A DNA stretch of 64,000 nucleotides from Anaerolineae bacterium (GTDB lineage: Bacteria; Chloroflexota; Anaerolineae; Aggregatilineales; Aggregatilineaceae), in NCBI GenBank assembly GCA_016926875.1, contig JAFGNU010000038.1, forward strand, positions 62,001 through 126,000. The letters run 5' to 3'. The position numbers and the translations under genes were made by a program. A model generated the notes under the pieces. The model saw nothing but the letters and a program-made list of their open reading frames with translations. It made no database searches and was not told the origin of the DNA. Every line of letters starts with the position of its first letter. Position 1 is the first letter of the stretch. Of the stretch, positions 1 to 64,000 are shown piece by piece.

Positions 1-1
1 C

Positions 2-721
2 TGGGAGGCGCTGACAACAAACCTGGGAACGTTTATCGCGGTCGAAACCTGGGTGATCTTAGGACCGTGCGTGTTGATCGGCCTGTGGATTCGCCGTCGT
101 GACTCGTTTTTGCGGGGCGTGATGTTGTATGCGCTGGGCCTGCATCTGGCGATGACGTTTGTATTTGCCTATCCCGGCTATCGAGGCGGGCTGTTCCATT
201 CCTCGGCGGCGCTGCTGCCGTTTTGGGCAGGCGCGGGCTTGATCGGGCTGGACGAGATCATCGCCGGGATGGCAAAGCGGCGGCGCTGGCCAAAAGCGCA
301 GGCGCAGCGCGTGTTTACCGTGGCGCTGGTGGTGCTGGCGGTGCTGCTTAGCGGGGTACTGTCTGCCCGGCGGTTATCCGAATGGAATGATAACGGCGTG
401 TTTTACCGGACATTGGCCGACGATCTGCCGCCTGACGCCGTGGTAATGGTCAACGACCCGCCAGCATTATACTATCACACCGGGCTGTCCAGCGTAGTGG
501 TGCCTTATGCTGATCCGGGCGTGGTGCCGGAGATTGCCGACCGGTTTGGCGTGACGCACCTGGTGCTGGACGTCAACCGGCCAGAACCGTTCACCGGGCT
601 GTTTTTGGGCCAGGAAACACGCCCGTTTTTGCGCTTTTTACGGCAGTACGACCGGGGTACAGCAGACCGCTCAGATGATATTCGCGTATTTGAGATCGTA
701 ACCGTGGAAGACGGCGAATGA
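2..721 (+). CDS. Membrane glycosyltransferase-like protein, C-terminal part (5' end outside window)
   Basis: The reading frame is open to the window edge, so the N-terminus is missing; an internal GTG at 53 is unlikely to be the start. The visible part has about three hydrophobic segments (including VFTVALVVLAVLLSGVL), followed by a soluble tail of about 110 residues with a DLPPDAVVMVNDPPALYYHT stretch and a FGVTHLVLDV segment. Such tails after a multi-spanning region are typical of GT-C (ArnT/PMT-like) enzymes that use lipid-linked sugars outside the membrane. The stop overlaps the start of the next gene by four bases (ATGA), so the two are translationally coupled. The catalytic N-terminus is not visible, so the family is inferred from the tail and the neighbour. 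Confidence 0.6.
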   Translation, partial: WEALTTNLGTFIAVETWVILGPCVLIGLWIRRRDSFLRGVMLYALGLHLAMTFVFAYPGYRGGLFHSSAALLPFWAGAGLIGLDEIIAGMAKRRRWPKAQAQRVFTVALVVLAVLLSGVLSARRLSEWNDNGVFYRTLADDLPPDAVVMVNDPPALYYHTGLSSVVVPYADPGVVPEIADRFGVTHLVLDVNRPEPFTGLFLGQETRPFLRFLRQYDRGTADRSDDIRVFEIVTVEDGE

Positions 722-2304
722 TCAGGCGCTGGTTCACTTTTCACCGGCAGGACGTGCTGATCGGCGTGATCGCGGCGCTGGGCGTGGCCGCCTATGTGAT
801 CGCGGCGGCAGTGACACATGCAGTCGGTTTCCCGCTGGACGACTCGTGGATTCACCAGACATACGCGCGCAATCTCGCAGAGCACGGTGAATGGGCATTT
901 ATCCCCGGCCAGGCGAGCGTGGCTTCTACGTCACCCCTGTTTACGCTGCTGTTATCCGTTGGCTATATAACCGGCATTCCGTTTTTGGCCTGGACGTTTG
1001 TGCTGGGCGCGCTGGCGCTGGCCGCTGCGGGCTGGATCGGGGCGCGGCTGGCACAGGTCGTGTTTCCGGATATGCCCCGTGCCGGGCTGCTGACCGGGTT
1101 GGCGCTGGTGCTGGCATGGCACCTTGTCTGGGCGGCGGCGTCCGGCATGGAAACAATGCTGTTTTGCACGCTGAGCCTGGCGCTGGTATGGTGCGCCTGG
1201 CGAGAATTACCGGTCGGCGAGCGGTCTGAGCGTGTCAAAGACACCTTTGGGCGGGGAATGGTTGCGGGATTGGTGGGGGCCGCGCTCACCCTGACCCGCC
1301 CAGAAGGCGCCGGGCTGGTTGGGTTGGCCGGGCTGTTTGTGCTGCTGGCCTGGCCCTACGAGCACACCGGGAATGGCTGGCGGTTGGTCATGGCGTGGTT
1401 AGTCGGGGTTGCGCTGGGCTGGCTGATCGGCGTGCTGCCCTATGCCGCACTGAATTATCATGTGAGCGGCGACCTGCTGCCCAGCACTGCATCGGCCAAG
1501 CAGGCCGAAAACGCGCCTGCGCTTGAATTGCCGCTGTGGGAACGCTACGGTCGGCTGCTGCTGCCGCTGGTGCCGGGCGGGCAGTTGCTGGTGCTGCCGG
1601 GCATGATAGCAGCGTTGGTTGGCCTGCGTCGGCACCCGGACGGAAAACGCTGGCGCATACTTTTTCTGCTGCCGCTGGCCTGGATAGTGGTTGACCTGTC
1701 GGCGTATGCGCTGCGCTTACCGGCGCCGTACCAGCACGGACGGTACATGATCCCGATCCTGCCGTATGTCTGGTTATATGGTGTGGGCGGCACCTTGACC
1801 ATCGTCCAGCCTGGCCGCAGCAGCCTTATCAAGCGCGTGTTCAGCCGCAGCCTGGGGTTATCGGCAGCCTTGATTACACTGGCGTTTTGGTGGATCGGGG
1901 CACAGCAGTATGGGCGCGATGTGCGGATTATCAATACCGAGATGGTTGATACAGCCCACTGGGTGAAAGACAACCTGCCGCCGGAAGACCTGCTGGCGGT
2001 TCACGACATTGGCGCACTGGGCTATTATGCGCCGCGCCCGATCCTGGACCTGGCCGGTCTGGTTAGCCCGGAAGTGGTGCCGATCATTCGCGATCACGAG
2101 GCGATCATGCAGTTGATGTGCGAGCGCGGCGCGCGTTACCTGATGGTGCTGCCAGATCAACGGCCCGCTGTGGAGTCCGATCAGCGCCTGGGTAGTGAGC
2201 CGATATTTATTACAAACGCTCCCTACGCGCCCGCTGCCGGGAGTGGGAATATGGCTATCTATGAATTACACTGGCCGGATAATTGTGCCATATTGGAGCG
2301 TTAA
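718..2304 (+). CDS. GT-C family membrane glycosyltransferase (ArnT/PMT-like)
   Basis: A 528-residue multi-spanning protein with roughly ten hydrophobic segments. After the first segment comes FPLDDSWIHQTYARNLAEHG and then STSPLFTLLL. This acidic pair in the first outer loop, followed by a Ser/Thr-Pro-Leu motif, is the layout of GT-C glycosyltransferases that transfer sugars from polyprenyl-phosphate donors. The C-terminal 130 residues form a soluble domain (TAHWVKDNLPPEDLLAVHDI, GARYLMVLPDQ) resembling the tail of the preceding protein, so the two are probably paralogues. The start overlaps the upstream stop as ATGA. Substrate cannot be told; protein or surface-glycan glycosylation is likely. 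Confidence 0.72.
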   Translation: MIRRWFTFHRQDVLIGVIAALGVAAYVIAAAVTHAVGFPLDDSWIHQTYARNLAEHGEWAFIPGQASVASTSPLFTLLLSVGYITGIPFLAWTFVLGALALAAAGWIGARLAQVVFPDMPRAGLLTGLALVLAWHLVWAAASGMETMLFCTLSLALVWCAWRELPVGERSERVKDTFGRGMVAGLVGAALTLTRPEGAGLVGLAGLFVLLAWPYEHTGNGWRLVMAWLVGVALGWLIGVLPYAALNYHVSGDLLPSTASAKQAENAPALELPLWERYGRLLLPLVPGGQLLVLPGMIAALVGLRRHPDGKRWRILFLLPLAWIVVDLSAYALRLPAPYQHGRYMIPILPYVWLYGVGGTLTIVQPGRSSLIKRVFSRSLGLSAALITLAFWWIGAQQYGRDVRIINTEMVDTAHWVKDNLPPEDLLAVHDIGALGYYAPRPILDLAGLVSPEVVPIIRDHEAIMQLMCERGARYLMVLPDQRPAVESDQRLGSEPIFITNAPYAPAAGSGNMAIYELHWPDNCAILER

Positions 2305-2742
2305 TATTCATAAACTGTTCGTTATTTTGAATGTACTGTTACTTAAGTTTTTTATCATTGCTTGCTCGTAGATTCTGTCCTATGGTATACTCGCCTCAGG
2401 GATAGTGCTCAAATTGTATTTCAGGGCTTGGTCCTGGTAAATTAAATTAAGAAAGCGTTGTCAGGGCTTTAAGCCAATAATCGAGGATAAGCGGGTAGCC
2501 CGTGCAGCAATGTGTACTTATTGATCTCTGTCCGGCTAAGACTGTACAATTCAGTTTAGGTCAAAATGCTTTTGAGATACTTCTTTCCAGGAGACTGTGG
2601 TCGAACTGCCGGATGCAGTAGCCTGCGATGATTGGTTACTTATCCCTGGCATGTTTGAGTTGCGCGCTTTTTGCCGCCGATGCGCCAGCCGCATTTTCTC
2701 CACCACCCATTCTACCAGGGGTGGCTGTTTGCGGAGGTTTGT
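2305..2742 (+). other. 438-base intergenic region and long 5' leader
   Basis: No convincing gene. It holds the promoter at 2362-2391 and then a leader of about 345 bases. CAGGGCTT occurs twice (near 2422 and 2463), and a small GCGGGTAGCCCGT dyad lies near 2490. I compared it by eye with the cyclic-di-GMP and cobalamin riboswitch patterns and saw no match. The strong ribosome-binding site GGAGG at 2733-2737 ends it. Confidence 0.4.
2362..2391 (+). promoter_or_regulatory. Candidate sigma-A promoter for the response regulator
   Basis: TTGCTC (2362-2367), an 18-base spacer and TATACT (2386-2391) preceded by TGG, which makes an extended -10. Transcription would start near 2398, about 345 bases ahead of the response regulator start at 2743. 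Confidence 0.5.
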
Positions 2743-3474
2743 ATGTCCGAAGACCAGGCGTATGATGCCCTGCCCAAAATAACACTTTTGATCGTCGATG
2801 ATCATCCGGTTTTTCGTCAAGGATTGCTTAACATCTTTTTGACGGAAGATGACATCGAAGTCATTGCAGAAGGAGACAATGGCGAAGACGCGCTGCGACT
2901 GGTACGCGCTTTGCAGCCAGATGTCCTGCTGCTTGATATCAATCTACCCGGCATTAACGGGTTGCAGGTAACCAGCCGCTTGAAGACCGATCATTCCACT
3001 ACGGCGGTCGTATTGCTAACTGCCTATGATGACATGGAACAGGTCCTGCACGCTATGCGCTCAGGCGGGGCTGCGTATTGTCCAAAAGACATTGAGCCGG
3101 AATTGCTGGTAGACACTGTGCGTAAAGTCGCGCGGGGATATTACGTTGTCGGCGGCAAGGTATTTAATTATGATGGGTTAAAGGAGTGGTTGGACGCCGG
3201 AGTAGAGGCTATTACCGGGCCGTATATGGTCGATCCCGGCGAGCATTTTGTGCCTCTAAGCCCGCGCGAGATGGAAATTTTGCAGTTCGTCACCCAGGGA
3301 AAAAGCAACAAAGAAATTGCGCGTTCGCTGGGCATCAGCCACCAGACGGTGAAGAATCACATGACGTCGATTCTCAAAAAGCTGGACGTGCGCGATCGCA
3401 CCCAGGCGGCTGTGTATGCGCTACGCCGGGGATGGGTGCGCGCAAGTAATGAGCAGGTAGATGATCAGGAATAA
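2743..3474 (+). CDS. NarL/FixJ-family response regulator
   Basis: A 243-residue two-domain regulator. The receiver domain (about 13-130) has the acidic pair D19/D20, the phospho-acceptor D65 in VLLLDINLPG, and the conserved lysine in YCPKDIE. The C-terminal LuxR-type helix-turn-helix (about 175-238) reads LSPREMEILQFVTQGKSNKE then SHQTVKNHMTSILKKL. The ATG at 2743 was chosen because GGAGG lies five bases before it; a TTG 72 bases upstream has no ribosome site. It is followed 40 bases later by a DegS-type kinase gene, its probable partner, and sits ahead of the Tad pilus genes, which it may control (inference). Confidence 0.9.
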   Translation: MSEDQAYDALPKITLLIVDDHPVFRQGLLNIFLTEDDIEVIAEGDNGEDALRLVRALQPDVLLLDINLPGINGLQVTSRLKTDHSTTAVVLLTAYDDMEQVLHAMRSGGAAYCPKDIEPELLVDTVRKVARGYYVVGGKVFNYDGLKEWLDAGVEAITGPYMVDPGEHFVPLSPREMEILQFVTQGKSNKEIARSLGISHQTVKNHMTSILKKLDVRDRTQAAVYALRRGWVRASNEQVDDQE

Positions 3475-3514
3475 TCTGGTTGGCCGGGCGAAGTTCAGGT
3501 AGGCGGGAAAAACA

Positions 3515-4600
3515 ATGGCAGCTCCAGGGCTTATGGATCCAAAAGAAGAGTTGTTGAAGGGGTTCCGAACTGAGTTTGAGCAACTTCAGATACGGCTGCG
3601 GGAAAATCAGCAACTGATCGAGCAGAGCGAGCAAGAAGTTGATCGGCTCCGCGACCGGAATGTGGCGGTCAGTTCTCAGCTTCGTCGTGTAGAGAGCAAT
3701 TTTGATACCATTCCGCGCGCGGACATCAAGACGGCATATGACAATGCTATCGATGCCAAGACGCGGTTATTGACCATGCAAGGGCAGCTTGAAAAGCTGC
3801 GGGGTAACCAGGACGAACTGCAGCGGTTCGCGCAACTGCTGGGACGCTTGTTGAATGTGGCCGAGGGCATTTCGCCCGATCAGTTTGCCCCGACAATTGC
3901 CAGCGGTGGAGCCTCTGAACTACTCACGTTCGAGGATGGTCGGCTTTCTACGCAGGCAGTTGTCCGAGTTGTCGAGGCACAAGAAATCGAGCGCCAGCGC
4001 CTGGCCCGGCAAATGCATGATGGTCCGGCCCAATCGCTGACGAACTTCATTCTCCAGGCCGAGATATGCCAGCAGCTTTTTAACCGTGACCCTGACCGGG
4101 CCAAAGAAGAGCTGGATCATCTCAAAACGGCGGCGAGTGTCACGTTTCAGAAGGTGCGTGATTTCATCTTTGATCTGCGCCCCATGATGTTGGATGACCT
4201 GGGAGTGGTGCCGACAGTTCGCCGATACGTGGATGCTATCCAGGAAAAAAGCGATATTCAAACCAAACTCAGCTTGCTAGGGGATGAGCGCCGTCTGCCG
4301 GGACATATCGAGGTGATGGTGTTCCGCTCAGTTCAGGAAATCATAACCGGCGCGCGCGATGCCCTGAAAGCCAAGGCCATTAATATTGTGCTTGATCTGG
4401 GACCGGAGCGAATCAAAGCCACTATCGAAAGTGACGGGCGCAGTTTCGACGTTGAGCAGGCGCTTTCGGACACCAGCAGTGAGAATCAGTTTGCACTACG
4501 CACGCTCCGAGAGCGGATAGAACTGGTAGGGGGCACCATCGAGGTGTCAAGCGTCGAGGGCGACCTGAATCGGTTTGTTATCCTGCTGCCATGCGCATGA
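3515..4600 (+). CDS. DegS/NarX-type sensor histidine kinase with degenerate ATP-binding domain
   Basis: 361 residues, no membrane segment, so cytoplasmic. Residues 10-110 are strongly predicted coiled coil. The HisKA_3 dimerisation region carries the phospho-acceptor H168 in RQMHDGPAQSL. The C-terminal HATPase-like part keeps FRSVQE (270-275), but the following N-box, normally NNVAKH-like, reads TGARDA. The G1 box reads SDGRSF rather than DNGxGF, and the G2 region reads FALRTLRERI without the usual GLG. ATP binding is therefore doubtful, although the histidine is kept. The gene lies 40 bases after the response regulator and is preceded by GGCGGG before the ATG. Alternative role: a phosphatase or signal-integrating pseudokinase. 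Confidence 0.85.
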   Translation: MAAPGLMDPKEELLKGFRTEFEQLQIRLRENQQLIEQSEQEVDRLRDRNVAVSSQLRRVESNFDTIPRADIKTAYDNAIDAKTRLLTMQGQLEKLRGNQDELQRFAQLLGRLLNVAEGISPDQFAPTIASGGASELLTFEDGRLSTQAVVRVVEAQEIERQRLARQMHDGPAQSLTNFILQAEICQQLFNRDPDRAKEELDHLKTAASVTFQKVRDFIFDLRPMMLDDLGVVPTVRRYVDAIQEKSDIQTKLSLLGDERRLPGHIEVMVFRSVQEIITGARDALKAKAINIVLDLGPERIKATIESDGRSFDVEQALSDTSSENQFALRTLRERIELVGGTIEVSSVEGDLNRFVILLPCA

Positions 4601-4655
4601 TATATCGGGAATATGATGAGTTCTGTGTGGAACGATGTAGAATAGACAGTAAAAA

Positions 4656-4698
4656 GGGTGGCGGGCGATAGTCTGTGTGCTCGTCACCCTCAGGTTTT
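4656..4698 (+). terminator. Possible weak terminator after the kinase gene
   Basis: GGGTGGC (4656-4662) can pair with GTCACCC (4683-4689) with one G-T pair. A TTTT run follows only after CAGG, so termination would be weak. A TATAGT -10-like element at 4762-4767 suggests that the pilus operon restarts transcription after it. Confidence 0.35.
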
Positions 4699-4833
4699 AT
4701 TATCATAAGCGCATAGGACAATCGGGCCGTTTGCGTAATTTTTACATCAGATTACACTAGGTATAGTAAACCGTATTATCTCAACCGGAATTCGTCTGAC
4801 AACCAGAACACAACCCTTTTCGGGAGGAAGTCT

Positions 4834-6033
4834 ATGCGAGGCAGAGTACTAATCCTGGTAGGCGCCATCATTTTGCTGGCTGTTGTGCTGATCGCAGTTC
4901 TCATGCTTGGTGGTGGTGACGGAGATAAGAAAGAAGAAGCGGCGGCAACAGAAGCTGTTGAGGAAGTGGGGGCAGGTGAACCAACAGGTCAGGGGACCCC
5001 GGCACCGGCGGGTGGGACTGGACTGGGCGTTGAAAATATGGTCGATATCGTCATCGCTATCCAAGACCTGCCTCGCGGTCTGAAAATTCCCGAAGACGGC
5101 GTAGGGCTTCAGCCGTGGCCAGAACGAGCGCTCCCAGAACCGGGCAGTTATTTTACTGATCCAAATGAGGTGATCGGGTTGATCGCACGCACCGATCTGT
5201 TCCGTGGGGCGCCGATTCTACGCCGCCAAATTGTCGAAGACCTGCGTGATATTGCCAAGGAAGGCTCAGACGCAGCCGCCATCCTGCCGCCGGGTCTGGT
5301 TGGCGTTGCGGTGCCGCTTGACCTGTCAGGCGTTGGGCAGGTAGCCTATGGTATTCAGGATGGCGACTATGTAGATGTGATCTTGTCCTTCCTGTTCATC
5401 GACGTAGACGAGGCATTCCAGACTCGCCTGCCAAATAACCTGTCTGTGATCACACGGTTGGAGAGCGGCGAGTTGAGCATTGGCCCGCCGCGCCAGGGGC
5501 GCCAGGAGCCAAGCACGCTTTCACCGGAAGGGGTGCTGATTGGCCCCAGCGAAGCGACCCAGCGACCACGGCTGGTGACACAGCGTACAGTCGAAAACGC
5601 CTTTGTGGTGCATGTGGGATACTTCCCGGAAGGCGGGAATTTCATCGGCTCGACTCCAACGCCAATGGAGATCGCTGCACCACCGCCGCCGCCTGGCGAA
5701 GCAACACCGCAACAGGTGGCAGCAACGCAGCCCCCAACTGATACGCCGTTTACTCCCGCTATCATCACGCTGGGGGTTACGCCGCAGGATGCGCTGGTAT
5801 TAACCTGGGCGGTAGACTCGCAGATTCCTATCACGCTGGTCCTGCGGGCAGCAGGCGATGTTGGTTCTACCCCAACGCAGGCCGTGACGCTGCAATACAT
5901 GATCCAGACCTTCAATATTACGCAGCCAGATACGCTGCCGTTTGCATTGGAACCGCCGATCACCAGTGTACGCCGGTTTGATATTGGTACGTTGTACAGC
6001 TTCCTGGGGAAACTGGTTACAGAGGAAGAATAA
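4834..6033 (+). CDS. cpaB: CpaB/RcpC-like Flp pilus assembly protein
   Basis: 399 residues with one N-terminal membrane anchor (about 4-28, VLILVGAIILLAVVLIAVLM) and a Glu/Ala/Gly/Pro linker. A SAF domain follows at about 67-125 (MVDIVIAIQDLPRGLKI, ALPEPGSYFTDPNEVIG, LFRGAPILRRQI), the hallmark of CpaB/RcpC. A second beta-rich domain begins with GLVGVAVPLD and includes VQVAYGIQDGDYVDVIL-like sequence, the usual RcpC core. A Pro/Thr-rich insertion lies near residues 280-310. GGGAGGAAG precedes the ATG. CpaB in two-membrane cells works next to the secretin; no secretin gene is seen here, so it probably acts at the membrane or cell wall in a single-membrane envelope. Confidence 0.85.
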   Translation: MRGRVLILVGAIILLAVVLIAVLMLGGGDGDKKEEAAATEAVEEVGAGEPTGQGTPAPAGGTGLGVENMVDIVIAIQDLPRGLKIPEDGVGLQPWPERALPEPGSYFTDPNEVIGLIARTDLFRGAPILRRQIVEDLRDIAKEGSDAAAILPPGLVGVAVPLDLSGVGQVAYGIQDGDYVDVILSFLFIDVDEAFQTRLPNNLSVITRLESGELSIGPPRQGRQEPSTLSPEGVLIGPSEATQRPRLVTQRTVENAFVVHVGYFPEGGNFIGSTPTPMEIAAPPPPPGEATPQQVAATQPPTDTPFTPAIITLGVTPQDALVLTWAVDSQIPITLVLRAAGDVGSTPTQAVTLQYMIQTFNITQPDTLPFALEPPITSVRRFDIGTLYSFLGKLVTEEE

Positions 6034-6072
6034 GCAACGTTGGATAGGTGAGTATTGGATATTGTGCGTATG

Positions 6073-6114
6073 GAAAAGCACACGACTTGAATTGAAAGGG
6101 GTGTGCTTTTCTTG
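6073..6114 (+). terminator. Terminator-like hairpin between cpaB and cpaE
   Basis: GAAAAGCACAC (6073-6083) and GTGTGCTTTTC (6101-6111) form a perfect 11-bp inverted repeat around a 17-base loop, ending in TTTTCTT. It should stop or weaken transcription after cpaB, lowering expression of the ATPase and platform genes relative to cpaB. Confidence 0.6.
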
Positions 6115-6171
6115 CACCTGGATGTGCTGGTTGTCTTAATCTTCCAGTAGCGGTATAACGCGAGGTTTTTA

Positions 6172-7494
6172 ATGGGTAGTGGATCTGAAAAACGAGTCAT
6201 CAAGGTATTGATCGTTGATGACATCTCCGACACGCGAGAGAATTTGCGGAAGCTTCTGGCGTTCGAAGCGGATATCCAGGTCGTAGGGGATGCCGGTACC
6301 GGGCGCGAAGCGATACAGGTAGCAGGCGAAGTCCAACCGGATGTTGTTTTGATGGACATCAACATGCCGGATATGGACGGCATTACAGCTACCAAAGCCA
6401 TCAGCACTGCGGTACGGACGGCAGCGGTGGTCATCATGTCGGTTCAGAGCGAACCAGACTATCTGCGGCAGGCTATGCTGGCAGGCGCGCGTGATTACTT
6501 GACCAAGCCGATCTCCAGCGAAGAGCTATATGCCACTATCCGCCGTGTTTATGAGCGGAATGAGCCAATCCGTCAGCAAGAAGCCCAGATGGCTTCGATG
6601 AAGACGGTCAGGGCCGAGGTGGGTAAACCGGATTACGGGGTGCCAGGGGCCGGGGCAGGACACGTTATTGTGTTGTACAGCCCGCAGGGCGGCGTTGGTA
6701 CTACCACGCTGGCAACGAATCTGGCTTCAGCATTAATGCGCCAGGATACCCGCGTTTTGTTGATCGACTGCGATCTACAGTTTGGGGATGTGGATGCATT
6801 CCTCAACCTCCAATCACAATCCAGCATTTTGGATCTGATCAAAGCAGTCAACGACCTGGATATGGAGATAATCGACAACGTATTGGTTACACACACCAGC
6901 GGGCTTAAAGTGCTGGTAGCGCCCCCGCATCCGGAACTGGCCTATGATATCCGGGCGGATGCTGTGCAGCAGCTAGTAGAAGCCCTGGCTCGGTCGTATG
7001 ACTACGTTGTGATCGACACGTCGACCCAGTACGATGATATGACGCTCAAGCTGTTTGACGTTGCAGAGCGCATCGTGCTGGTCAGCAATGGCACTATCCC
7101 GGCCATTCGAAATACGCGAAAGATGCTGGACATTTTTGATCACCTGAAGAACCCGCCTAACCTGTCGGACAAGGTCTTCTTTGTTCTGAACCGGATTCCT
7201 ACCGACCGGGAACGGAGCCGGGGAATGGTCCCAGTGGCATCGATTGAGAACCATCTCAAGCGCAAAGTTGACAGCATCATACCCCTGGAAGAACGGACGG
7301 TCTTGACTTCGGTCAACCAGGGGGTGCCGCTGGTTGCCAAGCTGAAAACGCGATCACCGGGTCGAGAGATGGCCGAGCTGGCCGAACTGATTCGGCAGGC
7401 TGTGGAGGCCCAGGAAAGGCAGATAGACGCAACCCAGCTACCCGACACGCGGTCCAAGAGTGGAATTCGGGCGTTGTTTGGGGGGACGGGTTAA
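6172..7494 (+). CDS. cpaE: CpaE/TadZ-like protein with N-terminal receiver domain
   Basis: 440 residues. An N-terminal receiver domain (about 10-130) has acidic D16/D17 and phospho-acceptor D62 in VLMDINMPDMDG. A MinD/ParA-fold ATPase domain follows from about 163. Its P-loop is SPQGGVGTTT (170-179), which lacks both lysines of the usual KGGVGKT motif, as in many CpaE/TadZ proteins. VLLIDCDLQFGDVDAFLNL and YDYVVIDTSTQYDD match the switch regions of the family. TadZ-type proteins mark the cell site where the Tad machine assembles. Here the receiver domain looks complete, so localisation may be phosphorylation controlled. The gene sits between cpaB and cpaF, behind a hairpin. Confidence 0.88.
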   Translation: MGSGSEKRVIKVLIVDDISDTRENLRKLLAFEADIQVVGDAGTGREAIQVAGEVQPDVVLMDINMPDMDGITATKAISTAVRTAAVVIMSVQSEPDYLRQAMLAGARDYLTKPISSEELYATIRRVYERNEPIRQQEAQMASMKTVRAEVGKPDYGVPGAGAGHVIVLYSPQGGVGTTTLATNLASALMRQDTRVLLIDCDLQFGDVDAFLNLQSQSSILDLIKAVNDLDMEIIDNVLVTHTSGLKVLVAPPHPELAYDIRADAVQQLVEALARSYDYVVIDTSTQYDDMTLKLFDVAERIVLVSNGTIPAIRNTRKMLDIFDHLKNPPNLSDKVFFVLNRIPTDRERSRGMVPVASIENHLKRKVDSIIPLEERTVLTSVNQGVPLVAKLKTRSPGREMAELAELIRQAVEAQERQIDATQLPDTRSKSGIRALFGGTG

Positions 7495-7558
7495 CAGGCT
7501 GAAGTGAGGTGTTATGTGATCATCGTTACATGGGCGAGGACACTGAGGAGGTAATACG

Positions 7559-8956
7559 ATGTCTTCTTTGTTAAGACGGATCGATCGTGGTGGCCAGATA
7601 GACGAGGAAGAACAGCCGTCCCGGCCAGATCAGGTACATCGGCGGACACAGGTGCCGCCGCCATCCGCTGCGAGCCATTCGCGCGCGGATAATCCAAACA
7701 CGTATGTGGACTTGCGGACGCGCGTGCAAAACAAGCTGCTCGCCGAGATGGACAGCAGCGTAGACCCCCGTTCGCCCGAAGTGCGAACGATGATTGAGGA
7801 ACTCTTTACCACGATTTTGTCAGAGGAAAGTATCGTGCTGGCACGCGCAGAGCGCCAGCGATTGTTTGAGGCCATTGTAGCCGAAATCCTGGGGTATGGG
7901 CCGCTGGAACCGCTCCTGGCCGAAGACACTATCACCGAGATCATGGTCAACGGCCCTAAGAATGTATACATTGAGCGGGCAGGTAACTTGCTGCGTTCGA
8001 ACGTGACATTCGAGGACGAAGATCATGTTTTGCGAGTGCTGGATCGTATTGTGGCACCGCTGGGACGTCGTATTGACGAAAGCTCACCCACGGTGGATGC
8101 GCGCTTGCCGGATGGGTCGCGTGTGAACGCCGTTATCCGGCCTATTGCGCTGTGCGGCCCCACAATCACCATCCGAAAGTTCTCCAGGCGACCGTTTACG
8201 GTCGAAGACCTGATCCGTTTTGGCTCAATGACACCGGAGATTGCCGAGTTCCTCCGCGCCTGCGTGATCGGCAAGCTGAATATCGTGGTTTCAGGTGGCA
8301 CCGGGTCGGGTAAAACGACGTTGTTGAACGTGCTGTCTGGCTTTATCCCGAACGATGAGCGTATCATTACGATTGAGAACGCTGCCGAACTTCAGCTCCG
8401 GCAGGAACACGTGGTGTCGCTGGAAAGCCGCCCGGCCAATATCGAGGGACGCGGTGAGATCACAATCCGTGACCTGGTAGTGAACTCCTTGCGTATGCGG
8501 CCTGACCGCATCGTGGTCGGGGAGTGTCGCGCTGGCGAGGCCCTGGACATGCTCCAGGCGATGAACACCGGTCACGAAGGATCGCTGACAACGCTGCACT
8601 CCAACAGCCCGCGCGATACGCTCTCACGCCTGGAGGTGATGTGCTTGATGGCCGGTATGGACCTGCCGGTCCGGGCGATTCGCGAACAGGTTTCGTCGGC
8701 CCTTGATTTGATTGTGCACCAGGACCGCCTGCGCGATGGCGCCCGAAAGATCGTGAAGATCACCGAGGTCCAGGGTATGGAAGGTGACATCATCACGATG
8801 TCGGACATCTTTGAATTCGAACAGACCGGCATTGAGGCAGGCAAGGTGATCGGTCGTATCCGGCCTACCGGACTGCGGCCAAAGTTCATTGATAAGATCG
8901 AAGCGTCTGGCATTCACCTGCCGCCGTCGGTATTTGGAATCGGTACGCGATACTAA
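7559..8956 (+). CDS. cpaF: CpaF/TadA-type secretion ATPase
   Basis: 465 residues, typical of CpaF/TadA, the hexameric motor for pilus assembly or export. Before the core lies a helical N-domain (LAEMDSSVDPRSPEVRTMIE). The core has EPLLAEDTITEIMVNGP, Walker A GGTGSGKTT at 246-254, Asp box and Walker B segments (DLVVNSLRMRPDRIVVGECR) and a His box (GHEGSLTTLHSNSPRD). All catalytic motifs appear intact. A strong GAGGAGGT ribosome site precedes the ATG. It lies 64 bases after cpaE and 205 bases before tadB; the latter gap holds a palindromic repeat. It is the only motor ATPase in the cluster, so one motor would drive extension and retraction. Confidence 0.92.
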   Translation: MSSLLRRIDRGGQIDEEEQPSRPDQVHRRTQVPPPSAASHSRADNPNTYVDLRTRVQNKLLAEMDSSVDPRSPEVRTMIEELFTTILSEESIVLARAERQRLFEAIVAEILGYGPLEPLLAEDTITEIMVNGPKNVYIERAGNLLRSNVTFEDEDHVLRVLDRIVAPLGRRIDESSPTVDARLPDGSRVNAVIRPIALCGPTITIRKFSRRPFTVEDLIRFGSMTPEIAEFLRACVIGKLNIVVSGGTGSGKTTLLNVLSGFIPNDERIITIENAAELQLRQEHVVSLESRPANIEGRGEITIRDLVVNSLRMRPDRIVVGECRAGEALDMLQAMNTGHEGSLTTLHSNSPRDTLSRLEVMCLMAGMDLPVRAIREQVSSALDLIVHQDRLRDGARKIVKITEVQGMEGDIITMSDIFEFEQTGIEAGKVIGRIRPTGLRPKFIDKIEASGIHLPPSVFGIGTRY

Positions 8957-8960
8957 GACA

Positions 8961-9064
8961 TTAGCAGTTAGCTTTTGACGATTAGCTGCCGGGCTTCCGT
9001 TCCTGAATGACAGGCAAGAAACACAGCTCCCGGTTTGGGCTAACCGCTGATTGCTAACTGCTAA
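8961..9064. repeat. REP-like imperfect palindrome between cpaF and tadB
   Basis: TTAGCAGTTAGC (8961-8972) and GCTAACTGCTAA (9053-9064) are perfect 12-base inverted copies 80 bases apart. Further TTAGC/GCTAA units lie between them (near 8982 and 9039), and CTGCCGGG and CTCCCGG are partly complementary. The transcript could fold into one long hairpin inside the pilus operon. It looks like a small dispersed intergenic repeat rather than a coding element. Confidence 0.6.
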
Positions 9065-9161
9065 AAGCTATTCGCTTAGGATCAAAGTGTGAACTATCGC
9101 ATGGGGTTTACTGGTAGAATAGATATAAACCGCATGAGTGCGGCAGGGAGAATAGCGTGAT

Positions 9162-10157
9162 ATGAGTGGTGTCGAACTAATCATCACCGGCGCTGCTGGA
9201 TTGTTAGCTGTGATCATATTGGTGCTTGGGATCATCAGCATACGCAGCGAGCGCCAGGGCGAATATGAGGAACGCCTGGGGCGATATGCTTCCACCGAAT
9301 ACGGCAGCCTGTTGGCAGAGTTTGATGACATCGAGAGCGACTTGATTGATGAGGACGAACAGAGCATACTCAGTCAACGTCTGGAGTCTGCCCTGGCCAA
9401 TCGCGAGTTTGCTCAAAACTGGCGGATCCAGTTAGCACGTGCCGACCTGAAGCTGACTGTATCCGAGTATTTTTCCCTGCATATCATTTCTGCCATTGGT
9501 ACTTTTCTGGTAGGCTGGTTTATCATTTTTGGTAACCCAATTGCCGGGGCAGTGTCAGGAATGGCCGGGCTGTTGTTTCCCCGGTTATACGTTGCGCGTA
9601 AGCAGGGACAGCGCCTTAGGCTGTTTGAGAACCAGCTACCAGATACGCTATCGCTGTGGGTGAATGCGCTGCGCTCTGGTTATTCGGTGTTGCAGTCGAT
9701 GGAAGCTATCAGCCAGGAATCGCCTGAACCCACGGCGACAGAGTTTCAGCGTGTTGTCCAAGAAGTTCAGTTCGGGATTCCGATGGACGATGCGCTCGAA
9801 CACCTGCTGATCCGTATGCCCAGCGAAGACCTGGACCTGGTCAACACAGCCGTGAACATTCAGCGCGAGGTCGGTGGTAACCTGGCCGAAATCCTGGAAG
9901 CCATCAGCCACACGATCCGCGAGCGCATTAAACTCAAGGGCGAGATTCGCGTGTTGACATCGCAGGGGCGCATCACTGGCTGGATCATCTCGCTGCTGCC
10001 CATTGGCCTGACGATCTTCCTGTACTATGCCAGCCCAAGCTACATGCGACGCATGGTGCAGAACCGCATGTGCGGATGGCCGATGATGGGCATTGCGATG
10101 GGCATGATCGGCACAGGGGCGGCTATCATCCAGAAGATTGTAAAGATCGACTACTAG
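9162..10157 (+). CDS. tadB: TadB-like inner membrane platform protein (T2SF domain)
   Basis: 331 residues with a first membrane segment at about 6-27, two more near 105-150 and one or two at the C-terminus (GWIISLLPIGLTIFLYY). The type II secretion F domain lies at about 160-295, including LPDTLSLWVNALRSGYSVLQ and VNTAVNIQREVGGNLAEILE, the signature of TadB. It would form, with TadC, the membrane platform on which the CpaF motor acts. GGGAG lies 11 bases before the ATG. The next gene, tadC, begins 33 bases downstream. Confidence 0.88.
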   Translation: MSGVELIITGAAGLLAVIILVLGIISIRSERQGEYEERLGRYASTEYGSLLAEFDDIESDLIDEDEQSILSQRLESALANREFAQNWRIQLARADLKLTVSEYFSLHIISAIGTFLVGWFIIFGNPIAGAVSGMAGLLFPRLYVARKQGQRLRLFENQLPDTLSLWVNALRSGYSVLQSMEAISQESPEPTATEFQRVVQEVQFGIPMDDALEHLLIRMPSEDLDLVNTAVNIQREVGGNLAEILEAISHTIRERIKLKGEIRVLTSQGRITGWIISLLPIGLTIFLYYASPSYMRRMVQNRMCGWPMMGIAMGMIGTGAAIIQKIVKIDY

Positions 10158-10190
10158 CGAGTGTTAACGGCAAGAAGGAAGGGTATGTAG

Positions 10191-11135
10191 ATGCAGGTAT
10201 TTGGCATCCTGGGATTGATCATAGTCGGGATCATCTTGCTGGCCGGGTTGATCATCGTGGGAATCCGCGAGGATACCGGAGTTGATCCGTTGGAAAAACG
10301 CCTGTCCGAGTATGGTGATCGCGAAGTCCCCACCTCGCTAGAGGAAATTGAGATGTCGCTCGGCAAGCGGGAGCGCATCATCATACCCATGTATCGAGCG
10401 CTGGCGCGCTTTGCGATCCGTATGACACCGGAGAATCAGATTGAAGAGATCCGCCGCCAGATCGAGTTGGCCGGAAAAGCGGACACAATGGAGCCAGTGA
10501 CATTCTTTGGACAGCGTATCGCGCTGACGCTCGCCATGGGAATCGGTGCGTTTATCCTGTTCTTTATGGTGACCGATTGGGGACCTGCAAAGGGCATCAT
10601 GGGGACGGTTGGCGGCGCGGCGTTGGGTTATTTTCTGCCTATGTTGCAGCTCAAGGGCCAGATCAACCGGCGCCAGGATGCGATTGTCAAATCGCTGCCA
10701 AACGCGCTGGACCTGCTGACGATCTGCGTTGAGGCCGGTCTGGGTTTTGAGCAGGCAATGGGCAAGGTATACGAAAAGTGGGATGATGACTTGGCGATTG
10801 CTTTCGGGCGCGTGTTGCAGGAGATTCAGCTTGGTAAAAAACGCAGCGAAGCGCTGCGCGATATGTCGCGCCGCATGGACGTGCCCGATGTAACCAGCTT
10901 TGTCGCGGCGCTGGTACAGGCTGAGCAGCTTGGTGTGAGTATTGCCAAGGTGCTGCGTATCCAGGCAGACCAGATGCGAGTCAAACGCCGCCAGCGCGCG
11001 CAGGAGAAAGCCCAGCAGGCACCGGTTAAGATGATCATCCCGATGGTTCTGCTGATCTTCCCGTCGATCTGGATTGCCCTGCTGGGGCCGTCGGTCATTA
11101 TTTTGATGGAGACGGGTGTTCTTGGGGGTATTTAG
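10191..11135 (+). CDS. tadC: TadC-like inner membrane platform protein (T2SF domain)
   Basis: 314 residues with an N-terminal membrane segment (ILGLIIVGIILLAGLIIVGI) and two central ones (IALTLAMGIGAFILFFMV onward). The F domain at about 160-280 contains SLPNALDLLTICVEAGLGFE, then FVAALVQAEQLGVSIAKVLR and a closing hydrophobic segment (MIIPMVLLIFPSIWIALLG). This matches TadC, the partner of TadB. GGAAGGG precedes the ATG. It closes the recognisable Tad block; no pilin, prepilin peptidase, TadE/F/G or secretin gene follows, so those parts must lie elsewhere. Confidence 0.88.
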   Translation: MQVFGILGLIIVGIILLAGLIIVGIREDTGVDPLEKRLSEYGDREVPTSLEEIEMSLGKRERIIIPMYRALARFAIRMTPENQIEEIRRQIELAGKADTMEPVTFFGQRIALTLAMGIGAFILFFMVTDWGPAKGIMGTVGGAALGYFLPMLQLKGQINRRQDAIVKSLPNALDLLTICVEAGLGFEQAMGKVYEKWDDDLAIAFGRVLQEIQLGKKRSEALRDMSRRMDVPDVTSFVAALVQAEQLGVSIAKVLRIQADQMRVKRRQRAQEKAQQAPVKMIIPMVLLIFPSIWIALLGPSVIILMETGVLGGI

Positions 11136-11156
11136 CCGATTGCGCTCAAAATTAAC

Positions 11157-11894
11157 TTGATCACATCGTTGCACACGCCGGTCCGGTTCGACCGGCAAAC
11201 ACAACTGGCAAACCGAGCGAAACTCCTCGCACGCCAGGTGTTCACAACGGGGCTGGACCTGCTTTTTCCGCCTCATTGTGTTCACTGTGAACGTGTAGGG
11301 AGTTTTTTGTGTGCCCGGTGTCTGGCTTCGATGCAACCGGCAGTTGGACGCGTGATTCCTGCTTTGGATGAAATGCGTGTCGGCGTTGCCTACGAAGGAG
11401 CGGCCAGCGCGGCGATCCACGCATTTAAGTACGAGAGGCAAACCCGGCTGGTTGAGGTCTTGGGCGATGTGTTGTGCCGGGCACTGCGTGATGTCGGCTG
11501 GCCGATTGAAATCGTAACCGCTGTGCCGCTGCACGCCAACCGCCTGCGCGAGCGTGGGTATAACCAGTCGGCTTTGCTGGCTCATTATGTGGCCCGGAGC
11601 CGGGAATGGGTGTGTGTGCCCGAAGCGGTCGAGCGCGTCCGGGAAACGGACAGCCAGGTTGGCTTGAACGCCGCCGAACGCCGTGCCAACGTCGCCGGGG
11701 CATTTAGCGCTGTTCCGATGCTGGTAGAGGGCACACACGTGTTGATCATCGACGATGTGTTGACAACCGGCGCTACCCTGTCTGCTTGTGCGGAAGCTTT
11801 GCGCGCGGCGGGCGCACGCGGTGTTTATGGTGCGGCGGTATCCGGGGCGATTGATTATGATCTGCATATAGGCGCGCCTGGCGCGTTTGTATAG
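11157..11894 (+). CDS. ComF-like phosphoribosyltransferase-fold protein
   Basis: 245 residues. A short zinc-finger-like part (LFPPHCVHCERVG then LCARC) is followed by a phosphoribosyltransferase fold with VPLHANRLRERGYNQSALLA and the PRPP-binding loop VLIIDDVLTTGATLSACAEA. This is the ComFC layout; in competent bacteria the family is needed for DNA uptake, while its enzymatic substrate is uncertain. The only suitable early starts are TTG codons (11157, 11172) with no clear ribosome site. It lies 21 bases after tadC, so it may be carried on the same transcript. A role for the Tad-like apparatus in DNA uptake is possible but not shown. Confidence 0.85.
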   Translation: MITSLHTPVRFDRQTQLANRAKLLARQVFTTGLDLLFPPHCVHCERVGSFLCARCLASMQPAVGRVIPALDEMRVGVAYEGAASAAIHAFKYERQTRLVEVLGDVLCRALRDVGWPIEIVTAVPLHANRLRERGYNQSALLAHYVARSREWVCVPEAVERVRETDSQVGLNAAERRANVAGAFSAVPMLVEGTHVLIIDDVLTTGATLSACAEALRAAGARGVYGAAVSGAIDYDLHIGAPGAFV

Positions 11895-11927
11895 GTATAT
11901 GTGGTTGCATGCTGCAAGGAGCAAACG

Positions 11928-12506
11928 ATGGAACTGAAGATTCATGCACGGAATGTCGATTTGACCCCTAGCCTGCAGGAGCACATTGAAAAGAAGGTAG
12001 ACCGACTGGAACGATACCTACCAAATATTCATGAAGTGCGCGTGGACCTGGCAACAGAACCCCGGAGACAGGGCGGGGATCAACATATTGCCCAGTTGAC
12101 CGTGCGCAATACGCGGGGCGTTATTCTGCGAGCCGAGGAGAAACGGCAGCCCGATTTGTACGCAGCAATGGATGTTGTGCTGGATAAGATGTACAGCCAG
12201 ATACGGCGCTACAAGGGCAAGCGCAAACGGCGCGGCGGTGGCCGGTATGCAGAGATGGACGCCGATCTGGCACTGGTGGAACAGGTGCCGCTCGAAGAAG
12301 CAGAGGAAGTAGAGGAAGACAAGAGCACAATCGTACGTCGCAAACAGGTGACGCTGATCCCGATGAGCGAAGAAGAAGCTATCGACCAGATGGAGCTGTT
12401 AGGACACAACTTCTTTGTTTTCTATAATGCCGAAACGGCCAAAGTTGGGGTGCTCTATCGTCGTGAAGACGGCAACTACGGCGTATTGGAAGCTGAAGTC
12501 GGCTAA
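11928..12506 (+). CDS. hpf: Ribosome hibernation promoting factor, long form
   Basis: 192 residues. The S30AE domain (1-100: MELKIHARNVDLTPSLQEHI, VDLATEPRRQGG, QPDLYAAMDVVLDKMYSQIR) binds the small-subunit decoding region. After a charged linker comes the long-form C-terminal dimerisation domain (MSEEEAIDQMELLGHNFFVF, then VGVLYRREDGNYGVLE), which joins two ribosomes into inactive 100S dimers under stress. AAGGAG six bases before the ATG at 11928 fixes the start; a GTG at 11901 is less likely. A good terminator follows at 12529-12555. Confidence 0.95.
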   Translation: MELKIHARNVDLTPSLQEHIEKKVDRLERYLPNIHEVRVDLATEPRRQGGDQHIAQLTVRNTRGVILRAEEKRQPDLYAAMDVVLDKMYSQIRRYKGKRKRRGGGRYAEMDADLALVEQVPLEEAEEVEEDKSTIVRRKQVTLIPMSEEEAIDQMELLGHNFFVFYNAETAKVGVLYRREDGNYGVLEAEVG

Positions 12507-12528
12507 ACTGTGAGCCGTCGATTGGCAG

Positions 12529-12555
12529 GCCGGGAGCACATGCCCCCGGCTTTTT
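12529..12555 (+). terminator. Intrinsic terminator after hpf
   Basis: GCCGGG-A-GCA pairs with TGC-C-CCCGGC across a two-base loop, directly followed by TTTTT. It closes the comF-hpf unit. Confidence 0.85.
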
Positions 12556-12587
12556 GATTACAGGTTAGCCAGAGGAGAACAATAGTA

Positions 12588-13721
12588 ATGCACCTGCAAA
12601 CGGTCGGTGCGGTGATTCTGATTGGATCGGGGGGCACAACACGCCAGGAGCAACTGGTATACCGCGCCGTTCAGGCGTCCATGCTGGACTTGCTCGACGT
12701 GTTAAACGCACAGGGGATTTCCCCCGTCATTGTGGCAGGCGCCGATCTGGACTGGCTGCCGGACGGGCTGAACGTGATACGCGATGTCGACCGGGGATCG
12801 TTTCACTTTGGCGAGCGGCTGGCCGGGCTGGTTGAGCGGTACGATCTATCTCCTGTGATTTACTTTGGCGCAGGCAGCGCCCCGTTGCTTGATCAGGAAA
12901 TGGTTGGCTTGATGCGCGGCATGTTGTACCAGTCAGAGTTTGGGCAGAGCACCCAGATTCCCGATCACATCGCCCTGACGAACAATCTGCATTCCAGCGA
13001 CTGGATCGGGATCAGCCACGCACGAGACGCGCTGCCGATCATCCGGCAGGCAGAGCGGGATAACAGCCTGGCCTGGATGCTGCAACAGGACTGGGATTTT
13101 GATGTGCGCGTGCTGTCCGGCGTGCGGCCTGCGTCCAGCATGGACCTGGACACGCCCGCCGACCTGGCGATCATCCGGCGGCACCCGGCCTGCCCTCCGC
13201 ACCTATCCGAAGCACTGCGGGATTCGCTGCTTGATCGTATTCAGCTTGATGCGATCCTGGACGTGATTCGCCGTAATGGCAGCCAGTTAGCGCTGGCGGG
13301 ACGGGTATCCCCGTTGGCATGGCAGGCGTTGAGCAAAGCGACACAGTGCTGGATTCGCGTATATTCCGAGGAGCGGGGCATGGTTGCCAGCGAGCGCCTG
13401 GCGCGGGGCGAGGTAACGTCCCTGCCTGGCAGACTGCTTGATCTGGTGGGGCCGGTCGGGTTTTTTGATGAGCTGGCGCGTATGGCCGATGCGGCAATTA
13501 TCGACACCCGTGTCTTGATGGCCGCCTGCGGGCACTACCCGGATCGTGCCGAACGGTTTGCCTCTGACCTGTTCCTGACAGATGCAATCGGTGATTCCTG
13601 GCTGCAAGCGTTCACCGCTGCGGCAGCCCAGGCGCGGATTCCGGTGTTGCTGGGTGGGCATGGGGCCGTTGGCGGGGGATTGTACGCGCTGGCCGAGATC
13701 GTAGCGCCCAGGCGCAGCTAA
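12588..13721 (+). CDS. Unrecognised protein with nucleotidyltransferase-like (GT-A fold) features
   Basis: 377 residues, soluble. The first 200 residues resemble NTP-transferase folds: an opening strand (VGAVILIGSGGTTRQEQLVY), VIYFGAGSAPLLDQEMVGL in place of the usual GDxP metal loop, and MDLDTPADLAIIRRHPACPP, close to the DIDTPEDL end of MobA/CofC-type enzymes. The remaining 170 residues (LARMADAAIIDTRVLMAACG, ARIPVLLGGHGAVGGGLYAL) suit a second alpha/beta domain and match nothing I know. The canonical N-terminal nucleotide loop (LAGGxSxRxG) is altered. GAGGAG precedes the ATG. The stop overlaps the convergent glycosyltransferase stop by four bases. Confidence 0.6.
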   Translation: MHLQTVGAVILIGSGGTTRQEQLVYRAVQASMLDLLDVLNAQGISPVIVAGADLDWLPDGLNVIRDVDRGSFHFGERLAGLVERYDLSPVIYFGAGSAPLLDQEMVGLMRGMLYQSEFGQSTQIPDHIALTNNLHSSDWIGISHARDALPIIRQAERDNSLAWMLQQDWDFDVRVLSGVRPASSMDLDTPADLAIIRRHPACPPHLSEALRDSLLDRIQLDAILDVIRRNGSQLALAGRVSPLAWQALSKATQCWIRVYSEERGMVASERLARGEVTSLPGRLLDLVGPVGFFDELARMADAAIIDTRVLMAACGHYPDRAERFASDLFLTDAIGDSWLQAFTAAAAQARIPVLLGGHGAVGGGLYALAEIVAPRRS

Positions 13722-14470
13722 TCCCCCTGGCACAACCGCCGCAGGTGCCTGTACTTCTGCAATTCGTACCACGCCATCAGCAGGCTGAGGCGCAGCCCGT
13801 GCAGCCCGTCACGATAGCCGCGCAGCGTGATAAAGCGCCAGATGAAATGGCGTACCGGCTGCGTGAAAAACTTGTGCGGCCTGGGCCGGATGCCCTGTTC
13901 TTGCAGGATGCGGGCGTCGTATTGGACGTAGCGGCGCTGCTTTTCCCGGAACTGAGCGAAGCTGCGATAGTTATAGTGAACAAACGGTTCGGTCAGGTAG
14001 CCCGGCTCGCCGTCGAGTTGTACGACTTCGTGCACTTTGCGCGTTGGATCATAGCGCGCCTTATCGCGGCGCAGCAGGCGCATCTGGTAATCGGGGTACC
14101 AGCCGGTATGGCGGGTGAGCTTGCCAAAAATGTAGTTGTGACGCGGAATCCAGAAGCCGTTGTGCTCACCGGCTGCGATCAGCGCGCGGATTTCGGCGGC
14201 CTGCGCCGGGCTTGAGCGCTCGTCGGCGTCGATGAACAGAATCCATTCAGCCTCGACGGCGTCCAGCGCGGCGTCACGCTGCTGGGCGTAGTTCTCAAAG
14301 GGGTTGTGCAGCACATCGGCCCCGGCAGCGTGAGCCAGTTCTACCGTGCGATCCGCGCTGCCGTACTCAAATACGACCACACGGTCCGCCCAGTTCACGC
14401 TTTGGATGCAGTCTTGAATATCGTTTTCTTCGTCACGTGCCAGTATAACGGCTGCCAGTTTTACGCCCAT
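13718..14470 (-). CDS. Family 2 glycosyltransferase (WaaE/KdtX-like)
   Basis: 250 residues of GT-A fold. It opens with LAAVILARDEENDIQDCIQS, has VVVFEYGSADRTVELA in the nucleotide-binding region and the metal-binding DxD as LFIDADERSSP. GFWIPRHNYIFGKLTRHTGW and DYQMRLLRRDKARYD are characteristic of the WaaE/KdtX-like branch. It would add a sugar to a surface glycan, glycolipid or protein from the cytoplasmic face. It lies 18 bases after another family-2 glycosyltransferase gene on the same strand. The ribosome site is weak. Confidence 0.85.
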   Translation of the reverse strand: MGVKLAAVILARDEENDIQDCIQSVNWADRVVVFEYGSADRTVELAHAAGADVLHNPFENYAQQRDAALDAVEAEWILFIDADERSSPAQAAEIRALIAAGEHNGFWIPRHNYIFGKLTRHTGWYPDYQMRLLRRDKARYDPTRKVHEVVQLDGEPGYLTEPFVHYNYRSFAQFREKQRRYVQYDARILQEQGIRPRPHKFFTQPVRHFIWRFITLRGYRDGLHGLRLSLLMAWYELQKYRHLRRLCQGD

Positions 14471-14488
14471 CGTGTGTCTCTGTATGCC

Positions 14489-15451
14489 TCACAGGTGCTG
14501 CACAGTCCGGTATGCGTCGATCAACGTATTGCGCTGTTCCGCCGAGATTTCGCCCGCCGCACATGCTTTTTTCGCTGCTGCGATCTGGCGGCGCATCCCT
14601 GCCCGGACGATAACCCGCGCCAGCCGCAGCTTGAGCGGTGAATAGTGTTTTTCGAACAGGCGCATCCGGCTTTGCCACAGGTTGATCACGCTCTGCGGGC
14701 GAACCTGGCGCGTGCTCTGCCCGGCCAGGTGGATCACATGCGCCGACGGCACGCAGTAGATTTTCCAGCCCGCGCGGCGAATACGCATACTCCAGTCGAT
14801 CTCTTCGCAGTACATAAAATACTGTTCGTCGAACAGGCCGGTTTGCTCGATCACCTCGCGGCGGATCATCATCGTCGCACCCAGCGTATGATCGACCGGG
14901 AACGGCTTATTGCCCAGGTAGGCTGGCCGGGGATACCGCCCGTTGATCGCGCTGTCGTGCAGCCGTCCCGGCACGGGGAACAGGTCGATGATCAACTGCG
15001 CCAATCCGGGGAAGCGAAACGCGCTGTGCTGGAATGAGCCGTCACCATACGACAGCCGCGCTCCCACCACGCCCGCGCGCGGCAGGCTTAACAGCGCGTC
15101 GAACAAAGCGCGGGTGGCGCCCGGCTGGGTGCGCGTGTCCGAGTTGAGCAGATAAACGGCTTGAGGCAGTTCGGCGCTTGCGCTTTCGCCGGGTTGGTTG
15201 CTGAAGCCCATCAGGCGCATCGCGTGATTGTTGCCCCCGGCGAAACCCAGGTTGCAGTCGCTCGTGACCAGTGTAGCCTGTGGAAACTCGCGCCGGATCG
15301 CGTCCGGCGTGCCGTCTGACGAGGCATTGTCGATAACCCACACCTGCGTTTCGGGACTGCTGGTATCCAGGTCGGTGTAGAGTGTGCGCAGTGTGCCGAG
15401 CGTCAGTTCGCGCGTGTTCCACGAAACGATCACAACCGCGAGTTCTGGCAT
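14489..15451 (-). CDS. Family 2 glycosyltransferase (rhamnosyltransferase-like)
   Basis: 320 residues. Motifs are ELAVVIVSWNTRELTLGTLR at the start, VWVIDNASSDGTPDAIRREF, YLLNSDTRTQPGATRALFDA and DEQYFMYCEEIDWSMRIRRA, where the acidic EEIDW is the usual catalytic region of WbbL-type rhamnosyl- and related transferases. The C-terminal 60 residues are basic and may sit on the membrane. The ATG at 15451 (MPELAV) has AGGA upstream and matches the family start; a further-upstream start would add 12 unlikely residues. With the next gene it suggests one glycan pathway. Confidence 0.87.
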   Translation of the reverse strand: MPELAVVIVSWNTRELTLGTLRTLYTDLDTSSPETQVWVIDNASSDGTPDAIRREFPQATLVTSDCNLGFAGGNNHAMRLMGFSNQPGESASAELPQAVYLLNSDTRTQPGATRALFDALLSLPRAGVVGARLSYGDGSFQHSAFRFPGLAQLIIDLFPVPGRLHDSAINGRYPRPAYLGNKPFPVDHTLGATMMIRREVIEQTGLFDEQYFMYCEEIDWSMRIRRAGWKIYCVPSAHVIHLAGQSTRQVRPQSVINLWQSRMRLFEKHYSPLKLRLARVIVRAGMRRQIAAAKKACAAGEISAEQRNTLIDAYRTVQHL

Positions 15452-15541
15452 GTTGGCGATCCTGTATTTTATGAGACAACAAACCAAACGGCGCAGGAAC
15501 AGGTCTGCGCCGCGACTATCAACTGGTGCTAGGCCGAATGC

Positions 15542-16705
15542 TTATTCGGCAAAAGTCATATCCCATTTCGCCTGCACAATCAGCGAGTGGAAGGCACGGT
15601 AATCGTCCGGCGCGACTTCCACGAAGCCGGACGCGTCGAGAATATCATCCAGCAGTCCCTGCCCTGCCCGGCTGTCGGCAAAATCGAGGATGCCCTCGAC
15701 GATTTGCTGGCGCAGGTCGGCGGGTATGATGCGCTCAGGCGGAAACACAAGTCCATCATACGGGATCACGCCGCTCTCAAAGCCCTGCCAGCGCTCCGCG
15801 TCGGTTGGGAACGATGCATCCCCAGCAGAGCGGAGCACTTTGATCGTCTCGTCCAGCGTGCCGGGCACAAAGTTTTCGTCTTCGTCATGCAGTTCGTCGG
15901 CCAGTTCGTCCAGCAGGTTTTCGAGTTCGTCAGGCGGGAAAGCGGCTGCGCTGCAATCACCGTCGTACAACGCGCGCAGCATACTGAGGTTGTTCGGGTA
16001 ATCATGGACGGCGCTCAGATCGGTGAGCGGGTCCACGCCCTGGCTGGCCATCACCAGGCTGGGGAAAACCCAGCTTGTGAAATCATCGGCGCCCAGCCGA
16101 CAGAAAGCCAGCGATCTTAGCCCGCTAATGCTGCTGACATCGGCGCGTGATACGATATCCGCCGTCTGGCCGACTGACAGCGCGCGCCCGCTGCCACGGT
16201 TGACGGTCAGCACCGGCACAGCCTCGCACTTGTCCTGCGCGATGATCATGGTAAAGGGGTTGACCCAGGCTGCGGTTGGGTATCCTTCTTCACTTTGGTT
16301 ACACACTGCCTTGAGCGCAACCGCGTCATCTTCGACAAACTGCACGTCGATGGTGATATCAAGCTCCCGGAAATAGTCTCTTAGCGCGTTTTTGGCATCG
16401 ACGGCTTTGCTATCGTCGTTGCCATCCGGCAGCACAAATAACAGCGCAATCGGGCGCTGGTTGTCACCCAGTAGGGGCACATTCGGCACATCGGGCAGCG
16501 CTGTTGAGCGTGGGGTAGGCGTGGGCGGAATAGCTGTTGGCGGACGCGTGACCACTGGCCCGGTCTCGCCCTGGTCGTTACTACAGCCCGCAGCTACCAG
16601 CGCCAGCAGCACAGCCCCGGCGGCAAGGATTAACCAGAAAGATGCCCGGCGGTTTATGATGCACCTCCCGCAGTTTGTATTCCACTGCTTCACATGGTAC
16701 AGCAC
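15542..16705 (-). CDS. PhnD-like substrate-binding lipoprotein
   Basis: Up to 387 residues. A basic segment (NRRAS) and hydrophobic run lead to the lipobox LVAAGC, then a Pro/Thr linker. The body resembles phosphonate/phosphite ABC binding proteins: PIALLFVLPDGNDDSKAVDA, YFRELDITIDVQFVEDD, AAWVNPFTMIIAQ, SGLRSLAFCRLGADDFTSWV and SMLRALYDGDCSAAAFPPDE. No permease or ABC ATPase gene lies nearby, so the transporter is elsewhere or the protein is only a sensor. GTG codons at 16705 and 16693 lack ribosome sites. GGGAGG at 16664-16669 lies six bases before an in-frame ATA at 16657 that would give a textbook lipoprotein signal. Confidence 0.75.
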   Translation of the reverse strand: MLYHVKQWNTNCGRCIINRRASFWLILAAGAVLLALVAAGCSNDQGETGPVVTRPPTAIPPTPTPRSTALPDVPNVPLLGDNQRPIALLFVLPDGNDDSKAVDAKNALRDYFRELDITIDVQFVEDDAVALKAVCNQSEEGYPTAAWVNPFTMIIAQDKCEAVPVLTVNRGSGRALSVGQTADIVSRADVSSISGLRSLAFCRLGADDFTSWVFPSLVMASQGVDPLTDLSAVHDYPNNLSMLRALYDGDCSAAAFPPDELENLLDELADELHDEDENFVPGTLDETIKVLRSAGDASFPTDAERWQGFESGVIPYDGLVFPPERIIPADLRQQIVEGILDFADSRAGQGLLDDILDASGFVEVAPDDYRAFHSLIVQAKWDMTFAE

Positions 16706-16735
16706 TTGTAAGTGCGCGGCAAGCGTATAGTACGA

Positions 16736-18127
16736 TCATTCAACTTCGTCCGGCGGCGGCACCAGCTCGATTTCACGTGCGCCGACGCGGCTTTGGAAGG
16801 CCGGAATGCCGACATCCTCGTGAATCAGCCCTGCCCAGCAGTCCTGTGGATTGCGGGCGGCGATCAGTTCGGTCATACGGATGGCGCCCCAGGTTTCGGC
16901 CCGTTGTCCGGGCTGCAAGTAGTAGTAGGTTTCGCCAGTGGTGCTGTCGTAGACCGCTTCCAGTTCATCGAGCGGGGCGAGCGCCCACCGCCAGGGAAAA
17001 TCGCTCAACGATGTGTCGCATTTGATCCCGACACGCCATGCGCCGGATTCTTCGTATGCGCCCAGGCTGGCGGCCTGCTGGTCAAACTGGTACACCGTGC
17101 CGGGGAACGGTCCCGCCGTGCGGACCGGCGTAGAGCCATAGTTGTTGACGGTCAGTTTGAAGATCAGCAGATCGCCCTGGACCATTGTCAGCGTTGTGAG
17201 TTCGGACGCGATGCCTTCCGGTTTCGCGGTGCGCTCGCCGTTGGCCTCCAGGCTGGTGTAGTAGGCATCCTCATAGGGCATGTGATCAAAGAAGACGACC
17301 GAGCCGGTAGTCTGTGGCGTGATCTCGACCTGCGGCAGCCCGCCGTCTTTGATAGTGAGCTGTCCCTGGTGGACAATGCGCTGTCCTTCGTCATCTTGCG
17401 CCACTGCGTACACCGTGTAATCGCCGTCCGGCGGCGGCTCCATACCCTGGTCTACACCACCGTCATAGTCAAATTCGTGATTGCCCAGGTCATCCGGTTC
17501 GCGGCCTTCTTCCCGTTCGGACAGGTAGTAACGCTCGCCTTCGCTGTCTTCCAGGTAAACGCTCAGGTGGGCGGGTTTTTCCAGGAAGATATTGACGTTC
17601 ACCCGGTCGTGGATGCCGTCCTGGTTGGGGGTAAAGGTCTGCGGGTGAACCTCGAAGGCGGACATTACCGGCAGGGCGCTGTCGGCGTCCATAATATCCA
17701 GTGTACCGGTCTGGCGTTTGGTTTTGTCGTCTCCGGCGGCCTCGATGGTCCACGTGTAGCGCCCATTGGGGATCAGGCGCGTTTCAATGTCGCCGGGGAC
17801 AGCTTCACCGGGCAGGGTGTAACCCTCGACGATGCCGCTAAACAGCACGGAATAATCGCCGGAACCGCGCCGTTCATTTTCGCGGAAAGTGTAGCGCTGC
17901 CCGTCTTCGTTTTCCAGGTAGATGCTGATCCGCGCCGGGCGTGCCAGGGAATAGCGAATCGTGGTGACATCGTCTTCGCCGTCGGCGTTGGGCGAGATCT
18001 GCCGAAGCTCAAACTCGGCGCCCGACAGCAGCGATACCGGTGGGCGCAGAACCAGATACCCCGCGATCCCGACCACGATAACGGCACCCAGTGCTGCGAT
18101 GATGGTAAGCAGTTTTGGAATATGCAT
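16736..18127 (-). CDS. Membrane-anchored surface protein with two FlgD-like Ig domains
   Basis: 463 residues. The N-terminal segment LLTIIAALGAVIVVGIAGYL is a signal anchor. Two related beta-sandwich units follow: one starts with ISPNADGEDDVTTIRYSLAR, the other with FTPNQDGIHDRVNVNIFLEK. Both carry the Asn-x-Asp-Gly-x-x-Asp loop typical of FlgD-like and gliding-motility C-terminal domains and are followed by hydrophobic Ig strands (ISIYLENEDGQRY, LSVYLEDSEGERY) and an NGRYTWTIEA or DGDYTVYAVA strand. The last 170 residues are beta-rich and unfamiliar. GGAGAGG precedes the ATG at 18127. It heads the minus-strand run toward the PhnD-like gene and the glycosyltransferases. Function unknown; cell-surface adhesion or structure is likely. 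Confidence 0.7.
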   Translation of the reverse strand: MHIPKLLTIIAALGAVIVVGIAGYLVLRPPVSLLSGAEFELRQISPNADGEDDVTTIRYSLARPARISIYLENEDGQRYTFRENERRGSGDYSVLFSGIVEGYTLPGEAVPGDIETRLIPNGRYTWTIEAAGDDKTKRQTGTLDIMDADSALPVMSAFEVHPQTFTPNQDGIHDRVNVNIFLEKPAHLSVYLEDSEGERYYLSEREEGREPDDLGNHEFDYDGGVDQGMEPPPDGDYTVYAVAQDDEGQRIVHQGQLTIKDGGLPQVEITPQTTGSVVFFDHMPYEDAYYTSLEANGERTAKPEGIASELTTLTMVQGDLLIFKLTVNNYGSTPVRTAGPFPGTVYQFDQQAASLGAYEESGAWRVGIKCDTSLSDFPWRWALAPLDELEAVYDSTTGETYYYLQPGQRAETWGAIRMTELIAARNPQDCWAGLIHEDVGIPAFQSRVGAREIELVPPPDEVE

Positions 18128-18312
18128 TGGCACCCTCTCCAACAAGACGCGGCGATTATGCCATGGCCCAGGCAATCGCACCACCCCGATCAAGGCGAGC
18201 CGGGCGTTTTGTCAGGTAAGCGTCCCCCAATCGGCAGGTAAGCTGGGGAGGTGCCGTTGCTGCCCACAGAATATCCAGGTTTGCCCTTGTAAGCTGCTCT
18301 TTTAAGCGGTAG

Positions 18313-18330
18313 TATGTGGGATATGTGGGA
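18313..18330. repeat. Tandem TATGTGGGA repeat in a divergent intergenic region
   Basis: TATGTGGGA occurs twice back to back and is followed by TAA. It lies in the 326-base gap between the FlgD-like gene (minus) and folC (plus). The same core, TATGTGGGAT, recurs with inverted copies at 26451-26513. Apart from this repeat and the hairpin at 18349, nothing else stands out in this gap. Confidence 0.5.
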
Positions 18331-18348
18331 TAATTTGTGTCCAGCCTT

Positions 18349-18369
18349 GGGCGCTGTCAGCGCCCTTTT
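18349..18369 (+). terminator. Terminator-like hairpin in the folC leader
   Basis: GGGCGCT, a three-base loop GTC and AGCGCCC, followed directly by TTTTC. No plus-strand gene ends just upstream, so it may attenuate transcripts that enter folC. Confidence 0.6.
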
Positions 18370-18453
18370 CATTATTGTCTGCTATGATTCGGCGGTGGCA
18401 CGTTGGTTTGCACGGTTCGCGATCATAGCTACGTCGAGGATAAACGGGATTCG

Positions 18454-19845
18454 ATGAGTTTCTCTTCGTTGCAGACTTATGCTGAAACACTGGATTACCT
18501 GTACAGCTTCGTCAACTGGGAAGTTGAGCGCCATATGCGCTATGCGCCGGAGGTCATCACGCTTGAGCGTCCGCGCGCCGTGTTGGCTGCATTGGATAAT
18601 CCGCAGGACCGTTACCCCGTGGTGCATATCACAGGCACCAAGGGGAAGGGATCGGTTGGGGCGATGTGCGCGTCGGCGTTCCAGGCGGCGGGGCTGCGCA
18701 CAGGCTTGTATTCGTCGCCGCATTTGCAGGACTTCCGCGAGCGGTTTCGCATAAACAACCGGCTGATTGCGCCGGACGACCTGACGGCGCTGATCAACGA
18801 AATGCGTCCGGTAATTGAGGCGGTGCCGGATATTACGTGGTTTGAAGTAACGACGGCGCTCGCGTTTTTGTACTTCGCCCGGCAGCAGGTAGAGGTGGCT
18901 GTGATCGAGGTTGGGTTGGGCGGTCGGCTGGATGCGACGAACGTTGTGACACCGGTTGTGTCAGTCATCACCAGCCTGAGCTATGACCACACACACCTGT
19001 TGGGCGACTCGCTGGCGTCGATTGCCAGGGAGAAGGGCGGTATTATCAAGCCGGGCGTGCCGGTTGTAACGGCGCCCCAGTCCCCGGAAGCGCTCGACGT
19101 GCTGGCCGGGATTGCTGCCGAGCACCATGCTCCTCTGACGCTGATAGGGCACGATTGGCTGTACACCCCGCAGCAATGCACCTGGGACTGCCAGCAGTTC
19201 ACCGCCGGGCCGGTTGACCAACCAATGCAACCGTTCCGCGTGGCACTGCCCGGTGAACATCAGGCGCTCAATGCTACGGTCGCGCTGGCCGCACTAGACC
19301 ACGTACGCAAAGCCGGGATACCGGTGGATACGCAGGCTGTGCAAACCGGGTTTATGGCGGTGGATTGGCCGGGGCGGTTGGAAGTCGTCGATCATACGCC
19401 GCCGCTGGTGCTGGATGCCGCGCACAACGGAGCATCGGCCCGGCGCTTACGGGCCGCGCTAACCGAGCTGTTTACACAGCGTCCGCTGGCGCTGATCTTT
19501 GGCGCGTCGGCAGATAAGGACGTCAGCGGCATGTTTGACGCACTGCTGCCGCTGACGGATTACCTCATCGCCGCGCAGGCGGTGCACCCGCGCGCGCTGT
19601 CACCAGATGAGATTGTGGCGGCGGCACGCCGACAGGGCTATACAGGGTATATCGAAAAAATACCGGCAGCGCAGGCGGCCCTGGCGCGAGCAACGGCACT
19701 GGTCGGCACGGAGGGATTGATCTGTACGACCGGGTCGCTGTTTATTGTGGGCGAGATGCGCACGGTGTGCGGGCTGCCGGCAGGTCATGTGAAGCGCCCG
19801 GCTCAGCAGTTGGAAACCGGTTCGAGCGTTGTCTTCTGCGATTGA
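18454..19845 (+). CDS. folC: Bifunctional folylpolyglutamate synthase/dihydrofolate synthase
   Basis: 463 residues. It joins glutamate to dihydropteroate or tetrahydrofolate using ATP. The P-loop is VVHITGTKGKGSVGAMCASA, followed by LYSSPHLQDFRERFRINN, the FolC-specific omega loop. VEVAVIEVGLGGRLDATNVV is the Mur-ligase metal and substrate segment, SYDHTHLLGDSLASIAREKG the next, and LVLDAAHNGASARRLRAAL the C-terminal domain loop. All family landmarks are present at normal length. The ATG at 18454 was preferred over earlier codons because homologues begin there. It is followed 21 bases later by lon. Confidence 0.93.
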   Translation: MSFSSLQTYAETLDYLYSFVNWEVERHMRYAPEVITLERPRAVLAALDNPQDRYPVVHITGTKGKGSVGAMCASAFQAAGLRTGLYSSPHLQDFRERFRINNRLIAPDDLTALINEMRPVIEAVPDITWFEVTTALAFLYFARQQVEVAVIEVGLGGRLDATNVVTPVVSVITSLSYDHTHLLGDSLASIAREKGGIIKPGVPVVTAPQSPEALDVLAGIAAEHHAPLTLIGHDWLYTPQQCTWDCQQFTAGPVDQPMQPFRVALPGEHQALNATVALAALDHVRKAGIPVDTQAVQTGFMAVDWPGRLEVVDHTPPLVLDAAHNGASARRLRAALTELFTQRPLALIFGASADKDVSGMFDALLPLTDYLIAAQAVHPRALSPDEIVAAARRQGYTGYIEKIPAAQAALARATALVGTEGLICTTGSLFIVGEMRTVCGLPAGHVKRPAQQLETGSSVVFCD

Positions 19846-19866
19846 TTCGCGGCCTGGATTACTCTG

Positions 19867-22314
19867 ATGATTGGACACGGCGTCACCGATTTTTACACAG
19901 TTCAGGATGCCACGCCTGATGCCGACGGGTTGATCGAACTTGTTTTGATCCCGCTGCCGGACTTGGTGATATTCCCCAAAATGGTGACGCCGCTGTTTAT
20001 CCACCGCGAGCGCGATCTTCAGGCAATCAGCGAAGCGCAGGATACGCAGCAAACACTGCTCGGTGTAGCGCAGCGACAACTGAACCTCGATACGCCGGAG
20101 CCTGGAGAGCTGTATACGGTCGGGACCGAGATGGCGGTTGGGCGCCTGATACACATGCCGGATGGCGGTGCCAGCGTGTTGGTACAGGGGCGGCGGCGGG
20201 TTGATATTGTCGAATTTACTCAGACATCACCCTGTTACCGGGTGAAAGCACGCCCTTTGAGCGAACCAGCTTCGGATTCGCGCGAGATCACCGCGTTGAT
20301 GCGTGCTACTGTGAACTTGTTTCAAAAGTGTATACAGCTCAACCCGCAGCTACCGGAAGAAGCATATATCTACGCGCTGAATATTGAAGACCCCGGCTGG
20401 CTGGCCGACCTGATCGCATCAACGGTGAGTCTGCGCGTCAGGGAACGGCAGGAACTGCTGCAAGCAATCGATCCGGTCGAGCGGCTGCGCCGGGCAAGCA
20501 ACCTGCTGGGGCGCGAACTGGAAATGCTGGAACTGGAAGAACATATCCAGATGCAGGTGCGGCAGGAGATGGATCGCAGCCAGCGTGAAATGTTCCTGCG
20601 CGAGCAGATGCGGGTCATCCAGCACGAACTGGGTGAAATGGATATCTTTCAGCAGGAAATAAGCGAACTGCGCGAGCGGATCGAGGCGGGCGATCTGCCG
20701 GACGAAGTGCAGGACAAGGCGCTTAAGGAACTGGGCCGCCTGGTGATGATCCCGCCGATGGCGCCGGAGGTCGGCGTTATCCACACTTACCTCAACTGGC
20801 TGCTGGACCTGCCCTGGCAGAAGACTTCCGAGGATAACCTGGACCTGGATAACGCAGCCCGTGTATTGGATGCTGAACATTACGGCCTGCCCAAAGCAAA
20901 AGAGCGGATTCTAGAGCATATGGCTGTGCGCCGTCTTGCGCCGGACAAGATGCGCAGTCCGATCCTGTGCTTTGTTGGGCCACCGGGCACCGGCAAAACA
21001 TCGCTCGGCAAAAGCATCGCCAGCGCGCTGGGACGCGAGTTTGTGCGCGTCAGCCTAGGCGGCGTGCGCGACGAGGCCGAGATTCGCGGGCACCGGCGCA
21101 CATATATCGGGGCGCTGCCAGGGCGCATCATCCAGACTATGCGCCGCGCCGGGACGGTCAACCCGGTTTTTATGCTGGATGAAATTGATAAGCTGGGGAT
21201 TGATTTCCGGGGCGATCCGGCTGCTGCGCTGCTGGAAGTGCTCGACCCGGAGCAGAATTTTGCGTATTCCGATCACTACCTGGACGTGAATTACGACCTG
21301 TCGAAGGTGCTCTTTATCACGACGGCCAATTACCTGGACCCGATCCCCCCGGCGCTGCTCGACCGTATGGAGGTGATCGAGTTTCCGGGCTATATTGAAG
21401 AGGAAAAGCTGAGCATCGCCCGGCAGTTTTTGATCCCGCGCCAATTGGAGCAGCACGGCCTGAGCGACCAGCGCATCCGCTTTGATGACAATGCTATCCG
21501 CACCATCTGCCGGGAATATACTTACGAGGCCGGGGTGCGCAACCTGGAACGCGAAATCGCCAAGGTGTGCCGCAAGCTGGCCCGGCGGGTGGCCGAAGAG
21601 AAATCGATCCTCAAACGGGTTACACCGCAAAGCCTGGATAAGTATCTTGGCCCGCCGCAGTTCATCCCGCCGCTGGCCGAAGAAGAGGACGAGATCGGCG
21701 TGGCGACAGGGCTGGCCTGGACCGAGGCCGGTGGAGACATCATGGCGATTGAGGTCTCGCTGATGCCGGGTAAGGGCGCGCTAACATTGACCGGGCAGCT
21801 TGGCGATGTGATGCAGGAATCAGCTCAGGCGGCGCTGAGCTATACGCGCTCGCGTGCCAGGCAGTTGAATATTGCTCCGGACGAGTTCGACCAGTTAGAT
21901 ATTCACGTCCACCTGCCGGAGGGAGCTATTCCGAAAGATGGCCCGTCGGCAGGGATCACGCTGGCAACAGCGCTGATCTCGGCGCTGACCCAGCGCAAAG
22001 TGCGCCGGACGGTCGCCATGACCGGTGAGATCACACTGCGCGGGCGGGTGCTGCCGGTGGGCGGCGTGCGGGAGAAAATCCTGACCGCGCACCGCAACGG
22101 GATCGCTACCGTACTGCTGCCCAGGCGCAACGGCAAGGATTTACAGGAAATCCCAAAGCGCACCCTGCGCGATATGAACATCGTATTCGTGGCCCACATG
22201 GACGAAGTGCTGGAACAGGCGCTGCTGCCTGTGCGGCATGAAACGCACGTTTCGCTGCCCGGTTCGGACGGCGTATCTGTAGCGGGGAAAGACGATGTCT
22301 CCCAAAAAAGCTGA
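19867..22314 (+). CDS. lon: ATP-dependent Lon protease (LonA)
   Basis: 815 residues in the LonA order: N-terminal substrate domain ([20 protein letters not shown]), coiled coil (about 220-290, [20 protein letters not shown]), AAA+ module with Walker A GPPGTGKT at 371-378 and Walker [14 protein letters not shown], and the C-terminal protease. The catalytic dyad is S694 in KDGPSAGI and K737 in GGVREKIL, 43 residues apart as in E. coli Lon. It degrades damaged and regulatory proteins in the cytoplasm. The ATG at 19867 has no clear ribosome site, so it may be coupled to folC. Its last 20 bases overlap the next gene. Confidence 0.95.
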
Positions 22315-23761
22315 TGTGACCGATCCGCCCTCGGAAGAAAAGCGCGAACAGGTCAGCACCGAGGAAGATATTCTGGCGCTGCTGGAGAAAAAACGCAGCG
22401 AGGTAGCAGACTGGCTGCCCGGTCGTGCGCCTGTCCGTGATATTGCCGAGTTGTTGGCGGCGATGGCCAACACGCGGGGAGGGACGCTGCTGTTGGGGGT
22501 GGCGCCCCGCTCCGACAAGCCAGCAGGCGTGGATGATGCGGAGAACGCGGTAAGCCGGGTGTTGGAAGCAGCGCTATCTATCGATCCACCGCTGATCATC
22601 CCCCTGCCGCAGATTGTCCAGACGCAAGGGCTGCCGATGGTGGTCGTCCAGGTGCCGCGCGGCATGCCGCATGTCTACGCGCTGGACGGGAGATACCTGG
22701 CCCGCGATGGCAGTCGCAATATCCCGGTGCCGTCCTATAAACTGCGGCGGTTGATCCTGGAACGCGGCGACGTGACATTCGAATCCCTGCCGTCCCGCAA
22801 TGCCGCCAGGGATGATCTGGACTGGGAACAGGTAAAAGCGTACACTTCCAAGCTGCACGGCATGGGCGAACTGCCGCCAGAACAAATCTTGACCAAGCGT
22901 GGATGTCTGGTCAAGCAGGATGGCGAACTGCGCCCGACCAACGCCGGTATCTTACTCTTTGGCAAGGAACCCCAACAGTTTTTGCGCGGGTCTGACATCA
23001 CCGCCGCGCGGTTTGCCGGGGCCGAAATGGGCGACGTGTTCACCCGCCAGGACATCAACGGCACGCTGCCCCAGCAGATACGCCGGGTTGAGACATTCCT
23101 GATCGACAACCTGCGCAAAGGCGTGCACCTGGGCGGCCAGATGGCACGCAGCGAGCAGTTGGAATTCCCGCTGGAGGCTGTGCGCGAGTTGGTAGTCAAC
23201 GCGGTCGCTCACCGGGATTACAGTATTCGGGGCGATGGTATCCGCCTGTACCTGTTCAGTGACCGGCTGGAGATTACCAGTCCAGGTGGCCTGCCGGGGC
23301 CGGTGACGGTGGATAACATCGTAGACGAGCGCTTTTCGCGCAATACGGCGATTGTGCAGGTGCTTTCGGACATGCGATTCATCGAGCGCCTGGGCTATGG
23401 AGTGGATCGTGTACTGGCCCTGATGCGCGAACACAACCTGCCGGAACCGGCCTTCACCGAAACAGCGGGCGGTTTCCGGGTCACGCTGTATAACGCCCCG
23501 GTGGTGCCCGGTGTAACCGAACCGGTCCTGTTTGGCGGCGTGTTCCGGGGAAATTACATCAACCGCCGCCAGGAATACGCGCTGGACTTCCTCATTAACC
23601 GGAAGAATGCACGCATCACCAACAAGGACCTGCAAGAACTGTGTCCTGATGTACATTCCGAGACGATCCGGCGTGACCTGGCGGACCTGGTCAGCCGGAG
23701 AATCCTGATCAAGATGGGCGAAAAGCGCGGCTCGTACTACGTGCTCAAAAAACAGTCTTAA
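22295..23761 (+). CDS. AlbA_2 (Schlafen-like) and RecG-like HATPase regulator
   Basis: 488 residues. The N-terminal half is an AlbA_2 domain ([60 protein letters not shown]). The C-terminal half is a HATPase_c_4 module: [20 protein letters not shown] carries the N-box asparagine, then [17 protein letters not shown] and [17 protein letters not shown] winged-helix-like end ([20 protein letters not shown]) could bind DNA. Such proteins are often called transcriptional regulators or RecG-like, but no substrate is proven. The gene overlaps lon by 20 bases with GGGGAAAG before the ATG, so expression is tied to the protease. Confidence 0.8.
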
Positions 23762-23767
23762 GCGGCT

Positions 23768-25339
23768 GTGAGAAACATGATGCCAAGACGATCTACGCTG
23801 GGATTGTGTGCGGTTGGATGGCTGCTGGTATTGGCGCTTGGAGCGTGCAATCTGGCGGTTTCGTCATCGACGCCAACACCAACCGCCACAGTATCGCCAA
23901 CGGCAACGGCAAGCCGGACGCCAACTATTACGCCAACGCCCACAACGGCAGCGACAGCAACGCCAACCTACACGCCGACGCATACGCTCACACCCAGCGC
24001 CACGCCGCTGCCAACGGCAACACCGTACCCCACCCCTGGGTTTGCCAACGACCAGTGGACCTCGGTCGAGATTTCTCCGACGATCAGCGAGGGGTTGGCC
24101 GGTTCGTGGTTTGCTTTCCTGAGCGTCAACGAACGAACCGATATGACGAATCTGCAAACGCCGCAGCCTGCATCCGAGTTGGAAACGCTGTATCTGCTCA
24201 ATCCTGTAAGCGGCGAACACGTGTCTATCCTGGATTTTCCATCCAGCACCGAAGACCGCATTTATTGGGCGCCGGACGGCTTGAAGCTGGTGTATTTCCT
24301 GGAACCGGCCCTGCTGCCGGACGGCACACGGGCAGGCGGGCTGTACCTGCTAAATCTCAGCCTGGGGATCAGTCTGCGCCTGTTTGATATATCGACACTC
24401 AGCCCGCGCGGCATACTCGATCACCAGCCGGTATGGTCGCCGGATAGTTCACAGTTCGCCGTGGCGTTGCCGACTGCGTATGACGTGGATATTTTCATCG
24501 TGTCAGCCGATGGCTCGATCTACCAGAACGCGACGGAACACGGCGCCTATGACCTGTGGCCTGCATGGTCACCGGACGGGCGGCGGCTGGCATTTGTATC
24601 TGACCGGGAGACATGCCCGACCTGGGCGCCGGGCGAGCCAGATACATGCGCAGCCCTGGATGCTACGCCTCCAACCAGGGGCAACCTGTATGTGATGGAT
24701 GTGGCAACCGGCAATGTCCGGCGGGTGGCCGATATTATGCTGGACGGCCCGCCGACCTGGATCAGCAATTTACAGGTTGGGTTCACCGTGGGGTTGTCAG
24801 ACCTGATGGCGGCCCAGTCGGATGTGTGGATAGCCGATATCCAGTCCGGCACCTTGCGCGAAATCTCCGATCCCACCGGAGCGCTGAACCTGGGGGCAGC
24901 CTGGGCGCCGGGCGGTTTGCAGGTGCTGTACCATGAGGCCTCCGACCCTGATCGCTTGCTGCTGAAAGACGGCAATGGCAACCTGATCAGTTCGCTCGAT
25001 GAGTATTCTTTCGCGCGATTCGGGTTCGCGGCAGACTGGTCGCCAGAAGGCGAATGGGTGGCCTTTGCAGGGAGTAACGGCTTGTGCCCGTATGGATTGA
25101 TCGTGGCGCGTAACGACCTGGCTGTTTTTTCGGGACCCGCTACAACACCCCGCGCCTGCAATCCCCAGTACTCGCCCGATGGCCGCTGGCTGGCGTATGC
25201 CGGAATCCAGTTCCGCCCAGGGGCGAGCGATGGGCGCCTTGACTTATATGTTGCGCAGCCAAATGGGTACGGGGCAACTAACCTGACCAGTTATCTGCGG
25301 GGGGAAATCCGGCTGCTGGGCTGGGTAGGCCCTTCGTGA
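23768..25339 (+). CDS. TolB-like beta-propeller lipoprotein
   Basis: 523 residues. A signal with lipobox LALGAC is followed by a Thr/Pro/Ala-rich linker of about 60 residues (TPTPTATVSPTATASRTPT and similar), typical of Chloroflexota surface lipoproteins. The body is a beta-propeller with PD40 repeats: PVWSPDSSQFAVAL, PAWSPDGRRLAFVSD, ADWSPEGEWVAFAGSNG and PQYSPDGRWLAYAG. It would sit outside the membrane; ligand unknown. Starts at 23768 (GTG), 23777 and 23780 (ATG) are all possible, the last two giving a shorter signal. It begins seven bases after the AlbA_2 gene, so it belongs to the folC-lon run. Confidence 0.82.
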   Translation: MRNMMPRRSTLGLCAVGWLLVLALGACNLAVSSSTPTPTATVSPTATASRTPTITPTPTTAATATPTYTPTHTLTPSATPLPTATPYPTPGFANDQWTSVEISPTISEGLAGSWFAFLSVNERTDMTNLQTPQPASELETLYLLNPVSGEHVSILDFPSSTEDRIYWAPDGLKLVYFLEPALLPDGTRAGGLYLLNLSLGISLRLFDISTLSPRGILDHQPVWSPDSSQFAVALPTAYDVDIFIVSADGSIYQNATEHGAYDLWPAWSPDGRRLAFVSDRETCPTWAPGEPDTCAALDATPPTRGNLYVMDVATGNVRRVADIMLDGPPTWISNLQVGFTVGLSDLMAAQSDVWIADIQSGTLREISDPTGALNLGAAWAPGGLQVLYHEASDPDRLLLKDGNGNLISSLDEYSFARFGFAADWSPEGEWVAFAGSNGLCPYGLIVARNDLAVFSGPATTPRACNPQYSPDGRWLAYAGIQFRPGASDGRLDLYVAQPNGYGATNLTSYLRGEIRLLGWVGPS

Positions 25340-25393
25340 GATTGGTTCATCATTTTGATATCTTAGTTTTACTAACATGGGAGGCAGGCGATC

Positions 25394-26248
25394 GTGACGA
25401 AGTGCACAGCACTGGTAACGGACAGTACATGTAATCTGCCCGCGGACCTGACAGCCGCCCGGCGGATTTATACGGCTCCACTGTATGTACTCTGGGGCGA
25501 GGAAACATTCAAAGATGGGATCGATCTGACAGAACCGGAGTTTTTCCGGCGCCTGGTAGATTCACCAGATATCCCAAAAACGTCGCAGGTTTCGCCGAAA
25601 GATTTTACTGAATTATTTGAACACGCGCGGGAAGTAGAGCAAGCGGATGAGGTCGTTTGTGCTGTCATTTCGAGCGATCTGAGTGGGACATATGCGTCTG
25701 CGATCCAGGCGCAAAAGACGGTCGATTTCCCGGTGCGGGTGATCGATACCCGCCAGACATCCTGGGCGCTGGGGCATCCGATGTTGGCCGCTGCCGATGC
25801 GCGCGACGCCGGGGCCAGCCCGGCTGAGATCGAGCAGGTGATCAGGGATTCAGCCACACGCCAGCGGCTGCTTTTCACCGTTGAGAGTCTGGAGTATCTG
25901 CATCGCGGCGGACGGATCGGCAACGCCCGGCGGCTGCTTGGCTCGGCGCTGAGTATAAAACCGCTGCTGATATTGCAGGACGGCGTGATCGATCCGGTGG
26001 ATAACGTGCGAACCCGGAAGCGGGCGCTTGAACGTATGCTGAAACACGCGGAAGAATTGGCCGACGGGCGCCCGGTCACGCGCTTGTCTGTGCTGCATGG
26101 TGACTGTGAAGACGAAGCGAATACACTGCTGGAGCGGGCGATTGAACTGCTTGCCCCGCGTGAGGTGCACCTGTCGTATCTCGCTATGGTGCTGGGCGTG
26201 CACACGGGGCCGGGCGTGCTGGGCGTGAGCGTGGAGTGGTCCGCCTGA
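25394..26248 (+). CDS. DegV family fatty-acid-binding protein
   Basis: 284 residues. The DegV signature ALVTDSTCNLPADL is at the N-terminus, followed by PLYVLWGEETFKDGIDL, PKTSQVSPKDFTELFEHA, VVCAVISSDLSGTYASAIQA and LFTVESLEYLHRGGRIGNAR. DegV (FakB) proteins hold a fatty acid and, where FakA is present, present it for phosphorylation; no fakA-like gene is visible here. GGGAGG precedes the GTG at 25394. The end reads VHTGPGVLGVSVEWSA, the usual family C-terminus, so it is complete. Confidence 0.92.
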   Translation: MTKCTALVTDSTCNLPADLTAARRIYTAPLYVLWGEETFKDGIDLTEPEFFRRLVDSPDIPKTSQVSPKDFTELFEHAREVEQADEVVCAVISSDLSGTYASAIQAQKTVDFPVRVIDTRQTSWALGHPMLAAADARDAGASPAEIEQVIRDSATRQRLLFTVESLEYLHRGGRIGNARRLLGSALSIKPLLILQDGVIDPVDNVRTRKRALERMLKHAEELADGRPVTRLSVLHGDCEDEANTLLERAIELLAPREVHLSYLAMVLGVHTGPGVLGVSVEWSA

Positions 26249-26319
26249 GTGTGACACGTACCCTGTCTGGCGGTTGTGTGGTAACAGCTTTTCATTGCCA
26301 CAATATAGCTTGAGTTCAG

Positions 26320-26356
26320 CCAGGGACGGACCGCGCGATCCGTCCCTGGGCGTTTA
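26320..26356 (+). terminator. Terminator hairpin after the degV-like gene
   Basis: CCAGGGACGGA (26320-26330) and TCCGTCCCTGG (26339-26349) are a perfect 11-bp inverted repeat with an eight-base loop, followed by GCGTTTA. The T run is short, so it may work in part through stem strength. Confidence 0.6.
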
Positions 26357-26450
26357 CCCCCTGGCGGCTGCCTGGATCACGGGCAGGGTGTCTTGCTCGC
26401 GCGCCCCGATACGCCGCCATAAGCGCCAAGCTGCCAGATCGTCACCACAG

Positions 26451-26513
26451 AATCCCACTTTATCCCACAGTTATCCCGCACACGGTGGGTTATGTGGGAT
26501 ACGGGTGGGATTT
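26451..26513. repeat. Cluster of direct and inverted GTGGGAT motifs
   Basis: AATCCCACTT (26451), TTATCCCACA (26460), TTATCCCGCACA (26471), GGTGGGTTA (26484), TATGTGGGATA (26491) and GGGTGGGATTT (26503) are variants of one motif, three in each orientation, making a region of dyad symmetry. It lies between the convergent degV-like and mfd genes and touches the mfd stop. The core matches the tandem repeat at 18313-18330. Confidence 0.55.
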
Positions 26514-29500
26514 TATGACATTTCGACTGGTTCCTGATGGTGTGCCAGCATATCGAGCACTTGCAGCAGGTCAGCCTGCCAGTCTGCTCCATTGGCTTCT
26601 GCCGCCTGGAAGGGCAGCCAGACTGCCGTCCGGCTGACACGCACATTGTGCCCTAGCTGCTGCTGTAACATCTGGCGGTCAACATTCGCCAGGTAAGGCA
26701 GGCGGATGCTGATCTGGCCGTTTTCGTTGGCGACAGAAATCGCGTTAGCGGCCTGGGCCAGCAGTTTGACGCGAAGCTGAAAGAGCAGTCCTTGCACGGC
26801 AGGCGGCAGCGAGCCAAAGCGGTCGGTCAGCTCGGTTTGCATGTCGTCGATGCTCTGCATATCTTGCAGTTCTGCCAGCCGCCGGTAAAGCTGGATACGA
26901 AGCGCAGACTCGGAGATAAAACCGGTGGGGATATAGGCAGGCAGCGGCAGATCGATGGTGATGGTTGGAGTGGCAACCGGCAGGTGCGGCGCTTCACCTT
27001 CGCCCTTGAGGTGTTTTACGGCTTGCGCCAGTAACTGCGTATACAAGTGAAAGCCCACTGCCGCGATATGCCCGCTTTGCCGTGTGCCCAGCAGGTCACC
27101 CGCGCCGCGAATCTCCAGGTCGCGCATGGCGATGGACAGTCCCGCGCCGAGTTCGGTCTGCTCTCCGATTGTTTCCAGGCGCGCGCGTGCTTCGGGCGTC
27201 AGGCGGCTGGTGCGAGGGTGGAAAAAGTAGGCGTAACCCTGGCTGGCGCCGCGTCCTACGCGCCCGCGAAGCTGGTATAACTGCGCCAGTCCAAACCAGT
27301 CGGCGCGATCCACGATCAGCGTGTTGGCGTTAGGGATGTCCAACCCGCTTTCGATGATCGACGTGGACAGCAGCACGTCGCAGTCTCCCCGCGCAAAGGT
27401 CGTCATAACGTCTTCCAGGCGGGTTTCGTCCATCTGGCCGTGCCCAACCGCGATGTTGGCCTCTGGGACCAGGCGCCGCAGCTTGGTGGCGATGGTTTCG
27501 ATGGTCTGCACGCGGTTATGCACAAAGTAAACCTGCCCGCCGCGATCCAGTTCGCGCAGAATTGCCTGCCGGACCAGCCTGTCGCTAAACACGCCGGTAT
27601 GTGTCACGACCGAGCGCCGTTCTTCGGGCGGCGTCTGGATCATGCTGATGTCACGAATGCCCGTCAGGCCCATATACAGCGTGCGCGGGATGGGAGTGGC
27701 CGTCAGTGTCAGCACGTCGATCTCGGTGCGCAGTTGCTTGAGTTGTTCTTTGTGGGTAACGCCAAAGCGCTGTTCCTCGTCGATGACGAGCAGTCCCAGG
27801 TCTTTTAGCTGCACATCTGGTTGCAGCAGGCGGTGAGTCCCGATGATGATGTCAATACGACCTTCTACCAGCTCGTATAGAATCTGGCGCTGTTCGGCAG
27901 GTGTACGGAAGCGAGACAGCATTTCGACCTTGACCGGAAACGACAGCAGCCGCCGCGAAAACGTGTTGAAATGCTGCTGTGCCAGCACCGTTGTCGGGAC
28001 CAGCATGGCGACCTGCTTACCGTCCATGACCGCTTTGAAGGCCGCGCGCAGCGCAACCTCGGTTTTGCCATAGCCCACGTCACCGCAGATCAGGCGGTCC
28101 ATGGGATGGGCGCGCTCCATGTCGTCCTTGACTTCGTTCAAGGCCCGGAGCTGGTCGTCTGTCTCGATGTAGGGGAAAGAAGCTTCAAGCTCGTGCTGCC
28201 AGGGCGTATCCGGGCTGAACGCGTGTCCCGGCACCTGGGCGCGCGCGGCGTACAGTTCGAGCAGTTCGCGTGCCACTTCTTCGACCGCCTGCCGGGTGCG
28301 CTCCTTGATGCGTATCCAGTCCTGCGTGCCCAGGCGGTTAAGCTGGGGCGGCCTGTCGTCGGCGCCAACATAGCGTGACAGGCGGTCGGCCTGGTGGATC
28401 GGTACGTAGAGCGTATCGGTGCCTGCATACTCGACCAGCAGGTATTCGCGCTCGCTGTTGTCCAGAAAGCGTTTTTGCAGCCCGGCAAAGCGTCCGATAC
28501 CGTATTCGACGTGCACCACGTAATCGCCGGGTTCCAGGTCGGCAAAACTCGATTCTGGGGGCAGGGCCTGTGGCTGTTGGCGGCGGCGTGGTTCGGGACG
28601 CTTCCAGCCGAATATCTCCGCGTCGGTGAGCAGGTGCAGATTTGACTGACCGCCGCGCAGCACCCACCCTTCGGCCAGCGACCCTTCAACAAATGACAGG
28701 GTGCCAATGGCATCCAGCGTGTGAATATGTTTGATTGTGCGAACAGGATCAGCCTGCTCGCCCCACAGCCCGGCCAACCGCTGTGCCTGCTGCGTGACGA
28801 CGACCACCGGCTCACCCCACCCGTACAGTTTGTACATTTCGTCCAGCACCAGCCGAAGCTGTCCCCCGTAGCGCTGCCCCGGCGCGAACAGGTTGCCCAC
28901 AACCGGCCTGTCGTCGTGTAACCCCTCCGGGTTGGCACCCAGGTGAAGCACCTGCCGCGCCGATAGATCGTCCTGAAGCTCGTCCCAGGTGAGGTATGGG
29001 ATCGGGAAGTCCGGCGGGAGCAGGTTGGACGCGATCTTGTCCTGGCGTACACTCACCGCCTGTTCTTCCATCTCGGTGATGTTGTCCGTCAGCGTGCCCC
29101 AGTCATCTATCACGATCAGCGCATCGTCCGGCGCGTAGCTTAGCAGGTTGGCCGGATAGCTGTACAGGTATGGCAGGTAGAATTCCAGCAGAGGGAAAGC
29201 CGCACCGGCTGCCAGCGCTTCCTGGTCAGGCAGCGCGGAGATCACGTCGTCCTCTGGCGCGGGCTGGGAGGCAAACCAGTCGGCAAGCTGTTCGGCCACC
29301 CCCGGCGCAAAACGCGGCAGCGCTTCGCGCGCGGGCGGGATCAACACCTGATCAATACTGCCGGTCGAGCGCTGGGTTGCCGGGTTGAATGTGCGCAGGC
29401 TTTCGATCTCGTCACCAAAAAACTCGATGCGGACTGGCTGCGCGGCTGCTGTTGGGAAGATGTCGAGAATACCGCCCCGGCGGCAAAATGTCCCCGCTTC

Positions 29501-30037
29501 AACCACGATTGAGGCGGGCGAATAACCGATCTGGAGCCAGGTACGGAGCAGCGTTTCCGGGTTGGCCTGGTGGCCGGCCCGCAGCGCCCGCGACGTGGCG
29601 CGAAATTCGCGCACCGGCAGCGTTTTTTGCATCAGCGCGTAGGCCGAGGCGACCACAACAGGCGGCGAAACGCTGGATTCAGAGCGCGTGCCGACTGGCT
29701 GGACCAGCGCGGCGAGCGTATTCAGGCGGCCCTGGATGGCGCTGGCAGTCCAGGGAGCGCGTTCGTAAAAGATGGCCGAAGGTTCCGCCAGCCGCCGGAC
29801 CGGCAGCCCTGGCGTCCACACGGGCAGTTGTTCGGCCAGATCGTGCGCGCGCTCAACCCGCCCGGTGAGCAGCATAACCGGGCGGCCCAGGTCTTGAGCC
29901 AGCGCGGCGACCAGATACGGGCGAGCGGAACGCAGCAGGTGTTGGTCGGGAACGGGCTGTCTGTTGCGCAGGTGGCGCAGTAATTCTTGATACGCCTGCG
30001 TCTGGCGCAAGATGTCCAGAATGCCGGTTAGTTGCAT
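26513..30037 (-). CDS. mfd: Transcription-repair coupling factor
   Basis: 1174 residues in full Mfd order: UvrB-like N-terminal part, RNA-polymerase interaction domain (about 490-560, [20 protein letters not shown]), then a RecG-like translocase with Walker [17 protein letters not shown], the DEEQ box [23 protein letters not shown] and the [18 protein letters not shown] helicase motif, and a C-terminal TRCF domain ([20 protein letters not shown]). It removes stalled RNA polymerase from lesions and recruits UvrA. The ATG at 30037 has no strong ribosome site; it lies 19 bases after pth, which probably drives it. Confidence 0.97.
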
Positions 30038-30056
30038 AAGGTGAAGTCGTCCGTTG

Positions 30057-30680
30057 CTACTTGGGTGAACCGGTATTGTTGAGTATGGGCGGTGGAGAGT
30101 CGTCCGGGGAGCCGTTGTAGCGGCTCATGGCGATGTCGATGCCGTCTGTCAGCCAGGTTTCCACAGCCGCGACGGCCCGTTCGACGGTTTGCTCGATCAG
30201 GTCGCCTTCATCATCGTTAAAAGGGCGCAATACGTAAGCTGCCGGGTCCATTTTGCCCGGCGGGCGACCGATGCCAAATCGGATGCGGGCGAAATCCTGC
30301 GTACCGATTCGCCGGATGATGTCGGTCATGCCCTTGTGCCCCCCTGATCCGCCCTTGGACCGGATGCGCAGCGTGCCGGAAGGCATATCCAGGTCGTCAA
30401 AGATGACGATCAGCCGTTCCGGCGGCACTTTGAAGAAGGCCATCAAGCCCTGAACGGATCCGCCGCTCAGGTTCATGAAGGTTTGCGGCTTGGCAACCAG
30501 CGCACGCTTTCCGACGACCACGCCTTCTGCCAGTTTGGCTTTTGAGCGTTTCTTCTGGGCAAAGCTCAGATCGTGTGCCCGTGCCAGCGTATCAACGCAC
30601 CGGAAGCCGATATTATGCCGGGTATTGTGGTATTCTCGACCGGGATTGCCCAGGCCGACGATCAGGTAGGGTACGCTCAT
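30057..30680 (-). CDS. pth: Peptidyl-tRNA hydrolase
   Basis: 207 residues. It frees tRNA from peptidyl-tRNA dropped by ribosomes. Motifs are YLIVGLGNPGREYHNTRHNI with the catalytic histidine (TRHN), LVAKPQTFMNLSGGSVQGLM, VIFDDLDMPSGTLRIRSKGG and GGHKGMTDII. AAGGAC lies upstream of the ATG at 30680; a further-upstream codon would add 12 residues not seen in the family. The end is extended by a proline/serine-rich tail of about 15 residues. It is followed by mfd 19 bases later. Confidence 0.95.
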   Translation of the reverse strand: MSVPYLIVGLGNPGREYHNTRHNIGFRCVDTLARAHDLSFAQKKRSKAKLAEGVVVGKRALVAKPQTFMNLSGGSVQGLMAFFKVPPERLIVIFDDLDMPSGTLRIRSKGGSGGHKGMTDIIRRIGTQDFARIRFGIGRPPGKMDPAAYVLRPFNDDEGDLIEQTVERAVAAVETWLTDGIDIAMSRYNGSPDDSPPPILNNTGSPK

Positions 30681-30730
30681 GTCCTTGTGATGCTGACGGG
30701 TTTTTAGCCAGCGCATTGGATTCTCACCGA

Positions 30731-31462
30731 TCAGTACCGCAGACGTCCCCGTACCACGGCGTAACCTAACATCACGGCGAAGGCCACTACCGCCAGATAA
30801 GCACCGGAGCAGAACGCGCTGCGCACGCGCCCGATGTTGATCCGCGTGCTGGTGTCCCCTGGGTCGGCGTTCAAGACGGCGGGCGTGCTGCCATCAGGTG
30901 CGTTTTCCGCCGGATTCAGACCGGTAATGTCCCCGGCTGATGGGTTATTGCTCGGCGGCTGCTCAATCGGCGAGGTTGGCGTCGGCCCTGATGCCGGAGC
31001 GGCAGGTACGGTATCGGGTTGCCCGGATGCGACCGTAGGCACGGGTGTCGGTTCGCTGTTGATCACTTGCAGGTTAGAAACGATGAACTCGCCAATTTGC
31101 CCGTCGGTCAGAAAGACGCGCAGGCGAAGCTGGTAAACACCATCCGGGACCATGTTGGTATTCCATGCGCCCAGCACGTTGTCTTGAATTTGCTGCGTGA
31201 CACGTTCCTGGACCAGAAACCACTGCTGCGCCGCGTCGCTCAGATCGTCATATTCCAGCGTATAGCTGGCAAACGCTGTGGGATGTGACGCGCTGCCAGT
31301 GATGTTGGTCAGCCCGAACAACTGCTGCCCATCCGCCGGTGATGTGATCACGGCTACGATGTCATCGGGGGTCTGGGCGGCAGCCGGTGCCAAGATGGGG
31401 GTAAACAGGCTCAGCCCGGTGACGAGAACGGCCACAGCCAGGGAAAAGCCCAACCGCTGCAT
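30731..31462 (-). CDS. Secreted protein with C-terminal membrane anchor, unknown function
   Basis: 243 residues. A signal peptide (LGFSLAVAVLVTGLSLFTPI, ending APAAAQ) is followed by a beta-rich domain of about 110 residues (IVAVITSPADGQQLFGLTNI, GVYQLRLRVFLTDGQIGEFI), in shape like an Ig/fibronectin-type module for extracellular binding. Next comes a Pro/Thr/Asn-rich stalk, then a closing hydrophobic segment (FCSGAYLAVVAFAVMLGYAV) with a basic tail. It is therefore likely a surface protein held by its C-terminus. AAGGAAAG precedes the ATG at 31462. It heads the pth-mfd run on the minus strand, with no clear link in function. Confidence 0.65.
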   Translation of the reverse strand: MQRLGFSLAVAVLVTGLSLFTPILAPAAAQTPDDIVAVITSPADGQQLFGLTNITGSASHPTAFASYTLEYDDLSDAAQQWFLVQERVTQQIQDNVLGAWNTNMVPDGVYQLRLRVFLTDGQIGEFIVSNLQVINSEPTPVPTVASGQPDTVPAAPASGPTPTSPIEQPPSNNPSAGDITGLNPAENAPDGSTPAVLNADPGDTSTRINIGRVRSAFCSGAYLAVVAFAVMLGYAVVRGRLRY

Positions 31463-31640
31463 ACGGCTTTCCTTTTTTACCAACTGAAACCGGAAAGATA
31501 ACCTATTGAGTTTAGCAACCGGGCAATGATCGTGCAAATTGGCCGCTGTATCGAATCCTATTCTCAAGGGAATATGCATGATGATTAAGCTAAAATTGCA
31601 GCGCGTCACAACGCGAATGTGACGGCATATTGATAATTAA

Positions 31641-31669
31641 TTGACAGGACTGAAAGGCTGTGGCATAAT
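31641..31669 (+). promoter_or_regulatory. Strong sigma-A promoter for the AIR-synthase-like leader
   Basis: TTGACA (31641-31646), a 17-base spacer and CATAAT (31664-31669). Transcription would begin near 31676, giving a leader of about 214 bases before the ATG at 31890. Confidence 0.8.
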
Positions 31670-31745
31670 CTAGCTATCTTGCGGACAGATAATCCGCTAA
31701 CCCTCCTTCACATTTGCCATCTCAAAAAGAAGGAGGTGGTGTCGA

Positions 31746-31802
31746 ATGAATGATAGTAGTACCAAATTCAGCGCTGTGACACCCCTCCTTCCGATGAAGT
31801 AA
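31746..31802 (+). CDS. Predicted 18-residue leader peptide
   Basis: ATG to TAA encodes MNDSSTKFSAVTPLLPMK. A near-perfect ribosome site, AAGGAGGTGGT, lies just before it, nine bases from GGAGG to the ATG. Codons 9-13 form the left arm of the 13-bp hairpin and codons 14-16 overlap anti-SD copy 2, so a ribosome translating it would change the fold of the leader. An alternative start at 31750 gives a nine-residue peptide in another frame. No family is recognised. Confidence 0.55.
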   Translation: MNDSSTKFSAVTPLLPMK

Positions 31803-31825
31803 GGTGTCACAGCGCGTACGGCTCG

Positions 31826-31856
31826 AAAAGGCTCCCGGTTTGTGAGGGAGTCTTTT
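31826..31856 (+). terminator. Intrinsic terminator in the AIR-synthase-like leader
   Basis: AAAAGGCTCCC (31826-31836) pairs with GGGAGTCTTTT (31846-31856) with one G-T pair and a nine-base loop. It lies 33 bases before the downstream ATG, so read-through is needed for expression. Confidence 0.75.
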
Positions 31857-31889
31857 CCGTTATATGGCATGTTGCAAGGACTCAAGGCA

Positions 31890-32894
31890 ATGCATAACCT
31901 GCCAACCGGCAAACTGTCACCTCACCTGTTAGCCGAACTGCTGCCGCTGCTGCCAACCGGCCCGCGTGTGGTGCTAGGCCCGCGCCTTGGCGAGGATGCT
32001 GCCGTGCTGGACATGGGCGAGCGCTACCTGGTCGCCAAGACCGATCCGATCACGTTTGCGACCGAGGACATCGGCTGGTATGCCGTGCAGGTCAACGCCA
32101 ACGACATCGCCGTCACGGGGGCCACGCCGCTGTGGTTTATGGCAACGGTGCTGCTGCCATCCGGCAGCGCCACAGCAGACATGGGGCGGGCTGTTTTTAT
32201 GCAGATAGCCGAGGCGTGCCGCGCGATCAATGTCGCCGTGATTGGTGGGCACACCGAAATCACGTATGGGCTGGATCGCCCGGTGGTTATGGGCTGTATG
32301 TTGGGTGAAGTGGATAAGGATCACTTGGTTCGGACCGGTGGCGCGCGCCCCGGCGATGCCATTTTGTTGACCAAAGGCGCGCCGATTGAAGCGACGGCGA
32401 TTATTGCGCGGGAAAAACGGGACGACCTGGTCGAGCAGTTTTCGCCGGACATGTTGGATCGCTGCGCGGGCTTTTTGCACGATCCGGGGATCAGCGTGGT
32501 GCAGGATGCGCGGCTGGCTGTCGAGACTGGCGGTGTCACGTCCATGCATGATCCAACTGAGGGCGGTGTTTTAACCGCGCTGTGGGAACTGGCCGAGGCG
32601 AGCGGCTGTAGTATGGCGGTCGATCTATACGGGGAACACAAGCCCTGGCTGGCCGAAGGCGAGGCGCTGTGCAAGGCGCTGAATCTTGATCCGGCGGGCG
32701 CGATTGCGTCCGGTGCCCTGCTGCTGACCGTGACGCCGGATCAGGTTGACCAGATAGTGGCGGCATACAGGCGTGCGCGCATCCCCGTTTACCCGTTAGG
32801 GCATGTTGTCGGAGGCCCTCCGGCAGTGCATGATCGGGAGCGAGGTGCGCTGGCCTGCCCGGCGCGTGATGAAATAGCCAAGTTGTTTGAGTAA
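31890..32894 (+). CDS. AIR synthase-related (HypE/ThiL-like) ATP-binding protein
   Basis: 334 residues of the PurM/AIR-synthase fold, whose members phosphorylate small acyl or amide groups with ATP. The N-terminal metal and ATP region has RLGEDAAVLDMGERYLVAKT, then VQVNANDIAVTGATP; the C-terminal domain has TSMHDPTEGGVLTALWELAE, like HypE and SelD. The C-terminal PRIC-type cysteine tail of HypE is missing, the end being CPARDEIAKLFE, and no hydrogenase genes lie nearby, so true HypE function is unlikely. The ATG at 31890 has AAGGA ten bases upstream; an earlier GTG at 31842 lies inside the terminator stem and is rejected. Expression is gated by the leader at 31676-31889. Confidence 0.82.
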   Translation: MHNLPTGKLSPHLLAELLPLLPTGPRVVLGPRLGEDAAVLDMGERYLVAKTDPITFATEDIGWYAVQVNANDIAVTGATPLWFMATVLLPSGSATADMGRAVFMQIAEACRAINVAVIGGHTEITYGLDRPVVMGCMLGEVDKDHLVRTGGARPGDAILLTKGAPIEATAIIAREKRDDLVEQFSPDMLDRCAGFLHDPGISVVQDARLAVETGGVTSMHDPTEGGVLTALWELAEASGCSMAVDLYGEHKPWLAEGEALCKALNLDPAGAIASGALLLTVTPDQVDQIVAAYRRARIPVYPLGHVVGGPPAVHDRERGALACPARDEIAKLFE

Positions 32895-32920
32895 AATATC
32901 CAAATTAACAAAAGAATGCT

Positions 32921-32950
32921 TTGACCCGCCCCCACGCTTCGCGGTACAAT
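32921..32950 (+). promoter_or_regulatory. Sigma-A promoter for the pyrophosphatase gene
   Basis: TTGACC (32921-32926), an 18-base spacer and TACAAT (32945-32950). Transcription would start near 32957 and leave a leader of about 170 bases, in which I see no clear fold. Confidence 0.65.
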
Positions 32951-33128
32951 GCCCCCTGTTGTCTGGCTGAAATCTCTGATGATCCGAATCTACTACCGAG
33001 ATGGCGATTCCAGAATATCCTGGCAACCAGCGCGGTTTGGACTTACTGGGGGAACAGCCTTATTGAGTCCTGCGGATCACTGGCTGATTGATCGTGGGAT
33101 TCTCCATTAACCAGGAGGGGTACTGTTT

Positions 33129-35564
33129 ATGTTTCAAATGGATATCGAAGTATTTGAGCAAGTCATGATCTTTATCGTGCTTGCTACGGCGGGTGTGGCC
33201 CTGAGTTATGCCGCCTGGCTGAGGCACTTCATTATGTCCTCGGACAAGGGCAACGAAGAGATGCAGCGCATCTGGGGGTTCATCCGCGATGGAGCGAACG
33301 CGTACCTGCGTACCCAGCTCCGTACAGTGGCAGTGCTCATCGTATTGCTAACCGTGGCAATGTTCTTGAGCGTGTTTGTGGTTGCGCCAACGCCTGAGGC
33401 CAACGAGTATTTTGACGGCAACGAAGACAAGGCGCGGATCGTGATCGCGATTGCGCGTGCCCTGGCGTTTGCCATGGGGTCGTCGTTCTCTGCAATGGTT
33501 GGTTTCTTCGGTATGAATATGGCCGTCCAGGGTAATGTACGCGTGGCGGCAGCAGCCGAGCGCGGCGGCTACCAGCAAGCCCTGAAGATCGCTTACCGCT
33601 CCGGCACGATCACCGGGATGCTGACCGATGGCCTGGGTCTGCTGGGTGGCACGACGATCTTCATCATCTTTGGCAAGGCTTCGCCGGACGTGCTGCTAGG
33701 CTTTGGCTTTGGCGGTACGCTGCTGGCGCTGTTCATGCGTGTGGGTGGTGGTATCTATACCAAGGCGGCGGACGTAGGCGCGGACCTGGTTGGTAAGGTC
33801 GAAGCGGGCATGGAAGAGGATGATCCGCGTAACGCGGCGGTGATTGCCGACCTGGTGGGCGATAACGTAGGTGACTGCGCCGGTATGGCAGCCGACATCT
33901 TCGAGTCCTACGAGGTAACTATCGTTTCCAGCCTGATCCTGGGTCTGGCACTGACGGCCATCAACGGCGAGTTGTACTGGATCGTGCTGCCACTGCTGGT
34001 ACGCGGGATTGGTGTGGTCAGCTCGATTGTGGGTACCTACGCTGTGTCGCTGTGGCGGGTGGATGACGCCGAAGAAGCCATGTTCAAGAGCTACGAGGTT
34101 TCGAGCGGTATCACCATCATGTCGACGTTCTTGCTGGCGTGGCTCTATGCCGGGCAGCTTTCGTTAGCGACCCTGGTGGCGGTTGGTGTGGCGTTGGCTG
34201 TAGCCTTTAACCCGCTCACCTCGTATGCAACCAGCGCCAAGAGCAACCGTGTTAAAAACATTTCGGCAGCGACTCGTTTTGGCCCGGCTTCGGTGATCCT
34301 CGAAGGCCTGTCGCTGGGCTACCTGTCGAGCGTCTGGGCGGTGTTTGTGATTATCGGCAGCCTGACGGCCTCGATCCTGGTTTACAGCTATGACTTCCCT
34401 GAAGATTACAAGCTGTATGCCGTGTTGGCGGGTGTAGCGCTGTCGGTCATCCAGATCGTACGTGGCCAGATGCGCCAGCATCTGGTTGAGGGCTTCTTCT
34501 CAGCGCTGTGGATCATGGTGGCTGCGCTGTTCATCATCAGCATGCACGAGGTCCCGGACGTACACCGCTATAACTACATCCTGTTTGGCGTGACGCTGAT
34601 CGGCGTGGGTATGCTGTCGCATACCGGCAACAATGTGAGCATGGACACCTTTGGCCCGATCTCTGACAATGCCAACGGTATTGGCGAGTTGGCGGGCATG
34701 GGGGCTGAGGCGCGGCAGATCATGGCTGACCTGGATGCCGCCGGTAACACGACCAAGGCGATCACGAAGGGTGTCGCCATTGGTTCGGCGGTGATTGCAG
34801 CGGTGTCGCTGTTCGGCAGTTTCTTTGCCGACATCCAGCGCGTAAAGCCAAACTTTGAGGAAGTCGTGAACCTAGCCGACCCGGTTGTATTCGTCGGGCT
34901 GCTGATCGGCGGCTCGCTGCCGCTGCTGTTCAGCGGTCTGCTGATCAAGGCTGTGAGCCGCGCGGCTGGCCTGATCATGGCCGAAGTGCGCAGGCAGCTT
35001 CGTATCCCTGAAATCGTAGCCGGTACACAAACCCCGGACTACGCCCAGGCGGTGACGATCTCAACCCAGTCCGCCCAGATCGAACTGGTGCCGTTGGGTG
35101 CGATTGCCGTGTTGGCCCCAATTGCTGTTGGCCTGCTGCTCAAGGAACAGGCATTGGGCGGCTTCCTGGCGGGTGTGATCCTGTCCGGCCAGTTGTTGGC
35201 TGTGTTTATGTCCAACGCGGGTGGTGCCTGGGACAACGCCAAGAAGTATGTCGAAGACGGCTATTTTGGCGGCAAGGGCAGCGAGAACCACAAAGCCAGC
35301 GTTGTAGGCGATACAGTCGGCGATCCGCTGAAGGATACGGCTGGTCCGGCGCTGAACCCGATGATCAAGGTGATGAACCTGGTCGCGCTGATCATGGCGC
35401 CTATCGTCGTGGAGTACGAAGGCTACAGCGCGGGCGTGCTCATTGGCGCAGCGGCAGCGATCGCGGTCATTCTGTGGGCGGTGCGGCGCAGCGACCGTCA
35501 GGAAGAACAAGAGTTTGACGAGGCCGCCGAACGTATCACCGAAGCGGTAGCTTCCAGCGACTAG
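33129..35564 (+). CDS. hppA: Membrane H+-translocating pyrophosphatase, K+-independent type
   Basis: 811 residues with about sixteen membrane segments. It couples pyrophosphate hydrolysis to ion export. Catalytic motifs are complete: DVGADLVGKVEAGMEEDDPR (substrate and Mg loop), AAVIADLVGDNVGDCAGMAA, DTFGPISDNANGIGELAGM and the last acidic loop DTVGDPLKDTAGPALNPMIK. K543 in GNTTKA replaces the alanine of K+-dependent enzymes, pointing to the K+-independent, proton-pumping class. The C-terminal extension is short and acidic. GGAGGGG precedes the ATG. It has its own promoter and a good terminator, so it is a single-gene unit. Confidence 0.96.
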   Translation: MFQMDIEVFEQVMIFIVLATAGVALSYAAWLRHFIMSSDKGNEEMQRIWGFIRDGANAYLRTQLRTVAVLIVLLTVAMFLSVFVVAPTPEANEYFDGNEDKARIVIAIARALAFAMGSSFSAMVGFFGMNMAVQGNVRVAAAAERGGYQQALKIAYRSGTITGMLTDGLGLLGGTTIFIIFGKASPDVLLGFGFGGTLLALFMRVGGGIYTKAADVGADLVGKVEAGMEEDDPRNAAVIADLVGDNVGDCAGMAADIFESYEVTIVSSLILGLALTAINGELYWIVLPLLVRGIGVVSSIVGTYAVSLWRVDDAEEAMFKSYEVSSGITIMSTFLLAWLYAGQLSLATLVAVGVALAVAFNPLTSYATSAKSNRVKNISAATRFGPASVILEGLSLGYLSSVWAVFVIIGSLTASILVYSYDFPEDYKLYAVLAGVALSVIQIVRGQMRQHLVEGFFSALWIMVAALFIISMHEVPDVHRYNYILFGVTLIGVGMLSHTGNNVSMDTFGPISDNANGIGELAGMGAEARQIMADLDAAGNTTKAITKGVAIGSAVIAAVSLFGSFFADIQRVKPNFEEVVNLADPVVFVGLLIGGSLPLLFSGLLIKAVSRAAGLIMAEVRRQLRIPEIVAGTQTPDYAQAVTISTQSAQIELVPLGAIAVLAPIAVGLLLKEQALGGFLAGVILSGQLLAVFMSNAGGAWDNAKKYVEDGYFGGKGSENHKASVVGDTVGDPLKDTAGPALNPMIKVMNLVALIMAPIVVEYEGYSAGVLIGAAAAIAVILWAVRRSDRQEEQEFDEAAERITEAVASSD

Positions 35565-35610
35565 GACGTCGCCAACAACCAGGTAGATGCCTGGATATAA
35601 CGTAACAGAT

Positions 35611-35652
35611 AAGCGGCTCACGGCAACTATTTTGCTTGTGAGTCGCTTTTTT
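35611..35652 (+). terminator. Intrinsic terminator after hppA
   Basis: AAGCG-G-CTCAC (35611-35621) pairs with GTGAG-T-CGCTT (35638-35648), with a possible inner GCAA/TTGC pair, and ends in a six-T run. Confidence 0.88.
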
Positions 35653-35707
35653 GATTACACTCTAGTTAAGCTTAACGGTGCCCGGTAAACTATAAGGTGG
35701 CTGTGTT

Positions 35708-36733
35708 ATGCCTACTGCTTTTGTGTGCGACCCCCGGTTTGCATCCCATACCAGGCCAGACCATCCTGAGAATGCAGCACGGCTGGCGGCTGTTGAGCAA
35801 CACCTGGAACAGGCGAATTTGACGGATCAGTTGGTCAAGCTGGAGATCGCCCCGGCAACGGATGAAGATGTGCTGGCCGTGCACAGCCCGGCGTATCTTG
35901 CACAGCTTGACGCCATGACAGGGCGGTCTGGTCTTCTTGGCCTGGACACGTACTTAGCGCCGCGCTCGTATAAGATCGCCCGGTTGGCGGCTGGTGGTGT
36001 TTTGCGGGCTGTGGATGCAGTGATGTGCGGAGACGCGGACAACGCGCTGGCCGCGATCCGCCCCCCAGGGCACCACGCTACACCGTTCAATGGCATGGGA
36101 TTCTGCCTGCTAAACAACGTGGCTGTTGCGGCACGTTATGCACAGCGGGTGTATGGTGTCGAGCGGGTGCTGATCGTTGATTATGATGTGCATCACGGCA
36201 ACGGCACCCAGGATGTTTTTTATACCGAGCCGACGGTGTTGTATATTTCTACACACCAGTGGCCTCTGTATCCCGGTACCGGGGCGGTACAGGATACCGG
36301 CAGCGGACCGGGCGCGGGATATACGATCAACGTACCGCTGCCGCCGGGCGTTGGCGACAAGGGATATGCGGGGGTGTTTGAGCAGCTCGTCTGGCCCGCT
36401 GCGCAGCGCTTTGATCCAGGGCTGGTGCTGGTGTCGGCGGGATTTGATGCCCACTGGGCTGATCCACTGGCGCATATGCGTCTTTCGCTCGCGGGGTATG
36501 ATCACTTGACCAGAGAACTCCTGGCGTTGGCAAGCGCGCTGTGCGAAGGGCGGATCGTGTTTGTTTTGGAAGGCGGGTATAATCTTCAGGTACTCGGACA
36601 TGCCTGGGCAAACGTGGCGCGATCCTTGCTGGGCATTGACCGGGTATCCGATCCGCTTGGTTCAAAAAACGGTGAGGAGCCTGCAATAGATCAGCTCGTT
36701 GTAAGTCTAAAACGACTTCATAAGTTAGATTGA
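35708..36733 (+). CDS. Histone deacetylase-fold hydrolase (class II-like/AcuC-like)
   Basis: 341 residues of the arginase/deacetylase fold. The entry motif is RPDHPENAARLAAVEQHL, the catalytic histidine pair is in RPPGHHATPF, and GMGFCLLNNVAVAARYA follows. The zinc ligands are the Asp and His of DYDVHHGNGT and the later Asp in GFDAHWADPL. All key residues are present. Bacterial relatives remove acetyl groups from polyamines or from acetylated proteins such as acetyl-CoA synthetase; the substrate here cannot be told. AAGGTGG precedes the ATG. It stands alone between the pyrophosphatase terminator and the next promoter. Confidence 0.92.
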   Translation: MPTAFVCDPRFASHTRPDHPENAARLAAVEQHLEQANLTDQLVKLEIAPATDEDVLAVHSPAYLAQLDAMTGRSGLLGLDTYLAPRSYKIARLAAGGVLRAVDAVMCGDADNALAAIRPPGHHATPFNGMGFCLLNNVAVAARYAQRVYGVERVLIVDYDVHHGNGTQDVFYTEPTVLYISTHQWPLYPGTGAVQDTGSGPGAGYTINVPLPPGVGDKGYAGVFEQLVWPAAQRFDPGLVLVSAGFDAHWADPLAHMRLSLAGYDHLTRELLALASALCEGRIVFVLEGGYNLQVLGHAWANVARSLLGIDRVSDPLGSKNGEEPAIDQLVVSLKRLHKLD

Positions 36734-36750
36734 TACAACTTTTTGTTATC

Positions 36751-36779
36751 TTGCGCGTTTATTTCAGGCATTGCATAAT
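36751..36779 (+). promoter_or_regulatory. Sigma-A promoter for the first DWL-repeat gene
   Basis: TTGCGC (36751-36756), a 17-base spacer and CATAAT (36774-36779), about 40 bases before the ATG at 36819. Confidence 0.6.
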
Positions 36780-36818
36780 GAGTTAGAAGCTAGGTAAAAA
36801 CTGAGAAATGAGCCGACG

Positions 36819-39800
36819 ATGGCTGATGATGTAACTCTCAAGGCGTATCTGAAAGACCTAAATGTGATGTTGGAGCGCGAGTCTCCAACCGAGGTCGTGA
36901 GCCACTGCCGATACATCCTGCAACACTTTCCACAAAATGCGGAGACGTATCGCCTGTTGGGTAAAGCGCTTCTGCAAAAAGGACACAGCGAAGGTCGCGA
37001 GGAATACTTTGATGAAGCGGCAGAAGTGTTTCAGCGCGTGCTCAGTGTGCTGCCCAATGACTATGCAGCGCACATTGGCTTGAGCGAAATCCGAGAGCAG
37101 CAGAACCAGCTTGATCAAGCGCTCTGGCATCTGGAGCAAGCCTACGAGCAGATGCCGGGTAATGCCATGCTCCAGGGCGCGCTGCGTGACCTATATGTTA
37201 AGCGGCAAGGCAAAGACAAGGTGCCTGAAAAGCTTCAGTTGACGCGTGGGGCGCTGGCACGCCAGTATGTCAACGCAGGGCTTATCGATCAGGCGCTGGT
37301 CGAACTGCGTGCCGCACTGGAACAGGCCCCCCAGCGAATTGATTTGCAGGTGCTGCTGGCAGAGACACTCTGGGAAAACCAGTACAAGATTGAAGCCGGT
37401 GAAGTGGCTATCGGGATTCTCAAAAAGCTGCCGAACTGTCTGCCCGCCAACCGGATCATGGCCCAGCTATGGCTGGATTACCAACGTCCAACCGATGCCC
37501 GGCCTTTTCTTGAGCGGGTGGAAGCTGTCAACCCGTACGAGGCGCTGCGTGTCGTGCAGCCGGATGCTGACCCGGCGTCTGATACCAATGTGCTGCCGCA
37601 CCTGGATTACACGGCGAAAGCCGCCGCAGTTCTGTCTGCCGAGACGCCGGACTGGGTAGAGCAGTTGGGCGATCTGGGCAGCGTGGACGATATTTTTCAG
37701 GTGCCAGCAGAAGCGCCGCAGCCGGATATCGCGTCGATGGGCGGACCGGAGCGAATCGATACGGATGCAATTTTTGGCGGCGTATCCTCCAGAGCAGAAG
37801 AAGAACCGGACTGGCTGCGTCATGAGCCCGTGTCACCCGGCGAACCCGAAGTCCCCGACTGGTACAGTGGCGGTGTTGAGGCTTACATGCCTGAGGATGA
37901 GTCACCGGCCATGACCGAACCGGTTGAGCCTGACTGGCTAGATGAAGCCGGACCACCATCGGCGCCGGAGGTTCCCGACTGGTTTGCTGAGGTGCCAGAG
38001 CCAGAACCTTCCCCTGTTTCACCACCGGACTCAGCCGCCGTTGAGGCTGACTGGTTATCTTTTGATGAGGAAACAGGCACAGAGGACACATTCGCTGCTG
38101 ATGGCGACACGGCTGCCGAACAGGCGGCGCCTGCGCGGGGAATTCGCGGATTCACAGACCTGTTACATGGGATCGAGACGACGCATGTTCCACCGGGTTC
38201 AAGCGACGATGTTGGAGATATCGAGCCGGTCGCGCCGGATTGGTTGAGCGCGTTTGACGAAGACGAAACACCCGAACAGCCGGAGGCGGAAACACCAGAA
38301 ATGGGCGCACCGGCTGATGATTCACTGATATGGCTGCCGGAGGACACAGGCGCAGACGTCCCCCAGGCGTTCGATCAACAGGATGATTGGTTTGCTGAGA
38401 TGGAAGAGTTTGCTACAGCAGAGCCGGATCAAGTCGCTGTTGACGAGTGGCCTGAAGCAGAAGAGCAACCGGCCATCTATGAACCTCCGGCGATAGATGA
38501 GGAGGAATGGCTGGCATCCTTCGAGGAGCCGGAGCTTGATGCCGAAGAAGCTGAAGACTCGCTGCCGCACACTCCTGAAGCCGAGATTGTAGAGATGCTG
38601 GATCAGCTTCCCCTGGCCGAGCTTGTTGACGAAGACGCGTTCGAAGCAAGCAGGCTGGTAGAAGAAGAACCATCTGGGGAAGAAGTAGATTGGCTGTCTG
38701 AAGATCAAGACGCGATGGATTGGATGCAGCCCATCGATCTTGGGGATGAGGCCCTATTCGAAGCAGAGGAACCGTCCGAAGTGATAGAGGAAGACCTGGC
38801 GATGCTGCGCCGGGCTGCAATGCCCCCATCGGATATGGATTTCGACGAGGTTATTACCGCGAAAGACCTGGATACCGAGGTGATAAGGGGCGCAAAACCG
38901 GAGGAACCGGAGCCGGAGGCCGCTTTGGACTGGCTAACCGAACCGGAGCTTGATTTCTTTGCGCCCGGAGCATTGGAGTCGGAAGCTCCTGCCCTGCAAG
39001 ACCAGGGATCGGGTGCCGTGGACGATTGGCTGACCAGGATCGGGCAGGCTGAGACTGAGGATTGGGCAGCGGAGCCTGATGATTTCGACGGTAGCGCATG
39101 GGATGAGCCTGAAGCGCTGCCGAGATCAGCCCAGGCTCAGGAAGACCTGGCCGACGTGGACGATTGGCTGGCCGATTTGGAAGAGCTTGACGAGGCGGAG
39201 CTGGTCAGCGCGATGGATGCTGGTGTTGAGGAAGAACCCCCGGCATCTTTAGCGCCTGAGATCGAGCCAGCGTCAGAACTGCTCGATTGGCTCAGCGAAA
39301 CCAGATCAGAAGAGGACGTATCGTTTGTTGCAGAAAAAACCTATGACGAGGCCTGGGACGAGATGGAACTGTCATCGGCAGAGTTGAACATAGCTGCTGA
39401 TGACTTAAGTGCCCTATTCGACGCGCAAGAGGAAACGCTCGGCGCGGCGGAGCAGGTGCAATGGGAAGCCGAAGAAGCGCAGCCAACCCCTGAAGCTGAG
39501 GCAGGCGAAGCAATGGATTGGCTGCAACCCGATACCGACGAGGCGGACTGGCTCGGCTCGTTTGCTAAGGCCGAGGTTGAGGACGCAGCTCCGGCAGACA
39601 TACCTGCCCCCGAAGCCATTGAAACGGACGAATGGCTGTCCGAGATGCCAGTGCCGGATATGGACATGCTAGCGGAAGAACTGACAGATGACGAGCTATT
39701 GTTTGATGCGATGGAAGAGGTGATGTTTGGCACTGAAGAACCGCTCGCCGAGGAAACCGGTATGGCGGCCAGTGTCGACACTATGGAGTTAGAGGCTGCT

Positions 39801-40877
39801 CCTGATACGGATATGGAGCCGCTTTATGCCGAGCCTGAGATAACTGAAGATGTAGGTCCGGCGTGGCTGGCCGATATGATGCCGGTCGAAGCTCCTCCTG
39901 CGCCATCCGACCAGGCCGAGCCGATCATGGACGAGGCATACGATCCGTTTGCTGCTGGTCGTCCTGACCAGGTGCCGGCATACGAATCCGCCAAGGATAC
40001 CGGCATTTTACAGCCGGACGAGCACCCGGACTGGATGACAGCGTTCACCGGGGAAGAGTTGCTGCCCGAAGCTGATCTGGATGCCGAGTTTGAAGCGGCC
40101 CCAACCACAAGACCCCTGGCGCTTGACGACCGGTTCGGAGAGGACGAAGCTGAAGACGGCTTTAGACCTGAGTCCGTCACCGTCAAAGAGCCGATCACCG
40201 ACAGCCTGACCGATATGGAGTTTGAGGACTGGACGGTTCAGAGGGAAGCAGGGTCGGCGCTGCCCGCCGCTGAGGTTGGGGCGGAAGATGAAATGCCTGA
40301 TTGGCTGGACGCGATTACCAGGTCTGAGGCGGATAAGCTCGATGATATGTTCCCGGACGAACAGGAAAAGTACAGCTCTGCCGAGGATACCGGCGTACTT
40401 CAACCAGGCAGCGAGGCCGATTGGCTGCCGGAATTGAGCAGACACGAGTTGGCCGAAGCTGAACCGGGCGAGGAATTCTTTGCAGAGCAGGGGCTAAAAG
40501 ACGGTTTGGTTGAGGAGTCCGGTGTGATCCAGCCTCTCAGCCGCCCCGAATCGCTGCCGGAGATCGGCGAGCGCCGGGTCGAGGCGCAACCGGCAGAGAT
40601 CGAACCCGGCGAAACGGAAGAACGGGTTGCACAACGCTACGATCTAGCCCATACTAAGGACGCTGAGTCAGTCGTTTCGGTAAGGGAGCCAGGTCTGGGG
40701 GAGGCTATATCGGACCAGGAACATATGCCGGACGATTTCTCATTTGATGATTATATGCCTGCATGGCTGCGCCAACCGAAGGAACACGAACCGGATCTTT
40801 CGACGCAAGCGGACCTTGAACCGCCAGCCGAACCGCCGGAATGGTTACGTGAAGTCTTTGAGGAAGACAAGGATTAA
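36819..40877 (+). CDS. Giant acidic DWL-repeat protein with N-terminal TPR block
   Basis: 1352 residues, no signal peptide or membrane segment, so cytoplasmic. Residues 1-235 are TPR-like helices (AETYRLLGKALLQKGHSEGR, AAHIGLSEIREQQNQLDQAL, NAMLQGALRDLYVKRQGKDK). From about 270 to the end the chain is very rich in Glu, Asp, Ala and Pro, low in basic residues, and contains at least thirteen DWL motifs (EEPDWLRHE, APDWLSAFDE, SEADWLPELS) plus DWM, DWY and EWL variants. Two longer repeats begin AKDTGILQPDEHPDWM and AEDTGVLQPGSEADWL. It probably is an intrinsically disordered scaffold whose DWL motifs bind a partner. No family recognised. The next gene is a related protein 58 bases on. Confidence 0.65.
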   Translation: MADDVTLKAYLKDLNVMLERESPTEVVSHCRYILQHFPQNAETYRLLGKALLQKGHSEGREEYFDEAAEVFQRVLSVLPNDYAAHIGLSEIREQQNQLDQALWHLEQAYEQMPGNAMLQGALRDLYVKRQGKDKVPEKLQLTRGALARQYVNAGLIDQALVELRAALEQAPQRIDLQVLLAETLWENQYKIEAGEVAIGILKKLPNCLPANRIMAQLWLDYQRPTDARPFLERVEAVNPYEALRVVQPDADPASDTNVLPHLDYTAKAAAVLSAETPDWVEQLGDLGSVDDIFQVPAEAPQPDIASMGGPERIDTDAIFGGVSSRAEEEPDWLRHEPVSPGEPEVPDWYSGGVEAYMPEDESPAMTEPVEPDWLDEAGPPSAPEVPDWFAEVPEPEPSPVSPPDSAAVEADWLSFDEETGTEDTFAADGDTAAEQAAPARGIRGFTDLLHGIETTHVPPGSSDDVGDIEPVAPDWLSAFDEDETPEQPEAETPEMGAPADDSLIWLPEDTGADVPQAFDQQDDWFAEMEEFATAEPDQVAVDEWPEAEEQPAIYEPPAIDEEEWLASFEEPELDAEEAEDSLPHTPEAEIVEMLDQLPLAELVDEDAFEASRLVEEEPSGEEVDWLSEDQDAMDWMQPIDLGDEALFEAEEPSEVIEEDLAMLRRAAMPPSDMDFDEVITAKDLDTEVIRGAKPEEPEPEAALDWLTEPELDFFAPGALESEAPALQDQGSGAVDDWLTRIGQAETEDWAAEPDDFDGSAWDEPEALPRSAQAQEDLADVDDWLADLEELDEAELVSAMDAGVEEEPPASLAPEIEPASELLDWLSETRSEEDVSFVAEKTYDEAWDEMELSSAELNIAADDLSALFDAQEETLGAAEQVQWEAEEAQPTPEAEAGEAMDWLQPDTDEADWLGSFAKAEVEDAAPADIPAPEAIETDEWLSEMPVPDMDMLAEELTDDELLFDAMEEVMFGTEEPLAEETGMAASVDTMELEAAPDTDMEPLYAEPEITEDVGPAWLADMMPVEAPPAPSDQAEPIMDEAYDPFAAGRPDQVPAYESAKDTGILQPDEHPDWMTAFTGEELLPEADLDAEFEAAPTTRPLALDDRFGEDEAEDGFRPESVTVKEPITDSLTDMEFEDWTVQREAGSALPAAEVGAEDEMPDWLDAITRSEADKLDDMFPDEQEKYSSAEDTGVLQPGSEADWLPELSRHELAEAEPGEEFFAEQGLKDGLVEESGVIQPLSRPESLPEIGERRVEAQPAEIEPGETEERVAQRYDLAHTKDAESVVSVREPGLGEAISDQEHMPDDFSFDDYMPAWLRQPKEHEPDLSTQADLEPPAEPPEWLREVFEEDKD

Positions 40878-40935
40878 CCTGTAGTATCGCGCACCGTACG
40901 GCACCCAGTCGCCGCTGGTGCTTGAGGAGGACATC

Positions 40936-43434
40936 ATGGTACCGCCCCCTGAAAACGCAGGTGACGAGTTCCCCGATTTCGAAAATATGACGCCTGAGCA
41001 ACAAATGGCCTGGTTGGAAAGTCTTGCCAAGCGCCAGGGGGCCTCTGATGAGGAGTTTACGACCGCTGCCGATCTGGATATCCCTATCCCGGAGAACGCG
41101 GTGATCGATGAGCCGGGCTATGTGCCGTATTCGATCAGTGAACGACCTGCTGCCAGAGAAGAAGCACCGCCGCCCGAAGCGGAGCCTGAACCGACTGTGA
41201 TGGCCGAAGAGGAACGTGAGCCTGCTCTCGCTGGTGATGAAGCTGCGCCGCCTGAACTTGAGCCGGAAATATTCCCCGAAGCAGAAGAAGCGGCTGCGGA
41301 AGAACCGGTCGAATCCATCCCCTGGTTGGAAGACCTGGCGGCGCAGCCGGTGGGCGAGCAGGATGAATTCGCGCTTGATTTTGAACCGCACATCCTGGAA
41401 ACACCTGAGGCCATGGAATTGGAAGAAGCTTCACCCGCTCTCATGGAATTGGGTGAAGACGCCGCCGCTGAGTGGGACCTGGAAACTGAGTTTGGATTTG
41501 AAGAGCTGGAGGCTCCGCCGCTCGAAGAAGCTGAAGTCCTGCCAGAACCGGAAGCCGTTCAACCTGCCGAAGTTGAGAGCGGCCCGGTCCCCACCGGCGA
41601 GAAAGACCTGTTAGCCGGGGCCGACCCGATGCTGTGGCTGGAAAGCCTGGCTGCACGCCAGGGAGTCAGCGCAGACGAGTTGATCACATCTGCCGACCTG
41701 GAAGTCGAGATACCGGAGGATGCCGTCATTGATGAGCCGGGTTATGTGCCGTATGACGTTATCACCGATGGACACAGGCCGGAACCTGAGCTGGAAGCGG
41801 GCGAGGGAACTGCCGAAGAACTGCCTGGGACTGCGCCGGATGAATTGCTTGCAGTTGGGGATGAAATTGAGACCCCAGGCGGCGCGGACGCGATGACCTG
41901 GCTCGAAAGTCTTGCCAGGCGCCAGGGCGTTAGGGATGAGGAACTGGTCACAGCCGCAGACCTGGATATCCCCGAACTGCCGGATGACACCGTTATTGAG
42001 GAACCTGGGTATGTGAGCTATTCGCCGTTTGGCGAAGAAGAAGAGTATGAAGAGTTCGAACCGGTGGCATCAATGGCTGTTGGCGAAGAAGAACCCGCAG
42101 ACCTGCCGCCAGAGTTTGATGCATTGGATGAGCCGCTTTCCTGGTTGGAAGACCTGGCCGCCGAACCGGAAACCCTGGAAGCGGCTGAGCCGGAACTCAA
42201 AGATTCAGCAGCAGCGGTTTCGCCAGAGGATCCGCTGGGCGGGATGACAGACGAAGAGATCGCTTATGCGCAGGCGCACGGCCAACTGACGCCGGACCAG
42301 GAGCTGGCCTGGGTGCAGCGCCAGGCTGCCCGGCTGGCCGAAGCACGCCTGGACCTGGAAGCAGAGCAGGTCGAGATCGGTGATGAGGCGGTTGGCCCGG
42401 CAGAACCGGGTGCGCTGCCCGGCTGGCTTGAACAAATACGCGAAGAGGATATGCTAGAGGCAGGTGAAGAACCCGCCCTCCTGCCTACAGACGCCGATGT
42501 TTCCGAGTGGCTGGCAGATGCTGCGGATGAAGTGGAACAGGCTGAACTGTTAATTGAGTCCGATGTAGATTTGCTGTGGGCCGAAGCCTCCGAGACGCAG
42601 AAATTTGTTGTGGAAGAAGAGCCAGCCGAGGATTCTGAGCTGGCGGCGTTCATCAGAGGGGATTTTGCACTGGAAGAGCCGGATCAATTGGCCGAGGCGC
42701 TAGACGAAGAATATGATCGCAGACTAATCGGCGACGAGCTTGAACCGGCGTGGTATACAGAGGCAGTGGCAAAAGCAGTTGAAGTCGAAGCCGAGGAGGA
42801 AGTACCACCGGCTGAAGTAGAAATCCCTGGCGAGCCAGTACTGGCCGAAGCCTCACCGGTGGATATGCCCGATTGGCTCAGGGATACGCCCACAGAGGCA
42901 GATTCCGCGCCGGATGAAGCCATGCCAAGCTGGCTCATCGAAGAAGTTGAACCGGCAGCAGAAGAGGACGCCGTACCCGACTGGTTGGCCGAGGTAGCCG
43001 AAACCCCGGAAGAAACGGGACTGGACTGGCTGCCTGCGGAAGAACCGTTACCGGAACTAGCTGAAGCCGCCCCGCCGCCCGGCGCGATGGAGCCGGAAAT
43101 TCCGGCCACGATTGAACCGGCAGCTATTCCGGAAGGCGATCTGTTTGCGCAGTACCGCGAACGATTGGAAGACGACCCGAACGATTATGCCACGCGCCTG
43201 GCGCTGGCGCGCGCACTGCGTGCAAACCAGCAGGTATCTTCCAGCCTGGATCAATACGAAGTACTGGTCAACGTCTCGCAACTGCTGCAAGATGTTTCGG
43301 ATGACCTGACCAGTGTGTTAAGCGAGCAGCCCGCTGATCCGCGTATGCACCGCCTGTTGGGGGACACGTACATGCGGCGTGGTATGCTTCAGGATGCATT
43401 GGAGGCGTATCGCAGCGCGCTGGATCGACTGTAG
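40936..43434 (+). CDS. Acidic repeat protein with C-terminal TPR block (partner of the upstream gene)
   Basis: 832 residues, cytoplasmic, acidic. Three copies of a module of about 50 residues occur (see the repeat entry), each shaped as MAWLESLAKRQGAS, an acidic ADLDIPIPE-type strand and VIDEPGYVPYS. DWL or WL motifs follow (MPDWLRDT, VPDWLAEVAE, GLDWLPAEEP). The last 100 residues are TPR-like (YRERLEDDPNDYATRLALAR, HRLLGDTYMRRGMLQDALEA). AGGAGG five bases before the ATG at 40936 fixes the start. The upstream gene has the same composition with its TPR block at the opposite end, so the two probably form one assembly. Function unknown. Confidence 0.65.
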   Translation: MVPPPENAGDEFPDFENMTPEQQMAWLESLAKRQGASDEEFTTAADLDIPIPENAVIDEPGYVPYSISERPAAREEAPPPEAEPEPTVMAEEEREPALAGDEAAPPELEPEIFPEAEEAAAEEPVESIPWLEDLAAQPVGEQDEFALDFEPHILETPEAMELEEASPALMELGEDAAAEWDLETEFGFEELEAPPLEEAEVLPEPEAVQPAEVESGPVPTGEKDLLAGADPMLWLESLAARQGVSADELITSADLEVEIPEDAVIDEPGYVPYDVITDGHRPEPELEAGEGTAEELPGTAPDELLAVGDEIETPGGADAMTWLESLARRQGVRDEELVTAADLDIPELPDDTVIEEPGYVSYSPFGEEEEYEEFEPVASMAVGEEEPADLPPEFDALDEPLSWLEDLAAEPETLEAAEPELKDSAAAVSPEDPLGGMTDEEIAYAQAHGQLTPDQELAWVQRQAARLAEARLDLEAEQVEIGDEAVGPAEPGALPGWLEQIREEDMLEAGEEPALLPTDADVSEWLADAADEVEQAELLIESDVDLLWAEASETQKFVVEEEPAEDSELAAFIRGDFALEEPDQLAEALDEEYDRRLIGDELEPAWYTEAVAKAVEVEAEEEVPPAEVEIPGEPVLAEASPVDMPDWLRDTPTEADSAPDEAMPSWLIEEVEPAAEEDAVPDWLAEVAETPEETGLDWLPAEEPLPELAEAAPPPGAMEPEIPATIEPAAIPEGDLFAQYRERLEDDPNDYATRLALARALRANQQVSSSLDQYEVLVNVSQLLQDVSDDLTSVLSEQPADPRMHRLLGDTYMRRGMLQDALEAYRSALDRL
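40984..42027 (+). repeat. Three-copy protein module coded within the acidic repeat gene
   Basis: Copies at about 40984-41133, 41617-41760 and 41881-42027 encode WLESLA-[KAR]-RQG, an acidic middle and [VI]-[IE]-[DE]-EPGYV-[PS]-Y. The middle differs (TAADLDIP, TSADLEVE, TAADLDIP) and the spacing is unequal, so the module was copied and then diverged rather than being a tandem array. Confidence 0.75.
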
Positions 43435-43547
43435 CCGCTGGCGCGTCGCAGCAGTGTACAATTGTCGATACGGTGGGCGGGGTTACCTGAACAACCCGGC
43501 CCGCTTATTATGTACCATCATCGTCTGATCGATTACCAGGAGGACCT

Positions 43548-44000
43548 GTGGAACGTACATTAATCATCATCAAGCCGGATGCCGTTCAGCGCGCCTTGAT
43601 TGGCGAGATCGTTCGTCGTTTTGAATTACGCGGTCTGCGGATTGCAGGCATGAAGTTTATGCAGATCAGCCGGGAACTTGCCGCCGAGCATTACAAGGAA
43701 CACAAGGGGAAACCATTTTACGAAGGGCTGCTCGACTATATCACGGCTGCGCCCGTAGTGGTGATGGCGCTGGAAGGCACGGACGCTATCGAGATCGCGC
43801 GCAGCACTATCGGCGCAACCAAGCCGATCGATTCGTCGCCCGGTTCGATCAGGGGCGATTTTGGCGTGGAAGTCGGGCGGAACCTGGTGCACGGGTCCGA
43901 CAAACCAGCGAGCGCCGAGCGAGAGCTTAACCTGTTCTTCTCACCGGACGAACTGATTGACTGGTCGCGCGATCTGGACCGCTGGGTTTTTGAAGGCTAG
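43548..44000 (+). CDS. ndk: Nucleoside diphosphate kinase
   Basis: 150 residues. It balances nucleoside triphosphates through a phosphohistidine. The catalytic H115 lies in RNLVHGSDKPASAERE, and the N-terminal RTLIIIKPDAVQRALIGEI and central VVMALEGTDAIEIARSTIGA match the family throughout. The start is GTG at 43548, with AGGAGG upstream. No other nucleotide gene is close, so it appears to be its own unit, with a hairpin just downstream at 44031. Confidence 0.96.
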   Translation: MERTLIIIKPDAVQRALIGEIVRRFELRGLRIAGMKFMQISRELAAEHYKEHKGKPFYEGLLDYITAAPVVVMALEGTDAIEIARSTIGATKPIDSSPGSIRGDFGVEVGRNLVHGSDKPASAERELNLFFSPDELIDWSRDLDRWVFEG

Positions 44001-44030
44001 CTTCTTTGAAGCGGGGGCGCTGTATGTATA

Positions 44031-44061
44031 CACGCGAGGCGTCAGTCCAACGTCTCGCGTG
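44031..44061. terminator. Hairpin between the convergent ndk and rsfS genes
   Basis: CACGCGAGGCGT (44031-44042) and ACGTCTCGCGTG (44050-44061) form a 12-bp stem with one mismatch and a seven-base loop. T runs are short on both sides, so its strength as a bidirectional terminator is uncertain. Confidence 0.45.
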
Positions 44062-44096
44062 CTGTTTACCAGGCAAATAGGGGTTAGAGTCGCGTG

Positions 44097-44450
44097 TTAT
44101 TGAATACGAACCATCACCGGGGCTTCGCGCCACAGCCCTTCCAGATCGTAGTAGGCGCGTTTTTCGGGCAGAAAAGCATGAATCACAACATCACCAAAGT
44201 CGATCAGTACCCAGCCACCGGATGCTGTGCCCTCAATACGCCAGGGGCGGATCGCGTGCTGCTTTTCTACTTCCTCGCTGATATGTTCGATGATAGCTTT
44301 TAGCTGCCGGTCGCTGTTGCCGCTGATGATCACGAAATAATCGGTCACCGGCGACACCTGGCGCATATCCATCAAGACAACGTTCTCACCTTTTTTATCG
44401 GATGCCAGGTCTACGATTGTCCGTGCCAGTTCTATTGGGTCCAGTTGCAT
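44097..44450 (-). CDS. rsfS: Ribosomal silencing factor RsfS
   Basis: 117 residues, the usual size. RsfS binds ribosomal protein L14 and blocks subunit joining when nutrients fall. Motifs are IVDLASDKKGENVVLMDMRQ, SPVTDYFVIISGNSDRQLKA and GWVLIDFGDVVIHAFLPEKR with the conserved YYDLEGLW end. GGAGG upstream of the ATG at 44450 fixes the start; further-upstream codons would add 30 residues not seen in the family. It is 86 bases after thpR on the same strand. Confidence 0.95.
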   Translation of the reverse strand: MQLDPIELARTIVDLASDKKGENVVLMDMRQVSPVTDYFVIISGNSDRQLKAIIEHISEEVEKQHAIRPWRIEGTASGGWVLIDFGDVVIHAFLPEKRAYYDLEGLWREAPVMVRIQ

Positions 44451-44536
44451 AACCTCCAGATGCTGTTTAACACAGGTATTGATACTCATTTTAGCATGAC
44501 TTGCTGCCTGTGCCAGCGCGTGTGGCTGGGGCTTGA

Positions 44537-45130
44537 TCAATCTGGCTGGCGCAGCGGCGCGCGCACGAGTTCGGTATACACCGCGCCGGTCGGCTTTAAC
44601 TGGCTGCGTATCAGGCTGACCGCATCGGCTCGCCAGCGCTGCGTATCTCCCGGCGGTATATTAGCTACCAGCGTGCCGAGTTCGGCAGTGTTGTGTTTGG
44701 TTGCTTCACGCCGCACGCGGCCCAGTGTCAGGTGAGGGTTGAACGGGCGTTGTTCGGTGGGAAACCCCAGAGGCGAAAAATGCGCCTCGATGGCATCTCG
44801 GAGGGCGTGCAGAGCGCCCGTTTGCTCCTGTACGCCGACCCAGACGACGCGCGGGCGCCGGGTGTTAGGGAAGCATCCAAGCCCGCCAGCAGCCAGCTCA
44901 AACGCGGTGTGGCTGCGTGTCACGTCGATCAATGCCTGTTCGAGCGTGTGCTGCCGTATGGCGGGCACATCGCCCAGGAATTTGAGCGTCAGGTGGATAC
45001 CATCGGGGTTCACCCAGCGCACCGTCCGGGGCGGCACCCGTTCCTTGATCTGTGTCTGGATACCGCTCAACAGGGACAATACGTTGGGGGGCAGTTCGAT
45101 AGCAATAAACAGCCGCAGCATATCTGTCAT
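44537..45130 (-). CDS. thpR: RNA 2',3'-cyclic phosphodiesterase (2H family)
   Basis: 197 residues of the LigT/2H fold. The two catalytic HxTx motifs are HLTLKFLG and HLTLGRV, and the family opening RLFIAIELPPNVLSLL is present. The enzyme opens 2',3'-cyclic phosphates on RNA ends; its cell role is unsettled. Starts at 45130 or 45121 (MLRLFIA) are both possible; the ribosome site is weak. It is followed by rsfS, so the pair may be co-transcribed. Confidence 0.92.
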   Translation of the reverse strand: MTDMLRLFIAIELPPNVLSLLSGIQTQIKERVPPRTVRWVNPDGIHLTLKFLGDVPAIRQHTLEQALIDVTRSHTAFELAAGGLGCFPNTRRPRVVWVGVQEQTGALHALRDAIEAHFSPLGFPTEQRPFNPHLTLGRVRREATKHNTAELGTLVANIPPGDTQRWRADAVSLIRSQLKPTGAVYTELVRAPLRQPD

Positions 45131-45237
45131 GGAAGAATCCCTTTTTATACACACAATCGCGTCTGGTGCCAATCAGGCACAGTATAGCGTGATGCATAGC
45201 TTTGCACACAGCGCCGCTGGCCTGGTAACATGAGCAA

Positions 45238-45267
45238 TTGTTGGTTCGTTGAATGTTGTTGTACAAT
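45238..45267 (+). promoter_or_regulatory. Sigma-A promoter for the membrane TPR protein
   Basis: TTGTTG (45238-45243), an 18-base spacer and TACAAT (45262-45267), 39 bases before the ATG at 45306. Confidence 0.6.
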
Positions 45268-45305
45268 GACGGCATCCTTATGATGGCGGGTAGAGTTAAA
45301 CGCGT

Positions 45306-47681
45306 ATGACTCAGGAACAAGCCAAACAACTTTTACAACAGGGTATAGCTGCGGCGCGCAGTGGTCGTCCTGATGTGGCGCGCGAACTGCTTCAACAGGC
45401 AGTCCGGTTTGATCCACAGAATGAAACAACCTGGCTGTGGTTGAGCAGTGTTGCACGGGATGATAAAGAGCGTACGTTTTGCCTGCGACAACTGCTGTCT
45501 ATCAACCCCAACAATGAGTATGCCCAGAAGGGGTTGCGGGCGCTGGGCATATTGGCGGAACAGCCTGAAGAGGTGTCGCCGTTCACGACCATCCCTGTGT
45601 TGGACGAAGAGAAGCACGCGCGCGTGCAGCAAGCCCTTGATGGCTTTTTGCGCCGCTATGACCCGCAGCCTGTAGATCAGCTCAGTATTAAGTGGGAGCG
45701 CAAGACTCGGCGGCGCTATGGCGAAGGTGGCGCGCGCCGTCTGCGCCAGATCACCTACGCTGTTATCGGGCTGGTGATGGTGGCGTTGGTGGTCGGATTG
45801 GGCGTGTTGGTGACCAGCCTGGATATTTTGGGTGGTGAGGCTACTGAAGTGGCAGCACTGCGCACGCGTATTTTTACTGCAACGCCCACATCAACCATGA
45901 CGCCGACTCCCGGCGGCGCAACCCCCACCCCGTTCCCTGAGCAGATGGCGGTACCCGCGACCGAGGTCCCGGCAGGTCTTGAGCCGGGCAGCGAGTATGG
46001 TAACCCGCCCACCGCCATTTATCCGGCGGTGAATCCCAATGTGGCGGGCGTGATCGATAACGCAATAGACTACTACTCTATTGGAGAATATGACAGCGCA
46101 GTTGGCACGCTGGAGGCGCAGCGCGGTTTTTCCGGTGACAATTGCTACGAGTCGGTGGTGTACTACCAGGCCATGAGCTACGCGGAACAGGGAGGGATGC
46201 AAAACCTCAATACAGCCTCTCAACTGTTGGAGGATGCACTGGCCTATGAGCCGCCGTATGGTTTTACATCTTGCCAGGAATCGCCGCGACTGCTGGCCGG
46301 GTTGGGCTACGTGCGCTATTTGCAGAATCGGCTGAGTGAAGCGCTTACCCTGAGCGAACGAGCGCTGGTCGATGACTCCAAGCTGGTCCAGGCTATACTG
46401 ACCAAGGCCAGGGTGCAAATCGGCAACGGCCAGATTTCGGATGCCTGGCTGACGGTAGACCAGGCGCTCCGGGAATGGCCGGGCGATACTAATTTGCTGC
46501 TGCTGGCAACCGAGATCGAAATGGCAGGCGATCCACCTGGCAACGCGTTGGAATACATCGGCAAGGCGCTGTACGTGGACCCGGCGCTGCAACCGGCGCT
46601 GCGGTATCAGGCGCAGATATACCTGATGCTGGCCGAGCAAGAAACCAATGCTCAGCGGCAGCTTGAATACTACGGGTTGGCGGCGCACAGCGCGCAAACA
46701 CTGCTGCTGTATTACGCTGGTGATCCGGCAGGATACCTGTATCTGGCGAAAGCGCGCATTGGCGAGGATAAGTATGACGAAGCCGAAGCGGTGCTCAGCC
46801 GGGTTGTCGAGGTTGAATCCAGCCTGCCGGAAGACGACGAAACAGCGGCGATTGTTGAGGATGTATACCGGACGCGCGGCAACCTGTATTATGAGCAGGG
46901 ACGGCTGGAAGAAGCGCGCGACGACTTTGATCACGTGTCGCTCGAAGACCTGGACACGTTGGGGAAATTGGTGGATATTGCGTACCGGTTGGGCGATTAC
47001 CCGGACATGGCTCACCGGTTGGATGAATACCTGGCGCTTGAACCCAACCAGAAAACATACCTGCTGCTGGAAGCACAGGCGCTGGCCGAGATTTGCACCT
47101 ATTCGGATGATCTGACATGTGACTATGACGAGGTGCTCAGCAGGTTGAGCAATACGTTTATTTCGGCGCTGGACGACGATCAACAGGCGGATGCGTACAG
47201 CTACCGTGCCCAGGCGCAGTATTGGCAGACCAAGCAAGACCGCCGACTTGCGAGCGAATCGCGGCAGTCAGCTAACCGGCAGGCCCTGGATGATGTGAAT
47301 AAGGCGCTGGCGATCCGCGACAGGCCGATTGACCATTACTACCGAGGTCTGATCCTGGAAGAACTGGGGATGCTCGTCGAGGCATTGGAAGAATACAACT
47401 GGGTGGCCTATTGGGATGGGCAGTACGACTATCCGTTTGTTGAGGATGATTTTGATGAACGGATTGATGATCTGGTAGAGCGTATTCAAGAAGCGGAAGC
47501 AGCCGCAGAAGCAGAAGAAGGCGAGGAGGGTGAAGAGCCTGGGCCTACGGCTACACCGGTGCCGGGCGCGACAGAATCGCCGCTGACACCTACCCCGGCT
47601 GCCATACCGACACAAGGGCCGACCGCAACCATGACGCCAACAGTGCCGCCCACGCGAGTAGCACCGACCGCTCTCCCGTAA
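45306..47681 (+). CDS. Membrane-anchored TPR protein with Thr/Pro-rich linkers
   Basis: 791 residues. A cytoplasmic TPR-like N-terminus (LLQQGIAAARSGRPDVAREL, LLSINPNNEYAQKGLRALGI) is followed by a single membrane segment at about 149-171 (ITYAVIGLVMVALVVGLGVL). Outside comes a Thr/Pro linker (ATPTSTMTPTPGGATPTP) and then many TPR-type repeats (IDNAIDYYSIGEYDSAVGTL, YLYLAKARIGEDKYDEAEAV, LYYEQGRLEEARDDFDHVSL). The end is a second Thr/Pro-rich tail. It looks like a transmembrane scaffold whose large outer part binds other proteins; no enzyme motif is seen. Own promoter upstream; a shared terminator follows. Confidence 0.72.
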   Translation: MTQEQAKQLLQQGIAAARSGRPDVARELLQQAVRFDPQNETTWLWLSSVARDDKERTFCLRQLLSINPNNEYAQKGLRALGILAEQPEEVSPFTTIPVLDEEKHARVQQALDGFLRRYDPQPVDQLSIKWERKTRRRYGEGGARRLRQITYAVIGLVMVALVVGLGVLVTSLDILGGEATEVAALRTRIFTATPTSTMTPTPGGATPTPFPEQMAVPATEVPAGLEPGSEYGNPPTAIYPAVNPNVAGVIDNAIDYYSIGEYDSAVGTLEAQRGFSGDNCYESVVYYQAMSYAEQGGMQNLNTASQLLEDALAYEPPYGFTSCQESPRLLAGLGYVRYLQNRLSEALTLSERALVDDSKLVQAILTKARVQIGNGQISDAWLTVDQALREWPGDTNLLLLATEIEMAGDPPGNALEYIGKALYVDPALQPALRYQAQIYLMLAEQETNAQRQLEYYGLAAHSAQTLLLYYAGDPAGYLYLAKARIGEDKYDEAEAVLSRVVEVESSLPEDDETAAIVEDVYRTRGNLYYEQGRLEEARDDFDHVSLEDLDTLGKLVDIAYRLGDYPDMAHRLDEYLALEPNQKTYLLLEAQALAEICTYSDDLTCDYDEVLSRLSNTFISALDDDQQADAYSYRAQAQYWQTKQDRRLASESRQSANRQALDDVNKALAIRDRPIDHYYRGLILEELGMLVEALEEYNWVAYWDGQYDYPFVEDDFDERIDDLVERIQEAEAAAEAEEGEEGEEPGPTATPVPGATESPLTPTPAAIPTQGPTATMTPTVPPTRVAPTALP

Positions 47682-47705
47682 GCAGCGATCCCGGTCTATG
47701 AGAGG

Positions 47706-47740
47706 AAAAAGCGGGTGACACCATGGGGTGCTGCCCGCTT
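47706..47740. terminator. Bidirectional terminator between convergent genes
   Basis: AAGCGGG (47709-47715) pairs with CCCGCTT (47734-47740), with inner CACC/GGTG support. Read on the minus strand the stem ends in TTTTT (complement of 47706-47710), a strong stop for the moxR operon. On the plus strand the tail is AGTTTATT. Confidence 0.8.
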
Positions 47741-47747
47741 AGTTTAT

Positions 47748-49247
47748 TCACGAACGGGTTGAGAAAGGTTCAAGCTGAACCGGATCAGAGCTGTTTTGGA
47801 GACGCTCCCAGGCAGCGCGCACGGGCTGGAGCACAGTTTGATCTTCTGGGATTTCACCGTAGCGCACAGCAACATATGCCTCGGTGATGGTCTGCACATC
47901 GTCGCCCATGCCGGGATACGCCTGGACCAGCTCGCGGCGGTATTCGTATGGTGTGTCGGACAACGCACGGGGATAACCACGTTTTCCAGCCAGCTTTTCC
48001 ATGCGCGCATAGATACGGCGGATGGTCAGCGCCGCAAACAGATCGCTCCCCAGGCCGAATCGGCGCAGAAGCCCCAGCGTATCGGCCAGGCGCTGCCAAC
48101 CGGCACGCAGCGTTTGCCGCAGGCCGCCTACCACTTCGGCGGTACCCAGCGCTTCCCGTTCCTCGTCACTGTATCTTTCTTGCCGGTCGCGCCCGATCAA
48201 CAAAAACCAGAAAAACGCGATGATCAACAGGATCAGAAACACGATAAGCGCCACGATCAGGGCATCGGTTAGCACGGCAAAAATATCGGCCAGCAGCGGA
48301 ATATCGCTGCCGCCGCTTGAGCTGTCGTCACCTGAGCCAATCTCAAAGATGTCGCCGGGTATTTGATCGGGCAAGATGGAACGCAGCAGGTTGTAAATAA
48401 GTTGGGCCAACAACAGCAGCGGCGAAGCAACCAGGAGCAGAAGGGTCAGCGCGCCTTCACCGATGGTTTTGAAAATATCTGCCGCCCGCGCCATGTCCAT
48501 GCCCGACAACCACAGCGCGGCCACATAGCCTGCCAGGGTCAGTCCCAGGGCAGTAAAAAGCAGCGACACTATCCACCCGCGTCCAAAGATGGCTGTCCGG
48601 CTCCGGTCCAGGTTCAGGCTGTCGGCGCGCGCCAGGCTTGTGCTCAGCAAACCCAGGAAAAAGAACACGGGCACTGTTGGCAGCGCAGCCCGCCGCAGGG
48701 CCGGGTTGGCAAACAGGAACAGCCAGAAAAACGCCAGCATCCCCAGGCGCAGTCCAAAACTGGCGCGCACCAGGGTCATGTAGATGCTGCCAAGCTGAAA
48801 ACCGCGCCACCACAGGAACAGCACCCAGGCGATCACCAGCGGTCCGCCGGGCACACGCTGCTGCCTGTCGATGTAAAACAGGTCGATCAGCGTTAAATCG
48901 TCTTTACCGCCATAGGCTTTTACCAGCAGGGGCAGCACAAGCACCGTTGCAGCCGCGGCGGCCCACATCCACAGCAGGATGGCAGTAGTTTGCAGCCCAT
49001 CGTCTGTGCGGCGGTGATACATCCGGCGGGTGATCAGGGTGCTGGCGAGCAGGTTAGCCACTGCCAGACCCAGCGCGGCGGATAGTTCTATTTCCAGAAA
49101 GTACGCCAGTGAGAGCGCCAGCCAGGGCGCCAGCCAGCAGGCAGTCATCAGAATCACAGCAATATGCAAGTATTCCTGGCGCCAGTTGATCCGGCGGGCA
49201 GTAGGGCTGGCGTCAGTCATGGGTAGAACTGGTTGATTGCTTGGCAC
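47748..49247 (-). CDS. Transmembrane DUF4129 protein (moxR operon)
   Basis: 499 residues with about eight membrane segments up to residue 370, then a soluble DUF4129 domain (IRRIYARMEKLAGKRGYPRA, SDTPYEYRRELVQAYPGMGD, TITEAYVAVRYGEIPED). DUF4129 proteins with transglutaminase-like or MoxR/DUF58 partners are common in membrane-linked quality control or assembly operons; the exact role is not known. A GTG at 49247 with AGAGG upstream is favoured over ATG at 49220. Either start overlaps the DUF58 gene, so the two are translationally coupled. No transglutaminase domain is visible. Confidence 0.8.
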   Translation of the reverse strand: MPSNQPVLPMTDASPTARRINWRQEYLHIAVILMTACWLAPWLALSLAYFLEIELSAALGLAVANLLASTLITRRMYHRRTDDGLQTTAILLWMWAAAAATVLVLPLLVKAYGGKDDLTLIDLFYIDRQQRVPGGPLVIAWVLFLWWRGFQLGSIYMTLVRASFGLRLGMLAFFWLFLFANPALRRAALPTVPVFFFLGLLSTSLARADSLNLDRSRTAIFGRGWIVSLLFTALGLTLAGYVAALWLSGMDMARAADIFKTIGEGALTLLLLVASPLLLLAQLIYNLLRSILPDQIPGDIFEIGSGDDSSSGGSDIPLLADIFAVLTDALIVALIVFLILLIIAFFWFLLIGRDRQERYSDEEREALGTAEVVGGLRQTLRAGWQRLADTLGLLRRFGLGSDLFAALTIRRIYARMEKLAGKRGYPRALSDTPYEYRRELVQAYPGMGDDVQTITEAYVAVRYGEIPEDQTVLQPVRAAWERLQNSSDPVQLEPFSTRS

Positions 49248-50637
49248 GTTCAGCCTCTTCTCTGGCCCGGCGCCTGAGGTAACGCTGGCGTGGCGTCAGG
49301 TGCTCATCGCCGGATGGCAATTCATCATCCTCTTCTTCCTCGGATGGCAGCGGCGGTTCTTCATCCTGGATCGGTAGATGGTAAGTCAGCACACGGGGAA
49401 TAACCGGTGGTTCAGACTTGCCGAGACAGATCAGCACCAGGCGGCGACCGCTGTCGCGCAGGCGTAGAATGGAGGCGCCGATAGCTTCGTTCATAAACGG
49501 CGTGATCAGCACCAGCGTTGCGCCCCACGGCAGGCGAGGGCTTTCGTCGAGCAGGAAGCGGTCGAAACTGCTGCTGACGAAATAGCTGACGGCGGCCAGG
49601 GCTTCGAGCACGTGTGTGAGCTGGTCAGGGCTGCGGCTGGGCAAGATGCGGAACGGCTGGTCAGCATGGGCCAAAGTGCCGTTGGCGGTGATGCCGACCG
49701 AGTGCCCCTGTTCCAGTCCCCAATGTGCCAGCGAGGCCGCAACTTCGGTCACGTAATCCAGCATGGCAGGCCACACGCCGCGCCAGTATATCTCAAACGT
49801 GGCGACGTTCAGGCACAGCACGGTGCGCTGGCTGCGAGTTGGTTCGTACACACGGGTTTGCAGGCTGCCGGTGCGCGCTGTTGCTTTCCAGTGTATGTGG
49901 CGAAAGCTGTCTGTTGGTGAATAATCGCGGATGCCCATTGTGCGGTTTGGGTCTTCGAACAGGCGGCGCTGCACCCGGTGATCGCCAAACGGGTCTTTGA
50001 GCGGCAGCCCTAATTCGGGCAAGGTCTTGATACGTGGGTAAACGATCAATGCTTCGTGACGATCTTCTATCACAAGCTTGCGATCAAACAGGCTGAAGGG
50101 ATCGCCGGATACCAGCGTCACCGGCCCAATGTCAAACACGCCCCGGCGGCGGGCGGTCAGCGTCACGGTGCGCCGGATGCGTTCATACCAGCGCAGCGAG
50201 TAGGTGTTGATCAGAAAGCCGGAGTCGGGATCGTATTCGGACCGGGCCAGTGCGAATTCGTCGGATGGGCCGACATGAACGGACCATTCATCCTCGGTCT
50301 GGAACCAGGGGAGCGGCAGCAGCTTGCGGTTCTCGACCAGGATGTTCACATCAAAATTCTCGTCCGGGAAAAAACGTCGATAACGAAACTGGCGGTGGTA
50401 TACCAGCCCGCGTAACGAACTGCGGCTCCACAGCCAGGCTGCCAGCAGCACCACGACCATAAACGCCACCATCGCCAGCAGTTCCTGGAGATGAGCGAGA
50501 ACGGCCACTACAAACGCGATCAAGGCGAAGCTCATCCAGCGGTGATCGACCAGCGTGCGCAGCGTGTCGCCGCGCCCCTGGACGGGTTGTAGATCGCGTT
50601 CTTCGCGTTCGGCCTGGTCAAAGTCGAAAAAGCCCAC
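49213..50637 (-). CDS. DUF58 domain protein (moxR operon)
   Basis: 474 residues. Two membrane segments near the N-terminus (SFALIAFVVAVLAHLQ, LAMVAFMVVVLLAAWL) precede a beta-rich region and the DUF58 core with RDYSPTDSFRHIHWKATART, the family signature, followed by a von Willebrand-like fold (RTVLCLNVATFEIYWRGV). The tail is highly acidic. DUF58 proteins usually follow MoxR ATPases, which are thought to help metal loading or assembly of partner complexes. A GTG at 50637 with GAGGG upstream is the best start; it lies 13 bases after moxR. Confidence 0.88.
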   Translation of the reverse strand: MGFFDFDQAEREERDLQPVQGRGDTLRTLVDHRWMSFALIAFVVAVLAHLQELLAMVAFMVVVLLAAWLWSRSSLRGLVYHRQFRYRRFFPDENFDVNILVENRKLLPLPWFQTEDEWSVHVGPSDEFALARSEYDPDSGFLINTYSLRWYERIRRTVTLTARRRGVFDIGPVTLVSGDPFSLFDRKLVIEDRHEALIVYPRIKTLPELGLPLKDPFGDHRVQRRLFEDPNRTMGIRDYSPTDSFRHIHWKATARTGSLQTRVYEPTRSQRTVLCLNVATFEIYWRGVWPAMLDYVTEVAASLAHWGLEQGHSVGITANGTLAHADQPFRILPSRSPDQLTHVLEALAAVSYFVSSSFDRFLLDESPRLPWGATLVLITPFMNEAIGASILRLRDSGRRLVLICLGKSEPPVIPRVLTYHLPIQDEEPPLPSEEEEDDELPSGDEHLTPRQRYLRRRAREEAERAKQSTSSTHD

Positions 50638-50650
50638 GGTTACCCTCGCG

Positions 50651-51586
50651 CTAGCGCTCAACCGGCACAGGCACGGTGTTTACAAGGTCGCTGACAATGT
50701 CTTCCGGGCGGCGCCCGCGCAGCCGGGTTTGTGGATTGATCTGGATGCGATGAGTCAACACGTAAGGTGCCAGCACCTTGACGTCATCCGGCAGCACAAA
50801 ATCCCGCTCATGAATGGCTGCCCGTGCCTGGCTGGTGCGATACAGCGCCAGGGTGGCGCGCGGGCTGGCGCCCAGGTCGATTTCTTCGTGCGTGCGGGTC
50901 CGGCGGGCGATGGCGACAATGTAGTTTTGAACGGGTTCGGCAACGTGAATCTCGCGCACCTGGGCGATCAGTCCGGTCACCGTGTCAGGATCGGTGACGG
51001 GTTCCAGGTCTTCGAGCGGGTCGCTGGTTTTAAAGCGTTTCAGAATAAGGTTTTCTTGCTGCTCATCCGGGTAACCAATTGCTACACGCAGCAAAAAGCG
51101 GTCGACCTGCGCTTCGGGCAGCGGGAACGTGCCCTCCAACTCAATCGGGTTTTGCGTAGCCATCACCAGGAACGGGCGCGGCAGCGGTCGCGTCTGGCCG
51201 TCAATGGTCATCTGGCGCTCCTGCATCGCTTCGAGCAGGGCGCTTTGGGTGCGGGGCGTGGCGCGGTTGATCTCGTCCGCTAGCACAACCTGGCTCAGAA
51301 TCGGGCCGGGCCGGAATTCGAACGACTGGGTTTTCTGGTTAAAAAAGTTCACGCCGGTCACATCACCGGGCAGCAGATCGGGCGTAAACTGGATGCGGCG
51401 GAACGTGCAGCCCAGCGAGGCTGCCATCGACTTGGCAAGCGTGGTTTTGCCGGTGCCGGGCACATCTTCCAGCAGCACATGGCCTTCGCTTAATACGGCT
51501 ACCAGCATCAGGTCGATAATTTCATCCTTACCGACAATCACGCGTTTGATGTTCTCGCGGATCTGGGCTGCAACTTCTGAGATCAT
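50651..51586 (-). CDS. MoxR-family AAA+ ATPase
   Basis: 311 residues. Walker A is in EDVPGTGKTTLAKSMAASLG, Walker B in VVLADEINRATPRTQSALLE, sensor 1 in LVMATQNPIELEGTFPLPEA, and the arginine region in QVDRFLLRVAIGYPDEQQEN. The C-terminal lid includes LGASPRATLALYRTSQARA and DVKVLAPYVLTHRI. MoxR proteins act as chaperone-like ATPases with VWA-fold partners, here the DUF58 protein. AAGGAG six bases before the ATG at 51586 sets the start; a longer version is unlikely. It heads the moxR-DUF58-DUF4129 operon. Confidence 0.94.
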   Translation of the reverse strand: MISEVAAQIRENIKRVIVGKDEIIDLMLVAVLSEGHVLLEDVPGTGKTTLAKSMAASLGCTFRRIQFTPDLLPGDVTGVNFFNQKTQSFEFRPGPILSQVVLADEINRATPRTQSALLEAMQERQMTIDGQTRPLPRPFLVMATQNPIELEGTFPLPEAQVDRFLLRVAIGYPDEQQENLILKRFKTSDPLEDLEPVTDPDTVTGLIAQVREIHVAEPVQNYIVAIARRTRTHEEIDLGASPRATLALYRTSQARAAIHERDFVLPDDVKVLAPYVLTHRIQINPQTRLRGRRPEDIVSDLVNTVPVPVER

Positions 51587-51703
51587 ACTGGCTCCTTCAA
51601 ACTGGGAGAAAATACAAAAGGCTACTTGAATCACTGGCCAGGGAGTGAATTGGTTCAGTTTATTCGAAGATCGGGCGGCTGAACAAGCCAGTGCCGGTCG
51701 CGG

Positions 51704-52498
51704 TTATACCGGCGGCCAGGGGTAATGCGGGCCGGGACCGGGTTCGGGATAGGTTTGGTTGTCCAGCAGGGTTTCGGCACGCCGGATCAGCGCCGTAATT
51801 TCATCCAGGCTCAGCAGGGGGGTAATTTCGCGGCGCAGTGGGCCGTCTTTGGGTTTGGTCTGATCAAGCAGCGCGCGCACCGTCTCCAGCAGATCGTCGG
51901 CGACCTGCTGTCCGGCGAACTCCCAGATCACGGTGCGCAGCTTGGGCATGGCGTGAAAGGTAAGGCCGTGGTCGATACCCCACAACTTGCCGTTCGGGTC
52001 CAGCAGCAGGTGGCCACCCTTGCGGTCGCCGTTGTTAGCCAGGTAATCAAAGACTGCGAAACGCTGCAACTGGGGAATGAAACTATCACCCAGCGAGAAA
52101 TAGTTGATTTCCGGGTCGTGGGCGATAAATAGCTGGACTGAGCCGGGACCGTGCGGCCCGCTGCGCAGCACCGTGGGTGGGACAAGCTGCCAGTCGAGCG
52201 CTTTGGAAAGCAGGTAGGACACTACTTCACGATTGCACAGCGTACCGTTGGGAAAATCCCACAGCGGTCGTTCGCCGCGTCGGGGTTTGTAGACCGCCGG
52301 GACTGCCAGTTCGCCATCACTGACGGTGATCAGACGCGCATAGTTTGATCCCCACAGTTGGATATTATGCGTGCCGACAATCTGCCCGTGCGCCAGCAGT
52401 GTTTCGATGCGTGTGACATCAATCGACGGCAGGCCAGGCGAGGTGTCGTCAGAGGAAGCGTTTTGAGGTGGGGCGGGCGGCGGTTGATCGGTCATCAT
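51704..52498 (-). CDS. SCO1664-family kinase-like protein
   Basis: 264 residues resembling phosphatidylinositol 3/4-kinase folds. VPAVYKPRRGERPLWDFPNG carries the ATP-binding lysine, NREVVSYLLSKALDWQLVPP follows, the catalytic loop is DYLANNGDRKGGHLLLD and the metal loop is GIDHGLTFHAM. In Actinobacteria this protein is one of a conserved trio with DUF3090 and a phosphomutase-like protein; both partners are present here. The start overlaps the DUF3090 stop as ATGA at 52495-52498, so the two are coupled. The first 35 residues are a Pro/Ser-rich tail. The natural substrate is unknown. Confidence 0.85.
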   Translation of the reverse strand: MMTDQPPPAPPQNASSDDTSPGLPSIDVTRIETLLAHGQIVGTHNIQLWGSNYARLITVSDGELAVPAVYKPRRGERPLWDFPNGTLCNREVVSYLLSKALDWQLVPPTVLRSGPHGPGSVQLFIAHDPEINYFSLGDSFIPQLQRFAVFDYLANNGDRKGGHLLLDPNGKLWGIDHGLTFHAMPKLRTVIWEFAGQQVADDLLETVRALLDQTKPKDGPLRREITPLLSLDEITALIRRAETLLDNQTYPEPGPGPHYPWPPV

Positions 52499-52998
52499 GT
52501 CCAGTAGTAGATCATGTGCCCGTTGCTCTTGGGGTTGGCGCGGCCTTGCTTGACGACAATCATCGCGTGCTCGCTGAGCGCACGCATCTGTTCGCACGAT
52601 GCCCAAAGACGTACTTCCTGCGGATCGGGCAGCGCCTGGACGTCTTCCTCGATAGTGATCATCTCCTGGGCTACCAGCAGGATCATTTCGCGGTCTTCAT
52701 CGTAGCCCAGCCCGATTTGCGCGACACGGAACAGCGGTTCGACCGGATCGCGTAGGGTCATATCCCATTGGGATAAATCAACGTCGATGTTAGAAATATC
52801 CGGAAACTGCTGGCCCAAGTTCTCAAGTATTTCGTTGATGGCATCAGACAGCGCGCGTGCCTGTTCCTTTTCGATGATCAGTGTGACCAGATCGCTGCCG
52901 CTGCCCGCCTGCAAGTGAAAGCGGCGGCGGCCTTTGGGTCCAATGGTCCCGATTGTCACAAAATCAACCGGATCGAGTTCGAAACCGTGTGTCGGCAT
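52495..52998 (-). CDS. DUF3090 family protein
   Basis: 167 residues, soluble. Recognised from its opening ELDPVDFVTIGTIGPKGRRR and FHLQAGSGSDLVTLIIEKEQ, and the acidic DREMILLVAQEMITIEED, together with its position next to the SCO1664 kinase-like gene. The end includes WASCEQMRALSEHAMIVVKQ. No catalytic motif is known for the family; partners suggest a role in a phosphoryl-transfer pathway. Four-base overlap with the kinase-like gene downstream. Confidence 0.85.
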   Translation of the reverse strand: MPTHGFELDPVDFVTIGTIGPKGRRRFHLQAGSGSDLVTLIIEKEQARALSDAINEILENLGQQFPDISNIDVDLSQWDMTLRDPVEPLFRVAQIGLGYDEDREMILLVAQEMITIEEDVQALPDPQEVRLWASCEQMRALSEHAMIVVKQGRANPKSNGHMIYYWT

Positions 52999-53160
52999 GA
53001 TACGCGTTTACCCTTTCAACGAAAACCTGCCCGGTTACACACTTGCTCTGACCTGGCGCAAACTGAATATACGTTTCAATCTTAGCCGGTTTCAACGTGA
53101 AAAACGCCGTGATCACAGACTCATCTGGTTCATTGGGAACCTGCTCGGAATCTGTGACAG

Positions 53161-53191
53161 GCAGCGTGTTGACGAATTGCCAACACGCTGC
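53161..53191. terminator. Perfect 11-bp hairpin downstream of the Kelch gene
   Basis: GCAGCGTGTTG (53161-53171) and CAACACGCTGC (53181-53191), nine-base loop. No T run follows on the minus strand, so it may slow polymerase or protect the mRNA end rather than be a classic terminator. Confidence 0.45.
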
Positions 53192-53218
53192 GCCAATAGG
53201 AAGCAGCCCGAGAATAAC

Positions 53219-54523
53219 CTATGGACTCGGTGTCATGTTCACCCAGGTATTGGTGTCAGGCTCGTAGAGCCACGTTTCATCCGAAAGACCGCTCTCCGAA
53301 TCCCCACCAAACAAAACGATCTGGTCTGCCCCCGTACTGTAGACCATGACTGCTCCGCTCCGCGCATCAGGAAAAACGTCGGGACTCAGCAATTCCCAGG
53401 CATGGGCATCGACATCATAGGCCCAGGTATCACCGCATTCTTGGCGAACGTCATACCTGCCGCCGAACAGGATAACCCGGTCCAGGCTCGGCGCATAGGC
53501 CACAGCCCCCTCAGAGCGCGGTCCTGGTCCGGGAACCGCTGGCATTTCAGTCCAGGTGTTGGCATTGTAATCGTAGGTCCAGGTGTTATCAACGACCCAA
53601 CCACCAATGTAACTGGTGACGCCGCCCAGAACGATATCATCACCGCCAGGCGCAGCTCCGCCCCACATGATCACGAGGTCCGAACCGGCATCGTATGCCA
53701 TCTGGTGGAAGAAACGGGGAGAAGGACTGTTTCCGGCGTTCATATTGGTCCAGGTATTGGTATCAAAATCATACGCCCACGTTTGAGGGTCGTCCCATTC
53801 TCCTCCACCTGCTCCAAACAGGATGATCCGGTCCGATTCGGCGTCGTATACCATGCTGCCTAACAGATTGGTTGGGATCGGGTCCGGCTGCATATTGGTC
53901 CAGGTATTTGTGTTAAGGTCATACGCCCATGTCTCGCTCAAGGGCGCGTCGGGATCAAGGCCGTAGTTCACACCAACAAACAGGATTACCCGGTCAGATT
54001 GAGTATCGTAGGCCATGGCGCCGGAGCCTTCTCGGCCCACTCCATAGGGTGCCTGGTCGGAGTCCATACACTGCCACTCATTCGCGGTTATCTCGTATGT
54101 CCATACACCGATAGGATTCGCTCCGCCAACCAGGACAACACGGTCCGATTCAACATCGTAGGCCATGGTGTGCCCAGCCTGCGCAACAGGGCCACCCCAC
54201 GGCGAGGCCAACGCTGGCGTTGGGGAAGGAGCCGTGGTAGGCACGGGATTGCGAGCGGTTTCAATTTCACCGAGCAACTGCGTTGCTTCTATTGAACGCA
54301 TGATATTATTCGCGCACACAGATTGAGCTTCAGTCACCAGTTCGTAGGCCAGGTCCAGATCGCCTTCGTCGAAGGCAGCCTGGGCCGCATTGAGAATATC
54401 ATTTGGTCCCTCGTCACAGGTCCATTCATCACCCTGCGCCAGCGCCGGGGTCAAGGGAAGCGTCAACAAGATCAGCAACACGAGTGACAAAAACCAGTGA
54501 GGTAACCGGAAGTGTGAGCACAT
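53219..54523 (-). CDS. Secreted Kelch-repeat protein
   Basis: 434 residues. A signal peptide (LVLLILLTLPLTPALAQ) is followed by a short helical region with two cysteines and then about six Kelch units, for example TWAYDLNTNTWTNMQPDPIP, SMVYDAESDRIILFGAGGGE and TWTYDYNANTWTEMPAVPGP. A beta-propeller for binding glycans or proteins outside the cell is likely; no oxidase residues were checked. GGAGGAAAA precedes the ATG. It lies between DUF3090 and the phosphatase that usually go together, so it looks like a later insertion into the cassette. Confidence 0.8.
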   Translation of the reverse strand: MCSHFRLPHWFLSLVLLILLTLPLTPALAQGDEWTCDEGPNDILNAAQAAFDEGDLDLAYELVTEAQSVCANNIMRSIEATQLLGEIETARNPVPTTAPSPTPALASPWGGPVAQAGHTMAYDVESDRVVLVGGANPIGVWTYEITANEWQCMDSDQAPYGVGREGSGAMAYDTQSDRVILFVGVNYGLDPDAPLSETWAYDLNTNTWTNMQPDPIPTNLLGSMVYDAESDRIILFGAGGGEWDDPQTWAYDFDTNTWTNMNAGNSPSPRFFHQMAYDAGSDLVIMWGGAAPGGDDIVLGGVTSYIGGWVVDNTWTYDYNANTWTEMPAVPGPGPRSEGAVAYAPSLDRVILFGGRYDVRQECGDTWAYDVDAHAWELLSPDVFPDARSGAVMVYSTGADQIVLFGGDSESGLSDETWLYEPDTNTWVNMTPSP

Positions 54524-54567
54524 CGTATTTTCCTCCGAAACCTAACTAAATGCGAGCGATTTGTTGG

Positions 54568-55242
54568 CTAACAGTAACTACTGAGGATAGCTCGCGCGCG
54601 CTGCCACAACCCGGCTTTTCGCGCTTCTGGCAGGGCGGGCGGCGCATGGCTGGTATCATTCACGCATGTCACAAAAGGCCGGTCGGTTCCCAGACCGATA
54701 ATAGTCAGCGATGCCGGGGCGATGGCGATCCGCTGGAAAAAATCCAGGTGTGCGCCCAGATAGTGCGCCACGATCAGCCGGATGATGTCACTATGAGACA
54801 CGACCGCCACCTGCTGGTTTTTATGCTGAGCGGCCAGGGCTTCGAGCGCGTTGACCGCCCGTGCCTGTGCCTCTCGAAACGTTTCTCCGCGTGGAAACTG
54901 TGCCCGGCTGGGATAAAGCTGCACGGTCTGCCACAGTTTTTGACGCCTGAGCTTGCTCAGCCTGGCGCCCTGCCATTCGCCAAAATCGATTTCGCCCACT
55001 GCTTCTAATGGCTGAACGCTCAGCCTGGGGTGGTGGATGGCGATGGCTTCGGCGGTTTCCATGGTGCGCTCTAACGGGCTAGCATAGATTGCTGCCAGCG
55101 GCGCGCTTGCCAATCGCTTACCTAGAGCTGCGGACTGTGTTCTTCCGGCCTCGTTCAGGTGTACATTGGGAGTCCACCCGGCCAACCTGCCAGTTTTGAC
55201 CCAATCGTTAGTGGCGTGTCGGATCAGTAAAAAAACTGTCAT
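54568..55242 (-). CDS. Histidine phosphatase (MSMEG_4193-type phosphomutase-like)
   Basis: 224 residues of the phosphoglycerate mutase superfamily. The phosphohistidine motif is FLLIRHATNDWVKTG, then GWTPNVHLNEAGRTQSAALG, SPLERTMETAEAIA and the second catalytic histidine in VVSHSDIIRLIVAHYLG. Together with the SCO1664-type and DUF3090 genes it makes the trio named in the TIGR03848 description, where a mutase role is proposed from context. Start at 55242 (MTVFLL) is favoured; 55254 would add four residues. The Kelch gene separates it from its partners. Confidence 0.88.
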   Translation of the reverse strand: MTVFLLIRHATNDWVKTGRLAGWTPNVHLNEAGRTQSAALGKRLASAPLAAIYASPLERTMETAEAIAIHHPRLSVQPLEAVGEIDFGEWQGARLSKLRRQKLWQTVQLYPSRAQFPRGETFREAQARAVNALEALAAQHKNQQVAVVSHSDIIRLIVAHYLGAHLDFFQRIAIAPASLTIIGLGTDRPFVTCVNDTSHAPPALPEARKAGLWQRARAILSSYC

Positions 55243-55359
55243 ACGATGTTCCATGTGTAAATCCAATTCAATGATAGCATAAACAACCGGAGTATCCTAA
55301 CCGCGTAGGATGGTAACAAGCGCGTCATTTATACGTGTTTTTAATTGCAAACCCTGGCG

Positions 55360-55368
55360 TGCTACACT
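55360..55368 (+). promoter_or_regulatory. Extended -10 promoter for the second sensor kinase
   Basis: TGC followed by TACACT (55363-55368), with a poor -35 (TTTAAT at 55340-55345, 17-base spacer). Transcription would start about 40 bases before the ATG at 55416. Confidence 0.5.
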
Positions 55369-55415
55369 AATGTAGAGGCAGGAAAAACGTACACCTGTAA
55401 TCAGAAGCTGGCTCT

Positions 55416-56465
55416 ATGAACCCGCTACACTCCCTGGCGTTTCAGGCCTGGTGTCATGTTTCAAGCGAAGGGCTGCTGGTTGTTGATCCGTTGGGCGCGA
55501 TCAGCTTGATCAACCCCTGTCTGCGGGAGTTATTCGAGCTGGAAGCGTCCCCGCATACAGTGGAACAACTGCTGCAACAAGCCGAACCACGCATCCCCGG
55601 GTTGCGCGCGGCGCTGGATATCGACAGGTGTAATGGTCATATCGGGTGGGGCAGCCTGTGCGTCCGCAAACATCCACCCCGGCGTGTAACCTGGGAACAG
55701 ATTCCCCTGTTGGATGACGAGCAGTTTCTTGGCTCGCTGACAGTGTTTACCGATGCAACCGTACAGGGGAAAGCGGGAGCGGTCGAACAGTCCTTCCTCA
55801 GTATGATCTCGCATGATCTACGCACACCGTTGAGCACCATCCTCGGTTTTGCGGAACTCTTGTATAACAACCAGGGCGGGCTGTCCGGTGACGAGCAGAA
55901 AGAATTCGCGGGGCATATTATCAAAAACGCGAATGAACTCAGCCGTTATACACAAATTGCGCTGGATATCATGTTTTTGGAAGCCGATTCACAGCGTTTT
56001 GAATCGCAGCCTGTGTTGTTAGGTCAGTTTGTCGAGCACTGGCTGTCCGACGCGGTGCATCGTTTCCCTGTGGAGCGATTGGTTTTGCATACAGGAGTAG
56101 AAAGGCGCCTGGTGGCGGATGTCGCGCCCGGCGCGCTGCACAAGATACTGTATATTCTGGTTGAGTTTGCCCTGGAAGAAAGCCAGCCGGAAGACATGAT
56201 TGACATCAGCGTCGAGTATGAAGAATCGCAGGCACATATCATTTTCCGGCATACGGCGCCTGGCTTGAGCGCTGCCGAAGCAGCGGTGTTGTTCCAGCTT
56301 ATGCGATCGCGCGACCTGAGCGAGTCCAGCCGCCCATACCTGCATCGTATGCAGCTCTATGTTGCCACCCTGTTGACTGAGCGGCAGGGGGGCTGTCTCA
56401 CCCTGCGCAAATGCGGCATCCAGGACTACGAGCTTGACCTGGTGCTGCCGTTGGCATTTATGTAA
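55416..56465 (+). CDS. PAS-HisKA sensor histidine kinase with degenerate ATP-binding domain
   Basis: 349 residues, cytoplasmic. A PAS-like N-terminus (EGLLVVDPLGAISLINPCLR, with a further region to about 115) leads to a HisKA domain with the acceptor H133 in MISHDLRTPLSTILGFAELL. The C-terminal part should be a HATPase domain, but the N-box position reads LYILVEFALEESQPEDMI, with no NxxxN, and neither a DxGxG nor a GLGL loop is seen. It ends with a beta strand and LDLVLPLAFM, as in kinases. ATP binding is therefore doubtful. No response regulator lies next to it. Confidence 0.8.
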   Translation: MNPLHSLAFQAWCHVSSEGLLVVDPLGAISLINPCLRELFELEASPHTVEQLLQQAEPRIPGLRAALDIDRCNGHIGWGSLCVRKHPPRRVTWEQIPLLDDEQFLGSLTVFTDATVQGKAGAVEQSFLSMISHDLRTPLSTILGFAELLYNNQGGLSGDEQKEFAGHIIKNANELSRYTQIALDIMFLEADSQRFESQPVLLGQFVEHWLSDAVHRFPVERLVLHTGVERRLVADVAPGALHKILYILVEFALEESQPEDMIDISVEYEESQAHIIFRHTAPGLSAAEAAVLFQLMRSRDLSESSRPYLHRMQLYVATLLTERQGGCLTLRKCGIQDYELDLVLPLAFM

Positions 56466-56511
56466 CCTGCCGGGTACCGGCTGTCACTGTTAATATTGTG
56501 AGGTTCTGATC

Positions 56512-56540
56512 TTGACATTGATGCAAGCTGCCGGTAAGGT
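56512..56540 (+). promoter_or_regulatory. Candidate promoter for the small helical protein
   Basis: TTGACA (56512-56517), a 17-base spacer and TAAGGT (56535-56540). The -35 is perfect and the -10 weak. Confidence 0.45.
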
Positions 56541-56615
56541 TGCCCGTATGTCAGGCGCAAATGTGCGTGATGTATTGCTTTGACCTGAGAGAATCCAAGC
56601 GGAGTGGATAGTTAT

Positions 56616-57035
56616 ATGAGCCGTGTGGTGAATACCAACAGCCCTGGCAAGCAGCGCAACCAGTTGATGCGAACGGCAGCCGAACTGCTGCGGCGTCTGA
56701 GCCAGAAGGCCGAACTGGATGAAGAGGCAAAGGATATGGCTGCGCTGCTGGTGTTTTGTCTGAAGGAAATAAGCGACGGCATCGATTCTTCGGCGGCTGT
56801 CTGGGAAAAACGAGATTATTGGATCAAGGCGGAACGTTTGCGCCAGCGGTGGTCATGGAGCGGCAGCGCAGCAGCCAGGCTGGAAGGCGTGATTTTGAAT
56901 GAGGCATGGGAAGCCATTCCCGGCATGATGGGCGGGTTGCTCGAATACTTTGCCGATATAAAGATTGTCAAGTTCACCCGTCCACCAAGCGTGTGGCAGG
57001 GAGCCTACCAGCGCCTGGTGGACGAGATGGAATAG
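56616..57035 (+). CDS. Small helical protein of unknown function
   Basis: 139 residues, predicted mostly alpha-helical and soluble. Distinct stretches are LMRTAAELLRRLSQKAELDE, KDMAALLVFCLKEISDGIDS, WEKRDYWIKAERLRQRWSWS and AWEAIPGMMGGLLEYFADIK. No motif or signal is recognised. The ATG at 56616 has GGAG 11 bases upstream; a GTG at 56604 overlaps that site. It is followed by the convergent LCP gene, 20 bases between stops. It may serve the upstream kinase, but no evidence beyond position supports this. Confidence 0.6.
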   Translation: MSRVVNTNSPGKQRNQLMRTAAELLRRLSQKAELDEEAKDMAALLVFCLKEISDGIDSSAAVWEKRDYWIKAERLRQRWSWSGSAAARLEGVILNEAWEAIPGMMGGLLEYFADIKIVKFTRPPSVWQGAYQRLVDEME

Positions 57036-57054
57036 TGCTTTTTACCACCCGCCG

Positions 57055-57999
57055 CTAATCGAAGTTTTCCTCGATCCAGGGCATGACTTTGTCGTAATTC
57101 GGTATCCAGTATCCGGCTTTCATCCCGATCAGGTAGTCGGGGTCCATCACGAGATGCTCCCGGCTTGACCAACCTAGCAGCAGTCCCGGTCCCATGCGGA
57201 TCATATCCCAGGTGTTTATATCGGTGTCTGTGCTGGATTGAACGGCCCGCAGCACGCGCGGCCAGTTGATAATCTGGCGCGGATCGGACAGCTTTTTAAC
57301 CAGCGCGTCAAAGACCTGCTGCTGGCGCTCGGCCCGTGCGTAATCGCCGTCCTGGTGGCGCGTGCGGGCGTATTGCAGGGCAGTCTCGCCGTCCATGTGC
57401 TGTTTGCCCGGATCGAACTGAACGGTCATCGTGCCGCCTTTCGGGGTAGGATAGGTGTAGTCAATGATCAGCTTGGGCACATCGATATCCAGCCCGCCCA
57501 CCGCGTCAACCAGATCGACAAAACCGGCGAAGTCCAGCCGCACGTAGCGCTCGACATCCACGTCAAAGCTTTCTTTGAAGCTGGCCTTGACCAGCGCCGG
57601 ACCCCGTCCCTCGCCTTCCTGCTCGCCCAGCACGTTGATCGTGTTGATGCGTTGTGATCCATAATCCGGCACTTCGATGAATACATCACGCGGGATTGAC
57701 AGCAGGCCGACTTGCATACTGCCGGGATCGATATTGAGCAGCATCACGCTGTCTGTTCTCGTCAGGTAGCCCTGGCCTGCGCGCGCATCCACGCCGAGGA
57801 TCACAATATCCATCGGCTCTGGGGGGAAGATCAGGTATACCAGCATAAAAATGACAAAACACGCCAGCGGCGCCAGGATGATGATCATGCAGCCCAACAG
57901 GCGCTTGTTACGACGCCAGCGAAAAATCCTCCGGCGCAGTGGCGTTGTGGCTGGATATGGGGATGGCCCATGTTCGGCGATATGATTCTGTGATGACAT
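57055..57999 (-). CDS. LytR-CpsA-Psr (LCP) family cell-wall glycopolymer ligase
   Basis: 314 residues. A basic N-terminal tail and one membrane segment (LGCMIIILAPLACFVIFMLV) place the LCP domain outside the cell. Domain motifs are MDIVILGVDARAGQGYLTRT, RTDSVMLLNIDPGSMQVGLL, SIPRDVFIEVPDYGSQRINT and ALQYARTRHQDGDYARAERQ, the last with the pyrophosphate-binding arginines. LCP enzymes join lipid-linked glycans to peptidoglycan or proteins, which fits the glycosyltransferases in this window. The ATG at 57999 has GAAAGG upstream; longer versions would add an unlikely 84-residue head. Confidence 0.93.
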   Translation of the reverse strand: MSSQNHIAEHGPSPYPATTPLRRRIFRWRRNKRLLGCMIIILAPLACFVIFMLVYLIFPPEPMDIVILGVDARAGQGYLTRTDSVMLLNIDPGSMQVGLLSIPRDVFIEVPDYGSQRINTINVLGEQEGEGRGPALVKASFKESFDVDVERYVRLDFAGFVDLVDAVGGLDIDVPKLIIDYTYPTPKGGTMTVQFDPGKQHMDGETALQYARTRHQDGDYARAERQQQVFDALVKKLSDPRQIINWPRVLRAVQSSTDTDINTWDMIRMGPGLLLGWSSREHLVMDPDYLIGMKAGYWIPNYDKVMPWIEENFD

Positions 58000-58112
58000 G
58001 TAAAGCCTTTCAACCTTGTTTACAGGTAAGCATCGAGATTCTGCCGCGAAGGACCGGTGTGTGCAACAACCTGTGACAAACGTTATTGGATGTTGGGGGC
58101 AAACCAACGCGG

Positions 58113-58118
58113 TATAAT
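58113..58118 (+). promoter_or_regulatory. -10 element for the CPBP protease gene
   Basis: Perfect TATAAT. No good -35 is visible at the right distance (TTGGAT is 21 bases and TTGGGG 14 bases away). It supports a start after this point, at the TTG at 58162. Confidence 0.45.
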
Positions 58119-58161
58119 CATCATCGGTTTTGAGTTGTTCACTGATTATCGGGAGCATACC

Positions 58162-59424
58162 TTGCCCGCTGAGGAAGTCCTTTTTACAGTTTTCGCCGTT
58201 TGCATTCTGAGTGTCATCGTCGCGGCGGCGAACTATGCCGACCGTGAGCATGATCCCCGGCTGCGGCGCGTTGTGATCGTAACCCTGGTTTTGATCAACG
58301 TGCTGATTCTGCTGGTCTATGGCGTGTTTCAGGTTGTGCTGGCGTATATGCCGGAACCGGACAACGACGAACTCACCCGACCAGATAAACCGGCAGCATT
58401 CGGCGCACTTATCATCGCGCTGATTCTGTTTGGCCTGGCAAGCGCCGTGTTGTCCCGGCGGGGACGCGAAGCTGCCGCCCGGTTATTTCCGCGTTTTCGA
58501 AACGAGGAAGGACCTCAACTGCCAGCGCGGCGAGTGGTAACCGCATCCACAGGCCCAGAACTCCAGCCGGATTTTGAAGGAACGCCGCTGTTTCCCCAGA
58601 TGTTGAATTATTACACGACAACATCGGTTGTTCCATTCCGCCAGATAGTGACAGATACGCACTTGCCCGGCCCTGTGAGCGACCGCAGCGTACAGCACCA
58701 TGCTGCGGTACGGGGTTTTAGTCCCGATTCGACAGTTCACCTGGTGGCGCTGGTATTGTGCCTGTTCCTGCTGGGAACACAGTTTATCGGATTTGTCCTG
58801 GGCGGCGGGCTGTCGGGTGTAGCGGAGGACTTTTCGGATGAGCTGACAGCCTGGGACCTGGTGCTTAATGGCCTGCCGCTGGTTGTGCTGCCGCTGGTGG
58901 GTGTAGGTCTTGGTTTGCGGCGCGATCTGCGGCTGGTGTTCAAGCGGCTGGGCATTCATAAGCCCGGCGTCGAAGAACTGCGCATGGCGGGCCTTGTGGT
59001 TGTTGGGTTGTTTGTATGCGTCGTGGTGATGGCATCGATCTGGATGGGGCTGGTATCAGCAGAAACCTATGAAGAACAGACCCAGGCATCCCAAGCGCTG
59101 GCAGACAGTGTTGATACCCTGTGGCTGGCATTTTTGCTGGCGGCGGTGGCGGCTGTTTCCGAGGAGATCGCCTTCCGGGGGGCGCTACAGCCGGTGTTTG
59201 GATTCTGGCCGACGGCTGTCTTGTTTGCGCTGACGCATCTTCAATATACGCTCACGCCGGCAACCTTGATCATCCTGGTGGTGGCGGTGGCATTCGGCTG
59301 GCTGCGACAGCGCTACAGTACGACAGCGGCCATTGTTGCGCACTTCTTTTACAACTTTATTCCGCTGGCGTTATCGGTGGCCGCGCCGGAAGAAGCGCTC
59401 AGCCTGCTGTTAAAGCTGTTTTGA
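58162..59424 (+). CDS. CPBP-family intramembrane metalloprotease
   Basis: 420 residues. The first half has two membrane segments and a long soluble part; the second half has about six more. The CPBP (Abi/Rce1) motifs are AVSEEIAFRGALQPVFGF, with the glutamate pair and arginine, FALTHLQY, with the histidine, and HFFYNFIP, with the last histidine. Relatives cleave or process proteins inside the membrane; targets are unknown. The TTG at 58162 has GGGAG six bases upstream and follows a TATAAT; a GTG at 58057 would need a leader through that element. Divergent from the LCP gene. Confidence 0.85.
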   Translation: MPAEEVLFTVFAVCILSVIVAAANYADREHDPRLRRVVIVTLVLINVLILLVYGVFQVVLAYMPEPDNDELTRPDKPAAFGALIIALILFGLASAVLSRRGREAAARLFPRFRNEEGPQLPARRVVTASTGPELQPDFEGTPLFPQMLNYYTTTSVVPFRQIVTDTHLPGPVSDRSVQHHAAVRGFSPDSTVHLVALVLCLFLLGTQFIGFVLGGGLSGVAEDFSDELTAWDLVLNGLPLVVLPLVGVGLGLRRDLRLVFKRLGIHKPGVEELRMAGLVVVGLFVCVVVMASIWMGLVSAETYEEQTQASQALADSVDTLWLAFLLAAVAAVSEEIAFRGALQPVFGFWPTAVLFALTHLQYTLTPATLIILVVAVAFGWLRQRYSTTAAIVAHFFYNFIPLALSVAAPEEALSLLLKLF

Positions 59425-59434
59425 CCCCGGCTGA

Positions 59435-60013
59435 TCAACGCGGGCGGCCCGGCACTTCATGATGTTTGCGGCAGCGGGCCTCATAGGCTTCGGACGCGCC
59501 GACCATGATAATCGGGTCATCGTAATTGGCCGGTTTGCCGTTGACAAGGCGTTGTGAACGGCTGGCTTCCTCGCCGCACACCGTGCAAATGGCGTGCAGC
59601 TTTTGCACGTCGTCCGCACAGCACAACAGGGTGGGCATCGGTCCGAACGGCTCCCCGCGAAAATCCATATCCAGCCCGGCAATGATCACGCGAATACCCC
59701 GGTTAGCCAGTTCGGCGGTGATGGTGATAATGCCGTCGTCAAAAAACTGGACTTCATCGATGGCAACGACAGTCGTGTCGGGATCAACCTTCTGCTGCAA
59801 ATCGCGCGAGTCTTTGGCCGGTACGGCGACAAAATCCTGCCCGTTATGGGACATAACCCGCTCGATGGTGTAGCGCGTGTCTATTTCCGGCTTAAAAACC
59901 TGCACCTTCTGCTTGGCAATACGCGCCCGGCGCACGCGGCGGATCAGTTCCTCGGTTTTGCCGCTGAACATACTGCCGCAGATGACTTCGATTAACCCGG
60001 CATGGTGCTTCAT
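59435..60013 (-). CDS. tdk: Thymidine kinase
   Basis: 192 residues of the type II thymidine kinase family. The P-loop is [20 protein letters not shown], Walker B and the catalytic glutamate are in [33 protein letters not shown] is the family loop, and the zinc cysteines start in CTVCGEEAS with a later RCRKHH. It salvages thymidine to dTMP. The ATG at 60013 has GAGGG upstream. It is separated from rpmE by a terminator hairpin, so it is expressed on its own or by read-through. Confidence 0.95.
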
Positions 60014-60053
60014 CGTGCCCTCTTCCCCATCTCCTGGCGACAGGTGGCAACCA

Positions 60054-60082
60054 AAAGGGCAGGCGTTAGAGGCAGCCTGCCC
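60054..60082 (-). terminator. Intrinsic terminator after rpmE
   Basis: On the minus strand GGGCAGGC (complement of 60075-60082) pairs with GCCTGCCC (complement of 60058-60065) around a nine-base loop and ends in TTTT. It closes the rplU-rpmA-rpmE unit ahead of tdk. Confidence 0.8.
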
Positions 60083-60108
60083 TTGTCTGGTTGAATTTGT
60101 AACGGACG

Positions 60109-60576
60109 TTATTCCGCTTCAGGCTGGGAGAGTTCGTACCCCCGGGCGCGCAGCAGCTTTTTGGTGTTGGCCAGCACTTTGCGCCCAATGCCCGATATAT
60201 CCAGAATTGCCTCGTCTCCGCCTGCTTCAAAGCGCGCCAGCAGATCGCCAATGACTTCGATGCCATTGTCGATAAAAATGTTGGTGTAGCGCTTTTCCAG
60301 GCCCAACTCGGCAATCGGAACATCCGGCGAGGTGCGTTCCTGCTCGCGGGCTTCGGTGTCAGCAATCATCTGATCACGGACGCGCAGCCGCTTCATGAAG
60401 CGGTCAACCTGGCCTTCGGTGTCCACGATGCGTTGTTCGCCGGTATAGAAGGGATGGCAGGCCGAGCATACGTCGGTGCGAATCTCCGGCACGGTGGACC
60501 CAACAGTCCAGGTATTCCCACACGCGCAGATCACGCGCGCTTCGGGATACCACTGGGGATGAATATCTTCACGCAT
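60109..60576 (-). CDS. rpmE: Ribosomal protein L31 fused to an RNA polymerase alpha-CTD-like domain
   Basis: 155 residues, about twice the normal length of L31. Residues 1-65 are a full zinc-type L31 with C17, C19, C37 and C40 ([21 protein letters not shown]). A charged linker (66-85) leads to residues 88-146, which match the RNA polymerase alpha C-terminal domain: [50 protein letters not shown]96, N99, G131 and K133 align with the UP-element contacts R265, N268, G296 and K298 of E. coli alpha, while S299 is V134. Fold by similarity; DNA binding is inference. The ATG at 60576 begins [11 protein letters not shown], the usual L31 start. Confidence 0.85.
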
Positions 60577-60680
60577 GTTGTTTGTTCTCAACCTTTTCGG
60601 CCACGGCTCCCTCAACAGGGTGATACGTAGCGGTTTGTACGGCTGACTGGGCCTCAGAATAGAGCCGAGACGTAACGGGG

Positions 60681-60962
60681 TTACGCTTTAGCCGCTTCTA
60701 CTTTCGGCAGTTCAGGGTAAACGCTGATGCGCTTGCGCCCGCGTGCGAATGTCTCGAAGACGACATAGCCTTCGGTGGTGGCAAAGATCGTGTGATCGCG
60801 GCCTATGCCGACGTTCTCGCCGGGATGGAACCTAGTGCCACGCTGCCGGACGATGATGTTGCCGGGGATCACAAATTCGCCGCCAAAACGCTTGACGCCA
60901 AGGCGCTTACTATTACTATCACGACCGTTGCGGGTTGACCCGCCGCCTTTTTTATGCGCCAT
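60681..60962 (-). CDS. rpmA: Ribosomal protein L27
   Basis: 93 residues. It starts [20 protein letters not shown] without the cleavable N-terminal extension found in many Firmicutes, and continues with [20 protein letters not shown] and [20 protein letters not shown], the full L27 core. The N-terminal tail reaches the peptidyl-transferase site. It lies between rplU and rpmE, the usual order rplU-rpmA. AAGGAG lies 11 bases upstream. Confidence 0.97.
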
Positions 60963-60984
60963 TATTCAGCACTCCTTCAGATAC

Positions 60985-61302
60985 TTATGCGCCCGAAATA
61001 CTGTCAATGCGCAGTCGTGTGAAGTATTGTCGATGACCACGCCGACGGCGATACCGTTCTTTTGGTTTGTACTTCCACACAAAGATTTTTCGACCGCGTC
61101 CCTGCTTGATGACCGTTGCCTTGACGGCAGCACCTTCGACAACTGGCTGCCCAATGATGGGTTCGCCGTCGTCCGGCACCACAAGCAGCACATCGGTCAG
61201 TTCAATCGTTTCGTTTTCTTCGTAGGGCAGGCGCTCAACGTCGATAGACTGCCCCGGTTCCGCGCGGTACTGGCGACCGCCGGTGCGCACGATTGCGTAC
61301 AT
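60985..61302 (-). CDS. rplU: Ribosomal protein L21
   Basis: 105 residues: [40 protein letters not shown] and [20 protein letters not shown], then [11 protein letters not shown], the full L21 pattern. It binds 23S rRNA on the 50S subunit. GGAG lies nine bases before the ATG at 61302; a start seven codons upstream is less likely. It is the first gene after the strong promoter at 61426-61454 and is followed 22 bases later by rpmA. Confidence 0.97.
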
Positions 61303-61425
61303 CCTATTGTCTCCAATCTTCACTTTGCCACCACTGACAGCGGCCTATACCACACGGCGCCCCAGCGGGGAAAATTGGTGTTTTAAACACACAAACCCTG
61401 GCCAGCGCCAGGACATCGAAGGGCT

Positions 61426-61454
61426 ATTATAGCTGGATGCCTCATGAGCGTCAA
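61426..61454 (-). promoter_or_regulatory. Strong promoter and leader for rplU-rpmA-rpmE
   Basis: On the minus strand TTGACG (complement of 61449-61454), a 17-base spacer and TATAAT (complement of 61426-61431). The start would be near 61419, leaving a leader of about 117 bases with small hairpins, including CCTGGC/GCCAGG and GTGTTT/AAACAC. An L21-type autoregulatory leader is possible. Confidence 0.75.
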
Positions 61455-61566
61455 TGGCCGTTCTCGTGTAATCGATGGTGGCAGAGTGCAGCAACCGGCG
61501 GGAGAGCGTTGGCTTTGCACACGGTCTGAAGTATGATCTTGGGGCTATGATTGGCATGAGGTTCTC

Positions 61567-63150
61567 ATGATCCACAAACGGGGTAGTGCCTTGATTATCT
61601 TGATCGGTTTGATATGCGCTGCGCTCCTGTCGGCCTGTGCGCCTGAATCGCTGACCGTGCCGGACGCCAGCCCTATCGTACAAACACTGCTGCCGTCTCC
61701 GCCCGGCGCAGGCGTGCAATTACCTATGCCAGATCAGCTTGCCGAGCCAAACGCCACGCCCACTGTGCTGGAAACGCCGCCCCAGCAAGATACGACGGAA
61801 TCAGATGTGCGCTATGACATTGACGCGGTGTTGAACTGGGATGAGCACACCTTGCAGGTGCAGCAGCAGGTCACATACCGGAACGATACCGGGCATACTC
61901 AGACCGAGATCGTGTTCAACATCGAGCCAAACCATGAGCCGGATCAGTTTGAACTCACGCGCGTGACCAGGGATAACCGCGCGCTCACGGATTACACGCT
62001 TGAGGGGGCGCGTTTGCTGGTGCCATTGAACGATCACCTGGCAGCAGGGCAGACCACCGACCTGACACTGGACTACCGCCTGGCGCTGCCCCAGTTGCAA
62101 GACGGCTACAGCCTGGGCACTGCCGGGTACCACCTGGGCTACTGGGGGTACAGCGCGCGCCAGCTTAACTTAGGGTTATGGTTCCCTGCTGTGGCCGCGT
62201 ATGATCCGGTGTGCGGCTGGATCACGCCGGAGTACCATTCGGTCGGGGAGCATTTTGTGCTGCGAGCGGCTGATTTTGCGGTCCAGATCAAAGTGGATGG
62301 CGCGCCGGACGGCTTGCGCGTGGCCGGACCGGGAGACGTGACGCGGCCCGATGAGCAGACATGGCGCTTTGAACTGGCCGGAGGACGGGAGATGGCGTTT
62401 TCGTTCTCCGATCAGTTTGAACTGCTGAGCACCGTCACAGCATCAGGTGTCAAAGTGGAGCTGTATTATTTGTCCGATCCCGAAGCGGACACGCTGAGCA
62501 CAGCCCGTCACGCGCTGCATACGGCTGCTGATGCGCTGGCGCTGTATGAAGAATTGTACGGGCCATATCCTCGTTCGCGCCTGGTAGTTGTCGAGGGTGA
62601 TTTTCCCGATGGCATGGAGTTCAGCGGGCTGGTCTATGTCGGCGAAGGCTGGTTCAGGACGTGGCACGGCACGCCGAACGAGTGGCTGACAATCATCACG
62701 GCGCACGAGGTGTCGCACCAGTGGTGGTACGCGCTGGTTGGCAATGACCAGGGAAACTGCCCGTACCTGGACGAAATGCTGGCGATTTATAGCGAAGTGC
62801 TGTTTTTTGAGCACTATTATCCCGACTATCTCGACTGGTGGTGGCAGTTCCGGGTAGCGACGTACCTGCCAGCCGGTTATGTGGATGCGCCGGTATATGA
62901 TTTTTACTCTGCGCGCGGCTATATCAACGCCGTGTATTTACGCGGCGCTATGATGATGGATGCGCTGCGGCACGACCTGGGCGATGAAGCCTTTCTCGCG
63001 TGGCTGCGCGCCTATGCCGATCAGATGGCGGGACAGGTGGCGTACCCGGCAGACTTCTGGGGGCTGCTGCCGGAGGATAGTTATGCTTCGACCGAGCAAA
63101 CCCGGCTTGCGTATCTCCAGCAGGCCGATGTGTTCGCATCCCCCGAATAG
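61567..63150 (+). CDS. M1-family zinc metallopeptidase lipoprotein
   Basis: 527 residues. The signal ends in the lipobox LLSACA, followed by a Pro-rich stalk. The N-terminal domain of aminopeptidase N type (VQQQVTYRNDTGHTQTEIVF) leads to the catalytic domain with HEVSH, exactly 18 residues before the third zinc ligand E in YLDEMLA. The substrate loop reads DGMEFSGLVYVG in place of GAMENWG, as in other surface M1 enzymes. It would trim peptides outside the cell. GAGG lies six bases before the ATG. It is divergent from rplU. Confidence 0.9.
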   Translation: MIHKRGSALIILIGLICAALLSACAPESLTVPDASPIVQTLLPSPPGAGVQLPMPDQLAEPNATPTVLETPPQQDTTESDVRYDIDAVLNWDEHTLQVQQQVTYRNDTGHTQTEIVFNIEPNHEPDQFELTRVTRDNRALTDYTLEGARLLVPLNDHLAAGQTTDLTLDYRLALPQLQDGYSLGTAGYHLGYWGYSARQLNLGLWFPAVAAYDPVCGWITPEYHSVGEHFVLRAADFAVQIKVDGAPDGLRVAGPGDVTRPDEQTWRFELAGGREMAFSFSDQFELLSTVTASGVKVELYYLSDPEADTLSTARHALHTAADALALYEELYGPYPRSRLVVVEGDFPDGMEFSGLVYVGEGWFRTWHGTPNEWLTIITAHEVSHQWWYALVGNDQGNCPYLDEMLAIYSEVLFFEHYYPDYLDWWWQFRVATYLPAGYVDAPVYDFYSARGYINAVYLRGAMMMDALRHDLGDEAFLAWLRAYADQMAGQVAYPADFWGLLPEDSYASTEQTRLAYLQQADVFASPE

Positions 63151-63200
63151 CTGCGCATGAGCCGCGGCCCGCGCCCGGCTGCCCGCTGCATAACAGTGCG

Positions 63201-63629
63201 TCACGCGGTCGGGCTGGCTACAGTTTCTTGTTCATAGTCAGCAAAAAACATGGTTTCGAACTCTTTGTAGTGCTTGATTTTCCACTCAATGCACGATAGG
63301 CAGTCGTTGAGTTCATCGATCTGCGCTTGCATACGTTTGCGGTGGGTTTCCAGCAGCGCGCGCCGTTCACCAACCGTGTGATCACCCTGCCACAACAGGT
63401 TGGCGTAGCGCTTCATCTCGCGGATCGGCATCCCGGTTGAGCGTAATTTCTTGAGGAATTCGATCCAGCCGATGTCATCTTCGGAGTAGCGACGGTGGCC
63501 GCTTGGCGCGCGATCGATGGATTGGATCAAGCCGATGCGCTCATAGTACCGCAGCGTGTGCATGCTGAGGTCCGTGCGTTCGGCAACTTCCCGAATGGTC
63601 AGCGGTTGAGCCAGTGTGTCAGTCATCAT
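63201..63629 (-). CDS. MerR-family transcriptional regulator
   Basis: 142 residues. The MerR helix-turn-helix is TIREVAERTDLSMHTLRYYE then RIGLIQSIDRAPSGHRRYSE, followed by the coiled coil (THRKRMQAQIDELNDCLSCI). Two cysteines lie in the coil's end (DCLSCIEWKIKHYKEFETMF), a likely signal site, although the exact inducer is unknown. The ATG at 63629 has AAGGA upstream; three bases later another ATG is possible. A typical MerR operator lies in its promoter at 63659-63687, so it probably controls itself. The next gene on the strand encodes an aldo/keto reductase, a common neighbour. Confidence 0.9.
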   Translation of the reverse strand: MMTDTLAQPLTIREVAERTDLSMHTLRYYERIGLIQSIDRAPSGHRRYSEDDIGWIEFLKKLRSTGMPIREMKRYANLLWQGDHTVGERRALLETHRKRMQAQIDELNDCLSCIEWKIKHYKEFETMFFADYEQETVASPTA

Positions 63630-63658
63630 TTGTTCCTTCAATCTATACGTACAACCAG

Positions 63659-63687
63659 TCTATAACTTAGAGTGCGCTCAAAGTCAA
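63659..63687 (-). promoter_or_regulatory. MerR-type operator and promoter
   Basis: On the minus strand: -35 TTGACT (complement of 63682-63687), -10 TATAGA (complement of 63659-63664), 17 bases between, or TAGACT at 19 bases. The spacer holds the dyad ACTTTGAG-CGCA-CTCTAAGT (complement of 63665-63684) with one mismatch. MerR regulators bind such spacer dyads and twist the promoter. Confidence 0.65.
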
Positions 63688-63746
63688 GTGAAAACCGGTT
63701 GGGTGATGTGCCGAAAATGAGGTGAGCCAGCAGAAACAACCGGTGA

Positions 63747-63775
63747 AGAGGGGCATAGCCACTGTACGCCCCTCT
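63747..63775. terminator. Hairpin between the aldo/keto reductase and merR genes
   Basis: AGAGGGGC (63747-63754) and GCCCCTCT (63768-63775), 13-base loop. The T run is poor on both strands, so it is probably a weak terminator for the reductase gene. Confidence 0.45.
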
Positions 63776-63792
63776 AGCCAGGGTTGGTGGCA

Positions 63793-64000
63793 CTATAGGA
63801 TGGTGAACATGGTATCGCCGAGCAGTTCGCCGATTTCTTGCATCTGGTCATCGCTGAGCGGGCCATATTGCAGCGCTCCGGCGTTTTCTTCGATCTGCTG
63901 GACGGTTTTGAAGCCGGGAATCGGGACGGTTGTTGGGCTGAGCGCCCACAGCCAGCCCAATGCGGCCTGTGCCAGCGTGCGCCCGTCACGGGTCATCACA
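63793..64000 (-). CDS. Aldo/keto reductase, C-terminal part (5' end outside window)
   Basis: The open frame runs off the window edge, so only about 68 C-terminal residues are visible. GRTLAQAALGWLWALSPTTV, PIPGFKTVQQIEENAGALQY and GPLSDDQMQEIGELL are the usual end of the aldo/keto reductase barrel, where the Pro-Gly-x-Lys segment binds the NADP phosphate. Substrate unknown. It lies 163 bases upstream of the merR start on the same strand, with a hairpin between. Confidence 0.82.
   Translation of the reverse strand, partial: VMTRDGRTLAQAALGWLWALSPTTVPIPGFKTVQQIEENAGALQYGPLSDDQMQEIGELLGDTMFTIL

Follow-up and report, generated by a model that had tools for sequence, protein, structure and literature searches.

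Architecture of the locus

The stretch of DNA analysed here, 64,000 nucleotides from an Anaerolineae bacterium and called the window below, carries an element of 217 bases (31641-31857) that joins a promoter, a 5' hairpin, a pyrimidine-rich box, a Shine-Dalgarno (SD) sequence, a short open reading frame (ORF), a hairpin designated B and a terminator (Table 1). The element is a single occurrence in its source genome. An earlier note, made from the letters of the window, had pointed out the promoter, the 18-codon frame behind the SD, the perfect hairpin and the terminator in front of a gene resembling AIR synthase; all four are present. A promoter of the grade of TTGACA-17-CATAAT was found once, against 0.3 expected from shuffles, and none of 200 dinucleotide shuffles folded as stably as the element (z -5.45).

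The ORF translates to MNDSSTKFSAVTPLLPMK. Its stop codon stands at the end of the loop of hairpin B, and this loop also contains the second copy of CCTCCTTC (31784-31791), as the note had seen. The internal anti-SD overlaps both the 5' arm and the loop of the hairpin. The terminator can be recognised both in the sequence and in the predicted fold; its 9-nt loop lies outside the 3-8 nt limit of our automatic terminator scan, which did not report it.

Table 1. Features of the element and the gene that follows it in the window
Feature	Position	Strand	Remarks
Sigma-70-type promoter TTGACA-17-CATAAT, extended -10, 11/12 consensus	31641-31669	+	predicted start near 31676
5' leader hairpin GCGGA...UCCGC	31681-31697	+	from the fold; sequence differs among relatives
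CCTCCTTC copy 1, local anti-SD	31702-31709	+	not conserved class-wide
GCCATC box, nearly invariant in the class	31716-31721	+	predicted pairing with the SD (helix C)
Shine-Dalgarno GAAGGAGG	31729-31736	+	
Extended Shine-Dalgarno AAGGAGGTGGTGTC, 5' side of helix A	31730-31743	+	
18-codon ORF, ATG 31746 to TAA 31800-31802	31746-31802	+	frame and stop position kept, peptide not
Internal anti-SD GACACC-CCTCCTT, 3' side of helix A	31778-31790	+	holds most of CCTCCTTC copy 2
Hairpin B, 13 bp, arms 31771-31783 / 31803-31815	31771-31815	+	covarying
Intrinsic terminator, 12-bp stem 31825-31836 / 31846-31857, A and T flanks	31825-31857	+	22 nt past the stop codon
AIR-synthase-like gene (HypE/ThiL/SelD superfamily)	31890-32894	+	Pfam AIRS and AIRS_C; neighbour in some lineages only

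Two helices that compete for one segment

The note had described the SD as complementary to two identical copies of CCTCCTTC. The complementarity is real, but its extent was understated: helix A pairs AAGGAGG(U)GGUGUC with GACACC-CCUCCUU through 13 base pairs with one bulge. Both copies of CCTCCTTC exist in the window; copy 1, however, is poorly conserved in relatives, and on this ground we rejected it as a class-wide anti-SD. Because hairpin B uses GACACC too, as the inner portion of its 5' arm, complete formation of helix A or of hairpin B precludes that of the other.

The comparison of relatives that the note had proposed revealed stems that are both conserved and covarying. In an alignment of 18 sequences, 97.6% of the cells of hairpin B are paired, with both sides changed at 9 of 14 pairs, while helix A reaches 97.4% with three pairs changed on both sides; extending the alignment to 94 sequences gave double changes at 13 of the 14 pairs of B and 225 compensated cells (shuffles gave 53 and slid registers no more than 17), all of these figures being inflated by the relatedness of the sequences. 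Helix A covaries only modestly, since the SD itself is almost invariant. The duplex of each SD with its native anti-SD has -21.8 kcal/mol, against about -19.5 kcal/mol with foreign partners, and the native pair is the better one at 100 of 123 loci, again with some inflation by relatedness. It is about as strong as the pairing of the SD with the canonical 16S tail (-19.9 kcal/mol).

Helix A has been rewritten yet is still complementary in two loci of the class (L009 and L042) and outside the class. In genome G038 nearly all of hairpin B has been rewritten (GUGUCAUGGCGUC / GACGCCAUGACAC), and the partner of the SD changed alongside, GAGGAGG-U-GAUGUC facing GGCGUC-CCUCCUC. Judged by base complementarity, the mutually exclusive pairing of the SD for which the note had argued is real, and helices A and B, which exclude each other, are both conserved.

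A third pairing is predicted upstream. The GCCATC box (G in 122, C in 123, A in 120 and T in 120 of the 123 class loci) is predicted to be able to cover the SD in helix C. When single sequences were folded, the SD was mostly paired at every stage, with the upstream box, then in helix A, then with the box again; according to this model, an open SD would need the ribosome itself.

Distribution among the genomes of the class and phylum

Of the 17 other genomes in the family, 15 gave a BLASTN match to the element, as did G063 from another family; a covariance model added G038, which brought the set to 18 sequences. The model built from these 18 matched 227 of 396 class genomes at E <= 0.01, nearly always with one copy each; the class and phylum genomes are a sample, and about 120 class loci were read. 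Within the order of the window the distribution is patchy (one family and single members of two others), with a weak extra match in G060 (family f7).

Two parts of the element lie outside the searched model and accompany its matches nonetheless. Upstream of the core, a promoter matching at least 9 of 12 consensus positions was found in 114 of 123 relatives, and a terminator in 102 of 122 loci as compared with 20 of 610 shuffles. Since neither part belonged to the model, they give independent support for the homologues.

A third model revealed weaker homologues in other families of the phylum, and those in f73, f83, f114, f126, f109 and f128 were read individually. In most out-of-class homologues the SD/start region is complementary to a segment within the ORF beyond nearly all of 200 shuffles, and in most the stop codon falls within the loop of a hairpin built with the same segment, which is not clearly the case in f128.

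Several candidates were discarded. Matches of the first model in G141 and G082 are a GGGGAAGGGG-type repeat with neither SD nor ORF; repeats whose GGGGAAGGGG-type arms imitate the hairpin model were also seen at L071, L072 and L084, in several genomes. Pattern matches outside the class (L125-L128) were not confirmed by the model, L256 and L259 were rejected by eye, and in family f76 (L246, L252, L257) helix A did not rise above shuffles. The f76 loci show a possible variant, in which the hairpin doubles as terminator and an ORF of 11-12 codons ends inside it.

The note had recognised no known riboswitch class, in agreement with an Rfam 15 search of the window and 20 related loci, where no family reached its gathering score over the element. 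Matches below threshold to mir-8512, ncS011 and CC2171 were judged to be chance. Chloroflexi-1 RNA (RF01698), like our element a candidate structured RNA and reported from Chloroflexus aggregans, was in the library searched and had no match in the window or the 20 loci. No comparable RNA from these bacteria was found in the open-access literature searched. Judging by Rfam and those papers, this core component is undescribed.

Likeness to the 16S rRNA tail and possible action in trans

Complementarity between the SD and the 3' tail of 16S rRNA is nearly perfect, and the inner segment often copies that tail, with UCACCUC at 67 of 123 loci and the longer AUCACCUCC at 14. Of 10 genomes checked, 7 yielded the tail itself, GGATCACCTCC; the assembly of the window gave no match. 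The resemblance makes sensing of free ribosomes, which the note had raised, possible.

The same C-rich loop could serve another purpose. In an antisense RNA resembling RNAIII, the loop of B (CCUCC, UCACCUC) would pair in trans with the SDs of putative target mRNAs, and the ORF would only control the exposure of the loop. The free-standing gene with its strong promoter and terminator would suit such a role, as would the TCACCTC counted above and the CCTCC present in or beside the loop at 65 of 123 loci. However, the homologues in f73, f83 and f114 keep helices A and B without CCUCC in the loop, and we consider this explanation unlikely.

Staphylococcus aureus RNAIII/hld and SR1 share with the element a free-standing RNA gene, a short ORF and C-rich segments complementary to an SD. 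In the element, by contrast, the peptide shows no selection and the C-rich segment lies within the ORF and pairs with its own SD; it is also much shorter than RNAIII and unrelated to it by the Rfam search. As in dual-function small RNAs, there is an own promoter and terminator and no fixed neighbour; the functional peptide of such RNAs was not found. The downstream-peptide and yfr6 RNAs are likewise small conserved RNAs with a short conserved ORF, the RNA being a 5' UTR and the ORF showing coding conservation (PMC2864571), whereas here the ORF lies inside the structure, the peptide drifts and there is no Rfam match.

Neighbouring genes and the question of attenuation

The AIR-synthase-like gene follows the element in 19 of 123 loci. 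Other recurrent neighbours, named from their sequences, are a homoserine dehydrogenase on the same strand, an HNH-type gene and histidine kinases (convergent). Six genomes of the family of the window retain the element with its terminator and have no AIR gene; their next gene is an H+-pyrophosphatase, which in the window stands behind the AIR gene. In genus g3 the AIR gene is present in two genomes and absent in one at the same locus, thus AIR changed while the element stayed. A search of genome contigs with the AIR protein gave one distant locus.

These neighbours bear on the reading of the earlier note, an attenuation leader of the AIR-synthase-like gene. In its pyrBI-type form, a ribosome following RNA polymerase to the stop codon would block B and the terminator and allow transcription of the downstream (AIR) gene, while slow initiation through helix A would lead to termination. 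Several observations agree with such a scheme: AIR lies close behind on the same strand, no other promoter was found before it, and the stop-to-terminator distance is at most 27 nt at all 19 AIR-followed loci. According to published work, a coupled ribosome represses terminators that lie no further than about 27-30 nt from a stop codon (PMC4824070), and by the 27-nt threshold from that work the spacing is short in 115 of 122 loci, inside the range where control of read-through is possible. Yet loci with a convergent next gene show the short spacing as well (51 of 55), and of 120 class loci only 65 have their nearest downstream ORF on the same strand and 55 on the opposite strand, a count that may include some spurious ORFs, even if several of the convergent neighbours come from families seen repeatedly. 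Moreover, neither helix A nor hairpin B has a base in common with the terminator, and no predicted alternative pairing reaches it.

The leader-peptide attenuators pyrBI, trp and ermC resemble the element in their short ORF, strong SD, mutually exclusive hairpins and terminator soon after the stop, and in that the peptide sequence is not the product. Unlike them, the element lacks a regular downstream gene, a run of codons for one controlling amino acid, and any helix competing with the terminator or hiding a second SD. With AIR missing from six relatives and the neighbours mixed, we rejected an AIR-specific leader as the general function, and a cis attenuator of this type is distinctly unlikely. 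In the lineages where AIR is the neighbour, a cis role may exist.

Other features of the surroundings were recorded. An untranslated stretch of about 230 nt (32895-33128) with a promoter-like TTGACC...TACAAT precedes the H+-pyrophosphatase gene, and a similar stretch lies directly 3' of the element in the AIR-less relatives. Peptidyl-tRNA hydrolases clear tRNAs dropped from mini-ORFs, and a gene for such an enzyme (by Pfam; 30057-30716, minus strand) is close and divergent to the RNA in the window and likewise in some relatives; because other lineages have other neighbours, the proximity is probably a coincidence. In G610 (L244, 3240-6090, minus strand) the RNA stands beside a 23S-5S rRNA operon, convergent to it, and at L107 and L109 clusters of tRNA genes lie less than 1.5 kb from the RNA.

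The reading frame and its peptide

The distance from start codon to hairpin spans 18 to 32 nt, yet at 118 of 123 loci it is divisible by three, and an in-frame stop falls within the loop of B in 122 of 123. The pN/pS ratio is 0.98 before and 1.00 after the helix segment, and 0.73 in the closest N-terminal pairs. At the level of sequence, these comparisons show that the start codon, the reading frame and the position of the stop at the base of B are under selection, whereas the peptide is not.

The N-terminal part of the ORF is rich in serine. In the ORFs of 118 loci, 182 of 230 serine codons are AGT, compared with 10 of 153 in the genes of the window, where this codon is rare. The AGT codons often stand in tandem near the start, and their excess is not accounted for by the helices. 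That the serines are mostly this rare codon suggests that the nucleotides matter rather than the residue.

A gene for a functional peptide of 15-20 residues, its translation limited by RNA structure, would explain the conserved start, frame and stop and the serine-rich N-terminal part, but is highly improbable given a pN/pS of about 1 outside the helix, a conserved AVASP-like core that is dictated by the anti-SD, and the little sequence common to the peptides of other families.

Discussion

The comparative evidence shows an act of translation that is conserved and a gene that is autonomous. We propose that 31641-31857 is probably a free-standing RNA gene of about 180 nt with its own promoter and terminator and a ribosome-gated mini-ORF, in which translation serves as the signal, and not an AIR-specific attenuator. 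Expression is predicted because promoter and terminator are present.

Mechanistically, helix A would close initiation by pairing the SD with the segment inside the ORF, and hairpin B, ending just after the stop codon of the ORF, would take the same segment. A 30S subunit settling on the extended SD, followed by a ribosome running to the stop inside B, would remodel the RNA, which without ribosomes would fall into its SD-closed states; the signal would then be translation itself. Most likely the output would be exerted in trans, by one state of the RNA that acts on ribosomes or on other RNAs. Where AIR or a similar gene follows closely, ribosome-dependent read-through of the terminator could be an added output.

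A more specific version, which we put forward as conceivable though doubtful, would make the element a phylum-wide sensor of ribosome supply. The 3' tail of 16S rRNA and its copy inside the ORF would be alternative partners of the extended SD; the translated fraction would report free 30S subunits, the peptide would be irrelevant and the state of the RNA would signal in trans.

Taken globally, the proposed mini-ORF RNA would be an unannotated gene that is found once per genome in most genomes of the class, as well as in several further families of the phylum. It would follow the logic of a leader peptide, with conserved translation and an unconserved peptide, while usually having no gene to lead. 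As such, it may offer a natural test case for whether bacteria have a dedicated RNA that senses or buffers the availability of ribosomes.
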